Below, piece by piece: positions 1-35,154 of a stretch of 35,154 nucleotides of DNA. Each line of letters opens with the position of its first letter. The first letter of the stretch is position 1. The notes beneath the pieces were generated by a model. The model was given only the letters and a program-made list of their open reading frames with translations, was not told the DNA's origin and ran no database searches. The stretch is from the IMG/VR virus record IMGVR_UViG_3300021961_000012, positions 1 to 35,154 of that record. The stretch is one strand, 5' to 3'. This DNA is from a virus. The position numbers and the translations under genes were made by a program.

Positions 1-127
1 TACTCATCTCCTCATAAAAATGAATATTGAATATCTTTTTGTCGTACCAATACCAATCCTCCACAATATCCTCTACCTTATCCATAACCTTTTCGAACTT
101 TATCTTCTCTTCGTGTTTAACATCATC
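1..127. repeat. Left copy of terminal direct repeat (assembly overlap)
   Basis: Bases 1-127 are identical to bases 35028-35154. The repeat lies inside a coding frame (the sigma-like gene), which becomes a full-length gene only when the ends are joined. The length, exactly 127, equals a common maximum assembler k-mer, so I read it as the mark of a circular contig and not as a biological terminal repeat. The unique genome is then 35,027 bp. Confidence 0.93.
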
Positions 128-412
128 CGGTATTTGTAGAGCTGATATATTCAAATCTCCATCCGATAAATAAACCACCTTAGTCTTGTGGCGAATAGTA
201 GATAAAAATAAGTTCCTTAAGGTAACATAAACATAGTAGGTGTTTACCTCTGTTTCGTTGTATAATATTTTCTCCGGGTCATCTACATAATCAGTTATCC
301 TAACATACATTTGTTGGACTAGCTCATTAGCCTGGTCATCATCTACTCCAAATGACTTCGCCATAGCTATCCAATCATAATGCTTATCCGCTAAGATATC
401 AATTACCCTCAT
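1..412 (-). CDS. Sigma-70-like RNA polymerase factor, N-terminal part (gene crosses contig ends)
   Basis: Across the junction this is a 179-residue protein. It starts at ATG 412 and its stop is at 34900 on the other contig end. The N-terminal part has a helical segment like sigma region 2, containing DDQANELVQQMYVRI followed by YVYVTLRNLFLSTI. The C-terminal part carries a region-4-like helix-turn-helix. The start is supported by an ATGA overlap with the stop of the 51-residue gene just upstream. Small sigma-like proteins near packaging and replication genes are common in Bacteroidetes phages. It probably redirects host RNA polymerase to phage promoters, but that role is inferred. Confidence 0.75.
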   Translation of the reverse strand, partial: MRVIDILADKHYDWIAMAKSFGVDDDQANELVQQMYVRITDYVDDPEKILYNETEVNTYYVYVTLRNLFLSTIRHKTKVVYLSDGDLNISALQIPDDVKHEEKIKFEKVMDKVEDIVEDWYWYDKKIFNIHFYEEMS

Positions 413-564
413 CTCCAGATATGGAATGATATACCAATTATACCAATCATTAACTGAAATAGGTGTTCGGTCTCTTCGAGATCGTCATCCTCAATATCCA
501 TTTTGGTGTTCCAATAGTTGACTCCAACCATAAACCCATAAATTGGAAATAATTGTATATACAT
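409..564 (-). CDS. Small conserved-looking membrane protein upstream of the sigma-like gene
   Basis: This 51-residue protein starts at ATG 564 with MYIQLFPIYGFMVGVNYW, has an acidic middle (DIEDDDLEETE), and ends in a short hydrophobic stretch (LMIGIIGISFHIW) that could cross or touch a membrane. Its TGA overlaps the ATG of the sigma-like gene as ATGA, and it begins three bases beyond the RusA stop, so it fills the gap exactly. The pattern P-IYG-GVNYW plus an acidic patch resembles small proteins I associate with Bacteroidetes phages, but I cannot name a function. Confidence 0.65.
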   Translation of the reverse strand: MYIQLFPIYGFMVGVNYWNTKMDIEDDDLEETEHLFQLMIGIIGISFHIWR

Positions 565-566
565 CT

Positions 567-935
567 TTACAATTTAGTTATTATTACATCTAGTCTAGGA
601 TTTGCCTTATCAATCCCCATATAACAAGAATTCACCTCCACAACAGTAGACAAGTCATCACTCTCTATACATCCAAATTCCACCATAGCATCTTGGAAAA
701 ACTTATCTACAACACTTATCACATTCATAAGGTCTCTTGTTCTTTTGTCCGGAGCAAAGTAAAAGTACTCAATTTTAACCTTACCATTAATTCTAAAATT
801 CAGCATCCTTGATATATCAGCTTTAAACCTCCTTTTAATATCATTGCTCACTTGATAATGCCAATTCCTATAGTTATTCAATGTCAACCACTTCCTCTTG
901 TTGCTCCGATTGGTTATGTAGAGGGGTAGAGACAT
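567..935 (-). CDS. rusA: RusA-like Holliday junction resolvase
   Basis: This protein of about 122 residues resembles the RusA family of dimeric endonucleases, which resolve Holliday and branched DNA late in replication or before packaging. The key block is PDKRTRDLMNV, then VVDKFFQDAMVEFGCIESDD. It supplies the clustered acidic residues (D68, D77, D82, D93/D94 from the chosen start) that bind metal in the family. I chose ATG 935 (MSLPLYITNRS) because family members start with a similar strand; an ATG eight codons earlier at 959 is possible. It overlaps the 3' end of the primase-helicase gene by about 60 bases in another frame, which implies coupled translation. Confidence 0.85.
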   Translation of the reverse strand: MSLPLYITNRSNKRKWLTLNNYRNWHYQVSNDIKRRFKADISRMLNFRINGKVKIEYFYFAPDKRTRDLMNVISVVDKFFQDAMVEFGCIESDDLSTVVEVNSCYMGIDKANPRLDVIITKL

Positions 936-2652
936 TATTATTTCCTTTTCTTCTTTCATCTATTTCCGATAAAGGTGTTGACCCATTAAAGTAATACCTT
1001 TGTTCAAAAATGTTAAATTCTATATCTCCCACCTCTTGAGGAATCCCTACAAGTTTTTGTTTCTTAATCTTCTGTGAACCAAATATAACCTTTTTATCTT
1101 TAAAGTCAATAGCCCTATTTGGTCTCCATACCATAAGTACGTTATCAGCCTTATTGGCAAATTCACTTCCCCCCTTGATATAGTTGACATCCGGGCGAGG
1201 ATAACGTCCGGTTTCATCTTTTCTTGGAGTAATTTGATGAGCAACTAAATTTAGCGATACATTATTCTCCACCGCAAATTGTTTAAGTTTACTCATAAAA
1301 CGTGAAATATAAAGGTCTTCTCTTTCCCCACTCAACATTTTATGTTGGATCGTATTGTATGGGTCTATTATTAAGCCTCGTATACCTTTACTCCTCACGA
1401 GATATTTAGCCTTATCAAATATTGCTCCAAGAGTAAAATTCTTTGGAGGATAAATTATAAAGAAATGGTCTTGAACAAACTTAAGACCTTCTCTATACTC
1501 ATCAAGACTCATTTGCAATTTACCGTAATAAGGATCAGAAGTCTTTCCAATATACATATCCACCAAATCATTTATCAAATCATTGATAGGAAAGTTCTCC
1601 GGGGAGAATATACCAAACTTCCATCCCTCGTAAGATGACTTAATTACTGCGAGTTGATTAAGAAATAATGATTTACCCTCGTTCTGATACCCTGTCCAAA
1701 CATTAACCTCTCCCAACCTCCAAGTCCAAGCATCATCAATATCTCCAACATAAGTAGTAGTACCTCTTGCAACACCATTATGAAACCCATCCATTAAACT
1801 CTCGTATACATCTCCAACAGTAAAGACACCCTCCACTTTAGGGTCTAAAGCGTTTTTAAGGCGTTCTAAGAGACTTTCTTTACCTTCGTGGAGTAATACC
1901 TCATTAGCATCTTTATAGGGGCTTAAATCGACTAATTTGCACTTCTCAGAACCAATACGTCTTAATAATTCCTTTTGAAGTATTCTCCCATTCTCATCGT
2001 TATCAGTTGCTATATATACTAGTTTAGCAGTTTCAAACACTTCGTAAGAGTTATCAATACACTTAAGTTTGCCGTCTATATTCTTATCTGTGGGGTTTGG
2101 CGCACCCATATTAACAGAAGTATGGGTAGTGATACCAGCCACCTCCCAAGACAAAGAGTCCATCTCCCCCTCACAAATAACTAATTTTGTATTGTTTACT
2201 ACTCGATCATAGTTATAGATAATAGGTTGAGCATCTTTAGCTTGAGTAAAGAACTTGCCATCTACACCTCGTGTTTTATAGTTTACCATCACTCCATCTT
2301 TAAAGTAAGGAAATACTATCATAGTCCCATTGGAGGAAGATACTATCTTATTCTTATCAATCACCTCATCAGTAATACCTCGTGAATTTAAAAAGGCTCT
2401 ACCCTCCTTAGTTAATTTCTGGAGGTTGTTCTTAGTTGGTATCTTGTACAAGTTGTCCATCTCTTTTGTTTTGACGTTACCTGCCCACCCACACTTATGG
2501 CAATAATAAACTCCCTTCTGAATATTTACCGCCAAACATAAATCGTTATAGTGGGTCTTGCCTACCTTAAGGCAATTTGGACATTTTAGTTTTTGCTCCT
2601 CTTGGTTTAGTGATTTTAAGTCTATGCCTAATTGTTTAAATTCTTGTATCAT
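874..2652 (-). CDS. Bifunctional primase-helicase (T7 gp4-like)
   Basis: This 592-residue replication protein joins a primase to a ring helicase. The zinc-binding domain has C24, C27, C39, C51 and C54 (CPNC and CHKC pairs). A TOPRIM fold follows, with EGEMD at 161-165 and ATDNDENGR around 215-223, where the acidic residues bind magnesium. A RecA/DnaB-type ATPase follows, with Walker A GYQNEGKS at 321-328 and a DnaB-like loop near GSEFANKADNVLMVWRP. It should unwind DNA at the phage fork and lay primers. The gene lies downstream of a TACTAAGTA repeat cluster, which is a possible control or origin region, and its end overlaps the RusA gene. Confidence 0.92.
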   Translation of the reverse strand: MIQEFKQLGIDLKSLNQEEQKLKCPNCLKVGKTHYNDLCLAVNIQKGVYYCHKCGWAGNVKTKEMDNLYKIPTKNNLQKLTKEGRAFLNSRGITDEVIDKNKIVSSSNGTMIVFPYFKDGVMVNYKTRGVDGKFFTQAKDAQPIIYNYDRVVNNTKLVICEGEMDSLSWEVAGITTHTSVNMGAPNPTDKNIDGKLKCIDNSYEVFETAKLVYIATDNDENGRILQKELLRRIGSEKCKLVDLSPYKDANEVLLHEGKESLLERLKNALDPKVEGVFTVGDVYESLMDGFHNGVARGTTTYVGDIDDAWTWRLGEVNVWTGYQNEGKSLFLNQLAVIKSSYEGWKFGIFSPENFPINDLINDLVDMYIGKTSDPYYGKLQMSLDEYREGLKFVQDHFFIIYPPKNFTLGAIFDKAKYLVRSKGIRGLIIDPYNTIQHKMLSGEREDLYISRFMSKLKQFAVENNVSLNLVAHQITPRKDETGRYPRPDVNYIKGGSEFANKADNVLMVWRPNRAIDFKDKKVIFGSQKIKKQKLVGIPQEVGDIEFNIFEQRYYFNGSTPLSEIDERRKGNNNVSTPLHNQSEQQEEVVDIE

Positions 2653-2689
2653 TTTTTTGTTTCTTGATTTGTAGTATTATACTAAGTAT

Positions 2690-2793
2690 TATATATTATA
2701 TTATATTATATATTATATTATTATATCTTACTAAGTACTATAAGTATAGTACTAAGTATATTATACTAAGTGTTATACTTACTATACTCAGTA
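2690..2793. repeat. TACTAAGTA repeat cluster 1
   Basis: The near-palindromic 9-mer TACTAAGTA occurs at 2690-2698, 2729-2737 and 2750-2758. Variants occur at 2764-2772 (TACTAAGTG) and 2785-2793 (TACTCAGTA), and a run of TATAT separates copies. The cluster lies immediately upstream of the primase-helicase gene and runs into the last codons of the winged-helix gene. The same motif forms a second cluster near 26.1 kb. It could be an operator array, an origin element or an unstable AT hairpin region. Confidence 0.8.
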
Positions 2794-3035
2794 TAACTCT
2801 CCTTGTCTAAGAAAACTTTTATCGTTCTCTTTTTGCCGTAATGACCAATAGATTGAGTATTTCTAGATATAACCCCTTTATCTTCTAGACTATTCAATAA
2901 CCGGTAATACGTTCTCTCACTCACATTTATGGAGGATAAAAGCTCCTTATCTGTGAGTAAACATACACCATCGTTCTGATTAGCATCCATAGCTATCTCA
3001 GTCAACAAATCAAACTCGTTATAAGTTAATTCCAT
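2766..3035 (-). CDS. Small winged-helix DNA-binding protein
   Basis: This 89-residue protein has a helix-turn-helix: LLTDKELLSSINVSERTYYR, then LLNSLEDKGVISR, followed by a basic wing (YGKKRTIKVF). This is the pattern of winged-helix replication initiators and repressors. I use ATG 3035; a TTG nine bases upstream is also in frame. The last codons (YTEYSKYNT) are themselves made from the TACTAAGTA repeat, so the repeat array invades the gene end. It may bind those repeats and control the primase-helicase gene next to it. That is inferred from position alone. Confidence 0.7.
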   Translation of the reverse strand: MELTYNEFDLLTEIAMDANQNDGVCLLTDKELLSSINVSERTYYRLLNSLEDKGVISRNTQSIGHYGKKRTIKVFLDKESYTEYSKYNT

Positions 3036-3053
3036 CGAACACAATTTAAGTTG

Positions 3054-3079
3054 AAAAAGGGGAGCCTTAAAACTCCCCC
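3054..3079 (-). terminator. Intrinsic terminator after the SSB-like gene
   Basis: On the minus strand GGGGAG (3078-3073) pairs with CTCCCC (3064-3059) over an 8-base loop and is followed by five Ts. It sits between the SSB-like gene stop at 3100 and the winged-helix start at 3035. Confidence 0.8.
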
Positions 3080-3099
3080 TAATCTACACAAACAGAATA

Positions 3100-3378
3100 T
3101 TAAAACGGCATATCAGTTTCTACAACATTATTGTTTGCCTTGGGCTGTTGTTTGGTCTCATTAGCAGGGACATAATCATTTATCCATACTGAATGTGATT
3201 TACCGTATTGGTCAACTTCTTTCTTTGCTCCAATAGTAAGCTTGATATAATGTTCCCCATTATACTCAAACCAATAAGGCTCTAACTTACTTTTTGCAAT
3301 TGAGATGTTTACTAAGTCGTAGCCTTTAGCTTTTACACCTTGCCCTACGAATTTACGATCATTGTTTTGATTACTCAT
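3100..3378 (-). CDS. Putative single-stranded DNA-binding protein with SSB-type tail
   Basis: This 92-residue protein has a basic beta-rich core (YDLVNISIAKSKLEPYWFEY, then HYIKLTIGAKKEV) and a low-complexity linker. It ends in ETDMPF, which matches the acidic D-x-P-F tip that bacterial and phage SSBs use to recruit partner proteins. The core is not an obvious OB-fold by eye, so the call rests on the tail and on its place directly after the ERF annealase. ATG 3378 is chosen because a longer in-frame start overlaps ERF and adds out-of-character residues. A strong terminator follows at 3054-3079. Confidence 0.6.
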   Translation of the reverse strand: MSNQNNDRKFVGQGVKAKGYDLVNISIAKSKLEPYWFEYNGEHYIKLTIGAKKEVDQYGKSHSVWINDYVPANETKQQPKANNNVVETDMPF

Positions 3379-3394
3379 AATATAAAAATTAAAA

Positions 3395-3967
3395 TTAAGA
3401 TTGTAGTAATTGAGCAACTTCTTTGCTCACTTTATATTTCTTTCTAACATCAGTTATTGTATAACCATCCTTCATTGCTCTTTTAACATTGTCAAACTGA
3501 ATGGTGTTTTTCTGAAGCCAAGACTTATTATCGTCTTCTCCACTCCCCATAGCTACCGGACTAGAAGCTACCTTGTCGTGGGTATTAGTAGCGTCAGCAT
3601 CCTTAGTATCGTCAATTAAGAACAACCCATTTAACGCATACTTTCTAGCGTAAGATGAACTTGCTCCAAATGATTGTGCGATATCCATACCCTTTTTATT
3701 GGGATTAATACCAGCTTGGGCTGAAGAACTAATTGCCGTTGTACCATCTGATATAACAGCAGTAGCCTGGATAAAATACAATTCTCCTAATTGTACAGTC
3801 TCATCAGTAAGAGTAACTGTAAGATTGTACTCATTAAGTAATGGCTTTACAGCCTCTAAGATGTCCTCACAACTTCGATAGTTATAATTACCGAAACTGT
3901 TCCTTTGGTTCTTTGGTGCTTTCAGTCTCCCCTGAATAGCGACCAGTTTATCATTTATAGTTTTCAT
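3395..3967 (-). CDS. erf: ERF-family single-strand annealing protein
   Basis: This 190-residue recombinase-type protein anneals complementary single strands during phage recombination and genome end repair. The ERF signature is visible. KLVAIQGRLKAPKNQRNSFG and NYNYRSCEDILEAVKPLL come first, then FIQATAVISDG, and then the conserved block PNKKGMDIAQSFGASSSYAR followed by KYALNGLFLIDDTKD. The C-terminal third is a separate helical segment with YTITDVRKKYKVSKE. The start is ATG 3967; a TTG 84 bases earlier is unlikely because the promoter at 3972-4001 lies in between. The -7 box ends only four bases before ATG, so the mRNA may be leaderless. Confidence 0.88.
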   Translation of the reverse strand: MKTINDKLVAIQGRLKAPKNQRNSFGNYNYRSCEDILEAVKPLLNEYNLTVTLTDETVQLGELYFIQATAVISDGTTAISSSAQAGINPNKKGMDIAQSFGASSSYARKYALNGLFLIDDTKDADATNTHDKVASSPVAMGSGEDDNKSWLQKNTIQFDNVKRAMKDGYTITDVRKKYKVSKEVAQLLQS

Positions 3968-3971
3968 ATTA

Positions 3972-4001
3972 CAAATATAGTCATTATTTCCAACTGACAA
4001 A
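3972..4001 (-). promoter_or_regulatory. Bacteroidetes-type promoter for ERF
   Basis: On the minus strand the -33 box TTTG (4001-3998) is separated by 18 bases from the -7 box TATATTTG (3979-3972). The spacer begins with CAGTTGGA, an octamer shared with two other phage promoters here (29037-29067 and 31462-31492). Transcription should begin within a few bases of the ERF ATG at 3967. Confidence 0.8.
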
Positions 4002-4011
4002 ATATTTAGAG

Positions 4012-4042
4012 CAAAAAAAGAGCAGTCAATTAAAACTGCTCT
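4012..4042 (-). terminator. Intrinsic terminator upstream of the ERF promoter
   Basis: On the minus strand AGAGCAGT (4042-4035) pairs with ACTGCTCT (4026-4019) over an 8-base loop, followed by seven Ts. It closes the lysis-region transcript just before the ERF promoter. Confidence 0.88.
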
Positions 4043-4055
4043 CTTCTCCAAGAAA

Positions 4056-4126
4056 CAAAGATAAACTTAAATTCCCAAAGGGAGGGGTATTAAATTCACA
4101 TTTACAAATATACCTATTAAATTCAC
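4056..4126 (-). other. Intergenic stretch with two -7-like boxes and GTGAATTTAATA repeats
   Basis: On the minus strand TATATTTG (4112-4105) and TATCTTTG (4063-4056) match the -7 consensus, but neither has TTTG 18-20 bases upstream. The first is flanked by two direct copies of GTGAATTTAATA (4126-4115 and 4099-4088), members of the genome-wide GTGAATTYAATAGG family. No gene lies between here and the ERF terminator, so these could bind a regulator or be decayed promoters. Confidence 0.4.
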
Positions 4127-4359
4127 AAATCCAATGTTTTTAGTAATAATTTTCCTTCAGATTCGTCAATATCTTTTATAACCGAGTATATAAACTTACT
4201 TGACTCTTTCACTTCGTTTCTTTCCTCCTTAGTAGAATCTAACCCCAACTTAGTATAATTACTACAGTCTAGTTCTAAAAGTTTGTCAATACGTTGTTTG
4301 GCTGATTGTTGGTAATCCTCAGCAATTTTACGAGCATACTCAGTTATGTTCATTCTCAT
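4123..4359 (-). CDS. Hypothetical 78-residue protein
   Basis: This small, charged, mostly helical protein has no motif I recognise. It contains ITEYARKIAEDYQQSAKQRI and a C-terminal KSSKFIYSVIKDIDESEGKL. Starts at ATG 4359 or ATG 4353 (MNITEYARK) are both plausible. It lies 22 bases below a small basic protein and is the last gene of the lysis-region operon before non-coding DNA and a terminator. Confidence 0.55.
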   Translation of the reverse strand: MRMNITEYARKIAEDYQQSAKQRIDKLLELDCSNYTKLGLDSTKEERNEVKESSKFIYSVIKDIDESEGKLLLKTLDL

Positions 4360-4381
4360 TACGATATTAAATTGATTAGAC

Positions 4382-4513
4382 TTATCTCCCTTGACCTCTA
4401 TAAGTTTTCTTATAGTTTTTAGAAGACTTTAATTTGCTTGTTTTACTCTTTGCGTGGGTATCACGACTTACTTTCTTTTTAACTCTATAAACGAATGTAA
4501 TTCCTTTTGCCAT
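4382..4513 (-). CDS. Small very basic conserved-looking protein
   Basis: This 43-residue protein is extremely rich in Lys, Ser and Arg: MAKGITFVYRVKKKVS at the start, then SKTSKLKSSKNYKKTYRGQG. Its ATG overlaps the holin stop as TAATG. The composition suggests nucleic-acid binding. It resembles small basic proteins I associate with Flavobacteriia phages, but the function is unknown. Confidence 0.65.
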   Translation of the reverse strand: MAKGITFVYRVKKKVSRDTHAKSKTSKLKSSKNYKKTYRGQGR

Positions 4514-4923
4514 TACTTCTTAAAGTTTACTCCAATTTTATCAGCAGTTCTTGCGCCAAAATACCCACAAAGAACCCAAGTCAATAGATCGGATGTATCG
4601 GAGGTATCCAACCCCATAAACCATCCCCCAACATAGCTTAAAACTAATACAGCTAATGTTAGTGGTCTAACGTTCCTTGCTAACCAGGATTGACTATGGG
4701 AGTCTGCAACCCATCTACGAGTTATCCCATCTATCTCAGCGCGTTCTATTTTAAGTTTTTCTAAAGCTACTTCCTTGTCAGCATCACTCATCTCAGAACC
4801 CCCTATAATAGCCTCTATAACACTTCCTACCGGAGTATCTTCAGCTATCTTTCCAACTACTTGAGGTATCTTTTCAAGGAGAAACTGACCGACCTTAGTA
4901 TCCTTAAACTTTTTCTTACTCAT
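4513..4923 (-). CDS. Putative holin (3TM type)
   Basis: This 136-residue protein resembles three-TM holins of the gene-transfer-agent type. A soluble N-terminal half (KVGQFLLEKIPQVVGKIAED, and an acidic helix with EVALEKLKIERAEI) is followed by WLARNVRPLTLAVLVLSYVG, a likely membrane span. LLTWVLCGYFGAR, a second hydrophobic segment, comes next. The arginine-proline pair before the first span is typical of that group. It sits in a cluster with an M15 endolysin and spanin-like genes, so it should set lysis timing by opening the inner membrane. The role comes from fold pattern and context. Confidence 0.7.
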   Translation of the reverse strand: MSKKKFKDTKVGQFLLEKIPQVVGKIAEDTPVGSVIEAIIGGSEMSDADKEVALEKLKIERAEIDGITRRWVADSHSQSWLARNVRPLTLAVLVLSYVGGWFMGLDTSDTSDLLTWVLCGYFGARTADKIGVNFKK

Positions 4924-5077
4924 TTTTTATCTCATTGTACAGTAATTGAGCCAATAGTACTTCGTGAGGATTGTCTCTACAAATATCCTCAGTAGCTATT
5001 CTATACTGTTCCATCTTGATTTTTTTTGCACTTGCACAGCTTGTTAGTACAAGAGCCAATATTACTATTACTCTCAT
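4916..5077 (-). CDS. Small lipoprotein, candidate outer spanin
   Basis: This 53-residue protein begins MRVIVILALVLTSCASAKK, which is a clear lipoprotein signal peptide. The lipobox is LTSC, so C14 would become the acylated N-terminus after cleavage. A short periplasmic tail of about 39 residues follows. It overlaps the holin start by eight bases, and the gene at 5001-5186 overlaps it in another frame. A tiny lipoprotein nested in a lysis cluster is what outer-membrane spanins of Gram-negative phages look like. The partner could be the membrane protein at 5688-5984. Confidence 0.65.
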   Translation of the reverse strand: MRVIVILALVLTSCASAKKIKMEQYRIATEDICRDNPHEVLLAQLLYNEIKNE

Positions 5078-5186
5078 AGCGTTTGTTAGTTTGTTGGAGG
5101 ATAGCCTCCGTTAGTTTGTCGATACTTTTGCGTATCTCTTTCAGTTCGTTTCTAAGTCCATTAGACTTAATTTTTATCTCAGACAT
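5001..5186 (-). CDS. Hypothetical small helical protein in the lysis region
   Basis: This 61-residue protein begins with a helical, possibly coiled-coil segment (LRNELKEIRKSIDKLTEAIL) and ends in a Cys/Lys-rich tail with CTNKLCKCKK. Its last 77 bases overlap the lipoprotein gene in a different frame, like the nested spanin genes of other phages. However, it has no membrane anchor, so it is not an obvious inner spanin. ATG 5186 lies 18 bases below the endolysin stop. Confidence 0.5.
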   Translation of the reverse strand: MSEIKIKSNGLRNELKEIRKSIDKLTEAILQQTNKRYESNSNIGSCTNKLCKCKKNQDGTV

Positions 5187-5204
5187 ATTGTTGTTCCAAC
5201 TGTG

Positions 5205-5564
5205 TTAGTATGTCCATATTGCACTTGACTTATCCGGGTCGTTATCAACGTGGATAAATGTTTTTGCAACTCCAATTCTATTGAATCCTGCTTTGATAAG
5301 GGAGTCAATGATAATCCATCTTTCTGTACCGCTTGTACAAGCGATATCGGCTGCGTAACCCCTAAGGTGGGAGGAGTTTGATACCCCACCGACCTTTGAA
5401 TTATGAGATTCAGTTCTGTAACCACTTGTAATCTTGAACGGTATTCCTGCTGTATCTCTCGCTTTATCGAGCAACTTGAGAAACTCGTTATCCATATTGA
5501 TACCGCTATTAGGTAAATCAGGCGAATCAAACTCACCAACCGTAAAGTACTTTGCCTCATACAT
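5205..5564 (-). CDS. M15-family peptidase (endolysin)
   Basis: This 119-residue peptidoglycan peptidase of the M15 (D-Ala-D-Ala carboxypeptidase) fold cuts cell-wall peptide cross-links at lysis. Family motifs are FKITSGYRTESHNSKVGG, SSHLRGYAADI and TFIHVDND; the zinc ligands should be H66, D73 and H105. The start is ATG 5564, which overlaps the stop of the tiny membrane gene upstream by eight bases. A TTG six codons earlier is the only alternative. It has no signal peptide, so it relies on the holin. Confidence 0.88.
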   Translation of the reverse strand: MYEAKYFTVGEFDSPDLPNSGINMDNEFLKLLDKARDTAGIPFKITSGYRTESHNSKVGGVSNSSHLRGYAADIACTSGTERWIIIDSLIKAGFNRIGVAKTFIHVDNDPDKSSAIWTY

Positions 5565-5691
5565 ACTGAACAAATAATCCAATTAACATTAATGATAACA
5601 TCCCTACTAAACCAATAAGAAATAAGTCAAATGCTGTACCACTTGCAGCACGTTCTATAAACCAATATTTTATTGCTTTAAATATTTTCAT
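5557..5691 (-). CDS. Tiny single-span membrane protein in the lysis region
   Basis: This 44-residue protein has a basic amphipathic start (MKIFKAIKYWFIERAAS) and then one strong hydrophobic span (LFLIGLVGMLSLMLIGLFV). Its ATG overlaps the preceding stop as ATGA, and its own stop overlaps the endolysin start. It could be a second holin, an antiholin or another lysis helper. The sequence supports only that it is a coupled one-span membrane protein. Confidence 0.65.
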   Translation of the reverse strand: MKIFKAIKYWFIERAASGTAFDLFLIGLVGMLSLMLIGLFVQYV

Positions 5692-5984
5692 CTTCTTTTC
5701 TTGTCGTTATTTTCTTTTTGTATCCACTCTAAGTCCTTCATAAAATCTCTCATTTCCAACTTAATAGTTTGAAAATCTTCTTCTAATTTACGTTGAGCCG
5801 GCCAAGTGTATTTTTGCTCATTTTCTTTAAGTTTCTTTATAGCTGTATCATTAGCTTCAATCTTAGCACTTAGTGTATAGTAAGACCCTACAATAGATGC
5901 AAACATTGCTAAAAAACTAATCACCTGCATTGGGGAGATAGAAAAATCTGCTTTACCATCTCCATTGATATCTATATTGCTCAT
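5688..5984 (-). CDS. Membrane-anchored coiled-coil protein, candidate inner spanin
   Basis: This 98-residue protein opens with a calcium-loop-like DINGDGKADF. One membrane span follows (MQVISFLAMFASIVGSYY), then a long charged helix (AKIEANDTAIKKLKENEQK onward) ending in KKRR. The order of a short N-terminus, one span and a periplasmic coiled coil is the architecture of inner spanins. The small lipoprotein at 4916-5077 could be its outer partner. It is coupled to both neighbours by ATGA overlaps. A holin-accessory role is the main alternative. Confidence 0.6.
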   Translation of the reverse strand: MSNIDINGDGKADFSISPMQVISFLAMFASIVGSYYTLSAKIEANDTAIKKLKENEQKYTWPAQRKLEEDFQTIKLEMRDFMKDLEWIQKENNDKKRR

Positions 5985-6124
5985 TTAAGTTTATGGTATA
6001 TTTGGATTGTTGTATATACTATAGCCAAAACTAAAGAGACTGCTTGTAAATATGGGTTGATACCATCTAATACACTAACGTATAATGCTACTATATTCAG
6101 TCCGTATGTTTTAATATCATTCAC
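5981..6124 (-). CDS. Tiny membrane protein with GTG start
   Basis: This 47-residue protein is read from GTG 6124, which lies inside the last codons of the gene upstream. It contains DIKTYGLNIVALYVS and a hydrophobic span LQAVSLVLAIVYTTIQIY. No ATG is available in frame; the ATG at 6120 opens a different frame that stops after seven codons. Its TGA overlaps the next ATG as ATGA. The tight fit on both sides and the well-formed span support a real gene. Confidence 0.6.
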   Translation of the reverse strand: MNDIKTYGLNIVALYVSVLDGINPYLQAVSLVLAIVYTTIQIYHKLK

Positions 6125-6359
6125 TATCACTTTCGTCTTCTACTTTTGTAAAAGAACCATCTGATAAATCCACATTTATCTTGCCGTACTTCTCTTCAAG
6201 TTCCTTCTTAGTTTCTTCTTGTTGATTCTGAATTACGGAGTATGTGTAGAGCAAAGAATGTTTCTGTATATCCAATACCCCTAAATCGTGGAGGATAGCA
6301 CCTTTTTTAGCTTCTTGCTCTTTTAATACTTGTAATTCTTTTTCTTCTAATTTACTCAT
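6117..6359 (-). CDS. Coiled-coil hypothetical protein
   Basis: This 80-residue charged helical protein contains KLEEKELQVLKEQEAKKGAI and NQQEETKKELEEKYGKIN. It ends in a short acidic tail (DLSDGSFTKVEDESDSE). Similar coiled-coil proteins with an EKYGKINVDL-like segment sit between tail and lysis genes in other Bacteroidetes phages, to my recollection. Its function is unknown. Confidence 0.6.
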   Translation of the reverse strand: MSKLEEKELQVLKEQEAKKGAILHDLGVLDIQKHSLLYTYSVIQNQQEETKKELEEKYGKINVDLSDGSFTKVEDESDSE

Positions 6360-6384
6360 CTTATTATATTTTAAGGATTATCCT

Positions 6385-6392
6385 CAAATATA
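6385..6392 (-). promoter_or_regulatory. Possible -7 box upstream of the lysis operon
   Basis: TATATTTG on the minus strand matches the -7 consensus exactly and lies in a 37-base gap before the gene that starts at 6359. No TTTG is present 18-20 bases upstream, so this is weak evidence for a lysis-operon promoter. Confidence 0.3.
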
Positions 6393-6396
6393 CGAA

Positions 6397-6717
6397 TTAT
6401 CCGGTAATTTGCTTTGTTACTACCGTAGGATTTATCTTTTCAGCAATTTGCGCGTCAATAGCATCTTTTTTAGCTTGTACTTCTTCTTCCCCCATTGCAG
6501 CTTCTACCCATCCGTTAATCATATCTTCGGTGATGTCCGCGAAGGCAGTAAAGTCTGAAAGGTCTGAAGTATCCAAACCAATAGTCCCATAGGTTGACCC
6601 TACGTTACCATCAGCATCTTCGCCAGTTAATCGCCAATGAACGTTGAATATAACATCAGCGTTGCCATCTAAATTTGGGTAGGTATCTACCGTTTTATTG
6701 TTCCAAGTGTAAGTCAT
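6397..6717 (-). CDS. Putative tail/virion accessory protein
   Basis: This 106-residue protein starts MTYTWNNKTVDTYPNLDG and continues with NVHWRLTGEDADGN, TFADIT-like text (DFTAFADITEDM) and WVEAAMGEEEVQAKKDAIDA. This layout is common in small proteins next to tail-fibre genes of marine phages. It lies between the fibre region and the lysis genes. A fibre-assembly or structural role is likely, but I see no catalytic motif. Confidence 0.6.
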   Translation of the reverse strand: MTYTWNNKTVDTYPNLDGNADVIFNVHWRLTGEDADGNVGSTYGTIGLDTSDLSDFTAFADITEDMINGWVEAAMGEEEVQAKKDAIDAQIAEKINPTVVTKQITG

Positions 6718-6720
6718 TTT

Positions 6721-6927
6721 TTAAGGTATTAATGCGGTTACTTCTGCAATTTGTTCTTCCGTAAGAAGTGCAACAAAATCCTCTTTCCCCATCATAATCT
6801 CCAAATGCTCAATGTTTCGGTTGATGGTGTCGGTTTGTTCTTCTGTTGGCGATTCAATACCTTGTAACTCATTGATAAGGTTTACTGAATCATAAAGTGC
6901 TGAAACGTGTTTTTCTGTAAATTCCAT
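6721..6927 (-). CDS. Small helical protein next to the tail fibre
   Basis: This 68-residue protein contains LQGIESPTEEQTDTINRNIE and IMMGKEDFVALLTEEQIAEV, a two-helix pattern often seen just downstream of tail fibres in marine phages. It fits between the fibre stop at 6931 and the next start with three-base gaps on both sides, so it should share the fibre transcript. It may be a fibre chaperone, but its function is unproven. Confidence 0.6.
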   Translation of the reverse strand: MEFTEKHVSALYDSVNLINELQGIESPTEEQTDTINRNIEHLEIMMGKEDFVALLTEEQIAEVTALIP

Positions 6928-6930
6928 TTT

Positions 6931-9900
6931 TTAACTTATTTGTTGTTTTAAACTTTCTACTTCTGCTTTTAGTTCCTGAATAGCTTTTACTAATACAGGC
7001 ACTAATTTTCCATAAGATGCTTCTAATTTTTCGGGGTTGTTTTTATATACTAATCCTAAATAATCTTCGCATCCGTATTGTGATTGTGCTTCGTCAAGTT
7101 CTTGCGCTATAAATCCTGCATCTTTAACACCTGACATTGTACCATCTCGTCTGTCCCAATCAAACTTAACTGGGCGCAAAGCATCTACAAAATCTAATCC
7201 AAGTGGTAAATCTTCTACATTGGTTTTATCTCTTGCATCGGATAGCGATGAAATTGTTTGGGTGTTACATCTTAAAGATGTTACGTTTGCATCCCCTAAA
7301 GTGATTTCATTTGAAACAGTACCACTTGATGCTTGTGCATTATACCCTAAAACTGTATTATTATTGCCTGTTGTTATAAGGTTTCCTGCACTTAAGCCAA
7401 CAGTTGTGTTATAGTTTCCTGTTGAGTTGTAATATAATGCATTAAATCCAACCGATGTATTACCCCCTCCTGTGGTAGTGCTGTGTGATGCACTCCTCCC
7501 TACGGCTGTATTTTCACTACCTGTTGTATTAAAATATAATGATGCGTGTCCATTAGCCGTATTTTGAGAACCCGTTGTGTTATAATTTAATGCAGCATAT
7601 CCATTACCAGTATTTTGATAGCCTGTTGTATTAGTATATAATGCACCATATCCATTACTAGTATTTTCATAGCCTGTTGTATTAGAGTATAATGAAGCGT
7701 ATCCATTAGCTGTGTTATAATTACCAGACGTAAGTGATGCTAAAGAATTACTACCAAACCCTGTATTATAAGTACCAGTAGAAGTACCTAAATTTCCCGC
7801 ATTTGTTCCAATAAAACTGTTTCCTGTTCCTTGTGATAGATGTATAGCCCCCCCACTCGTTATGCGCATTCGGGAAATATTGTTCGTTCTTAATTGAACA
7901 TCATTATTTGAAAACGCTCCAAGAATAACATCAGAAGAACCAAAAGCACCAAGCATTGTAGCTATACCTCCGTCTGTTTGTTCAATCAAAATACCACTTC
8001 CTGTAACATTTAATCTTTCCCCTATTCTATTAGAACTGTTATTTATTAAAACATTCCCACTCGAATCTATGCGCATTCGTTCGGTATTACCTCCACTAGC
8101 TGGTTGGGTGTCAAAAGTAATAGCTCCTGCATCATTTGCACCGTCTCTATCTACGTTTATAGCAGCAATAACATCACTGGCAGATGTGTTGTAGAACGCT
8201 ATTCCTCCTAATCTACCGTTAACAGTTTTATTACCTCTTATTCTAATGTCAGTTGTGGTACCGGCATCAAGGTCAAGTAAAACTGCAGGATCAGTACCTA
8301 TTCCTACGTTGCCACCAAAAGGCTGTAAACTTAAAGGTCTTGATGCTGCTGTATTACCAGACTGTATTCCAATAGTGTCAGTTGAGGCATTAGCATAACC
8401 AATCGAAATACCATATTCACTTGAATGATTTGCAACTATTTTAGCAGTTGCGTTTGATAAAAAACTTGAATAGTCAGAAGAAGTAGTTATGCTTCCGTGT
8501 TTAACGTGAATCCCCGCGCTCGGATTATCAGTCCCTATTCCTACTCGACCACTTGAGTCTATCTTTAAACTGTCGGTTGTGTTTGTTCCAAGAAGCATTG
8601 AATTGTCAGAATGGTCATATATTATATAACCTGCATATTCCCCTGCTCCACCCGTTGCATCCGAAAAGAATATTTTTCCACCTCTGTCTGAATCACTTCT
8701 AATAGTCATCCCCACGTCAGCACCAGTACCAGCTATAGTTAAATCATCAGCATTAGCTTGTCCCTCTGTTTGTGTGCCAATAAGAACCCTACCACTCGAG
8801 TCTATCGTCATTCGGGGGGTGTTGTTAGTACCAAAAAGCAAATTAAAAGCACCAAGTGTCGTAATCCCTGAAGTTGTGTTGCCGTAAATAATAGCACCGT
8901 CAGCACCAACATTCAATAAACTACCGCCTGAATAAGCAGAACCATAAACTAAATTGTGCCATCCTTTAGAATTATCATTGTAAAATTTAGATGAATTATA
9001 ACTTGTTGAGGACGTAGAGGCAGATTTAATAGAATCACTACCTCCTGTAAATGATATGTCTAATTTAGCGGCAGGACTCGTAATACCAATTCCTACGTTG
9101 CCTCTGTCTAAAACAAGAGTATTGGTATAATAAGTACCTGCATATCTAGTTAAAAACTCTAAATAATTTCCAGTAGTATTCCAACGCATTTGAGCTTGAT
9201 AATTAGCATCAGAACTTTTAACTTTAATTGTTGGGTCTGTACTTGCAGTAGATGTTATATTACCAAACACCTCAAATTTTTCAGTAGGAGTACCCCCTAT
9301 TCCTACGTCGCCTGAACTTGTTACTGCTAATTTAGTTGAATAAGAAGAACCTGCCGTTTGGACTTCAAAAGTACCGTTGTTATCCCCTAAATAAACTAAA
9401 GAACCGCTACTGTCTTTTAAACCAATATAAGAACCTGTTGACCCCGTTCTTTCAAATACTGCTTTTGTGCCACTCGCACTTGATATGTGTAAATCATTAG
9501 CAGGATTCAAAGTACCTATTCCCACTCGATTGTCAGCACTATCAACGTATAAAGTGTTAGTGTCTACTGTAAGGTCGCCTGTTATTACAACATTATTTGG
9601 TAATCCAATAGTAATTGTTTGACCACTTGCAGAGGTCTCTATCTCATTTGTAGTACCTGATATTGTTAAACTTTGACTGTCTAAATCGACAGAACCGGTT
9701 CCGCTATCTCCTGCAAAATCCAAGTCCTCTAAAGTAACCACCGACTTAACATAAGCAGTTGTCGCTATCTTTGTAGAGTTATCGCTTGTAGCTTGTGTTA
9801 CCGCAGTTACTCCATCAGCGAATGTAACATTTGATAAAGTACCGCCTGTTAAAGTAGCAGTACCATCGGTTAATGTTGTAGCTTGTAGTGTGTTAGCTAC

Positions 9901-10305
9901 AACCAAACTATTGGTCAAATCCCAAGTATCATCTGCATCATCAAATATAAAACTTGCCTCAGTAATACCATCTCCTCGATAAATTGATATCCCACTTGTT
10001 GTAGCGGTTGCTACATCCGGAGTACCTTGAGTACGGTTAAGGTTAAGGATATTATCCTCAAACTCCACAGTCTCGGTATTAACAGTAAAGTAAGTACCGC
10101 TTACTGTTAAATCACCAGCTATAGTAACGTTATTACTCGCATCTATATTACCATCACTATCTAAGGCTAAACCTAAAGAAGAACCATCTCCAAGTCCTTG
10201 ATACAGCTCATTAAAGTTATCATTTATCTTATCAAAGGCATCTCTCAACGGATCGCCAGTCCCATCGTTAGGTGATGTACCGATATTTACTAATTGTTTT
10301 GCCAT
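6931..10305 (-). CDS. Long tail fibre/spike with C-terminal S74 chaperone
   Basis: This 1124-residue receptor-binding fibre starts MAKQLVNIGTSPNDGTGDPL, with DAFDKINDNFNELYQG, a common virion-attachment motif. A long beta-rich shaft follows with many repeats of the type DSSGNVGIGTxxP. A collagen-like run of about 24-residue NTTGxxNTANGYASLY units comes next (about residues 835-978). The last 110 residues are an intramolecular chaperone of peptidase family S74: SLSDARDKTNVEDLPLGLDF, then DAGFIAQELDEA. In this family the chaperone trimerises the fibre and cuts itself off at the serine of SDARDK (serine-lysine type self-cleavage). The short genes after it are probably accessory. Confidence 0.9.
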   Translation of the reverse strand: MAKQLVNIGTSPNDGTGDPLRDAFDKINDNFNELYQGLGDGSSLGLALDSDGNIDASNNVTIAGDLTVSGTYFTVNTETVEFEDNILNLNRTQGTPDVATATTSGISIYRGDGITEASFIFDDADDTWDLTNSLVVANTLQATTLTDGTATLTGGTLSNVTFADGVTAVTQATSDNSTKIATTAYVKSVVTLEDLDFAGDSGTGSVDLDSQSLTISGTTNEIETSASGQTITIGLPNNVVITGDLTVDTNTLYVDSADNRVGIGTLNPANDLHISSASGTKAVFERTGSTGSYIGLKDSSGSLVYLGDNNGTFEVQTAGSSYSTKLAVTSSGDVGIGGTPTEKFEVFGNITSTASTDPTIKVKSSDANYQAQMRWNTTGNYLEFLTRYAGTYYTNTLVLDRGNVGIGITSPAAKLDISFTGGSDSIKSASTSSTSYNSSKFYNDNSKGWHNLVYGSAYSGGSLLNVGADGAIIYGNTTSGITTLGAFNLLFGTNNTPRMTIDSSGRVLIGTQTEGQANADDLTIAGTGADVGMTIRSDSDRGGKIFFSDATGGAGEYAGYIIYDHSDNSMLLGTNTTDSLKIDSSGRVGIGTDNPSAGIHVKHGSITTSSDYSSFLSNATAKIVANHSSEYGISIGYANASTDTIGIQSGNTAASRPLSLQPFGGNVGIGTDPAVLLDLDAGTTTDIRIRGNKTVNGRLGGIAFYNTSASDVIAAINVDRDGANDAGAITFDTQPASGGNTERMRIDSSGNVLINNSSNRIGERLNVTGSGILIEQTDGGIATMLGAFGSSDVILGAFSNNDVQLRTNNISRMRITSGGAIHLSQGTGNSFIGTNAGNLGTSTGTYNTGFGSNSLASLTSGNYNTANGYASLYSNTTGYENTSNGYGALYTNTTGYQNTGNGYAALNYNTTGSQNTANGHASLYFNTTGSENTAVGRSASHSTTTGGGNTSVGFNALYYNSTGNYNTTVGLSAGNLITTGNNNTVLGYNAQASSGTVSNEITLGDANVTSLRCNTQTISSLSDARDKTNVEDLPLGLDFVDALRPVKFDWDRRDGTMSGVKDAGFIAQELDEAQSQYGCEDYLGLVYKNNPEKLEASYGKLVPVLVKAIQELKAEVESLKQQIS
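7380..7800 (-). repeat. Tandem ~72-bp repeats in the tail fibre gene
   Basis: A unit of about 72 bp (24 codons) repeats with changes through the 3' third of the fibre gene and encodes variants of YNTTGxQNTANGYAALY. Identity between adjacent units is highest around 7500-7720, where copies differ mainly at a few codons. Such arrays can change length by recombination and would lengthen or shorten the shaft just before the S74 chaperone. Confidence 0.8.
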
Positions 10306-10313
10306 CTTTTATT

Positions 10314-10484
10314 TTATATTATTGTTTGATCTGATGATACATTTATACTATCTGAAAAGAATTCTACTATTGACGCAAGTAAACGACTTCCTTTTGCAAT
10401 AATTGGATATATAATACCCCAACCATTAGACTCATTAACATTTCCAAACCAAGTAACTTTGTATATTTCTCCGAATCCAACCAC
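10314..10484 (-). CDS. Small conserved-looking virion protein with GTG start
   Basis: This 56-residue protein is read from GTG 10484. It contains GFGEIYKVTWFGNVNESNGW, then GIIYPIIAKGSRLLASIVEF, and ends in SSDQTII. The WFGNVNxSNxWGxIYP core resembles small proteins found between connector and fibre genes in Bacteroidetes phages. There is no in-frame ATG, and the frame is closed upstream by TGA. It lies in the gap between the fibre and the connector and fits with no spare space. A role in the virion is likely, but its identity is unknown. Confidence 0.6.
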   Translation of the reverse strand: MVGFGEIYKVTWFGNVNESNGWGIIYPIIAKGSRLLASIVEFFSDSINVSSDQTII

Positions 10485-10485
10485 A

Positions 10486-10593
10486 TTATTTCTTTTTATC
10501 TTTGTTATCTTCTCTTTTCAAATAATTACTAAGCTTAATGATGTTTTCCCTTTTAGGCTTATATTGCTTCTTAATTTTATTTATAGTACCCAT
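10486..10593 (-). CDS. Very small basic protein
   Basis: This 35-residue Lys-rich peptide starts MGTINKIKKQYKPKREN and ends KREDNKDKKK. ATG 10593 overlaps the connector stop by 13 bases, and its TAA abuts the next gene. It is too short to assign, and the lysine-rich tail may be coding by chance. The compact packing favours a real gene. Confidence 0.4.
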   Translation of the reverse strand: MGTINKIKKQYKPKRENIIKLSNYLKREDNKDKKK

Positions 10594-11084
10594 CCTTGAA
10601 ACAAACTGCTTTTATCCGGATATATATCCTCGTTATTATTCGTATAATACTCTGGGAACTTAGTAGCCCCATTAAAACTCATATACTCAATAAATCTATT
10701 GGTGTAATATTCTGCGTAATCTCTTTCCTTAGCAATAAGACTATCTATCTCCTCCTTGAGAGGTTGAGTAGCATTCTCACTATTGTGTTTGAATACTCCC
10801 CCATTGCTAATAGAATATGCAGCAAATGGCAAATACTCACTCATCGCAAAGTGGATTAACATCGGCTGAATATAGTCATTAACTAAAGTAAGATAATCCC
10901 CACTTAATGATGATGCAACAATATCACTAGATATCTTATCGTATAAATCAGTACCAAGATAATTCTGTATATGGATTTCTTGTGCCAACTTTACGAATTG
11001 AAGAAACTTATCCGGGTCAACATTCCCACTAAGTGCGGTATTCTTAACTAAGTCTGATCGTTTTATAAAAAGTGGTGTAGCCAT
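10581..11084 (-). CDS. Head-tail connector/adaptor-like protein
   Basis: This 167-residue helical protein begins MATPLFIKRSDLVKNTALSG. It contains KFLQFVKLAQEIHIQNYLGT and YLTLVNDYIQPMLIHFAMSE, then RDYAEYYTNRFIEYM. The pattern fits the adaptor proteins (DUF6712-like) found in Bacteroidetes phages, which attach to the portal ring. Its ATG overlaps the portal stop at 11084. It is likely the first adaptor of the neck. Confidence 0.7.
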   Translation of the reverse strand: MATPLFIKRSDLVKNTALSGNVDPDKFLQFVKLAQEIHIQNYLGTDLYDKISSDIVASSLSGDYLTLVNDYIQPMLIHFAMSEYLPFAAYSISNGGVFKHNSENATQPLKEEIDSLIAKERDYAEYYTNRFIEYMSFNGATKFPEYYTNNNEDIYPDKSSLFQGWVL

Positions 11085-12313
11085 TATTCAGTTTCTTGTA
11101 TTTGTTCATCAATCGTTTCCTCTACGTCTCTTTTAACACCGGTTTCCTTCTCAATCTCACTATCACTAATAGCATTAGTCAAATCAGTAAATTCTAAGGG
11201 TTGTAGGGTCTTAAAATAGATATCTAAGTCTATACCATTATATTGTAATATTTCCTCCAAAGCATCAATAATAGTAACTTGCATCGGTCTGATAACGGTA
11301 TTATCCATAAGAAGTGAAGCGGTCATAAGTTCATCAGCATTATTTCCTAACCCACTATTATCCTTAATCCCTACCAACATCGGAGAAACAATACGGTGGC
11401 TCACCATAATCTTCTTCATACTTTCATCCGACAAAAATTGATATTGTTGATGAGCATCGTTAATTGTAACCGGGTCGATAGTCGCTGCCAACTCCTTACT
11501 ATCATTAAAGGCCAGGATAAACTTACCTGCATTACTTGTACCGCTAAACTTCTCATAGATTGCTCTTTCAATAGCATCTCTCTGTTCTTTATCCGGAGTG
11601 CCATTATTGAAGTTAATCAACATACTTGGCTGTAGACCATTCTGTATATTGCTTATATGGTAGTTTGCTATCTCCTCCTCCAATTCAGCATATTGTAATC
11701 CTCCTTGATAATCGACCGGAGAATAGTAATAAAAACCTGCTCGATAAGGTCTGATATAGAGTATCTCAATTCCTCCGTTTCCTTGACCAAAAGCTGCTAT
11801 TCGTTTTGGATTATCGTTTGGCTTTACTTTAGACCAATCATTGCTATAGTAATATGCTCTTATTTCGCCATCAGAAGCCTTCTCAGCCCTTAACGTCTCC
11901 ACAGGCATATGGGCTACTTGGACAATCTCAGAACGGTCTTTAGAGTAGATTATTTGAAGCGCAGCTTGACCCATCATCTTATAGTCATAACACACCTTCT
12001 TCATACAATCTTTGGAGAATAATTTTCTCATTTTCTCATACTCTTGAGGTTTTGACTGACTATCTGTAGCGTCTAATCCTCTACCGTAAATCATCTCAGC
12101 TATACCGTTTATAGCAGCATTATTTGTTGGAGAACCATTATATCTATCTATAAGATACTTGAAATACTGATTATCTTCTCCGTATTCAACCCAATCATAT
12201 CTCTTAGACTCCACTACTTCCGGAGCTGTATAGCTAGAAAGATTCACAACGTGAATGGAGTCTTTTGCTTTTATTTGGGGTGGTGTAACAATATTTGGTC
12301 TTCTTCGTGCCAT
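11084..12313 (-). CDS. Portal protein
   Basis: This 409-residue dodecameric-ring-type portal is the DNA gate at the capsid vertex. Portal features are an N-terminal clip/stem region with WVEYGEDNQYFKYLIDRYNG and NNAAINGIAEMIYGRG, a core with MPVETLRAEKASDG and IRPYRAGFYYYSP, and a C-terminal crown with VSHRIVSPMLVGIKDNSGLG. Its ATG overlaps the neighbouring stop and its own stop overlaps the connector start, so all three are tightly coupled. It lies downstream of the capsid and tail-tube genes in this genome, an unusual order. Confidence 0.88.
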   Translation of the reverse strand: MARRRPNIVTPPQIKAKDSIHVVNLSSYTAPEVVESKRYDWVEYGEDNQYFKYLIDRYNGSPTNNAAINGIAEMIYGRGLDATDSQSKPQEYEKMRKLFSKDCMKKVCYDYKMMGQAALQIIYSKDRSEIVQVAHMPVETLRAEKASDGEIRAYYYSNDWSKVKPNDNPKRIAAFGQGNGGIEILYIRPYRAGFYYYSPVDYQGGLQYAELEEEIANYHISNIQNGLQPSMLINFNNGTPDKEQRDAIERAIYEKFSGTSNAGKFILAFNDSKELAATIDPVTINDAHQQYQFLSDESMKKIMVSHRIVSPMLVGIKDNSGLGNNADELMTASLLMDNTVIRPMQVTIIDALEEILQYNGIDLDIYFKTLQPLEFTDLTNAISDSEIEKETGVKRDVEETIDEQIQETE

Positions 12314-12654
12314 TACATTATAATAAATTCGTTATCGAAAGTTTCCTCCTCAGTATATTCATCTTTGCTTACAAAATACTTCTCAAGGTTTGCTTGATCC
12401 GTACAATAGATTAATCCTCTATATATCTCAGTTGTATCATCTGAGGCTTTTTCAACAACATATCTATAAAGCGTATCTTCTGATAATGCGTAATCAGCTT
12501 CTAACACCATATAGTCTTTTTCTGTAGTCTTGGTTGGAGTAACAGTTGTTGTTGTACGAGTATCTTTATTAGTAATCTTTATTACCGGAGCATCCGCATC
12601 TTGACGAGGGATTATGGTAAGTTTTTGAATTCCTGTTGTTGGTAATATTTCCAT
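12313..12654 (-). CDS. Hypothetical virion-region protein with Thr-rich segment
   Basis: This 113-residue, mainly beta protein begins MEILPTTGIQKLTIIPRQDA. A threonine-rich stretch (NKDTRTTTTVTPTKTTEKDY) lies near residues 29-48, and a later block reads YRYVVEKASDDTTEIYRGLI. Its stop overlaps the portal ATG. It starts after the terminator at 12698-12721, so it may need its own promoter; none with a good -33/-7 pair is visible. A capsid decoration or connector role is possible. Confidence 0.5.
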   Translation of the reverse strand: MEILPTTGIQKLTIIPRQDADAPVIKITNKDTRTTTTVTPTKTTEKDYMVLEADYALSEDTLYRYVVEKASDDTTEIYRGLIYCTDQANLEKYFVSKDEYTEEETFDNEFIIM

Positions 12655-12697
12655 ACTGAAATAACTAATACCCTATTGAATTGTTTTTACAAGATAC

Positions 12698-12721
12698 AAA
12701 AAAAGGGGGTAAAATACCCCC
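12698..12721 (-). terminator. Intrinsic terminator after the tail tube gene
   Basis: On the minus strand GGGGGTA (12721-12715) pairs with TACCCCC (12711-12705) over a three-base loop, followed by seven Ts. Flanking CCCTATTAAATTCA and CCCTATTGAATTG copies belong to the genome-wide repeat family. Confidence 0.88.
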
Positions 12722-12745
12722 CTATTAAATTCATACTCCAAATAA

Positions 12746-13294
12746 TTACGGAGTACGCTGAGTAGATTCACTAGCTGTAGCAGAACTCATTCCTGCGAAT
12801 GGGTCAGCTTCAGTTGCTCCACTTACAAAGTTTGGAGGAAGTACCTCATTAGCAGTAAGAGTCAAAGTATATCCTTGAAGGTCTCCCATTGCTGTTCCGG
12901 TAACCATTGTTCCTCCGGTAACTTCTGCACCGTGTTCACGACCTACCAAAAGTAAGCTACCATCAAACGTTTCAATAAAAACGTGAGGTCTACCATAAGA
13001 CAACAATTTAAGTTCCTTATTATCTTCCTTAGTAAGTTTGTGTAATGTTACATTTACAACTTGCTCAAAGAATGTTGTACCATTCTCCATAGAAGTGTTA
13101 ATGTTTGTTTCCAAAGAAGTGTTTCCTTTAACATCATAAGTATGGTAGGTGAAAGTTCCGCTCATATCTGTTACTTCGTCATTAGTAAGGGTAATAGTAC
13201 CCAAGTCTCCGAAGTCTACAAAGTGAACTTTTCTAATACCACCTACAGCATCCTTACAAGGTTTTAGTCTACCACCGGTTAAATCACAAGCCAT
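12746..13294 (-). CDS. Major tail tube protein (putative)
   Basis: This 182-residue beta-rich protein begins MACDLTGGRLKPCKDAVGGI and has KVHFVDFGDLGTITL. It contains the tube-type pattern SMENGTTFFEQVVNVTLHKL, then HVFIETFDGSLLLVGREHGA and LQGYTLTLTANEVLPPNF. The hydrophobic strand plus tail-proximal glycine turns match long-tail tube proteins. The disordered C-terminus (ASESTQRTP) is typical. Terminators flank it on both sides, as expected for a very abundant product. Confidence 0.7.
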   Translation of the reverse strand: MACDLTGGRLKPCKDAVGGIRKVHFVDFGDLGTITLTNDEVTDMSGTFTYHTYDVKGNTSLETNINTSMENGTTFFEQVVNVTLHKLTKEDNKELKLLSYGRPHVFIETFDGSLLLVGREHGAEVTGGTMVTGTAMGDLQGYTLTLTANEVLPPNFVSGATEADPFAGMSSATASESTQRTP

Positions 13295-13308
13295 AATTCT
13301 ATAGTATT

Positions 13309-13346
13309 AAAAAAGGGCAGGTAGGCTCTAGGCTCACCCACCCTTT
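13309..13346 (-). terminator. Intrinsic terminator after the major capsid gene
   Basis: On the minus strand an imperfect stem of about 15 pairs, AAAGGGTGGGTGAGC against GCCTACCTGCCCTTT with some G-T pairs, is followed by TTTTTT. It lies in the 72-base gap between the capsid stop and the tail-tube start. Confidence 0.85.
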
Positions 13347-13366
13347 AAGTTAGTTAATTTTAGTTA

Positions 13367-14320
13367 TTAGTTAGCAGAGTTGGTAATACCGTAAGTTACG
13401 ATATCCTCAACAATACCATACTGTACACCTGCTGTGAATCGCATAACGATTCTAACATTTTGGCTACCATCTAGGTCAGCCATATCGATAACCTTAACTT
13501 CGTTGTGGTCAGAAAGTAGACCAGTACCGAAGAATAGGTTAGATTTCTCAGCAGCAACGGCTGTGTTATCAGCAAGACCATTGGCAACGAATAATTTAAC
13601 TCCATCAAAAGTTAAAGCTCCGTTGTTCCACCATTGAGTACCTTGTGCGTTGATACCGTTAGCTCCTAAACCAGAAGCACCGAATCCTCCCAAGCTGCGT
13701 ACATAAGCACGAGCAATGTTTTGAGATACATAAAGGTAAAGGTCTTCGCTACCGTAAAGAGTAGAAGGAATTGCATCAACGATGCTACCCAACTGAGCAA
13801 TTACGTTAGAAGAATCAACAGTAGTACCTGCAATTTCTTGAGCAGCAGGAAGAGCAGCATCAAGAGCAAGAAGAGTAGTAAGTCCGTTGAATTGACCTGA
13901 GTTAGCTGTATCTCCAGTCCAGATAGAATTCTCAGTTCTTTGAGCTACTTTAGCTGCAACGTGAGCAATCAAGAAATCGCTGAAAGCAGGAGGAAGGCTA
14001 TCAAATGCAGAATATCCCATTTGTACAGCTTCCCAGTCGCTATGGAAGTCTTTCTTACAAAGTTGTAGGTTAACTTGTTGCTCTTCAGGTTGAAGAATTC
14101 TTTCAGTAAGAGTCAATGTAGAAGTAGCGGTAAAATCACAAGAAGCGTCTTTAACGATATCGTTAGAAGATACTTTTTTGATAACCTCTTTTAGCTTCAC
14201 ATTAGGTTTTACTGTAATACCGCCATTAGCGATAGTAGCACCTTCTAGTAAGGCAGCAGCGATATATTGACCTGCAAACTCACCAGCATAGGTAGTAGTA
14301 ATTGAAGTAGTAGTTGCCAT
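13367..14320 (-). CDS. Major capsid protein
   Basis: This 317-residue protein begins MATTTSITTTYAGEFAGQYI. A large central domain includes TLTERILQPEEQQVNLQLCK, KDFHSDWEAVQMGYSAFDSL and ILTWTGDTANSGQFNGL-like text (SIWTGDTANSGQFNGLTTLL). The C-terminal part has GTGLLSDHNEVKVIDMADLD and VRIVMRFTAGVQYGIVEDIV. Length, position directly after a scaffold-like gene and beta-rich composition fit an HK97-fold shell protein. Its own terminator follows. The gene is preceded, in transcription order, by the protease and scaffold, as is usual. Confidence 0.82.
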   Translation of the reverse strand: MATTTSITTTYAGEFAGQYIAAALLEGATIANGGITVKPNVKLKEVIKKVSSNDIVKDASCDFTATSTLTLTERILQPEEQQVNLQLCKKDFHSDWEAVQMGYSAFDSLPPAFSDFLIAHVAAKVAQRTENSIWTGDTANSGQFNGLTTLLALDAALPAAQEIAGTTVDSSNVIAQLGSIVDAIPSTLYGSEDLYLYVSQNIARAYVRSLGGFGASGLGANGINAQGTQWWNNGALTFDGVKLFVANGLADNTAVAAEKSNLFFGTGLLSDHNEVKVIDMADLDGSQNVRIVMRFTAGVQYGIVEDIVTYGITNSAN

Positions 14321-14330
14321 TTTTATTTAT

Positions 14331-14849
14331 TTATTGTTTGTTACTAATTCTAGCCATTACACGATCAAATGTGTTTTGTGGCTTGTTTTGCCCATAGGTA
14401 AAGTTAAATTTCTTTGGAGCCTCACCTTCTGGATTGTGTTTGATTGCTTCAGCAGCCGGTTCTTTAGAAAGTTCTTTGACTTGCTCAGAAAGCATATCTT
14501 TCTCTTTCTTCATATAACCCATCTCCTCATCAATCATTTTTTTGATTGCTTCTATCTCAGCCATTAGGGCTGCCATATCTTGTTGATACTTCTCTTCAGA
14601 GACATAACCTTCCATAAGGTTTTCCTCTTCTTGAGCTTCTACCTCTTCAGCAGATGCTTCCACTTCCTCAATTGGAGCTTCTACAGTCTCTTCTGAAAGT
14701 TCGGTAGTTTCTTCTTTAACTTCCTCAGTTGCCTCAGTTGCTGCCTCAACGACTTCTTCTTGAACAGATGGTTCTTGAATCAATTCATCTTCAGTAGCTA
14801 CTTTAGACAACTTTTGTAAAATCTCATTTAAAATAGTTGTCGAACTCAT
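14331..14849 (-). CDS. Capsid scaffolding protein (putative)
   Basis: This 172-residue, strongly acidic, coiled-coil protein has an N-terminal helix (TTILNEILQKLSKVATEDEL) and a very Glu-rich middle with repeated VEAxxEEVEA units. A coiled coil follows (YQQDMAALMAEIEAIKKMID), and the C-terminus is basic (FTYGQNKPQNTFDRVMARIS). An acidic rod with a basic tail that docks on the shell is the usual layout for scaffolds, and it sits directly before the capsid gene. The C-terminal segment is likely the shell-binding part. Confidence 0.75.
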   Translation of the reverse strand: MSSTTILNEILQKLSKVATEDELIQEPSVQEEVVEAATEATEEVKEETTELSEETVEAPIEEVEASAEEVEAQEEENLMEGYVSEEKYQQDMAALMAEIEAIKKMIDEEMGYMKKEKDMLSEQVKELSKEPAAEAIKHNPEGEAPKKFNFTYGQNKPQNTFDRVMARISNKQ

Positions 14850-14899
14850 AATAATTATTATTTATAGAATTAATTTATATAAAACAAAGTGTTAGATTT

Positions 14900-15532
14900 T
14901 TAACTTAAACTTGCATTTTGAGTGCGTTGTATAAAGAATATAATGTCCCATATTTCAGCAGTACCACCTGTCGCCGTTATATTCCAATCAGACCCATTTG
15001 TAATAAAGTCAGCGTCTGCGTAATATTGAAATATTCCGTGAAAATCGTGGGCTACATCATTACCCTTAGGAAACGTAATATCTTGTCTTATCCTATCATA
15101 GGGAGTTCCATTACCACCTTCAAAGTGAAGACTTAAGTAAGTTTGATTAGCATTTACTGCTGAGTATCTAAATACCACAGTCATAGAGTAAACATCATTC
15201 TCGTTCTCACCTATAATTTTAGTCCCATTATAAAAGTCCAAACTTGAATGGCTTCTATATATTGTAGCTCTATCATTCGGTAAAGTTACTTCAACGCCAG
15301 CAGCAAGAGATAACTTACTAGATGATGTATAAGCACCATCATCATATCTTGTCCATCCTAAAGACTTAACACCCCCTTGTGGGTATACAATTTTATTTGC
15401 TCCATTATGCCCCATATACAAGGCTTCTTCAGTATGGAGCATTGCGCCATCTTCAATATTTACAGAATTTACCTCTGAGGTATTGGTGTGTTCAACGTGA
15501 ACCTTATATGCGGTATTATATACGCTACTCAT
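14900..15532 (-). CDS. Hypothetical virion protein, jelly-roll-like
   Basis: This 210-residue beta-rich protein begins MSSVYNTAYKVHVEHTNTSE. Later strands include YSMTVVFRYSAVNANQTYLS and IFQYYADADFITNGSDWNIT. The succession of short strands with aromatic residues suggests a beta-sandwich, perhaps a capsid decoration or head fibre. It lies between the Cys-rich small gene and the scaffold within the capsid cluster. I cannot assign it to a family. Confidence 0.5.
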   Translation of the reverse strand: MSSVYNTAYKVHVEHTNTSEVNSVNIEDGAMLHTEEALYMGHNGANKIVYPQGGVKSLGWTRYDDGAYTSSSKLSLAAGVEVTLPNDRATIYRSHSSLDFYNGTKIIGENENDVYSMTVVFRYSAVNANQTYLSLHFEGGNGTPYDRIRQDITFPKGNDVAHDFHGIFQYYADADFITNGSDWNITATGGTAEIWDIIFFIQRTQNASLS

Positions 15533-15686
15533 TTCCTTGATTTGTTAAACTTCCAACTCCTTGACCTTGTAATGACCCATCACAACATTTAGATGAGTAT
15601 GTCTTGCCATCAGCACAAAGACATCCTCTTCTTGTATCTGTTGGAGATGTTCTTGACTCCGTATATTTTCTTCTTTTCTTAATCAT
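15525..15686 (-). CDS. Small Cys-rich protein in the capsid cluster
   Basis: This 53-residue protein has a basic start (MIKKRRKYTESRTSPTDTRR) and a compact cysteine patch GCLCADGKTYSSKCCDGSLQ, with two C-x-C or CC pairs about 11 residues apart. Such a patch could bind zinc or form disulfides in the virion. ATG 15686 overlaps the protease stop by eight bases, and its stop overlaps the next start. Similar GCLC-CCDG proteins occur next to head genes in Bacteroidetes phages, to my recollection. Confidence 0.65.
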   Translation of the reverse strand: MIKKRRKYTESRTSPTDTRRGCLCADGKTYSSKCCDGSLQGQGVGSLTNQGNE

Positions 15687-16602
15687 CTATTTCTCCTAAT
15701 GATTTTAGTTTACCTCTACTCCATCTAAGGGCTGCTTTTCCTCCCCAAGCATCATACATTAGCTTGCCACATCCATCTGAATAACTTTTAGATGCCTCTA
15801 AGTCTTTTGCGTGGCGTGAAAGGAAGCTGTACATCCTCTTAATCGTGGAGACTGTCAAATTAGATTTTGACGATAATTGCGATGCTCTGCGCTTCCCGAC
15901 GGCAGTTCCGCAAGACCCCCAACCATTCTTTTCAGCCCATTCCAAAGCTCTTTTAGCATTGCTAACAACTCCATCCGGGTAATCATTATAAGTTTTTAAC
16001 TTGTACATCTTAGCCTCAAGATAATCTTGAACCTCTAAAAGTATCTCAGTCGCTTCAATCTCGCTAACATTTTCGATTTCCGCCATATTAACCTTATCAG
16101 TAAAGTATCCCTCAATAGAGAAACCTTTGACTTTACCAGTTTTAACATAATTTTGCCAAACTTCATCATTATTTACCTTCATAGAGACCATCCAAGTGCC
16201 TATAGGAAGCTCCATACCATATTTTACACTTTTATCGTGGACTTCATCCTCAATTATCCAACTTTCTACTACAGAAAGCCCATAAAGCTCTGCTTGATGC
16301 TCTAAAGTGGATTTATTTTGATTTCCTCTCATTAAAAACAACTCAGAAGCCTTTCTTACGGTATCTTCGGAGAAATATATGTAATATTCGTCTTCTCCAT
16401 CAGCTCTGTAGATGTGTTTGTTAGGGACAAGTGCTGCTCCCATCAAAATCTTCTTTTCTTTATCTACTTCTGCTAATTGATGACGTTCTTGCTCACTAAG
16501 TGCAATAAAATGTTCTTGAATTGCTGGTCTATCTACTATAGAAATGGCTTCTATACCGGATAACAATTCTTCTTCGTCAATAAGTAATTCTATAATCTTC
16601 AT
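15679..16602 (-). CDS. XkdF-like prohead protease with extra C-terminal domain
   Basis: This 307-residue head maturation protease, chosen from ATG 16602, resembles the XkdF type (S78_2). Its first domain has SGIEAISIVDRPAIQEHFIA, then LMGAALVPNKHIYRADGEDE, STLEHQAELY, PIGTWMVSMKVNNDEV and KVKGFSIEGYFTD. After residue 200 an extra domain of about 90 residues begins: LKTYNDYPDGVVSNAKRALE, KNGWGSCGTAVGKRRASQLS, then CGKLMYDAWGGKAALRWSRG. This domain is common in phage proteins but has no assigned job I can name. An upstream in-frame GTG (16623) is the alternative start. Confidence 0.75.
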   Translation of the reverse strand: MKIIELLIDEEELLSGIEAISIVDRPAIQEHFIALSEQERHQLAEVDKEKKILMGAALVPNKHIYRADGEDEYYIYFSEDTVRKASELFLMRGNQNKSTLEHQAELYGLSVVESWIIEDEVHDKSVKYGMELPIGTWMVSMKVNNDEVWQNYVKTGKVKGFSIEGYFTDKVNMAEIENVSEIEATEILLEVQDYLEAKMYKLKTYNDYPDGVVSNAKRALEWAEKNGWGSCGTAVGKRRASQLSSKSNLTVSTIKRMYSFLSRHAKDLEASKSYSDGCGKLMYDAWGGKAALRWSRGKLKSLGEIDD

Positions 16603-16612
16603 ATCTATTAAA

Positions 16613-18586
16613 TTAATCACCAAGACCTGCTGTTGTTAGAATATTACGGTCAAGTTCTTGTTGTGATGTTATTTCTTTCCCTACTACAAAGGCTTTTATT
16701 GGTTTTGCTTGTTGTCCGGCTACGGTTTGTGCTAATTGACTCTCTGGGGATGCTCCAACAACGTTAAAGTCAGGTGCTTCTACTTGAGGTCTGCCTGCTG
16801 TTGTAGATGGTTTGCTTTTCCCTTCGCTAATAATAGCCTTAACATTTGCAAGACCACTCGCTATAGCTGCTGCTGCTGCAATAGCACCTCTAACCGGAGA
16901 ATCCACTAATGCTAATGGCATAAATTGAGATTCATATGCTTTTTGTGCTGACAAGTATGTTGAAATTAAAGCAGAACTAACAGCGAGTGCTTTACCAGCT
17001 TTAGTTTCTTTACCCACTAACTCTCCAAATGCAGATAGAGCATTTGCAGTAACCTCGAATGTTTGAACTTTGGCTTGTTGTTCTGCTAATGCAATTTTAG
17101 TTCTAATGTCAGATTCTTTTTTCTCCATAGCTGTAATTTCAGCTTGGAGCTTGGCCTTTTCTAAAGCGGTTAGTCTATCGTTATTTAGTTCTGCTTTTTT
17201 ATATTCAATATTCTTAAGTAATAAATCTTGCTCTAAATCTAATCTTTTTTTAGCCCTAATACCAGCATTTCTCTCATCCATTAAACGAGCATCCAACCCA
17301 ATTCTTGCTAATTCTTGGAATCTCAATCTTTCCATCTCATTAGCTTTATTCATCTCATCAATAGCGTTTTGAGATTGTAATGCTGCGGTTTTGTTTCTTA
17401 TTGCAAATAAAGCTCTATCAAGTTCTTCTGCTGCTTGTATCTCAGAGTCATAATACATCTGTTGAGTAATACGACCTTCAGAAAGTCTTTGCTTTTGACG
17501 TTCAATAAAGCTATTAAATTCTATTCTAAGTTTTTCTTTTTCTGCTTCACCAACTAAAGCAATTTCATCTTGTTTATCGTCTATTAATGATTGAATAAGA
17601 GCTTTTCGAGCCGCCTGAATTTCTTCAGTAAATCTTAAAAATTCTCTTTTATATCTTTTAGTTGTTGAAGTGCCTTTTTCTTGCTCTAAAGTAAATAGTT
17701 TTTGTAATTCAATAAGTTCTCTAATTAACTCCTTGAATCGACCTCTTAACTGAATTGACCTTTCAGTTTCACCGCCATCTTCCTCTAAACGCTTTTTATA
17801 CTTCTCACTAACTTCAATAATCTCTTTTTCAACATCCAATAGTCTACCAAAGGATTTCACTAAATTACCTATAGATTCATCATTCTTGTCAAGACCTTGT
17901 TTTCTGAGTTTTTCCATTCCGGTATTAAACTTAGAAAATCTATTTTCTAATATAGAAGCGGTATCAGATAATGCTTGACCACTCAAATTATAGTCAAAGA
18001 AAGATGATGATAACATATCAAATAATGATATTTGCTCATCTAATGATTTTGTTAAATCGTCTAGTTTCTTTTTGAATTCTTCGGCTGCTTTAGCACCACC
18101 TCTAAAAAAGTCTACTATCTTTGGGCCAAATGCAATCAAAAGCTGTACAGCAATTAACAGCCCTCCAGTCCCCATAATAGATTTACCTAGTTGCCCAAGG
18201 GCGGCTCTAACACTACCAGCAGTTTTACTAAAACTAAAAAATAAACTTATTACTTGCGATAAGTTGTTCGCAATAGCAGTAAACCCATAACTAGCGTCAG
18301 AAGCTAATCGAGATGTTTCTAAAAGTATAGCATTATTAAGACCTGCTTGAGCGCGAAAAGGTTTACCATTGTTAGCAGCAGCTAATTCGGCAGCAGCTTG
18401 CTCTCTAAATGATGCAGCTAAATCTGCATTAGTTATCTTGAGCTTATCAGCTTCAATCCTATTTCTTTTTTCCTCCTCAGTTAGTTTAGATAAATCCTTA
18501 ACAGCTTTACTAGCAGCATCACCAACAGCCTTTGATCCAGTCTCTCTGACCGATACCTCTATTAATATCTTCTTATTTGCTGCCAT
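16613..18586 (-). CDS. Tail tape measure protein
   Basis: This 657-residue, mostly helical protein begins MAANKKILIEVSVRETGSKA. It has hydrophobic membrane-like stretches around residues 100-165 (ANNLSQVISLFFSFSKTAGS, and GTGGLLIAVQLLIAFGPKIV) followed by long charged coiled coils (ELDRALFAIRNKTAALQSQN, and so on). This is the standard layout of a tape measure, which sets tail length and enters the host envelope. At roughly 1.5 angstrom per residue it implies a tail near 100 nm. It lies between the tail-tip genes and the prohead protease, not after the tail tube. Confidence 0.8.
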   Translation of the reverse strand: MAANKKILIEVSVRETGSKAVGDAASKAVKDLSKLTEEEKRNRIEADKLKITNADLAASFREQAAAELAAANNGKPFRAQAGLNNAILLETSRLASDASYGFTAIANNLSQVISLFFSFSKTAGSVRAALGQLGKSIMGTGGLLIAVQLLIAFGPKIVDFFRGGAKAAEEFKKKLDDLTKSLDEQISLFDMLSSSFFDYNLSGQALSDTASILENRFSKFNTGMEKLRKQGLDKNDESIGNLVKSFGRLLDVEKEIIEVSEKYKKRLEEDGGETERSIQLRGRFKELIRELIELQKLFTLEQEKGTSTTKRYKREFLRFTEEIQAARKALIQSLIDDKQDEIALVGEAEKEKLRIEFNSFIERQKQRLSEGRITQQMYYDSEIQAAEELDRALFAIRNKTAALQSQNAIDEMNKANEMERLRFQELARIGLDARLMDERNAGIRAKKRLDLEQDLLLKNIEYKKAELNNDRLTALEKAKLQAEITAMEKKESDIRTKIALAEQQAKVQTFEVTANALSAFGELVGKETKAGKALAVSSALISTYLSAQKAYESQFMPLALVDSPVRGAIAAAAAIASGLANVKAIISEGKSKPSTTAGRPQVEAPDFNVVGASPESQLAQTVAGQQAKPIKAFVVGKEITSQQELDRNILTTAGLGD

Positions 18587-18722
18587 AATAATTTTGTTTT
18601 ATTGTTTTTTTAACATCAGCAAAATTAGAGCAAGCTTTATACTTACCTTTAGCAATATCTACCTCTTCCGATACACCGTACCAATCATCCATCGCTAATA
18701 ATTCTAATATAGTCTTTATCAT
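18573..18722 (-). CDS. Small protein between tail-tip and tape measure genes
   Basis: This 49-residue protein begins MIKTILELLAMDDWYGVSEE and continues VDIAKGKYKACSNFADVKKT. Its ATG lies one base below the stop of the 795-residue tail gene, and its end overlaps the tape measure start by 14 bases. The compact packing and the helical, charged composition favour a real gene, perhaps a tail-assembly partner of the tape measure. Confidence 0.6.
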   Translation of the reverse strand: MIKTILELLAMDDWYGVSEEVDIAKGKYKACSNFADVKKTIKQNYYGSK

Positions 18723-18723
18723 A

Positions 18724-21111
18724 TTATACAAATATATCTGTTCTATCTGCTGTTATTGTTGTTATATCTGCGGTAAGTACTTGTCCATCTGTACCGGTTT
18801 CTCCATCAATAGTAAATATCTTAGATTCGTAAACCTTACGATAAGTAAGTAATTCTAATTGTGTTTTACCTGTATTGAGATTAGTACTTATAGAATTAAT
18901 CGTAAATAGGCTATCTTGTATCTTAATCTTATCATTAAGTCTATAATTTAACACCACATAAGCAGGTAAATTTACAGTTACCTTATGGAGTCTTTTGGTT
19001 GCATCAAAAGCATCACTAACATATGTGCGATAGTATTTATTGTATAGTGAGTTTATATCCTCGTCTGGGAAATAAGCATACCCTGCGGTATTTTGCCATT
19101 CATCCTCCTCAACATCAAAATTAAGAGTAGCTGATGGAGGAACTGTTGGCGTACCATCATTTATTGAGTTAGCTGGGAAGAAGTAACTTGTAACAGCAGT
19201 AGCCGTACTAGTCTGACCTGACTTGTATATCCAATTTAAGAATCTTTCAGTAGCCCCAGATATATCCATCTTATTTGCGTAAAACAATAATGGTTTATCT
19301 AATACCGGGTCATAATTACCTTTTTGCTTACTCGTATAAGTTGGAGGGGTGGTTGTCAAGTTTTCATCTTCAGCATCACTATAGTTAAATTCACCTGATG
19401 CTGAATACCCCCATTGGATTAACGTGTCCCTACTTTCTGCTGATTTATTCCCATCTATAAGCCTCTCATACTTCATATGGGAGAATGGGAGTTTTATCTC
19501 ATATACCTTCCCTATATCTACATTTGGATGGTTCTTTCTCACATTATAAGTAGAATCTCCAAATACCTCACCAAAGGCTTCTTGATGTTTCTCCGACAAT
19601 AAATACTTTGGGTCTTGATACTTAAAGTATATCTCAGTAAATGGTAATACAGAATCAACATCGTGAGAAGTTATATCGGTGTATTCTGTTAAATCTATTA
19701 GTCCCTTGAAATGGTTATCCGATACATTCTTATAAAACTCATCTAGGGTATCTACAAATATTTTACCGTAATCAGCATCTCTTCTGTCAGTAATGTAATA
19801 TGCTGTTAGATTAAACATCTTGAATAATCCGGTTAAGAAATCCATAACCCCTATATCAGGCATAAAATTCTTATTCGATAAGTTTATGGTTGGATTAAGA
19901 GATACTAATGGGGTCTTGTAAATTTCCGCAGATGGCGCACCAACATAATCTAACCCAAGTTCTCTTATCATAAACTCTAATTGAGTGTCTGCTTCAACAA
20001 ACAATCTGAATTGATGGGTTCCTGCTTGTTTAGTAATTACAAATTCAACCTCAAGGTTACCAGACCCATAGCTAAATCTTTCATAAACCTTATTTGCTCC
20101 AACATCAAATAACTTAACTTTTATATTAGAATCCTCAGTTATAGAATCTATTAATACATCAATTCTATAATCTCTTGTAGCGTTTGCGTTTAAAGTTATT
20201 ATACCTGTTGTATTGTTTACATTCCATAAATTAGTGTCAACAGAAGATGAACCTCCTTGTTCTTGATATATTTCTGTTAACTGAGTTCCTAGTGATGTTA
20301 ATCCTATTCTAATACTAGAAGCATAAGACCCATAGTCCTCTTGCTCATATATCTCACCTCTAACAGCACTTAACCACATATAAACCTTATAGAATGGCTC
20401 ATTTGTAGTGGAGAAGAAATCATCAGTAAACTGAATATTATATCTAGCCTCAATAGCTTTTATAATGTGGTATATTCTTATCGCAGGTTTTAAATCACGA
20501 TACTCAAGACCTCTAAGGTTATCTGGAGAAATTGGGTCTCTATATAAATTACCATCTGTGTTTTCCGGGTCTGTGTCTGAAAACTCTGTATTGTAGAAAA
20601 GACGTTTTCTAGATGTTATAAGTGGATAGATTAACGCTTCAGTATCTTCTCCAACAGTAAGCCCATTTTGAAATATCTCTTTTACGGTAGCATTATCATA
20701 TTGGTGGGTGAAGTCTTCAAGGTCCAATGAACTTAGTTTGTCATCACCTATAGCATCTTTTAATGATACTAATTTACCGTAGAATGTAAGGGTGTAAGAA
20801 TGAGCTTTGTTTTGCATCATCTTAACACTATTAAGATATACTTTACCTTCTCTAAACGGCAAATAGTTTATATGGATTTCAGCCTCTTTCTTAATCCTTG
20901 AATCATAGTATCCCTCCGTTATATTATTGTTGTAATAATGGCGAAATATCTTGTTATTTGTCGAAGAGGCAGGTACTGTAAATGTCTGAGAATAATCAGT
21001 AAATATTTTACCAATATCTTTTATATCTTGTATTGTAGACGTTACTTCTATAGTCTCATCTTGAAACAAGTCTACTCTTTGACCCTCTATATATAATTGT
21101 ACTCTTTGCAT
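18724..21111 (-). CDS. Large tail-tip/distal tail protein
   Basis: This 795-residue, beta-rich protein begins MQRVQLYIEGQRVDLFQDET, with DIGKIFTDYSQTFTVPASST. This N-terminal arrangement is typical of the tail-tip hub proteins of Bacteroidetes phages. Its C-terminus carries KDKIKIQDSLFTINSISTNL-like text (NDKIKIQDSLFTINSISTNL) and ends TADITTITADRTDIFV. It overlaps the upstream gene as TAATG. It probably forms the baseplate or tail-associated lysin-type hub, but I see no lysin catalytic motif. Confidence 0.65.
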   Translation of the reverse strand: MQRVQLYIEGQRVDLFQDETIEVTSTIQDIKDIGKIFTDYSQTFTVPASSTNNKIFRHYYNNNITEGYYDSRIKKEAEIHINYLPFREGKVYLNSVKMMQNKAHSYTLTFYGKLVSLKDAIGDDKLSSLDLEDFTHQYDNATVKEIFQNGLTVGEDTEALIYPLITSRKRLFYNTEFSDTDPENTDGNLYRDPISPDNLRGLEYRDLKPAIRIYHIIKAIEARYNIQFTDDFFSTTNEPFYKVYMWLSAVRGEIYEQEDYGSYASSIRIGLTSLGTQLTEIYQEQGGSSSVDTNLWNVNNTTGIITLNANATRDYRIDVLIDSITEDSNIKVKLFDVGANKVYERFSYGSGNLEVEFVITKQAGTHQFRLFVEADTQLEFMIRELGLDYVGAPSAEIYKTPLVSLNPTINLSNKNFMPDIGVMDFLTGLFKMFNLTAYYITDRRDADYGKIFVDTLDEFYKNVSDNHFKGLIDLTEYTDITSHDVDSVLPFTEIYFKYQDPKYLLSEKHQEAFGEVFGDSTYNVRKNHPNVDIGKVYEIKLPFSHMKYERLIDGNKSAESRDTLIQWGYSASGEFNYSDAEDENLTTTPPTYTSKQKGNYDPVLDKPLLFYANKMDISGATERFLNWIYKSGQTSTATAVTSYFFPANSINDGTPTVPPSATLNFDVEEDEWQNTAGYAYFPDEDINSLYNKYYRTYVSDAFDATKRLHKVTVNLPAYVVLNYRLNDKIKIQDSLFTINSISTNLNTGKTQLELLTYRKVYESKIFTIDGETGTDGQVLTADITTITADRTDIFV

Positions 21112-22157
21112 TACCTAATAATATTTACCTCGTTAAATCCATATTTGAAGTCAAGAGTGTAATCTATTAATTTGTCATTGAGTGATGTTTTAAATGATAG
21201 TGATCCGGTTTGTGGTAATATTGGATAGGCTTGTCCTCCCTCTGTTATCCAAGCGTATTCTGTTAGAAGGAGTTGTTGCAATACATCGTTGTATTCCTCA
21301 TTAAGAAACCCGGTATTCATAGAAAATGTTTTGTCTATCTCCACATTTAGAATCTTATCGGTGGTATCTTGATAATTATAGAATACAGACGCATCATTTA
21401 ATACTCCAATAGTATTTATTCTATAGGATTCTCTTTTTATGTTGACGCTATCTTTTCTTTTCTTGTAGAACCAAATATCTTGTATAACCCCATATTTATT
21501 TACAAATGATACCTTATAAGGAGTAAATCTGCTTGTAGATGAGCAAGTCTCATCATCATAACTAGCAGCTACAGTTAGCGTTTGTGTAGAGGCATCTGAT
21601 AAGGTTATTATGATTGTGTCGGGATTACTTGAGTTACTTGGATATTTTATAAGGTCATCCGGCTCTTCGTTGACCGGAGTTGTTATAGGGGTATATGTTA
21701 TTGTAGATAGTGTAGACCCATCTTTATTAAATGCAACAGAAGTTACTCCTCCCTCTCCAATATAGACTGGTACAGTTACTGCCTCATTAGTAGGAACATA
21801 TAAATATTGATTGTCTATTTGTTTTCCGATTCCCAATACAGGATTTATACCATCTTTGAAATACCCATAACCGGTAGAAGCTAAATTATATCCGGTTGTA
21901 GTATCGGATTTAAAGTCATCAAAATATCTTACTAGTCTCCAATATACCCAAATATGGGTGGAGATTGTGGTATAGTTATTATTAAATTCAATGTCAATGT
22001 AATCCTTTACTAATTCTGATATCTCAAATCTAATGTGTTGCTCACCTGATATTACTGATTTACTTATAGCATAAGTAGGGTTGGTTGGTCTATCGGCTGT
22101 AAACTGACCGGTATACACCCAAATGTCTAAATCCCCATACAATAGTTTAGCTGCCAT
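21111..22157 (-). CDS. Tail protein (baseplate/tip component)
   Basis: This 348-residue protein begins MAAKLLYGDLDIWVYTGQFT. It contains HIWVYWRLVRYFDDFKSD, IGKQIDNQYLYVPTNEAVTV and a C-terminal half with TPYKVSFVNKYGVIQDIWFY, then LPQTGSLSFKTSLNDKLIDY. The VSFVNKYGVIQDIWFY segment recurs in tail-tip proteins of Bacteroidetes phages as I recall them. It is co-transcribed with the large tail-tip gene by a TAATG overlap and lies directly after the glycosyltransferase gene. Confidence 0.6.
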   Translation of the reverse strand: MAAKLLYGDLDIWVYTGQFTADRPTNPTYAISKSVISGEQHIRFEISELVKDYIDIEFNNNYTTISTHIWVYWRLVRYFDDFKSDTTTGYNLASTGYGYFKDGINPVLGIGKQIDNQYLYVPTNEAVTVPVYIGEGGVTSVAFNKDGSTLSTITYTPITTPVNEEPDDLIKYPSNSSNPDTIIITLSDASTQTLTVAASYDDETCSSTSRFTPYKVSFVNKYGVIQDIWFYKKRKDSVNIKRESYRINTIGVLNDASVFYNYQDTTDKILNVEIDKTFSMNTGFLNEEYNDVLQQLLLTEYAWITEGGQAYPILPQTGSLSFKTSLNDKLIDYTLDFKYGFNEVNIIR

Positions 22158-22208
22158 TCTATCTATATTTATGTATTATAAATAACAATCATAAGTTAAT
22201 ATTGTACC

Positions 22209-23111
22209 TTATAATGCTTTTTTTAACACCTCGTAGTATTTGTAAGACGCAAAACTCTTATCAATAACCAAATCTTTTGGAGGTATTTCCCTTATATGTC
22301 TTCCCTTGTAAAATAACCCATCTCTATCGTTAGTTACTCCTGCGTTATGGTATATTAATGAGTTATCCCAATCTAATATTGGGTTTGTGGCAAATATAAA
22401 ATTCATCTCACTTATAATTGATGTTTGTCTTTTGTTCTTCCATAGATTCCATAATACCCCCCACATATCCGCACACCATATTTGTAGTTCGTGGTAATCA
22501 GGATTCTGTTTCTTCTTCTCCCTATTTAACTTGCTTATTTCTCGATACAGATTAGTAGAATCTATTTCTACAAAATGCCAAAAGAGATAAGATATGTTTT
22601 TAAGAAGGTATTGCGCTCCTCCGGAGTTTTGGGTATTTTCCAATACTAAATCAGGTCTTATGTTGGCTACCTCTACCATCTTGTCAAATACATCTTGACC
22701 CTTTGATAATATATATTCAGCTCCAATATATGATTTAGTGTTGGATAGGTAATTTATATCATCATCAATATATTGTTCTAATTGAGGCTTTCTCGTAAAT
22801 AGTATATCGCAATCGTGGTAGAATATAGCCTCATCACTTAATTTTGGATGGAGCTTAAAATGTTGCTTTAATATATTAGGTCTTATAGATGATATGTAGG
22901 ATTTATCTATACGTTTGTCTTTATAGAAATAGAAATTAACCTTTGGATATTTATCCGCTAATTTATCAAAATATTTATCAGCAGTATTGTCAACCCCACA
23001 TATAACGTCTACATTTTCTAGAGGTATCCCTACATCTCTAAAGTTATACAACATTATATCTATCTGCCAAGCAAAATACAGATTAGCAGGTTGACAACAA
23101 ATATATCTCAT
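22209..23111 (-). CDS. Glycosyltransferase-like protein in the tail cluster
   Basis: This 300-residue protein looks like a GT-A-fold glycosyltransferase. The N-terminus is MRYICCQPANLYFAWQIDIM, the strand YFYKDKRIDK follows, and IFYHDCDILFTRKP carries a DxD-type motif (D100-C-D102) expected to bind a metal and nucleotide sugar. Later blocks are NTQNSGGAQYLLKNISYLFW, QIWCADMWGVLWNLW and SLIYHNAGVTNDRDG, where the late histidine may contact the donor. It starts as TAATG on the stop of a Thr-rich structural gene. Modification of phage tail proteins, or of host surface sugars, is inferred. Confidence 0.7.
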   Translation of the reverse strand: MRYICCQPANLYFAWQIDIMLYNFRDVGIPLENVDVICGVDNTADKYFDKLADKYPKVNFYFYKDKRIDKSYISSIRPNILKQHFKLHPKLSDEAIFYHDCDILFTRKPQLEQYIDDDINYLSNTKSYIGAEYILSKGQDVFDKMVEVANIRPDLVLENTQNSGGAQYLLKNISYLFWHFVEIDSTNLYREISKLNREKKKQNPDYHELQIWCADMWGVLWNLWKNKRQTSIISEMNFIFATNPILDWDNSLIYHNAGVTNDRDGLFYKGRHIREIPPKDLVIDKSFASYKYYEVLKKAL

Positions 23112-24175
23112 TAACCTTCTGATATATCAACATAGAAAGCATCATTATCCGCAACACTTGTAAATGTGTGGGATTCTCCACTAACAACTTCTCCAACAGT
23201 AAATGTTGAGGTTTTTTCTGCTGAATTTAGATTTCTACTGAATAATATTGTAGTACTATCAGCTACTGTGTTGTCCGGAGATGTTCTAGTAACAGATGCT
23301 GTAACATCAGATATAACGTTTGCAAGTGTTGTAAGGTTGTAACTTCCATTTATAGGGAGTGTGTGGGTTGATGTTTTTACAACAGGTATGTTATTGATTA
23401 AAGTTGTATATTGATATGATATTTGATACGATGGGTTTTCTCCAACAGCTTGTGTTAATGTTGAATTAAACGATACGTTAGATGGTGAAGGTTGAGTTGT
23501 AGTACTTGTAGTTGTTGTCGTTGGACAATTAGCAACTGTAAGTCTAAATGTATCACTAACATCACAAGAACCAATATCATCAGAAGCAATTATATTTATT
23601 TTTACATCGCCACAAAGTTGACTTGTGTTTGTGGTAAATGTTATGTATCCTCCAATTTGACTTATAGATACTAATTCTTGATCGGAAGGTAGTGTTGTTA
23701 CTGTATAAGATAAATTACCACTAGAGCCGAAGTAAAGTGCTGTGTTTAGTATGTATGAGTTTCCATAATCTACTGAGGCATCAGCTATAGATTGAGTTAA
23801 TGTTATACCCCCTTCTGTACATCCCGGTGCTTGAGTAGTTGGAGGGAAAGTTGTTTCTGTACCAGTAGCCGTAGCGGTACAAGTGGTTAATGTTTCTCCT
23901 GAGTTAGTGTAACCTGATGGAACTGTTATATTAGCAGTATAAGTTTGGTCAACTCCATCTTGATATGTTGATGGAGTAACGCTATTTAGAGTTCCGGCTG
24001 AAACTGTTGCGTCTGTGTTTATTACGATAGTATTTCCGGTTGTTCCATCTACCATAGTAAACCCTGCATCACTACAAGTAAACTCAGTTAATTGTGGAGG
24101 TTCTGTTGTGGTTGTTGTAATTGGGTCTGCTAATAAATAGTACGGACTCCTTACATTTATCTTAGTTAGTGCCAT
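23111..24175 (-). CDS. Thr-rich beta-domain virion protein
   Basis: This 354-residue protein contains several beta-rich domains separated by threonine/proline linkers. The first linker, PITTTTTEPPQL, is near residue 18, the second, TTFPPTTQAPGC, is near residue 112, and the third, NCPTTTTTSTTTQPSPS, is near residue 215. Domains include NTIVINTDATVSAGTLNSVT and YGNSYILNTALYFGSSGNLS, both Ig-like. Linkers of this type are O-glycosylated in other systems, and a glycosyltransferase gene follows directly. It is likely a tail surface protein. Confidence 0.65.
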   Translation of the reverse strand: MALTKINVRSPYYLLADPITTTTTEPPQLTEFTCSDAGFTMVDGTTGNTIVINTDATVSAGTLNSVTPSTYQDGVDQTYTANITVPSGYTNSGETLTTCTATATGTETTFPPTTQAPGCTEGGITLTQSIADASVDYGNSYILNTALYFGSSGNLSYTVTTLPSDQELVSISQIGGYITFTTNTSQLCGDVKINIIASDDIGSCDVSDTFRLTVANCPTTTTTSTTTQPSPSNVSFNSTLTQAVGENPSYQISYQYTTLINNIPVVKTSTHTLPINGSYNLTTLANVISDVTASVTRTSPDNTVADSTTILFSRNLNSAEKTSTFTVGEVVSGESHTFTSVADNDAFYVDISEG

Positions 24176-24731
24176 TTTCTATAGTATAATTATCACCTTT
24201 CTTAATATAACCTGCTTTAAGCAGAATGTCTTCTATATTTAACATTATATCTTGTACCATTGGGTCTGATATAGCATCTAGTTTAGATAAAGCTTCTTGT
24301 ATAGCATCATCTATAAAATTAGTTGGAGCTATACCTCTAAGATTTATTGACCTTGATATAGCGAATGCAATTCCTCTTATCTTACTTTGAGTCAGAGAAC
24401 CTCCTCTTAAATTGTATAACTTTACTGGTTTGTTCTGAATCCAGCTAACAATACTTTCTATTGGAGGAAAACCACTGTTAGTTCCTTCATCTACTGCTTT
24501 TCCATATTTCAACCCCTCCAAATTCAAAGTAAATCCATCATTTGTATCTTTCAAGTAAGATGATAGTGAATTGGCTAATGTTCCGGTGTAATTTATTGGA
24601 GAGTTAAAACTTCTTCCTGTTTTAGATTGTCTTGCCCTAGATCGAGTAATTTCAGCCTTTACAATCTTTTTTAATTGCTCAGAGAAACTTTTCTCAAGAT
24701 ATAACTTTGTATTTTTAAATTTAGTTACCAT
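24162..24731 (-). CDS. HK97 gp10-like tail completion protein
   Basis: This 189-residue protein starts at ATG 24731, which overlaps the upstream stop as TAATG. It begins MVTKFKNTKLYLEKSF and has SFNSPINYTGTLANSLSSYL, then LKYGKAVDEGTNSGFPPIES and LRGIAPTNFIDDAIQEALSK. The combination of a leading helix, a short beta sheet and a late helix fits the gp10/tail-completion family that joins tail to neck. An in-frame start 14 codons earlier would read polythreonine codons in another frame and is unlikely. Confidence 0.65.
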   Translation of the reverse strand: MVTKFKNTKLYLEKSFSEQLKKIVKAEITRSRARQSKTGRSFNSPINYTGTLANSLSSYLKDTNDGFTLNLEGLKYGKAVDEGTNSGFPPIESIVSWIQNKPVKLYNLRGGSLTQSKIRGIAFAISRSINLRGIAPTNFIDDAIQEALSKLDAISDPMVQDIMLNIEDILLKAGYIKKGDNYTIENGTN

Positions 24732-25255
24732 TATGGAGCAACAGTTGTTGTTGTTGTAGTAGTTGTCATACAAGAAGTACCATCAGCGTTGATTAACGCC
24801 ATCTCATCGTTTGGAATGTCGATGTTAAGAACAAGAGACCATCCGGCAAGTAAGTTCTCAAATCTATCTTCAAATTGTGTGGCAGTTGGAGAATCCACTA
24901 TCTCGTAGTTGTTCTCATTCATACCTCCACGTCTAAGGGAGCTTTGCAACCCATTTACAACACTCAACATACTATTTAGAATATCCTGCTTGTTGTCTCC
25001 TTGATAAAGTGGGTTATGGGTTGTTTGTTTATCCTCTTTATACTCATCTACCACATCCATAGCAATAATATTCACACTAAAGGTCATATAGTGGTCGTTA
25101 AACGTTACATCACTCACGATAATATGGGCAAGTGGGAAAATAGTTTGTTTAGATAGGTCTACGTCAAATATATCTCCTGAGGTAACGGTATTTATATTAT
25201 TATTACCGTTGAGGTAGTTGTAGATGTTGTCAATGAGGTTATAATATTCTTTCAT
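24731..25255 (-). CDS. Tail terminator/completion protein with polythreonine tail
   Basis: This 174-residue protein begins MKEYYNLIDNIYNYLNGNNN and has SKQTIFPLAHIIVSDVTFND, then DRFENLLAGWSLVLNIDIPN, a pattern of tail terminator proteins. The last residues are CMTTTTTTTTVAP, with eight Thr in a row encoded by an ACN microsatellite at about 24735-24770. This run cannot be part of a folded domain. It resembles the linkers of the Thr-rich protein in the same operon, which suggests these tails are modified or exposed. It lies directly below the tail chaperone. Confidence 0.65.
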   Translation of the reverse strand: MKEYYNLIDNIYNYLNGNNNINTVTSGDIFDVDLSKQTIFPLAHIIVSDVTFNDHYMTFSVNIIAMDVVDEYKEDKQTTHNPLYQGDNKQDILNSMLSVVNGLQSSLRRGGMNENNYEIVDSPTATQFEDRFENLLAGWSLVLNIDIPNDEMALINADGTSCMTTTTTTTTVAP

Positions 25256-26018
25256 CGCTTCATAGCTTTTTTAATCATATTCGATTCTAATTCGTTTTTC
25301 TCTTTCTCAAAGGTTAAATACATCAAACACTTAAATAACGGTTCTGATGTAACTTTGTCAAATTTTGTGATGTCTCCCTTAGCGAGTCCATAAATTGAGC
25401 TATACCAACCCCATTTCTTTCCAAAGTTTGATGTAGAGGAGAGGTTTGCGGTATTTTCCTCAATTCCTTCTCCAAATAAACTAGGGAAGCTCTCGATAAC
25501 TCGATCCCTAAATTGTAAAAAAAAACCATAGCCCCCATCACAACACTAAGTGGCATCTCCTTCATCCACATCCGTATCTCATCATTTGGCTTATACGGAG
25601 CGATAGTATATTTATCTTTACTCTTAAAGTTTACCGGTCTATACAACACCGCCATTGCCTTATGGATGTCTTGCCAATCTGATATTGTAGCCTCAACGTC
25701 CACATACTCACCAAGACTCATCTCTTCTAAGTTTGGTATAAATCCCATTTCAACACCTCCAAGAGTAAAGTGGCGAGTAAGATTATACTTTTTGGAGAAT
25801 GCCTCCTCAATAATCTTGAGTACCTTGTTGAACTCAACAACAGGTATCTTCTCCACATCATTCAGATTCACATTACAGAATATCTCAATGAGCTTCTTGT
25901 TGGTGAAATCCGTATACTCATCACCTTCGTTTTGATCTACGATTTTTATATATCGTTGATATTGCCCTAAGGTAATTGACTCTAAAGATGTTGGTACTTC
26001 TAATTCTATCTTAGCCAT
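25252..26018 (-). CDS. Tail assembly chaperone, -1 frameshift fusion product (predicted)
   Basis: A -1 shift at the U-run (G GUU UUU UUU UAC, coordinates 25517-25525) would join the zero-frame first 167 residues to a second frame of 88 codons that ends at 25252. That frame encodes SNFGKKWGWYSSIYGLAKGD, then KFDKVTSEPLFKCLMYLTFE and KNELESNMIKKAMKR, a coherent folded-looking domain with no start codon near its beginning. The fusion would be 255 residues. This matches the G/GT arrangement of phage lambda. An assembly error in the 9-T run is the alternative. Confidence 0.65.
25323..26018 (-). CDS. Tail assembly chaperone, zero-frame product
   Basis: This 231-residue protein begins MAKIELEVPTSLESITLGQY and has KKLIEIFCNVNLNDVEKIPV, GGVEMGFIPNLEEMSLGEYV and DWQDIHKAMAVLYRPVNFKS. 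The order of blocks matches tail-assembly chaperones of Bacteroidetes phages. After a T-rich run at 25517-25525 the zero frame ends with LERNGVGIAQFMDSLRETSQ. Such chaperones in lambdoid phages have a second, frameshifted form; here an open -1 frame continues downstream (see the next entry). Confidence 0.75.
   Translation of the reverse strand: MAKIELEVPTSLESITLGQYQRYIKIVDQNEGDEYTDFTNKKLIEIFCNVNLNDVEKIPVVEFNKVLKIIEEAFSKKYNLTRHFTLGGVEMGFIPNLEEMSLGEYVDVEATISDWQDIHKAMAVLYRPVNFKSKDKYTIAPYKPNDEIRMWMKEMPLSVVMGAMVFFYNLGIELSRASLVYLEKELRKIPQTSPLHQTLERNGVGIAQFMDSLRETSQNLTKLHQNRYLSV
25517..25526 (-). other. Slippery heptamer for -1 frameshift
   Basis: On the minus strand G GTT TTT TTT TAC contains nine Ts, giving a U UUU UUU heptamer in frame. 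Both the A- and P-site tRNAs can re-pair in the -1 frame, as in the classic XXXYYYZ model. The -1 frame stays open from here to 25252. Confidence 0.65.
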
Positions 26019-26085
26019 ATTGTAAGTAATTTACGAAATTGTTTTTGTACTCCAAAAAATAATTACCAGTATTATACTAGTATAG

Positions 26086-26193
26086 TACTAAGTATAATAT
26101 ACTAAGTATTGTACTTACTATACTAAGTAAGATACTTACTACACTTAGTAAGATATTATAAATATATATATATATATTATATTATACTAAGTA
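26086..26193. repeat. TACTAAGTA repeat cluster 2
   Basis: TACTAAGTA occurs at 26086-26094, 26100-26108, 26121-26129 and 26185-26193, with TACTTACTA variants at 26112-26120 and 26133-26141, and a TATATATA tract between. It lies in the gap upstream of the tail chaperone gene (ATG 26018) and shares its motif with the cluster at 2690-2793. Copies in either orientation nearly self-pair. Confidence 0.8.
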
Positions 26194-26204
26194 CTATAGT
26201 CCTG

Positions 26205-26435
26205 TCAGTTGGAGATTGCCTTAAGATATATATCCATATATATTTCCCATACTTTGGAGTCAACAACGTCTAAATGGTATAGACCCTCACTAACTTTAAT
26301 ATCGATATTCTCCATATCAACAATCACCTTGTAGTAGTTCTTCTTAACCTTATCAGGCGTGGAGTAAACTTCTATACCATTAAACCAACACCATACAACA
26401 GCATCATATGGGATACTACTACCTATTGAATTCAT
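26205..26435 (-). CDS. Small protein, paralog of the gene at 29193-29441
   Basis: This 76-residue protein starts at ATG 26435, four bases below a perfect -7 box, so its transcript may be leaderless. It reads PYDAVVWCWFNGIEVYSTPD, then DSKVWEIYMDIYLKAI. The other copy has YDAFIWCNERYIRVYPKIQK and DEKIWRFYKYIF in the same places. The two therefore descend from one ancestor: YDAxxWC at the start and KxWxxYxxI at the end. Function is unknown. A longer in-frame start exists, but it would read through the promoter. Confidence 0.65.
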   Translation of the reverse strand: MNSIGSSIPYDAVVWCWFNGIEVYSTPDKVKKNYYKVIVDMENIDIKVSEGLYHLDVVDSKVWEIYMDIYLKAISN

Positions 26436-26439
26436 AATA

Positions 26440-26470
26440 CAAATATAGTCAAATACCCTATTAGATTCAC
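26440..26470 (-). promoter_or_regulatory. Candidate promoter of the 76-residue gene
   Basis: The -7 box TATATTTG (26447-26440) is exact; TGTG stands 20 bases upstream in place of TTTG. The sequence GACTATATTTGTA is shared with the ERF promoter. A GTGAATCTAATAGGG copy (26470-26456) overlaps the -33 area and could be a regulator site. Confidence 0.55.
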
Positions 26471-26787
26471 ATTGGCAGTTGGAAAAGATTGTTTGTGTAC
26501 ACTCTAGCTGAATATACAAGCATATAGATATCTTTGTCAGAGTACTTATATTAATACCCCGATATATTAAATTTAAGGCTATTTTAAGCCGTTTTAAGAG
26601 ACTTTTGTATCTTTGTGGTATCAATATACCACCTGTATAATTTAAGGCTATTAAAACGCTTTAAATTGCGTTGGGTTTATGAATTAAAGCGGTAAATTGA
26701 TATTGGTTTAAGATATAAACATATCCATCCCGGTATTATTTAAACTTTAAACCATTGATAATTAAGCAACTTAAAAAAATAAAGCCA
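26471..26787. other. Non-coding stretch with a possible plus-strand promoter/operator
   Basis: I see no minus-strand gene in these bases. On the plus strand TATCTTTG (26608-26615) matches the -7 consensus and is followed at once by a perfect inverted repeat, GTGGTAT-CAAT-ATACCAC (26615-26632). No TTTG is found 19 bases upstream. Variants of TTAAAACGCTTTAA lie near 26655 and resemble a motif near 28055, at the other edge of the Gp88 cassette. The only open frame after the promoter is very short (ATGAATTAA), so any transcript would be non-coding. Confidence 0.35.
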
Positions 26788-26820
26788 CAAAAAAAGCCCC
26801 AAAAAAGGGGCTGTATTTTT
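26788..26820. terminator. Bidirectional terminator below the Gp88 cassette
   Basis: AGCCCC-AAAAAA-GGGGCT (26795-26812) forms a hairpin in either direction. On the minus strand it is followed by seven Ts and closes the cassette; on the plus strand it is followed by GTATTTTT. Confidence 0.85.
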
Positions 26821-26834
26821 AATTTAAGTTTAAT

Positions 26835-27593
26835 TTATCCAACTACAAAACCCGTTGTATCTTTCTTTGCGTCTCCTTTTGCCTTAAGGCCTAGAACAAC
26901 GTTTTTATTGTAGATCATTACCAGATCGCTGGTATCTCCATCGACTACAGAATACCCGGCCCAGTATCTAGGCAATTTATTGCGAAAAACTACAGAAACA
27001 TTAGCACCCATATTTAAAGCGGATCGCGCTGCGCTTTCATTATCTTCAGCCCTGGAGAAAGTCAAAAAATAATTTGGGTGATCTTTGTACTTTTGTACTT
27101 TCCCTAGTATTTTTGTATAGTCATAAAAAACGGCATAATCTCCCAGCATCGAAATATCTAGCTTTGCGTATTTTTTTAGCAAATATATAAAGTCGATATC
27201 ACTAGTCCCATTAAGGCGAAAAGCTATTTTTTTGCGCTGTTTACTTGCTGTTTTGTATTTTGTATAAATCTCCTTTGCCAATTGCATAATAAAGCTTTTC
27301 TTGTCTCTTAAGTAATATTCTGTTTTCGCTATTCTAGCTTCTAGTACTGGGCGCATAATACCCCGGCCGGCTGTAAATAAGCAAGCGCTAGCACATCCGT
27401 TCGATGCCATTGGGCAAATATTTATATTTTTGCTGTTTTGATTATATGGGGCTAAATATAATATAAAAGTATCTAGGCTATTTTTTGCTGTTTTCGCGTT
27501 CGATATCCCAGTACTTAAGAGGGTTTTTGGGGCCGGTAAATTGGCCCCGTTTTTTATTATATTTTGTATCTTTGTTTCTTTTGGTGTTGTCAT
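26835..27593 (-). CDS. Gp88-like protein with cysteine cluster
   Basis: This 252-residue protein resembles the phage Gp88 family. It has LPAPKTLLSTGISNAKTAKN, and the cluster CPMASNGCASACLFTAGRG with C60, C67 and C71 (C-x6-C-x3-C). Later strands are IAFRLNGTSDIDFIYLL, AVFYDYTKI, YFLTFSRAEDNESAARSAL and NVSVVFRNKLPRYW. The alternating strands and helices suggest a TIM-like barrel, and the cysteines could hold a metal or iron-sulphur cluster. A radical-SAM-like chemistry is a speculative reading; the family has no function I can name. Base composition (GCG, GCGC and CCGG words) differs from neighbouring genes. Confidence 0.6.
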   Translation of the reverse strand: MTTPKETKIQNIIKNGANLPAPKTLLSTGISNAKTAKNSLDTFILYLAPYNQNSKNINICPMASNGCASACLFTAGRGIMRPVLEARIAKTEYYLRDKKSFIMQLAKEIYTKYKTASKQRKKIAFRLNGTSDIDFIYLLKKYAKLDISMLGDYAVFYDYTKILGKVQKYKDHPNYFLTFSRAEDNESAARSALNMGANVSVVFRNKLPRYWAGYSVVDGDTSDLVMIYNKNVVLGLKAKGDAKKDTTGFVVG

Positions 27594-27595
27594 TG

Positions 27596-27892
27596 TTATC
27601 TATATTTTAGGTTAATTTTATTGTAGTTTATTTTGGTGACTGTATCTAAATTGATGGATCGATATCCTCCAGCTTTAAGATCAAAAACGCGCAAAATACC
27701 GTTTTCGCTAGGTGATACTGTTTTTATAGTACGGCCGTTTTGCACCAGGTATTTTTTTACCCCAGTTCTACAGTTCATTATTCTTTTCGAGCCGTCTTTT
27801 TTTGTAAACTCTACAGTAAAAAAAGCACCGTTTAATAGGTTAATTTTCTCCAATAGCTCGAGACGTTTTAAAATTGTTGTTGTTGTTTTCAT
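27596..27892 (-). CDS. WYL_2/DUF2693-like SH3-fold protein
   Basis: This 98-residue protein has a basic N-terminus (MKTTTTILKRLELLEKINLL) and a small beta barrel: FTVEFTKKDGSKRIMNCRTG, then ENGILRVFDLKAGGYRSINL. The KKDGSKRxMN and FDLKAGGYRSI motifs match the DUF2693/WYL_2 family. It is the middle gene of the cassette, with a leader (ATTAACC 16 bases before ATG) like those of the other two genes. It may be a regulator or an RNA/protein-binding module. Confidence 0.6.
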   Translation of the reverse strand: MKTTTTILKRLELLEKINLLNGAFFTVEFTKKDGSKRIMNCRTGVKKYLVQNGRTIKTVSPSENGILRVFDLKAGGYRSINLDTVTKINYNKINLKYR

Positions 27893-27903
27893 TGTTCTAA
27901 GGT

Positions 27904-28020
27904 TTAAAGGTTAATAATAATTTGAGCGAAAAGCCACATAAAAAATACTACTAATGTAATATTAAAAGCTTTACGGCTAATTGTGTCCAGTTTTTCGATA
28001 ATTGTTGTTTTTGTTTTCAT
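27904..28020 (-). CDS. Tiny membrane protein opening the Gp88 cassette
   Basis: This 38-residue protein begins MKTKTTIIEKLDTISRKAF and has one hydrophobic span (NITLVVFFMWLFAQIIINL). The first residues resemble those of the next gene (MKTTTTILKRLELLEK). It is the first gene after the cassette promoter, and all three cassette genes share the ATTAACC-AACAATG leader. Function is unknown; membrane localisation is likely. Confidence 0.55.
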   Translation of the reverse strand: MKTKTTIIEKLDTISRKAFNITLVVFFMWLFAQIIINL

Positions 28021-28072
28021 TGTTTAATGTATTGGTTAATATTTGCGTTAAAACTACTTAAAAGCGTTTAAG

Positions 28073-28104
28073 CAAATATAGCAACAATTTTTTTTTGTTT
28101 TCAA
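28073..28104 (-). promoter_or_regulatory. Promoter of the Gp88 cassette
   Basis: The -7 box TATATTTG (28080-28073) is exact. TTGAA (28104-28100) lies where the -33 TTTG is expected, at 19-20 bases. Transcription should begin near 28067, about 45 bases before the first ATG. Confidence 0.65.
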
Positions 28105-28136
28105 TAGCGATCAGCCATTTTAACAAAATTTTAACG

Positions 28137-28173
28137 TTGTTACAAATACAACAAATTGTTACAAATGTAACAA
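28137..28173. promoter_or_regulatory. Twin operator-like palindromes upstream of the cassette promoter
   Basis: TTGTTACAAATGTAACAA (28156-28173) is an inverted repeat with 8-base arms. TTGTTACAAATACAACAA (28137-28154) is an imperfect copy starting 19 bases away, about two helical turns. The pair sits 33-90 bases upstream of the cassette -33 box, the place for a dimeric regulator. Confidence 0.65.
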
Positions 28174-28196
28174 AGGGAAGCCCCTCATCGAGACCC

Positions 28197-28260
28197 CCCT
28201 ATTGAATTTATACCCCTATTGAATTCACAAGGGTATTGAATTCACAACCCTATTGAATTG
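28197..28260. repeat. Tandem CCCTATTGAATTCAC repeats
   Basis: Four copies of (C)CCTATTGAATTYAY or its half-forms lie at about 28197-28211, 28213-28228, 28230-28245 and 28248-28260. The minus-strand reading is TTGTGAATTCAATAGGG. Single copies occur at 4084-4099, 4113-4126, 12671-12683, 12720-12733, 26422-26435 and 26456-26470. The last copy contains the stop codon of the gene at 28250-28402. Confidence 0.75.
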
Positions 28261-28402
28261 TTAAATCTGACCGGTCTAATTTATCCTGGAGGTTGTCGAG
28301 AAAAACTGTGGAAAGTTTTTGTTCTCTTCTCCATCCGATCTCACGAGCCAACCCCCATTGAATTGCTTGTAGCTCTTCCTTTGTTAATCTTATAGTGACC
28401 AT
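28250..28402 (-). CDS. Hypothetical 50-residue protein
   Basis: This small protein begins MVTIRLTKEELQAIQWGLAR and continues EIGWRREQKLSTVFLDNLQD. It looks like a two-helix protein with a charged surface, and the VTIRLTKEEL opening resembles ribbon-helix-helix starts. It overlaps the gene upstream by 13 bases. Its TAG lies inside a CCCTATTGAATTG repeat. Confidence 0.55.
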   Translation of the reverse strand: MVTIRLTKEELQAIQWGLAREIGWRREQKLSTVFLDNLQDKLDRSDLTIQ

Positions 28403-28536
28403 CTTACTTCGTTTAGTTTCTTAATGGTGTTATCAATACTATCTACCTGGCTCCAATTCTGACAGGCGATATGGGTACGTTTGTTGTCCTCCAGAAGTCT
28501 TTCTAGGTATTCTATTTCGTCTTTACTTAAACTCAT
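28390..28536 (-). CDS. Hypothetical 48-residue helical protein
   Basis: This protein begins MSLSKDEIEYLERLLEDNKR and continues with IACQNWSQVDSIDNTIKKLN. ATG 28536 forms an ATGA overlap with the preceding stop, and its end overlaps the next gene by 13 bases. The compact coupling favours a real gene in a four-gene operon. Function is unknown. Confidence 0.55.
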   Translation of the reverse strand: MSLSKDEIEYLERLLEDNKRTHIACQNWSQVDSIDNTIKKLNEVRWSL

Positions 28537-28790
28537 AATTTTCTTTTTAAGTAGTCAATAAATTCTGAACGAACCTCATTATAGATTTCCTCGTAATAAT
28601 CATCCCAAAGCAAATCTTTTGCTCTTTCGTTACTCCCACAAGTGTAGGCAATACCTTCTGATATATCTTGCTCTATTAGGGTGTTAAAATCCTCCCCATT
28701 AATCATCTCAAAAAGTATTGTAAATGCTTCGTTCTTTGCAGAATCTACAGCATAATCTATAGCATCGTTTATGTATTCTCTGATATCCAT
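28533..28790 (-). CDS. Hypothetical 85-residue acidic protein
   Basis: This acidic helical protein reads MDIREYINDAIDYAVDSAKN, then FEMINGEDFNTLIEQDISEG and YYEEIYNEVRSEFIDYLKRK. ATG 28790 shares a base with the upstream stop (TAATG), and its TGA overlaps the next ATG (ATGA). A small acidic phage early protein of this kind could be a DNA mimic or host inhibitor, but nothing in the sequence proves this. Confidence 0.55.
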   Translation of the reverse strand: MDIREYINDAIDYAVDSAKNEAFTILFEMINGEDFNTLIEQDISEGIAYTCGSNERAKDLLWDDYYEEIYNEVRSEFIDYLKRKL

Positions 28791-29011
28791 TATTTCTCGT
28801 CTATTTTAAGTTTAACAAATTCTTTTATCTCTCTGACTTGTTCAGAGCCTATCCAATCTATAAAGTTATAGGGGTCAAACTCAAGAGTAATGAATTCCCC
28901 ACTCATATTGGACTCTACTTCTAAGTATAATGAGGCTTGCTCATTTTTCTTCCCGAAGTTCTGTGGGAGCATCATCCCAACAATTGTTAAGTGGTCATAC
29001 TGATTTTCCAT
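28790..29011 (-). CDS. Hypothetical 73-residue protein, first gene of an early operon
   Basis: This protein begins MENQYDHLTIVGMMLPQNFG and has LYLEVESNMSGEFITLEFDP, then IKEFVKLKIDEK. It is the first gene behind the promoter at 29037-29067. It looks like a small beta-alpha fold with an acidic character. Function is unknown. Confidence 0.55.
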   Translation of the reverse strand: MENQYDHLTIVGMMLPQNFGKKNEQASLYLEVESNMSGEFITLEFDPYNFIDWIGSEQVREIKEFVKLKIDEK

Positions 29012-29036
29012 ATTTATCTTTGTTTAAAATTATACT

Positions 29037-29067
29037 GCAATTTAGAAATAATTCTCCAACTGACAAA
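29037..29067 (-). promoter_or_regulatory. Promoter of the four-gene early operon
   Basis: -33 TTTG (29067-29064), 19 bases, then TAAATTGC (29044-29037), an imperfect -7 box. The spacer starts with CAGTTGGA as in the ERF and 31462-31492 promoters. The terminator at 29091-29121 lies just upstream and insulates it. Confidence 0.65.
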
Positions 29068-29090
29068 TATAAAAGTGTTAAAGTTTTGTT

Positions 29091-29121
29091 AAAAAGAAAA
29101 CTCCCCTATTTCTAGAGGAGT
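29091..29121 (-). terminator. Intrinsic terminator after the TerL/29193 operon
   Basis: On the minus strand ACTCCTCT (29121-29114) pairs with AGGGGAGT (29107-29100) over a six-base loop, followed by TTTTCTTTTT. Confidence 0.82.
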
Positions 29122-29192
29122 CATCCCAATTAACCCAAATTTAAACAAATGAAAACTCTCTTATGGAGAAAAAAAGCCTTTATCAAATATAG

Positions 29193-29441
29193 TTATTTTT
29201 TCTTACTATCAAAAATATATTTATAAAATCTCCAAATTTTTTCATCTAATATATCTTTGTCAAAGGTATCTTTAGATATAAATACTACTTGTCCATCATC
29301 CTCCCTTACGAGCTTATAGGTACTATCCTTTTGAATTTTAGGGTACACCCTAATATATCTCTCATTACACCAAATAAAAGCATCGTAATGGCTCTTATCA
29401 GGCACAAACATATACTTAAGACTTGGCTTCTTTTTCTTCAT
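29193..29441 (-). CDS. Small protein, paralog of the gene at 26205-26435
   Basis: This 82-residue basic protein begins MKKKKPSLKYMFVPDKSH, with YDAFIWCNERYIRVYPKIQK and a C-terminal DEKIWRFYKYIFDSKKK. The YDAxxWC and KxWxxYxxI patterns also occur in the 76-residue protein at 26205-26435. Its ATG overlaps the TerL stop, so it is co-translated with TerL and ends the packaging transcript before the terminator at 29091-29121. Function is unknown. Confidence 0.65.
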   Translation of the reverse strand: MKKKKPSLKYMFVPDKSHYDAFIWCNERYIRVYPKIQKDSTYKLVREDDGQVVFISKDTFDKDILDEKIWRFYKYIFDSKKK

Positions 29442-30652
29442 CTTATAATATACATTCCCTTAGGTACTGATCTAGTGAGTAGGTATTGAATTCCATAACG
29501 ACTTGCATCTATCAAGTGGTTAAAAGAGTCAATAGGCTTCAGTCCTTTAACACTCCAAACGTAATTATTAAACTCCTTGACTAAGTTCTCTCCCTCCACA
29601 TTTATATTGTAATCTTGCATAAGGGCAATACCGGATAATATACTACCTTTCTTTTTTATAGTAGGACTCATATTAAGAGGTGGGTTTTTCATCTTCATCT
29701 CACTAAGGAGTCGAGGTTCTGAGTTATCAGCAACTATTAAATTCCTACCTGCTATCCTTATACAATAATCATATATTTGGGAGGTAACTAATCCCTTCTT
29801 ATATAGATGTTCTTTGAGCCAAATAATCTTACGTTCTTTGTCAACTGCAATTTCTACTAAGGCAGTTGGATCATTACTAAAGCCAAAATCCAAACCGAAT
29901 ATTGAATCTATTTCGCTATTGAATTTACCTATTTGCCAATCAGTAAAGACAACTCCTTCTGCTTGTTGTAGCCATCCTCCCAATATTTGATGTTTGTATT
30001 TGTCAGGTCTGCGTTCCTTAATCCTATCGATCTCCTTAATAAAACTATTTGATAGGTTTGTCAAGTTATCTAGGTAGGTGGTATGGATATAGGTTACACC
30101 TTCCTTTGTACCGTTGAATCCATCCTCTATCGATCGGTTTTGGAAAAACCTTTGGTATATCCAATGTTCACGAGTAGTAGGGTTTAGAACAAGGATACAT
30201 CTATTCTTTGCTATCTTACTTCTGATGGAGAAGTCTATCTTATCGAAGGATGCTTCGTCATTAAGCTCTTCTGCTTCGTCTAATACAAATGTATTGATAC
30301 CTTGTATAGACTTTAGCTTCGCAGTTTGGTCTCCACTTGCAGTCTTAATACCGCTAAAGTATATTGAACTACCGGTTAACTTGTTGGTAATTTCGGTCTT
30401 AGTTATTTCAAACTGATCTTGTATCCCCATAAGCTCTAGCTTCTCCCTAAACTCAGGGATAATACTCATAGATGCAGAACTCATCGTATAACGAGTAAAC
30501 AAAGTCTTAGTACCCCTCTCATAAGTGAGGAGTACCAAGAAAGTGTTTACAGCAAATGATTTCCCCGAACCCCTTCCTCCGGTAACTACAAAATATCTAC
30601 TTTGTGATTCGAAAAGCTGTTGGTATTTTGGGTTCAGTTCTATCTTTTCCAT
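29438..30652 (-). CDS. terL: Terminase large subunit
   Basis: This 404-residue packaging ATPase-nuclease has Walker A GGRGSGKS at residues 25-32, Walker B VLDEAEEL at 123-130 and a coupling motif LNPTT at 156-160. The RNase H-like nuclease domain begins with IFGLDFGF around D255, then the conserved acidic stretch near LIVADNSEPRL and LIDASRYGIQYLL. It pumps DNA into the prohead through the portal. It lies nine bases below the ParB-like gene and upstream of the 29193 gene, with which it overlaps. Confidence 0.93.
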   Translation of the reverse strand: MEKIELNPKYQQLFESQSRYFVVTGGRGSGKSFAVNTFLVLLTYERGTKTLFTRYTMSSASMSIIPEFREKLELMGIQDQFEITKTEITNKLTGSSIYFSGIKTASGDQTAKLKSIQGINTFVLDEAEELNDEASFDKIDFSIRSKIAKNRCILVLNPTTREHWIYQRFFQNRSIEDGFNGTKEGVTYIHTTYLDNLTNLSNSFIKEIDRIKERRPDKYKHQILGGWLQQAEGVVFTDWQIGKFNSEIDSIFGLDFGFSNDPTALVEIAVDKERKIIWLKEHLYKKGLVTSQIYDYCIRIAGRNLIVADNSEPRLLSEMKMKNPPLNMSPTIKKKGSILSGIALMQDYNINVEGENLVKEFNNYVWSVKGLKPIDSFNHLIDASRYGIQYLLTRSVPKGMYIIR

Positions 30653-30661
30653 CTTTATGAT

Positions 30662-31402
30662 TTATCTTTCATTATAAACATTAACAACAACATTTTCAAA
30701 CCAATATCCAAATGATTCATCACCATCCGGTAGAGGTTCTGATGTGCTAGAAAGGTGGGTTGTAACTGAAAACTTAAAAGCCTTCAAAATCCCATACTTG
30801 TCATCAAAATTTAACATTTTAACTCCTGCGTGTCTAAGCACTTGTGCTGGTAATTTTTTCTTACCAAAAGACCCTACAAGTTTAGATAATGTTTCAACTA
30901 GATCATTTGAGAATGTAACGTCAATAAACTTTAATTTCCCTTTTTTAAGTGGGGAATGACTTCTAGCCAAACCATCATAACAAGTGGCAACTACCCCATT
31001 GGATAAAGTTTTCTGATAGTTAATCATCTGATTTCTTAAATGGACATAATTAGGAATCTTTTTATCGCTCCAAGACTTAACATAATCATAAAGAGTCCAA
31101 GATCTGTTATGGGCGTTGAGGTCAATAATATAGGATTGTATTTCCTCAAAGTCATCGCCAAGCCAATCAATGATTGAACAAGGGACTTCTTTAATCTTGT
31201 GGAGTCTTAATGACTCTAAGCGATGTTGTCCCTCTACAGCAAAATACTTTTTACCTCGTTGAACAACCTTGATTGTGTCTGCAAAGCCATTATCAGCAAT
31301 AAGATCGTACATCTTCTGAACGTGGCTTTCGTTAATGTCTCGGTTACCATCAATTAGATTGATTTTTGTTAATGGCAACATTTCTACTTTTGAAATAAAC
31401 AT
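30662..31402 (-). CDS. ParB/Srx-like nuclease-domain protein
   Basis: This 246-residue protein has an N-terminal ParB/sulfiredoxin-type domain. It reads MLPLTKINLIDGNRDINESH, then YFAVEGQHRLESLRLHKIKE, where EGQHR (57-61) is the nucleotide-binding motif. A helical region follows (TLYDYVKSWSDKKIPNYVHL), then KKGKLKFIDVTFSNDLVETL. Such phage proteins are usually linked to DNA modification or packaging control. It follows a strong promoter at 31462-31492 and immediately precedes TerL. Confidence 0.75.
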   Translation of the reverse strand: MFISKVEMLPLTKINLIDGNRDINESHVQKMYDLIADNGFADTIKVVQRGKKYFAVEGQHRLESLRLHKIKEVPCSIIDWLGDDFEEIQSYIIDLNAHNRSWTLYDYVKSWSDKKIPNYVHLRNQMINYQKTLSNGVVATCYDGLARSHSPLKKGKLKFIDVTFSNDLVETLSKLVGSFGKKKLPAQVLRHAGVKMLNFDDKYGILKAFKFSVTTHLSSTSEPLPDGDESFGYWFENVVVNVYNER

Positions 31403-31461
31403 AATAATATAAATTTAATAATTCCTACTCTATTGGCTTTTCGGATACCGCCTTATAGGGA

Positions 31462-31492
31462 CAAAGATATAAATTATTTTCCAACTGCCAAA
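31462..31492 (-). promoter_or_regulatory. Promoter for the ParB-TerL operon
   Basis: -33 TTTG (31492-31489), 19 bases, then TATCTTTG (31469-31462), an exact match to both boxes. The spacer begins CAGTTGGA. The start site is about 55-60 bases before ATG 31402. Confidence 0.85.
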
Positions 31493-31496
31493 TAAT

Positions 31497-31856
31497 TTAT
31501 TCTTTTTTATCTTTTATTTCTTCGTGATCCACATCTATAGTCTTCGGCTTAGAGAAGTCTACAACCGGGATATTAATATTAGTATTTACGTTTAAGTCCT
31601 GTTGCTCTTTTGGCTTACCGTATCGGTACTCCCATAACATCTTAGTGTAATTGAAGTTACCTTCGGCTGCTTTCTTAGCAACGTGAATCCAAGCCTTCTC
31701 TTCACTACCAAAAGCCTTTGTTAGAGCTTTTAGAGTCAAAGCATTGGTCTCCTTCTCTTTTATCTTTGGAGGCCTACCCTGACCTCTAGATATACCTTTG
31801 ACAGCACCGTTATTACGTCTACCATCTAGCTTTTTAGGTTTCTCATTTTCTTCCAT
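31497..31856 (-). CDS. Candidate terminase small subunit
   Basis: This 119-residue protein has a basic, Gly-rich N-terminal half (KKLDGRRNNGAVKGISRGQG, then RPPKIKEKE), a helical middle (TLKALTKAFGSEEKAWIHVA, then AEGNFNYTKMLWEYRYGKPK) and an acidic C-terminus. The WEYRYGKPKE motif is often found in small DNA-binding proteins upstream of terL in Bacteroidetes phages. It is separated from TerL only by the ParB-like gene. Its ATG overlaps the previous stop as TAATG. The assignment is by position and composition. Confidence 0.5.
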   Translation of the reverse strand: MEENEKPKKLDGRRNNGAVKGISRGQGRPPKIKEKETNALTLKALTKAFGSEEKAWIHVAKKAAEGNFNYTKMLWEYRYGKPKEQQDLNVNTNINIPVVDFSKPKTIDVDHEEIKDKKE

Positions 31857-32326
31857 TATGCATAGTTATTTATGTCTATTCCCAATACCCTTAATTTTGG
31901 AGTAACTGACTCAATCATTTTATTGAGCCGTATATTCTCCTGTTGTAAAATCATCAACCTATTTGATAACTTATCTATATGATTCTCCTGTCGTTTATAA
32001 ATATCAAAAAGCTCAGGTCTGTTCTCTATATTGTTGAAGTTAATCTCTATCTGCTCTTCTAATATTTGTACATCCATCAACTCCTTCTTAAACCCAATAG
32101 GACTCCTACACCAAACATCGTTATAAGTTTTTATACTATGGATAACTGTGGAGTGGTCTCTATTTAATAAGTCAGCAATCCTTGTGTAACTAGCTGGAGT
32201 ATTCCTTCTACATAATATAGCATAAACAATTCTAGCACATACATAGTCCATCCTTCTAGACTTTATAGCAATGTCTTCAAACCCATAATATCTCTCAACA
32301 GTTCTCTTAATTTCTTCTATTGTCAT
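31856..32326 (-). CDS. Stand-alone DnaA domain IV protein with coiled coil
   Basis: This 156-residue protein resembles the C-terminal DNA-binding domain of DnaA. It reads RMDYVCARIVYAILCRRNTP, then YTRIADLLNRDHSTVIHSIK, where RDHSTVIHS (56-64) matches the DnaA signature helix-turn-helix. There is no AAA+ domain. The second half forms a coiled coil (LSNRLMILQQENIRLNKMIE) that could dimerise it. It may mark the phage origin or compete for host DnaA boxes. ATG 32326 is one base below the stop of a 58-residue gene. Confidence 0.8.
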   Translation of the reverse strand: MTIEEIKRTVERYYGFEDIAIKSRRMDYVCARIVYAILCRRNTPASYTRIADLLNRDHSTVIHSIKTYNDVWCRSPIGFKKELMDVQILEEQIEINFNNIENRPELFDIYKRQENHIDKLSNRLMILQQENIRLNKMIESVTPKLRVLGIDINNYA

Positions 32327-32327
32327 T

Positions 32328-32504
32328 TTAAACTCTTTTTGCTTGTTTGTAATCCTTATAAGCTTGAGCAATACCAGCACAACATTCGTACTGTTCAGTA
32401 TCCTCATAGAAACTCATTAAGTGTCTTAAATCCTCCTCAGATACTACTCCAAGAGTAAGCGACAAATAAGTCTCATTATAACATTCTTCTTTACTATAGT
32501 ACAT
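32328..32504 (-). CDS. Hypothetical 58-residue protein
   Basis: This protein begins MYYSKEECYNETYLSLTLGV and continues SEEDLRHLMSFYEDTEQYEC, ending CAGIAQAYKDYKQAKRV. It is acidic in the middle and helical overall. ATG 32504 overlaps the exonuclease stop, and its own stop lies one base from the DnaA-IV gene start. The exact fit supports a real gene; function is unknown. Confidence 0.6.
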   Translation of the reverse strand: MYYSKEECYNETYLSLTLGVVSEEDLRHLMSFYEDTEQYECCAGIAQAYKDYKQAKRV

Positions 32505-33276
32505 CGTATAAATAAAACTCCTCCGGAGAACGTTTCTTATCTACAAAGTAATCCCTATAAATCTGACAAGCTGTTTCTACCTTAGCCTTACCACTAAGAT
32601 AAAACTCCTTGCTACATTCAAATATGCCTAGCGCATTTGACTTCTTGTCAATTACCACAAACGTAAAGCAATCATAAGGTATGTCGAACAATGTACAATA
32701 AATATACATTTGACTATCATAATTCCACTTATTAGCGGAGTACCTAAACCCCTTGACATCATCTGTGGATTTTAGGTCTACGATATATCCATCTCCTAAG
32801 ATATCAGCTTTAGCTCTAAATGGAAAACCAAATATCTCACCAATACTAGGAACCTCTTGTCTAGTATGGTGCAACATATCCATACACCTAGAGTTAACGA
32901 GAAAGGTATTTGCCATATCCTCAGCTTGTCTTTTCTCACCTATTGTATAGGCTTCCCCATATTCAGATAATGCTTCCTGAAACTTGATTGTGTTTCTACT
33001 CTTAACATCTACAAATTTTAGGGAGTCCCATTTCTTTGGTTCTAATATCTTGTAGTGGAATAGTGATCCGATTCTCAATGCGGGTGAATTTTCTTTAGAA
33101 CCTCCTAAGGATTGTTGGTACTTAAGAGGTGAGTCTAATAACTTAGTACACGATGAGGAGGAGAGTGCATTCTCCCCCAAATATCCAAAGTAGAATTCAT
33201 CATCCATCATCTTATTTAAGATATCCTGGATTTGCCAAAATCTACCATCTAAAGTAACAATAGTTCTTGGATTCAT
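32494..33276 (-). CDS. RecE-like PD-(D/E)XK exonuclease
   Basis: This 260-residue protein starts at ATG 33276, where ATGA couples it to the 53-residue gene. It shows exonuclease VIII-type (PDDEXK_1) motifs: LRIGSLFHYKILEP (H74), FGFPFRAKADILGDGYIVDL with D158 and D167-x-K169, then QMYIYCTLF (Q189). In such pairs the nuclease resects DNA ends and an annealase joins strands. ERF would be the partner but lies 5.7 kb away on the circle (3395-3967). An in-frame ATG eight codons earlier is possible. Confidence 0.82.
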   Translation of the reverse strand: MNPRTIVTLDGRFWQIQDILNKMMDDEFYFGYLGENALSSSSCTKLLDSPLKYQQSLGGSKENSPALRIGSLFHYKILEPKKWDSLKFVDVKSRNTIKFQEALSEYGEAYTIGEKRQAEDMANTFLVNSRCMDMLHHTRQEVPSIGEIFGFPFRAKADILGDGYIVDLKSTDDVKGFRYSANKWNYDSQMYIYCTLFDIPYDCFTFVVIDKKSNALGIFECSKEFYLSGKAKVETACQIYRDYFVDKKRSPEEFYLYDVL

Positions 33277-33434
33277 AATAGTATCGTTTTTAAGATACAT
33301 CTCTTGACAGACTCCGGTATTGTAGGGTCTACAAGTTCTTCCTCCATTTGTCGGAGTAATTCAAGTCTAGAATAAAATTCCATTGCTTGTTCTTCGTAGT
33401 CGAAGTTTCCTAATAATTCTTTTGTTCTTCCCAT
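33273..33434 (-). CDS. Small 53-residue protein before the exonuclease
   Basis: This protein reads MGRTKELLGNFDYEEQAMEF, then SRLELLRQMEEELVDPTIPE. It is acidic and helical. Its TGA overlaps the exonuclease ATG and its ATG overlaps the upstream membrane protein stop (TAATG). These tight joints and the matching start support a real gene. Function is unknown. Confidence 0.55.
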   Translation of the reverse strand: MGRTKELLGNFDYEEQAMEFYSRLELLRQMEEELVDPTIPESVKRCILKTILL

Positions 33435-33604
33435 TACTTTACAAGTTTTAATAGTTGTTTTATTAACATTTCTATACCATCTAAGGTATACAGAAAAGGT
33501 ATCATCAATACCTCTATTATGACCTCAATAATGTAGAAGACCCCTATAAATAGGAATATCAGCGTGTAGTGGGGATTTAATAATAGTAATTTAAGTATTT
33601 TCAT
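33434..33604 (-). CDS. Small membrane protein, first gene after a promoter
   Basis: This 56-residue protein is almost entirely hydrophobic: MKILKLLLLNPHYTLIFLFI, then GVFYIIEVIIEVLMIPFLYT and a basic end KQLLKLVK. It probably spans the inner membrane once or twice. It begins about 20 bases below a perfect promoter (33622-33652), so it should be expressed early. A superinfection-exclusion or membrane role is possible. Confidence 0.6.
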   Translation of the reverse strand: MKILKLLLLNPHYTLIFLFIGVFYIIEVIIEVLMIPFLYTLDGIEMLIKQLLKLVK

Positions 33605-33621
33605 TTTACCTTTGTTTTTAA

Positions 33622-33652
33622 CAAAGATAGAATAAAATCTTAATAATCCAAA
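33622..33652 (-). promoter_or_regulatory. Strong Bacteroidetes-type promoter
   Basis: -33 TTTG (33652-33649), 19 bases, then TATCTTTG (33629-33622), a perfect match to TTTG/TAnnTTTG. It lacks the CAGTTGGA spacer of the other promoters, so it may belong to another temporal class, for example host-sigma early. Confidence 0.85.
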
Positions 33653-33808
33653 TTATTTTTTAGGATTGAATTGTTCTTTCCAAATTGTTTGACAAACTGC
33701 AAACCGTTGGTCTCTGTCTGGGTACTCTTCTCCTATCTTAGCATTCCCCATACAACGTCTTGTAAAATCCTTATTCGTCTCGTACTTCTTTGGTTTCAGT
33801 AGTGGCAT
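33653..33808 (-). CDS. Small protein with RCM...QRxAVC motif
   Basis: This 51-residue protein reads MPLLKPKKYETNKDFTRRCM, then GEEYPDRDQRFAVCQTIWKE. The spacing CM-x(14-18)-QRxAVCxxxW resembles a small motif often found at the end of phage head protease proteins and in free-standing small proteins of Bacteroidetes phages. Its two cysteines could bind a metal. It overlaps the coiled-coil gene at 33771-33917 by 38 bases, and its stop abuts the promoter. Confidence 0.6.
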   Translation of the reverse strand: MPLLKPKKYETNKDFTRRCMGNAKIGEEYPDRDQRFAVCQTIWKEQFNPKK

Positions 33809-33917
33809 CTATTTCTAATTTAGATTCGATTCTTTCTATTTTAGCGAGGGCTACAACTAACGCTTGTTGGGTTAGTTTTATTTCCCTCTTCATCCTAATT
33901 AACTCAGATTCTTTCAT
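33771..33917 (-). CDS. Small coiled-coil protein
   Basis: This 48-residue protein begins MKESELIRMKREIKLTQQAL and continues VVALAKIERIESKLEIDATT. A heptad pattern is visible, so it is probably a helical dimer. ATG 33917 forms ATGA with the MazG-like gene. It overlaps the next gene by 38 bases; either could be shorter, but both read as real protein. Confidence 0.5.
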   Translation of the reverse strand: MKESELIRMKREIKLTQQALVVALAKIERIESKLEIDATTETKEVRDE

Positions 33918-34177
33918 CTGTTTAGACGTTTAAGTTTCTCAATGTATAGCGTAGCATCCATAAGCTCCTCTTGTAGGTGGTTTAAAAATGCGTAAAATCC
34001 ATCCGGATTATCTTGCAAGGTAGTCTTATAGGTTTCAATACCTTTTCTACTTCTACTATCGTACTTATCCTTAACAGCCTCTACGATTGAGTCTACTTTT
34101 GGATTGTCATTTGTGGAGGATGTAACATACCCTCCTGATTCTAATAAGTCAAAATATTTGTCTACTGAACTGCTCAT
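33914..34177 (-). CDS. MazG-like small protein
   Basis: This 87-residue protein reads VDKYFDLLESGGYVTSSTND, then KDKYDSRSRKGIETYKTTLQ and FYAFLNHLQEELMDATLYIE. The block RKGIETYKTTL followed by LQEELMDATLYIEKL resembles MazG-type nucleotide pyrophosphohydrolase-like phage proteins; EELMDA could hold magnesium. Such proteins may clean up dNTPs or signalling nucleotides. It is coupled to both neighbours by short overlaps. Confidence 0.6.
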   Translation of the reverse strand: MSSSVDKYFDLLESGGYVTSSTNDNPKVDSIVEAVKDKYDSRSRKGIETYKTTLQDNPDGFYAFLNHLQEELMDATLYIEKLKRLNR

Positions 34178-34554
34178 AATTTTTTAGCGTCTTTTATATC
34201 CAACATCGCAACCATCTTTTTGATTTTATGGGTTTCTGTGAAGTGGGTTGTTTTATTATGGAATTGTACCTCCCATACAGGAGTTATTTCAAACAGATTA
34301 AAGCTATAGATTCCTTCAGGTGTTGAATTAATATATATTGGAGTATCTATAGTATCACTACATTTAAGGTGGAGTGCATCGTATTTTTTCTTCTCAATCA
34401 AAAGAGTATCATAATGCCTACCTCTACATTTCAATTCTATACGGTGGTAAAAATGCGGACTATAGCAATCCCACCTGCTCATTGGCTTATGGCTTTTGAC
34501 TAAATCAGGGTATATCGTATCCTTTAGATACGCAAACAATTCCTCCTCAGTCAT
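34174..34554 (-). CDS. Putative PD-(D/E)XK-like nuclease-fold protein
   Basis: This 126-residue protein starts at ATG 34554, which shares a base with the upstream stop (TGATG). It contains SHKPMSRWDCYSPHFYHRIE, then LKCRGRHYDTLLIEKKKYDA. The IELKCR (E-x-K) and later IEKKKYDAL resemble the core of a small restriction-endonuclease-like fold. A conserved-looking C-terminal ITPVWEVQFHNKTTHFTET follows. A DNA-end or junction nuclease role is inferred. A GTG at 34557 is the alternative start. Confidence 0.55.
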   Translation of the reverse strand: MTEEELFAYLKDTIYPDLVKSHKPMSRWDCYSPHFYHRIELKCRGRHYDTLLIEKKKYDALHLKCSDTIDTPIYINSTPEGIYSFNLFEITPVWEVQFHNKTTHFTETHKIKKMVAMLDIKDAKKL

Positions 34555-34967
34555 CACTTATACTCCTTATAAACTCTTTGGAGCTTATTATATACGTTGT
34601 CCTTAAAGCACTTGCTACAAGCTGTAGGCTCTGCATTATCCTTAAATACTCGATTGTATATTTCAATCATCCTCACTTGTTGGTCTACGGTTATTGTAGT
34701 TTTATTCGCAGTGAACAACTCATTAAGATAATTGTATTCATCTTCCAACAAACATTCTGGTTTTCTGTAGGGAAATAGATGGTTCAAAACTTTCTTACGT
34801 TCATCACATCCACAGTCCTCACCTAAAACAAACTTAGCCACCTTATCCGCACCGGTAGCCTTAAACACCTTTTCTAAGGTGTCTCCTAGACCTTGCGATC
34901 TACTTTTTTGATTTACGGTACTCTCGATACTCTTCGATTGCACCTTCTTTGATTTTCGCTTTGCCAT
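34554..34967 (-). CDS. Cys-cluster protein next to the sigma-like gene
   Basis: This 137-residue protein begins MAKRKSKKVQSKSIEST, has GLGDTLEKVFKATGADKVAK, then EDCGCDERKKVLNHLFPYRK and PECLLEDEYNYLNELF, and ends with CSKCFKDNVYNKLQRVYKEY. The cysteine pairs CGC and CSKC plus a third cysteine suggest zinc binding. Proteins with the same GLGDT-DCGCDERK-LFPYxKPECL order stand next to sigma-like genes in Flavobacteriia phages as I recall them. It is co-transcribed with the sigma-like gene, whose stop lies 68 bases inside it. Confidence 0.65.
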   Translation of the reverse strand: MAKRKSKKVQSKSIESTVNQKSRSQGLGDTLEKVFKATGADKVAKFVLGEDCGCDERKKVLNHLFPYRKPECLLEDEYNYLNELFTANKTTITVDQQVRMIEIYNRVFKDNAEPTACSKCFKDNVYNKLQRVYKEYK

Positions 34968-35154
34968 TGCTTAATGTATTAAATATTGAACTTAAACTAA
35001 TTTTAGTATTTCTTGCGATTTTTCTCATACTCATCTCCTCATAAAAATGAATATTGAATATCTTTTTGTCGTACCAATACCAATCCTCCACAATATCCTC
35101 TACCTTATCCATAACCTTTTCGAACTTTATCTTCTCTTCGTGTTTAACATCATC
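34900..35154 (-). CDS. Sigma-70-like factor, C-terminal part (continues from base 1)
   Basis: This is the 3' end of the junction-spanning sigma-like gene. The frame ends with a helix-turn-helix of region-4 type: FYEEMSMRKIARNTKISLSS, then SIFNTLSNGKAKIKE. A basic tail ends in YRKSKK. The last 68 bases overlap the start of the next gene (ATG at 34967), so the two are probably co-translated. The ATG at 35110-35112 inside the repeat is an internal methionine and not the true start, because the frame continues upstream into the left end of the window. Confidence 0.75.
   Translation of the reverse strand, partial: DDVKHEEKIKFEKVMDKVEDIVEDWYWYDKKIFNIHFYEEMSMRKIARNTKISLSSIFNTLSNGKAKIKEGAIEEYREYRKSKK
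35028..35154. repeat. Right copy of terminal direct repeat (assembly overlap)
   Basis: This is an exact copy of bases 1-127. Joining 35027 to base 1 restores the frame of the sigma-like gene that ends at 34900. Confidence 0.93.

Follow-up and report, generated by a model that had tools for sequence, protein, structure and literature searches.

Two coding frames behind a conserved run of nine Ts in a Bacteroidota phage gene family, with RNA polymerase slippage as the probable cause of the frame switch

In phage tail-chaperone genes, -1 ribosomal frameshifting is the usual mechanism of frame switching (PMC5009743; PMC10885494). In bacteria, the RNA polymerase can play this part. At Shigella mxiE/spa13, it adds bases at a homopolymer of T or A within the coding region and thereby opens an extension frame (PMC5009743); PMC3711429 cites the mxiE T-run as Tn, n > 8. 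A single gene of Thermus thermophilus, dnaX, yields two products through transcriptional slippage on A9 (PMC5009743; PMC1088944). Runs of 9 As or Ts are efficient slippage sites for bacterial RNA polymerase (PMC5009743; PMC1088944), and the insertion errors made on A/T runs are mostly of single bases and rise steeply with run length (PMC5574713).

The gene described here lies in a virus record of 35,154 bases, analyzed over its full length and called the window below. Our most far-reaching interpretation, to which we give a probability of about 0.58, is that a phage structural gene family uses polymerase slippage at a length-conserved run of nine Ts (T9), in place of ribosomal frameshifting, to make two C-terminal isoforms, that about 200 bases are selected in both frames, and that one tail was overprinted after a single-ORF ancestor had gained the slip site. 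In the open-access literature, no phage morphogenesis gene was reported under a length-conserved transcriptional slip site, and the frame switch of the present gene family was likewise unreported; subscription papers were outside the scope of this search.

The locus resembles lambda G/GT in that two proteins would have a common N part, the longer one arising by a -1 shift, and in its position within a phage structural block. However, there is no detectable homology with the lambda genes, and the gene is not beside the tape-measure-like gene. Moreover, the T9 is conserved in length and no structure is conserved with it, and the zero frame runs 54-88 codons past the slip in most lineages, where it is itself selected. 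The likeness to lambda G/GT proposed in the sequence-only reading covers the common N part and the -1 direction, but it does not extend to the two tails, which are both long, overlap each other and are both under purifying selection. As in mxiE/spa13, the polymerase would add bases at a coding homopolymer and open an extension frame; unlike these single bacterial genes, the phage family keeps its T9 over large divergence, and both of its downstream frames are coding. The run of nine leading to two products recalls dnaX, but slippage there leads to an early stop, whereas in the phage gene it would lead to a second conserved domain, and the unslipped frame of the phage gene also encodes a tail.

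Layout of the gene and its relatives

The features of the window used below are the following.

25323..26018, minus strand: zero-frame ORF of 231 aa, present in all relatives, with an N domain (1-165), the slip-site FF (166-167) and an alternative C-terminal tail (168-231)
25517..25525, minus strand: T9 run, the putative slip site (GTT TTT TTT TAC)
25518..25524, minus strand: in-frame heptamer T_TTT_TTT within the T9 run, alone enough for ribosomal -1 slippage
25252..25524, minus strand: -1 frame segment FFLQFRDR...KKWGWYSSIYGLAKGDITKFD..., 90 codons when counted from the first slip-site F
25323..25524, minus strand: dual-coding overlap of the zero and -1 frames (dN/dS and openness test)
25508..25510, minus strand: TAG closing the +1 frame, two codons past the run
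24731..25255, minus strand: next gene, PHROG 30964 family, with its start within an ATGA overlap
16613..18586, minus strand: tape-measure-like protein, 657 aa, with coiled coil and hydrophobic segments, assigned by eye only

At the site, the minus strand reads ATG GTT TTT TTT TAC AAT TTA GGG. The open stretch of the -1 frame begins 21 bases upstream of the heptamer and ends with the TGA at 25254-25252, which overlaps the start codon of the next gene (ATG at 25255) as ATGA. The sequence-only reading had described the T9 run with its in-frame slippery heptamer, an 88-codon -1 frame to a stop at 25252, a 255-residue fusion (167 + 88 aa), the ATGA overlap, the lack of a plausible start codon in the -1 domain and a zero frame continuing as reasonable protein to 25323. 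All of this was borne out: the Ts are at 25525-25517, the -1 domain is conserved in relatives and the zero-frame tail is under purifying selection (see below).

The first ATG, GTG or TTG in the -1 frame is at residue 66, past most of the domain; initiation within the -1 frame therefore cannot produce this domain. Synthesis of the -1 segment as a separate protein, by internal or coupled initiation, would fit the annotation of P12024L, where the zero frame ends TAATG on the annotated gp41 start. It is nevertheless very improbable in view of the late start codon in the window, where the zero-frame stop moreover lies 199 bases into the 270-base -1 segment, and of the conservation of the FFLxFR residues right at the run.

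Each segment was used to search IMG/VR, which yielded 159 loci, and further rounds, run with divergent members and with a DNA pattern, raised the parsed set to 387 loci. These are partly non-independent, as certain contigs were retrieved twice; at 85% identity they cluster into 134 rows. Protein identity to the window goes down to about 30-40% among the relatives. Both frames, the second always being -1, were found in every relative whose contig spans the site, except for two contigs (L265 and L271) treated below. Two phage isolates, Nonlabens phages P12024L and P12024S, have T9 as well; their annotation treats the two pieces as distinct hypothetical genes. T9 also occurs in two genomes of cultured Flavobacteriia, Flagellimonas onchidii XY-359 and Galbibacter pacificus CAA-3. 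When 400 genomes from a single bacterial family were scanned, 3 matches were obtained, the most informative being L316. The DNA-level search against phage isolates gave no match, and an alignment of distant -1 domains (A3) contained no stretch conserved enough for scanning. A match in a Micrococcales MAG (L171, 23% identity) was set aside, as it has neither the run nor the -1 domain.

Since the two frames recur with the -1 offset across these relatives, their presence is not due to chance. The observation of two frames is confirmed, and is much stronger than from the window alone. Comparison of the relatives supports a programmed switch into the -1 frame.

Coding in both frames

The zero-frame tail, which is longest within the main clade, extends just 16-25 codons past FF in the P12024L clade. 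Using a simplified overlapping-gene method on 107 pairs, we obtained dN/dS values of 0.49 for the zero frame (bootstrap 0.42-0.55) and 0.30 for the -1 frame, against 1.18 for the unused third frame, indicating that both tails are under purifying selection. Control phases with a single coding frame gave 0.85 and 1.17. Openness of the zero frame was also assayed by shuffling synonymous codons of the -1 frame, which closed the zero frame early in nearly all cases. The median chance of the zero frame reaching its observed stop was 0.007 (48 representatives); the combined probability is not a P value, the lineages being related. Together, these data indicate that about 200 bases are dual-coding.

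The third frame ends after 0-7 codons in all 59 lineages obtained by clustering at 60% identity, mostly by a TAG or TAA formed from TTA G/A. At the position of the window's third-frame stop (25508..25510), TAG or TAA was found in 360 of 376 loci. Transcripts losing one U or gaining two would enter this frame and stop within a few codons.

Homopolymers are error-prone, and one continuous gene could be split by a sequencing or assembly error. Such a split does occur in a related gene of Flavobacterium phage 6H, compared with phage 2A: a small indel divides the homologous 293-aa gene (L441 10352-10927 in phage 6H, against L442 604-1485), which we attribute to a sequencing error or a broken copy. 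The T9 locus, however, looks alike in isolate phages, in bacterial genomes and in hundreds of contigs drawn from many samples. The T count is nine in the two sequenced phage isolates and the two bacterial genomes, in agreement with the window, which excludes an assembly artefact. This explanation, to which we leave next to no weight, is refuted by the isolates together with the purifying selection on both frames.

Length and register of the run, and the mechanism of the switch

All 387 parsed loci carry a coding-strand T run of about nine or more, as in known cases of transcriptional slippage: 9 Ts in 355, 10 in 32 and fewer than 9 in none. In a sample chosen by a DNA pattern inside the -1 domain, and thus blind to the run, 78 of 78 loci with the site on the contig had T9 or T10 (L371 and L396 are cut off). 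Other coding-strand runs of this kind are rare, with only five T9 and one T10 in 256 kb of representative loci. In related loci, Phe is encoded by TTT in only 76% of cases, and FF outside the site is written TTTTTT in 45 of 118 cases, compared with 59 of 59 lineages at the site. A second T9 run of the window, at 28088-28096 on the plus strand, lies in a gap without a long ORF.

Over 5.5 kb, contigs L265 and L271 share 99.7% identity, and the one indel between them falls in the run near base 2973 (T11 in L265, T12 in L271); this difference may reflect true variation or a homopolymer error. In the T11 copy, both frames are joined, so that reading continues directly into the -1 domain. Such a pair would be expected from phase variation, in which the run mutates in the DNA and each genome makes one product or the other. 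Phase variation should, however, produce wide variation in run length between close relatives, and this T11/T12 pair is the only instance, the 387 loci being T9 or T10 in a register that always keeps the frames apart. We therefore regard it as a very remote explanation.

The register of the run was classified by the number of Ts before and behind the in-frame heptamer T_TTT_TTT. Over the 387 loci, the counts were 335 for (1,1), 20 for (1,2), 17 for (2,0), 12 for (2,1) and 3 for (0,2), with NTT TTT TTT TNN as the common pattern. In the (2,0) class (L167, L235-L250), the site reads TTT TTT TTT CTG/CTC; no T stands behind the heptamer, which is offset by codon 1 being TTT. Conversely, the (0,2) class (L316-L318) reads GGT TTT TTT TTG, with no T before the heptamer and TTG behind it, whereas their relative L319 reads GTT TTT TTT TGG. 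A tree of the 134 rows requires 10 or more changes of register; T10 was gained repeatedly, but the run never dropped to T8, and each of the two compensated shifts is one event. Codon 4 encodes Tyr, Trp, Ser, Cys, Leu or Phe, and outside the compensated class these codons have only their first T in common. The residue at codon 1 is hydrophobic in nearly all cases, and Leu is favored after FF in the -1 frame. Such protein-level constraints, at codon 1 and in the -1 frame, can account for part of the register pattern and of the extra Ts. As in transcriptional slippage, length is conserved rather than register or residues, although the protein constraint on the flanking Ts is not fully separable from this conservation.

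RNA polymerase slippage at the T9 is, on balance, the probable cause of the frame switch. Normal reading would give the 231-aa form with the zero-frame tail. In some transcripts the polymerase would slip at the T9 (25525-25517) and add one U, and ribosomes translating these transcripts would exit the run in the -1 frame, producing the 255-aa form, which ends in the conserved helical -1 domain. Both products would have the 165-residue N domain in common and differ in their C-terminal tails, their ratio being set at the slip site. The conserved signal would be a run of nine or more, a length close to that of the polymerase's RNA:DNA hybrid. Transcription errors on A/T runs are usually insertions of a single base, and these would lead to exactly the -1 frame.

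The main alternative is programmed -1 ribosomal frameshifting at U_UUU_UUU, in which two Phe tRNAs slip in tandem to give the fusion, as in lambda G/GT. A perfect in-frame T_TTT_TTT heptamer, of the X_XXY_YYZ type and preceding an open -1 frame, is present in every parsed locus, including all register variants, which favors the ribosome and counts against the polymerase. The -1 direction also fits, and ribosomal frameshifting is the rule in tail-chaperone genes, as cited above. However, it leaves unexplained that changes of register never bring the run below nine Ts, since the heptamer alone would tolerate T7 or T8. Nor was a conserved stimulatory RNA structure, which not every known case of ribosomal frameshifting has, found past the site: none was found around the run (mean z from -0.26 to +0.14, 59 lineages), a hairpin in the window's own sequence had a z of only -0.22, and Rfam gave no match at the slip site. 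Polymerase slippage fits better on both counts: at least nine Ts are kept despite the register shifts when a ribosome needs just 7, and no stimulatory structure is conserved. Two points limit this preference: the extra Ts are partly under protein constraint, and the compensated shifts are single events.

From the sequences, transcriptional slippage would explain the direction, the conservation of length and the freedom of register, and ribosomal slippage only the direction and the heptamer. We consider the ribosomal mechanism a possible but clearly less likely cause, and both kinds of slippage could contribute. The earlier proposal of a probable -1 ribosomal frameshift therefore stands for the programmed -1 switch, in view of the conserved, startless domain, while the word ribosomal is weakened by the run of at least nine Ts and the missing structure.

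Ancestry, neighborhood and significance of the gene

A fold match to Flavobacterium phage 6H led to PHROG 25418, whose proteins in Flavobacterium phage 2A, phage laban6-1 and Cellulophaga phage Ingeline_1 are each encoded by one continuous ORF without a frame switch. Their N part is homologous to the zero-frame N domain (hhalign 96.9%, E 1.7e-10). Beginning at the same FF, their C part can be aligned to the -1 domain, but the match is weak (E 6.5e-4, probability just 28%), and the join in these relatives is apparently at that FF. The search for fused homologs proposed in the sequence-only reading thus speaks in favor of the switch, with the C-part match being weak. As a similar protein is encoded by a single ORF in distant phages, the C-terminus was probably the -1 domain ancestrally, and the zero-frame tail would have been overprinted on this older domain.

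The N domain was predicted with pLDDT mostly above 90 and the zero-frame tail with less confidence; the model of the -1 domain is all-helical, with a pLDDT of 76. Neither sequence searches of Pfam, NCBIfam and PDB with both segments nor fold searches of PDB with both models gave a match or pointed to a function. PHROG matches were only to families of unknown function. Viral fold matches were mostly unnamed, one weak BFVD match carrying the automatic name 'tail assembly chaperone' (E 0.06).

In the window, the gene order runs from the terminase (30652-29438) through other genes to the frame-switch gene, the PHROG 30964 gene, a tail-completion-like gene and further genes, then the tape-measure-like gene (18586-16613, by eye), a protease, a virion protein and the portal. 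In P12024L the frame-switch gene directly follows the terminase, and the PHROG 30964 gene (gp42) is again the next gene after the pair. A chaperone of the lambda G/GT type would lie between the major tail protein and the tape measure, directly before the latter; six genes separate the frame-switch gene from the tape-measure-like gene, itself assigned by eye, and homology to a known chaperone family was not found. The name tail assembly chaperone, given in the sequence-only reading, is thus not upheld, for want of a Pfam, NCBIfam or PDB link and of adjacency to the tape-measure-like gene. The position of the gene in the structural block behind the terminase nevertheless makes a role in virion assembly, probably of the tail, likely.

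Several other elements were observed in the window. A GP88-family protein (PF17338; 27593-26835, minus strand) is encoded between the terminase and the frame-switch gene. Upstream of the latter, very AT-rich intergenic direct and inverted repeats around TACTAAGTA (26068-26203) are possibly regulatory. The ORFs at 25255-24731 and 24175-23111 (minus strand) contain a threonine-rich C-terminus, TTTTTTTTVAP, and the linkers TTTTTEPP and TTTTTSTTTQPSPS. Finally, Rfam gave a match to the DUF805b cis-regulatory RNA (RF02914, 47 bits) at 31422-31454 on the minus strand, just upstream of the ORF 31402-30662.

As a matter of annotation, gp40 and gp41 of P12024L, entered as two hypothetical genes, are to be read as one frame-switch gene. 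The locus also warns against taking U_UUU_UUU sites in AT-rich phages as ribosomal by default. The family offers a well-sampled natural series of overprinting, from single-ORF relatives through the short tails of the P12024L clade to the long selected ones. If polymerase slippage is confirmed, it would mean that a tract of nine Ts can be held over large protein divergence, and that, in these widely sampled Bacteroidota phages, the ratio of the products is set by the RNA polymerase.
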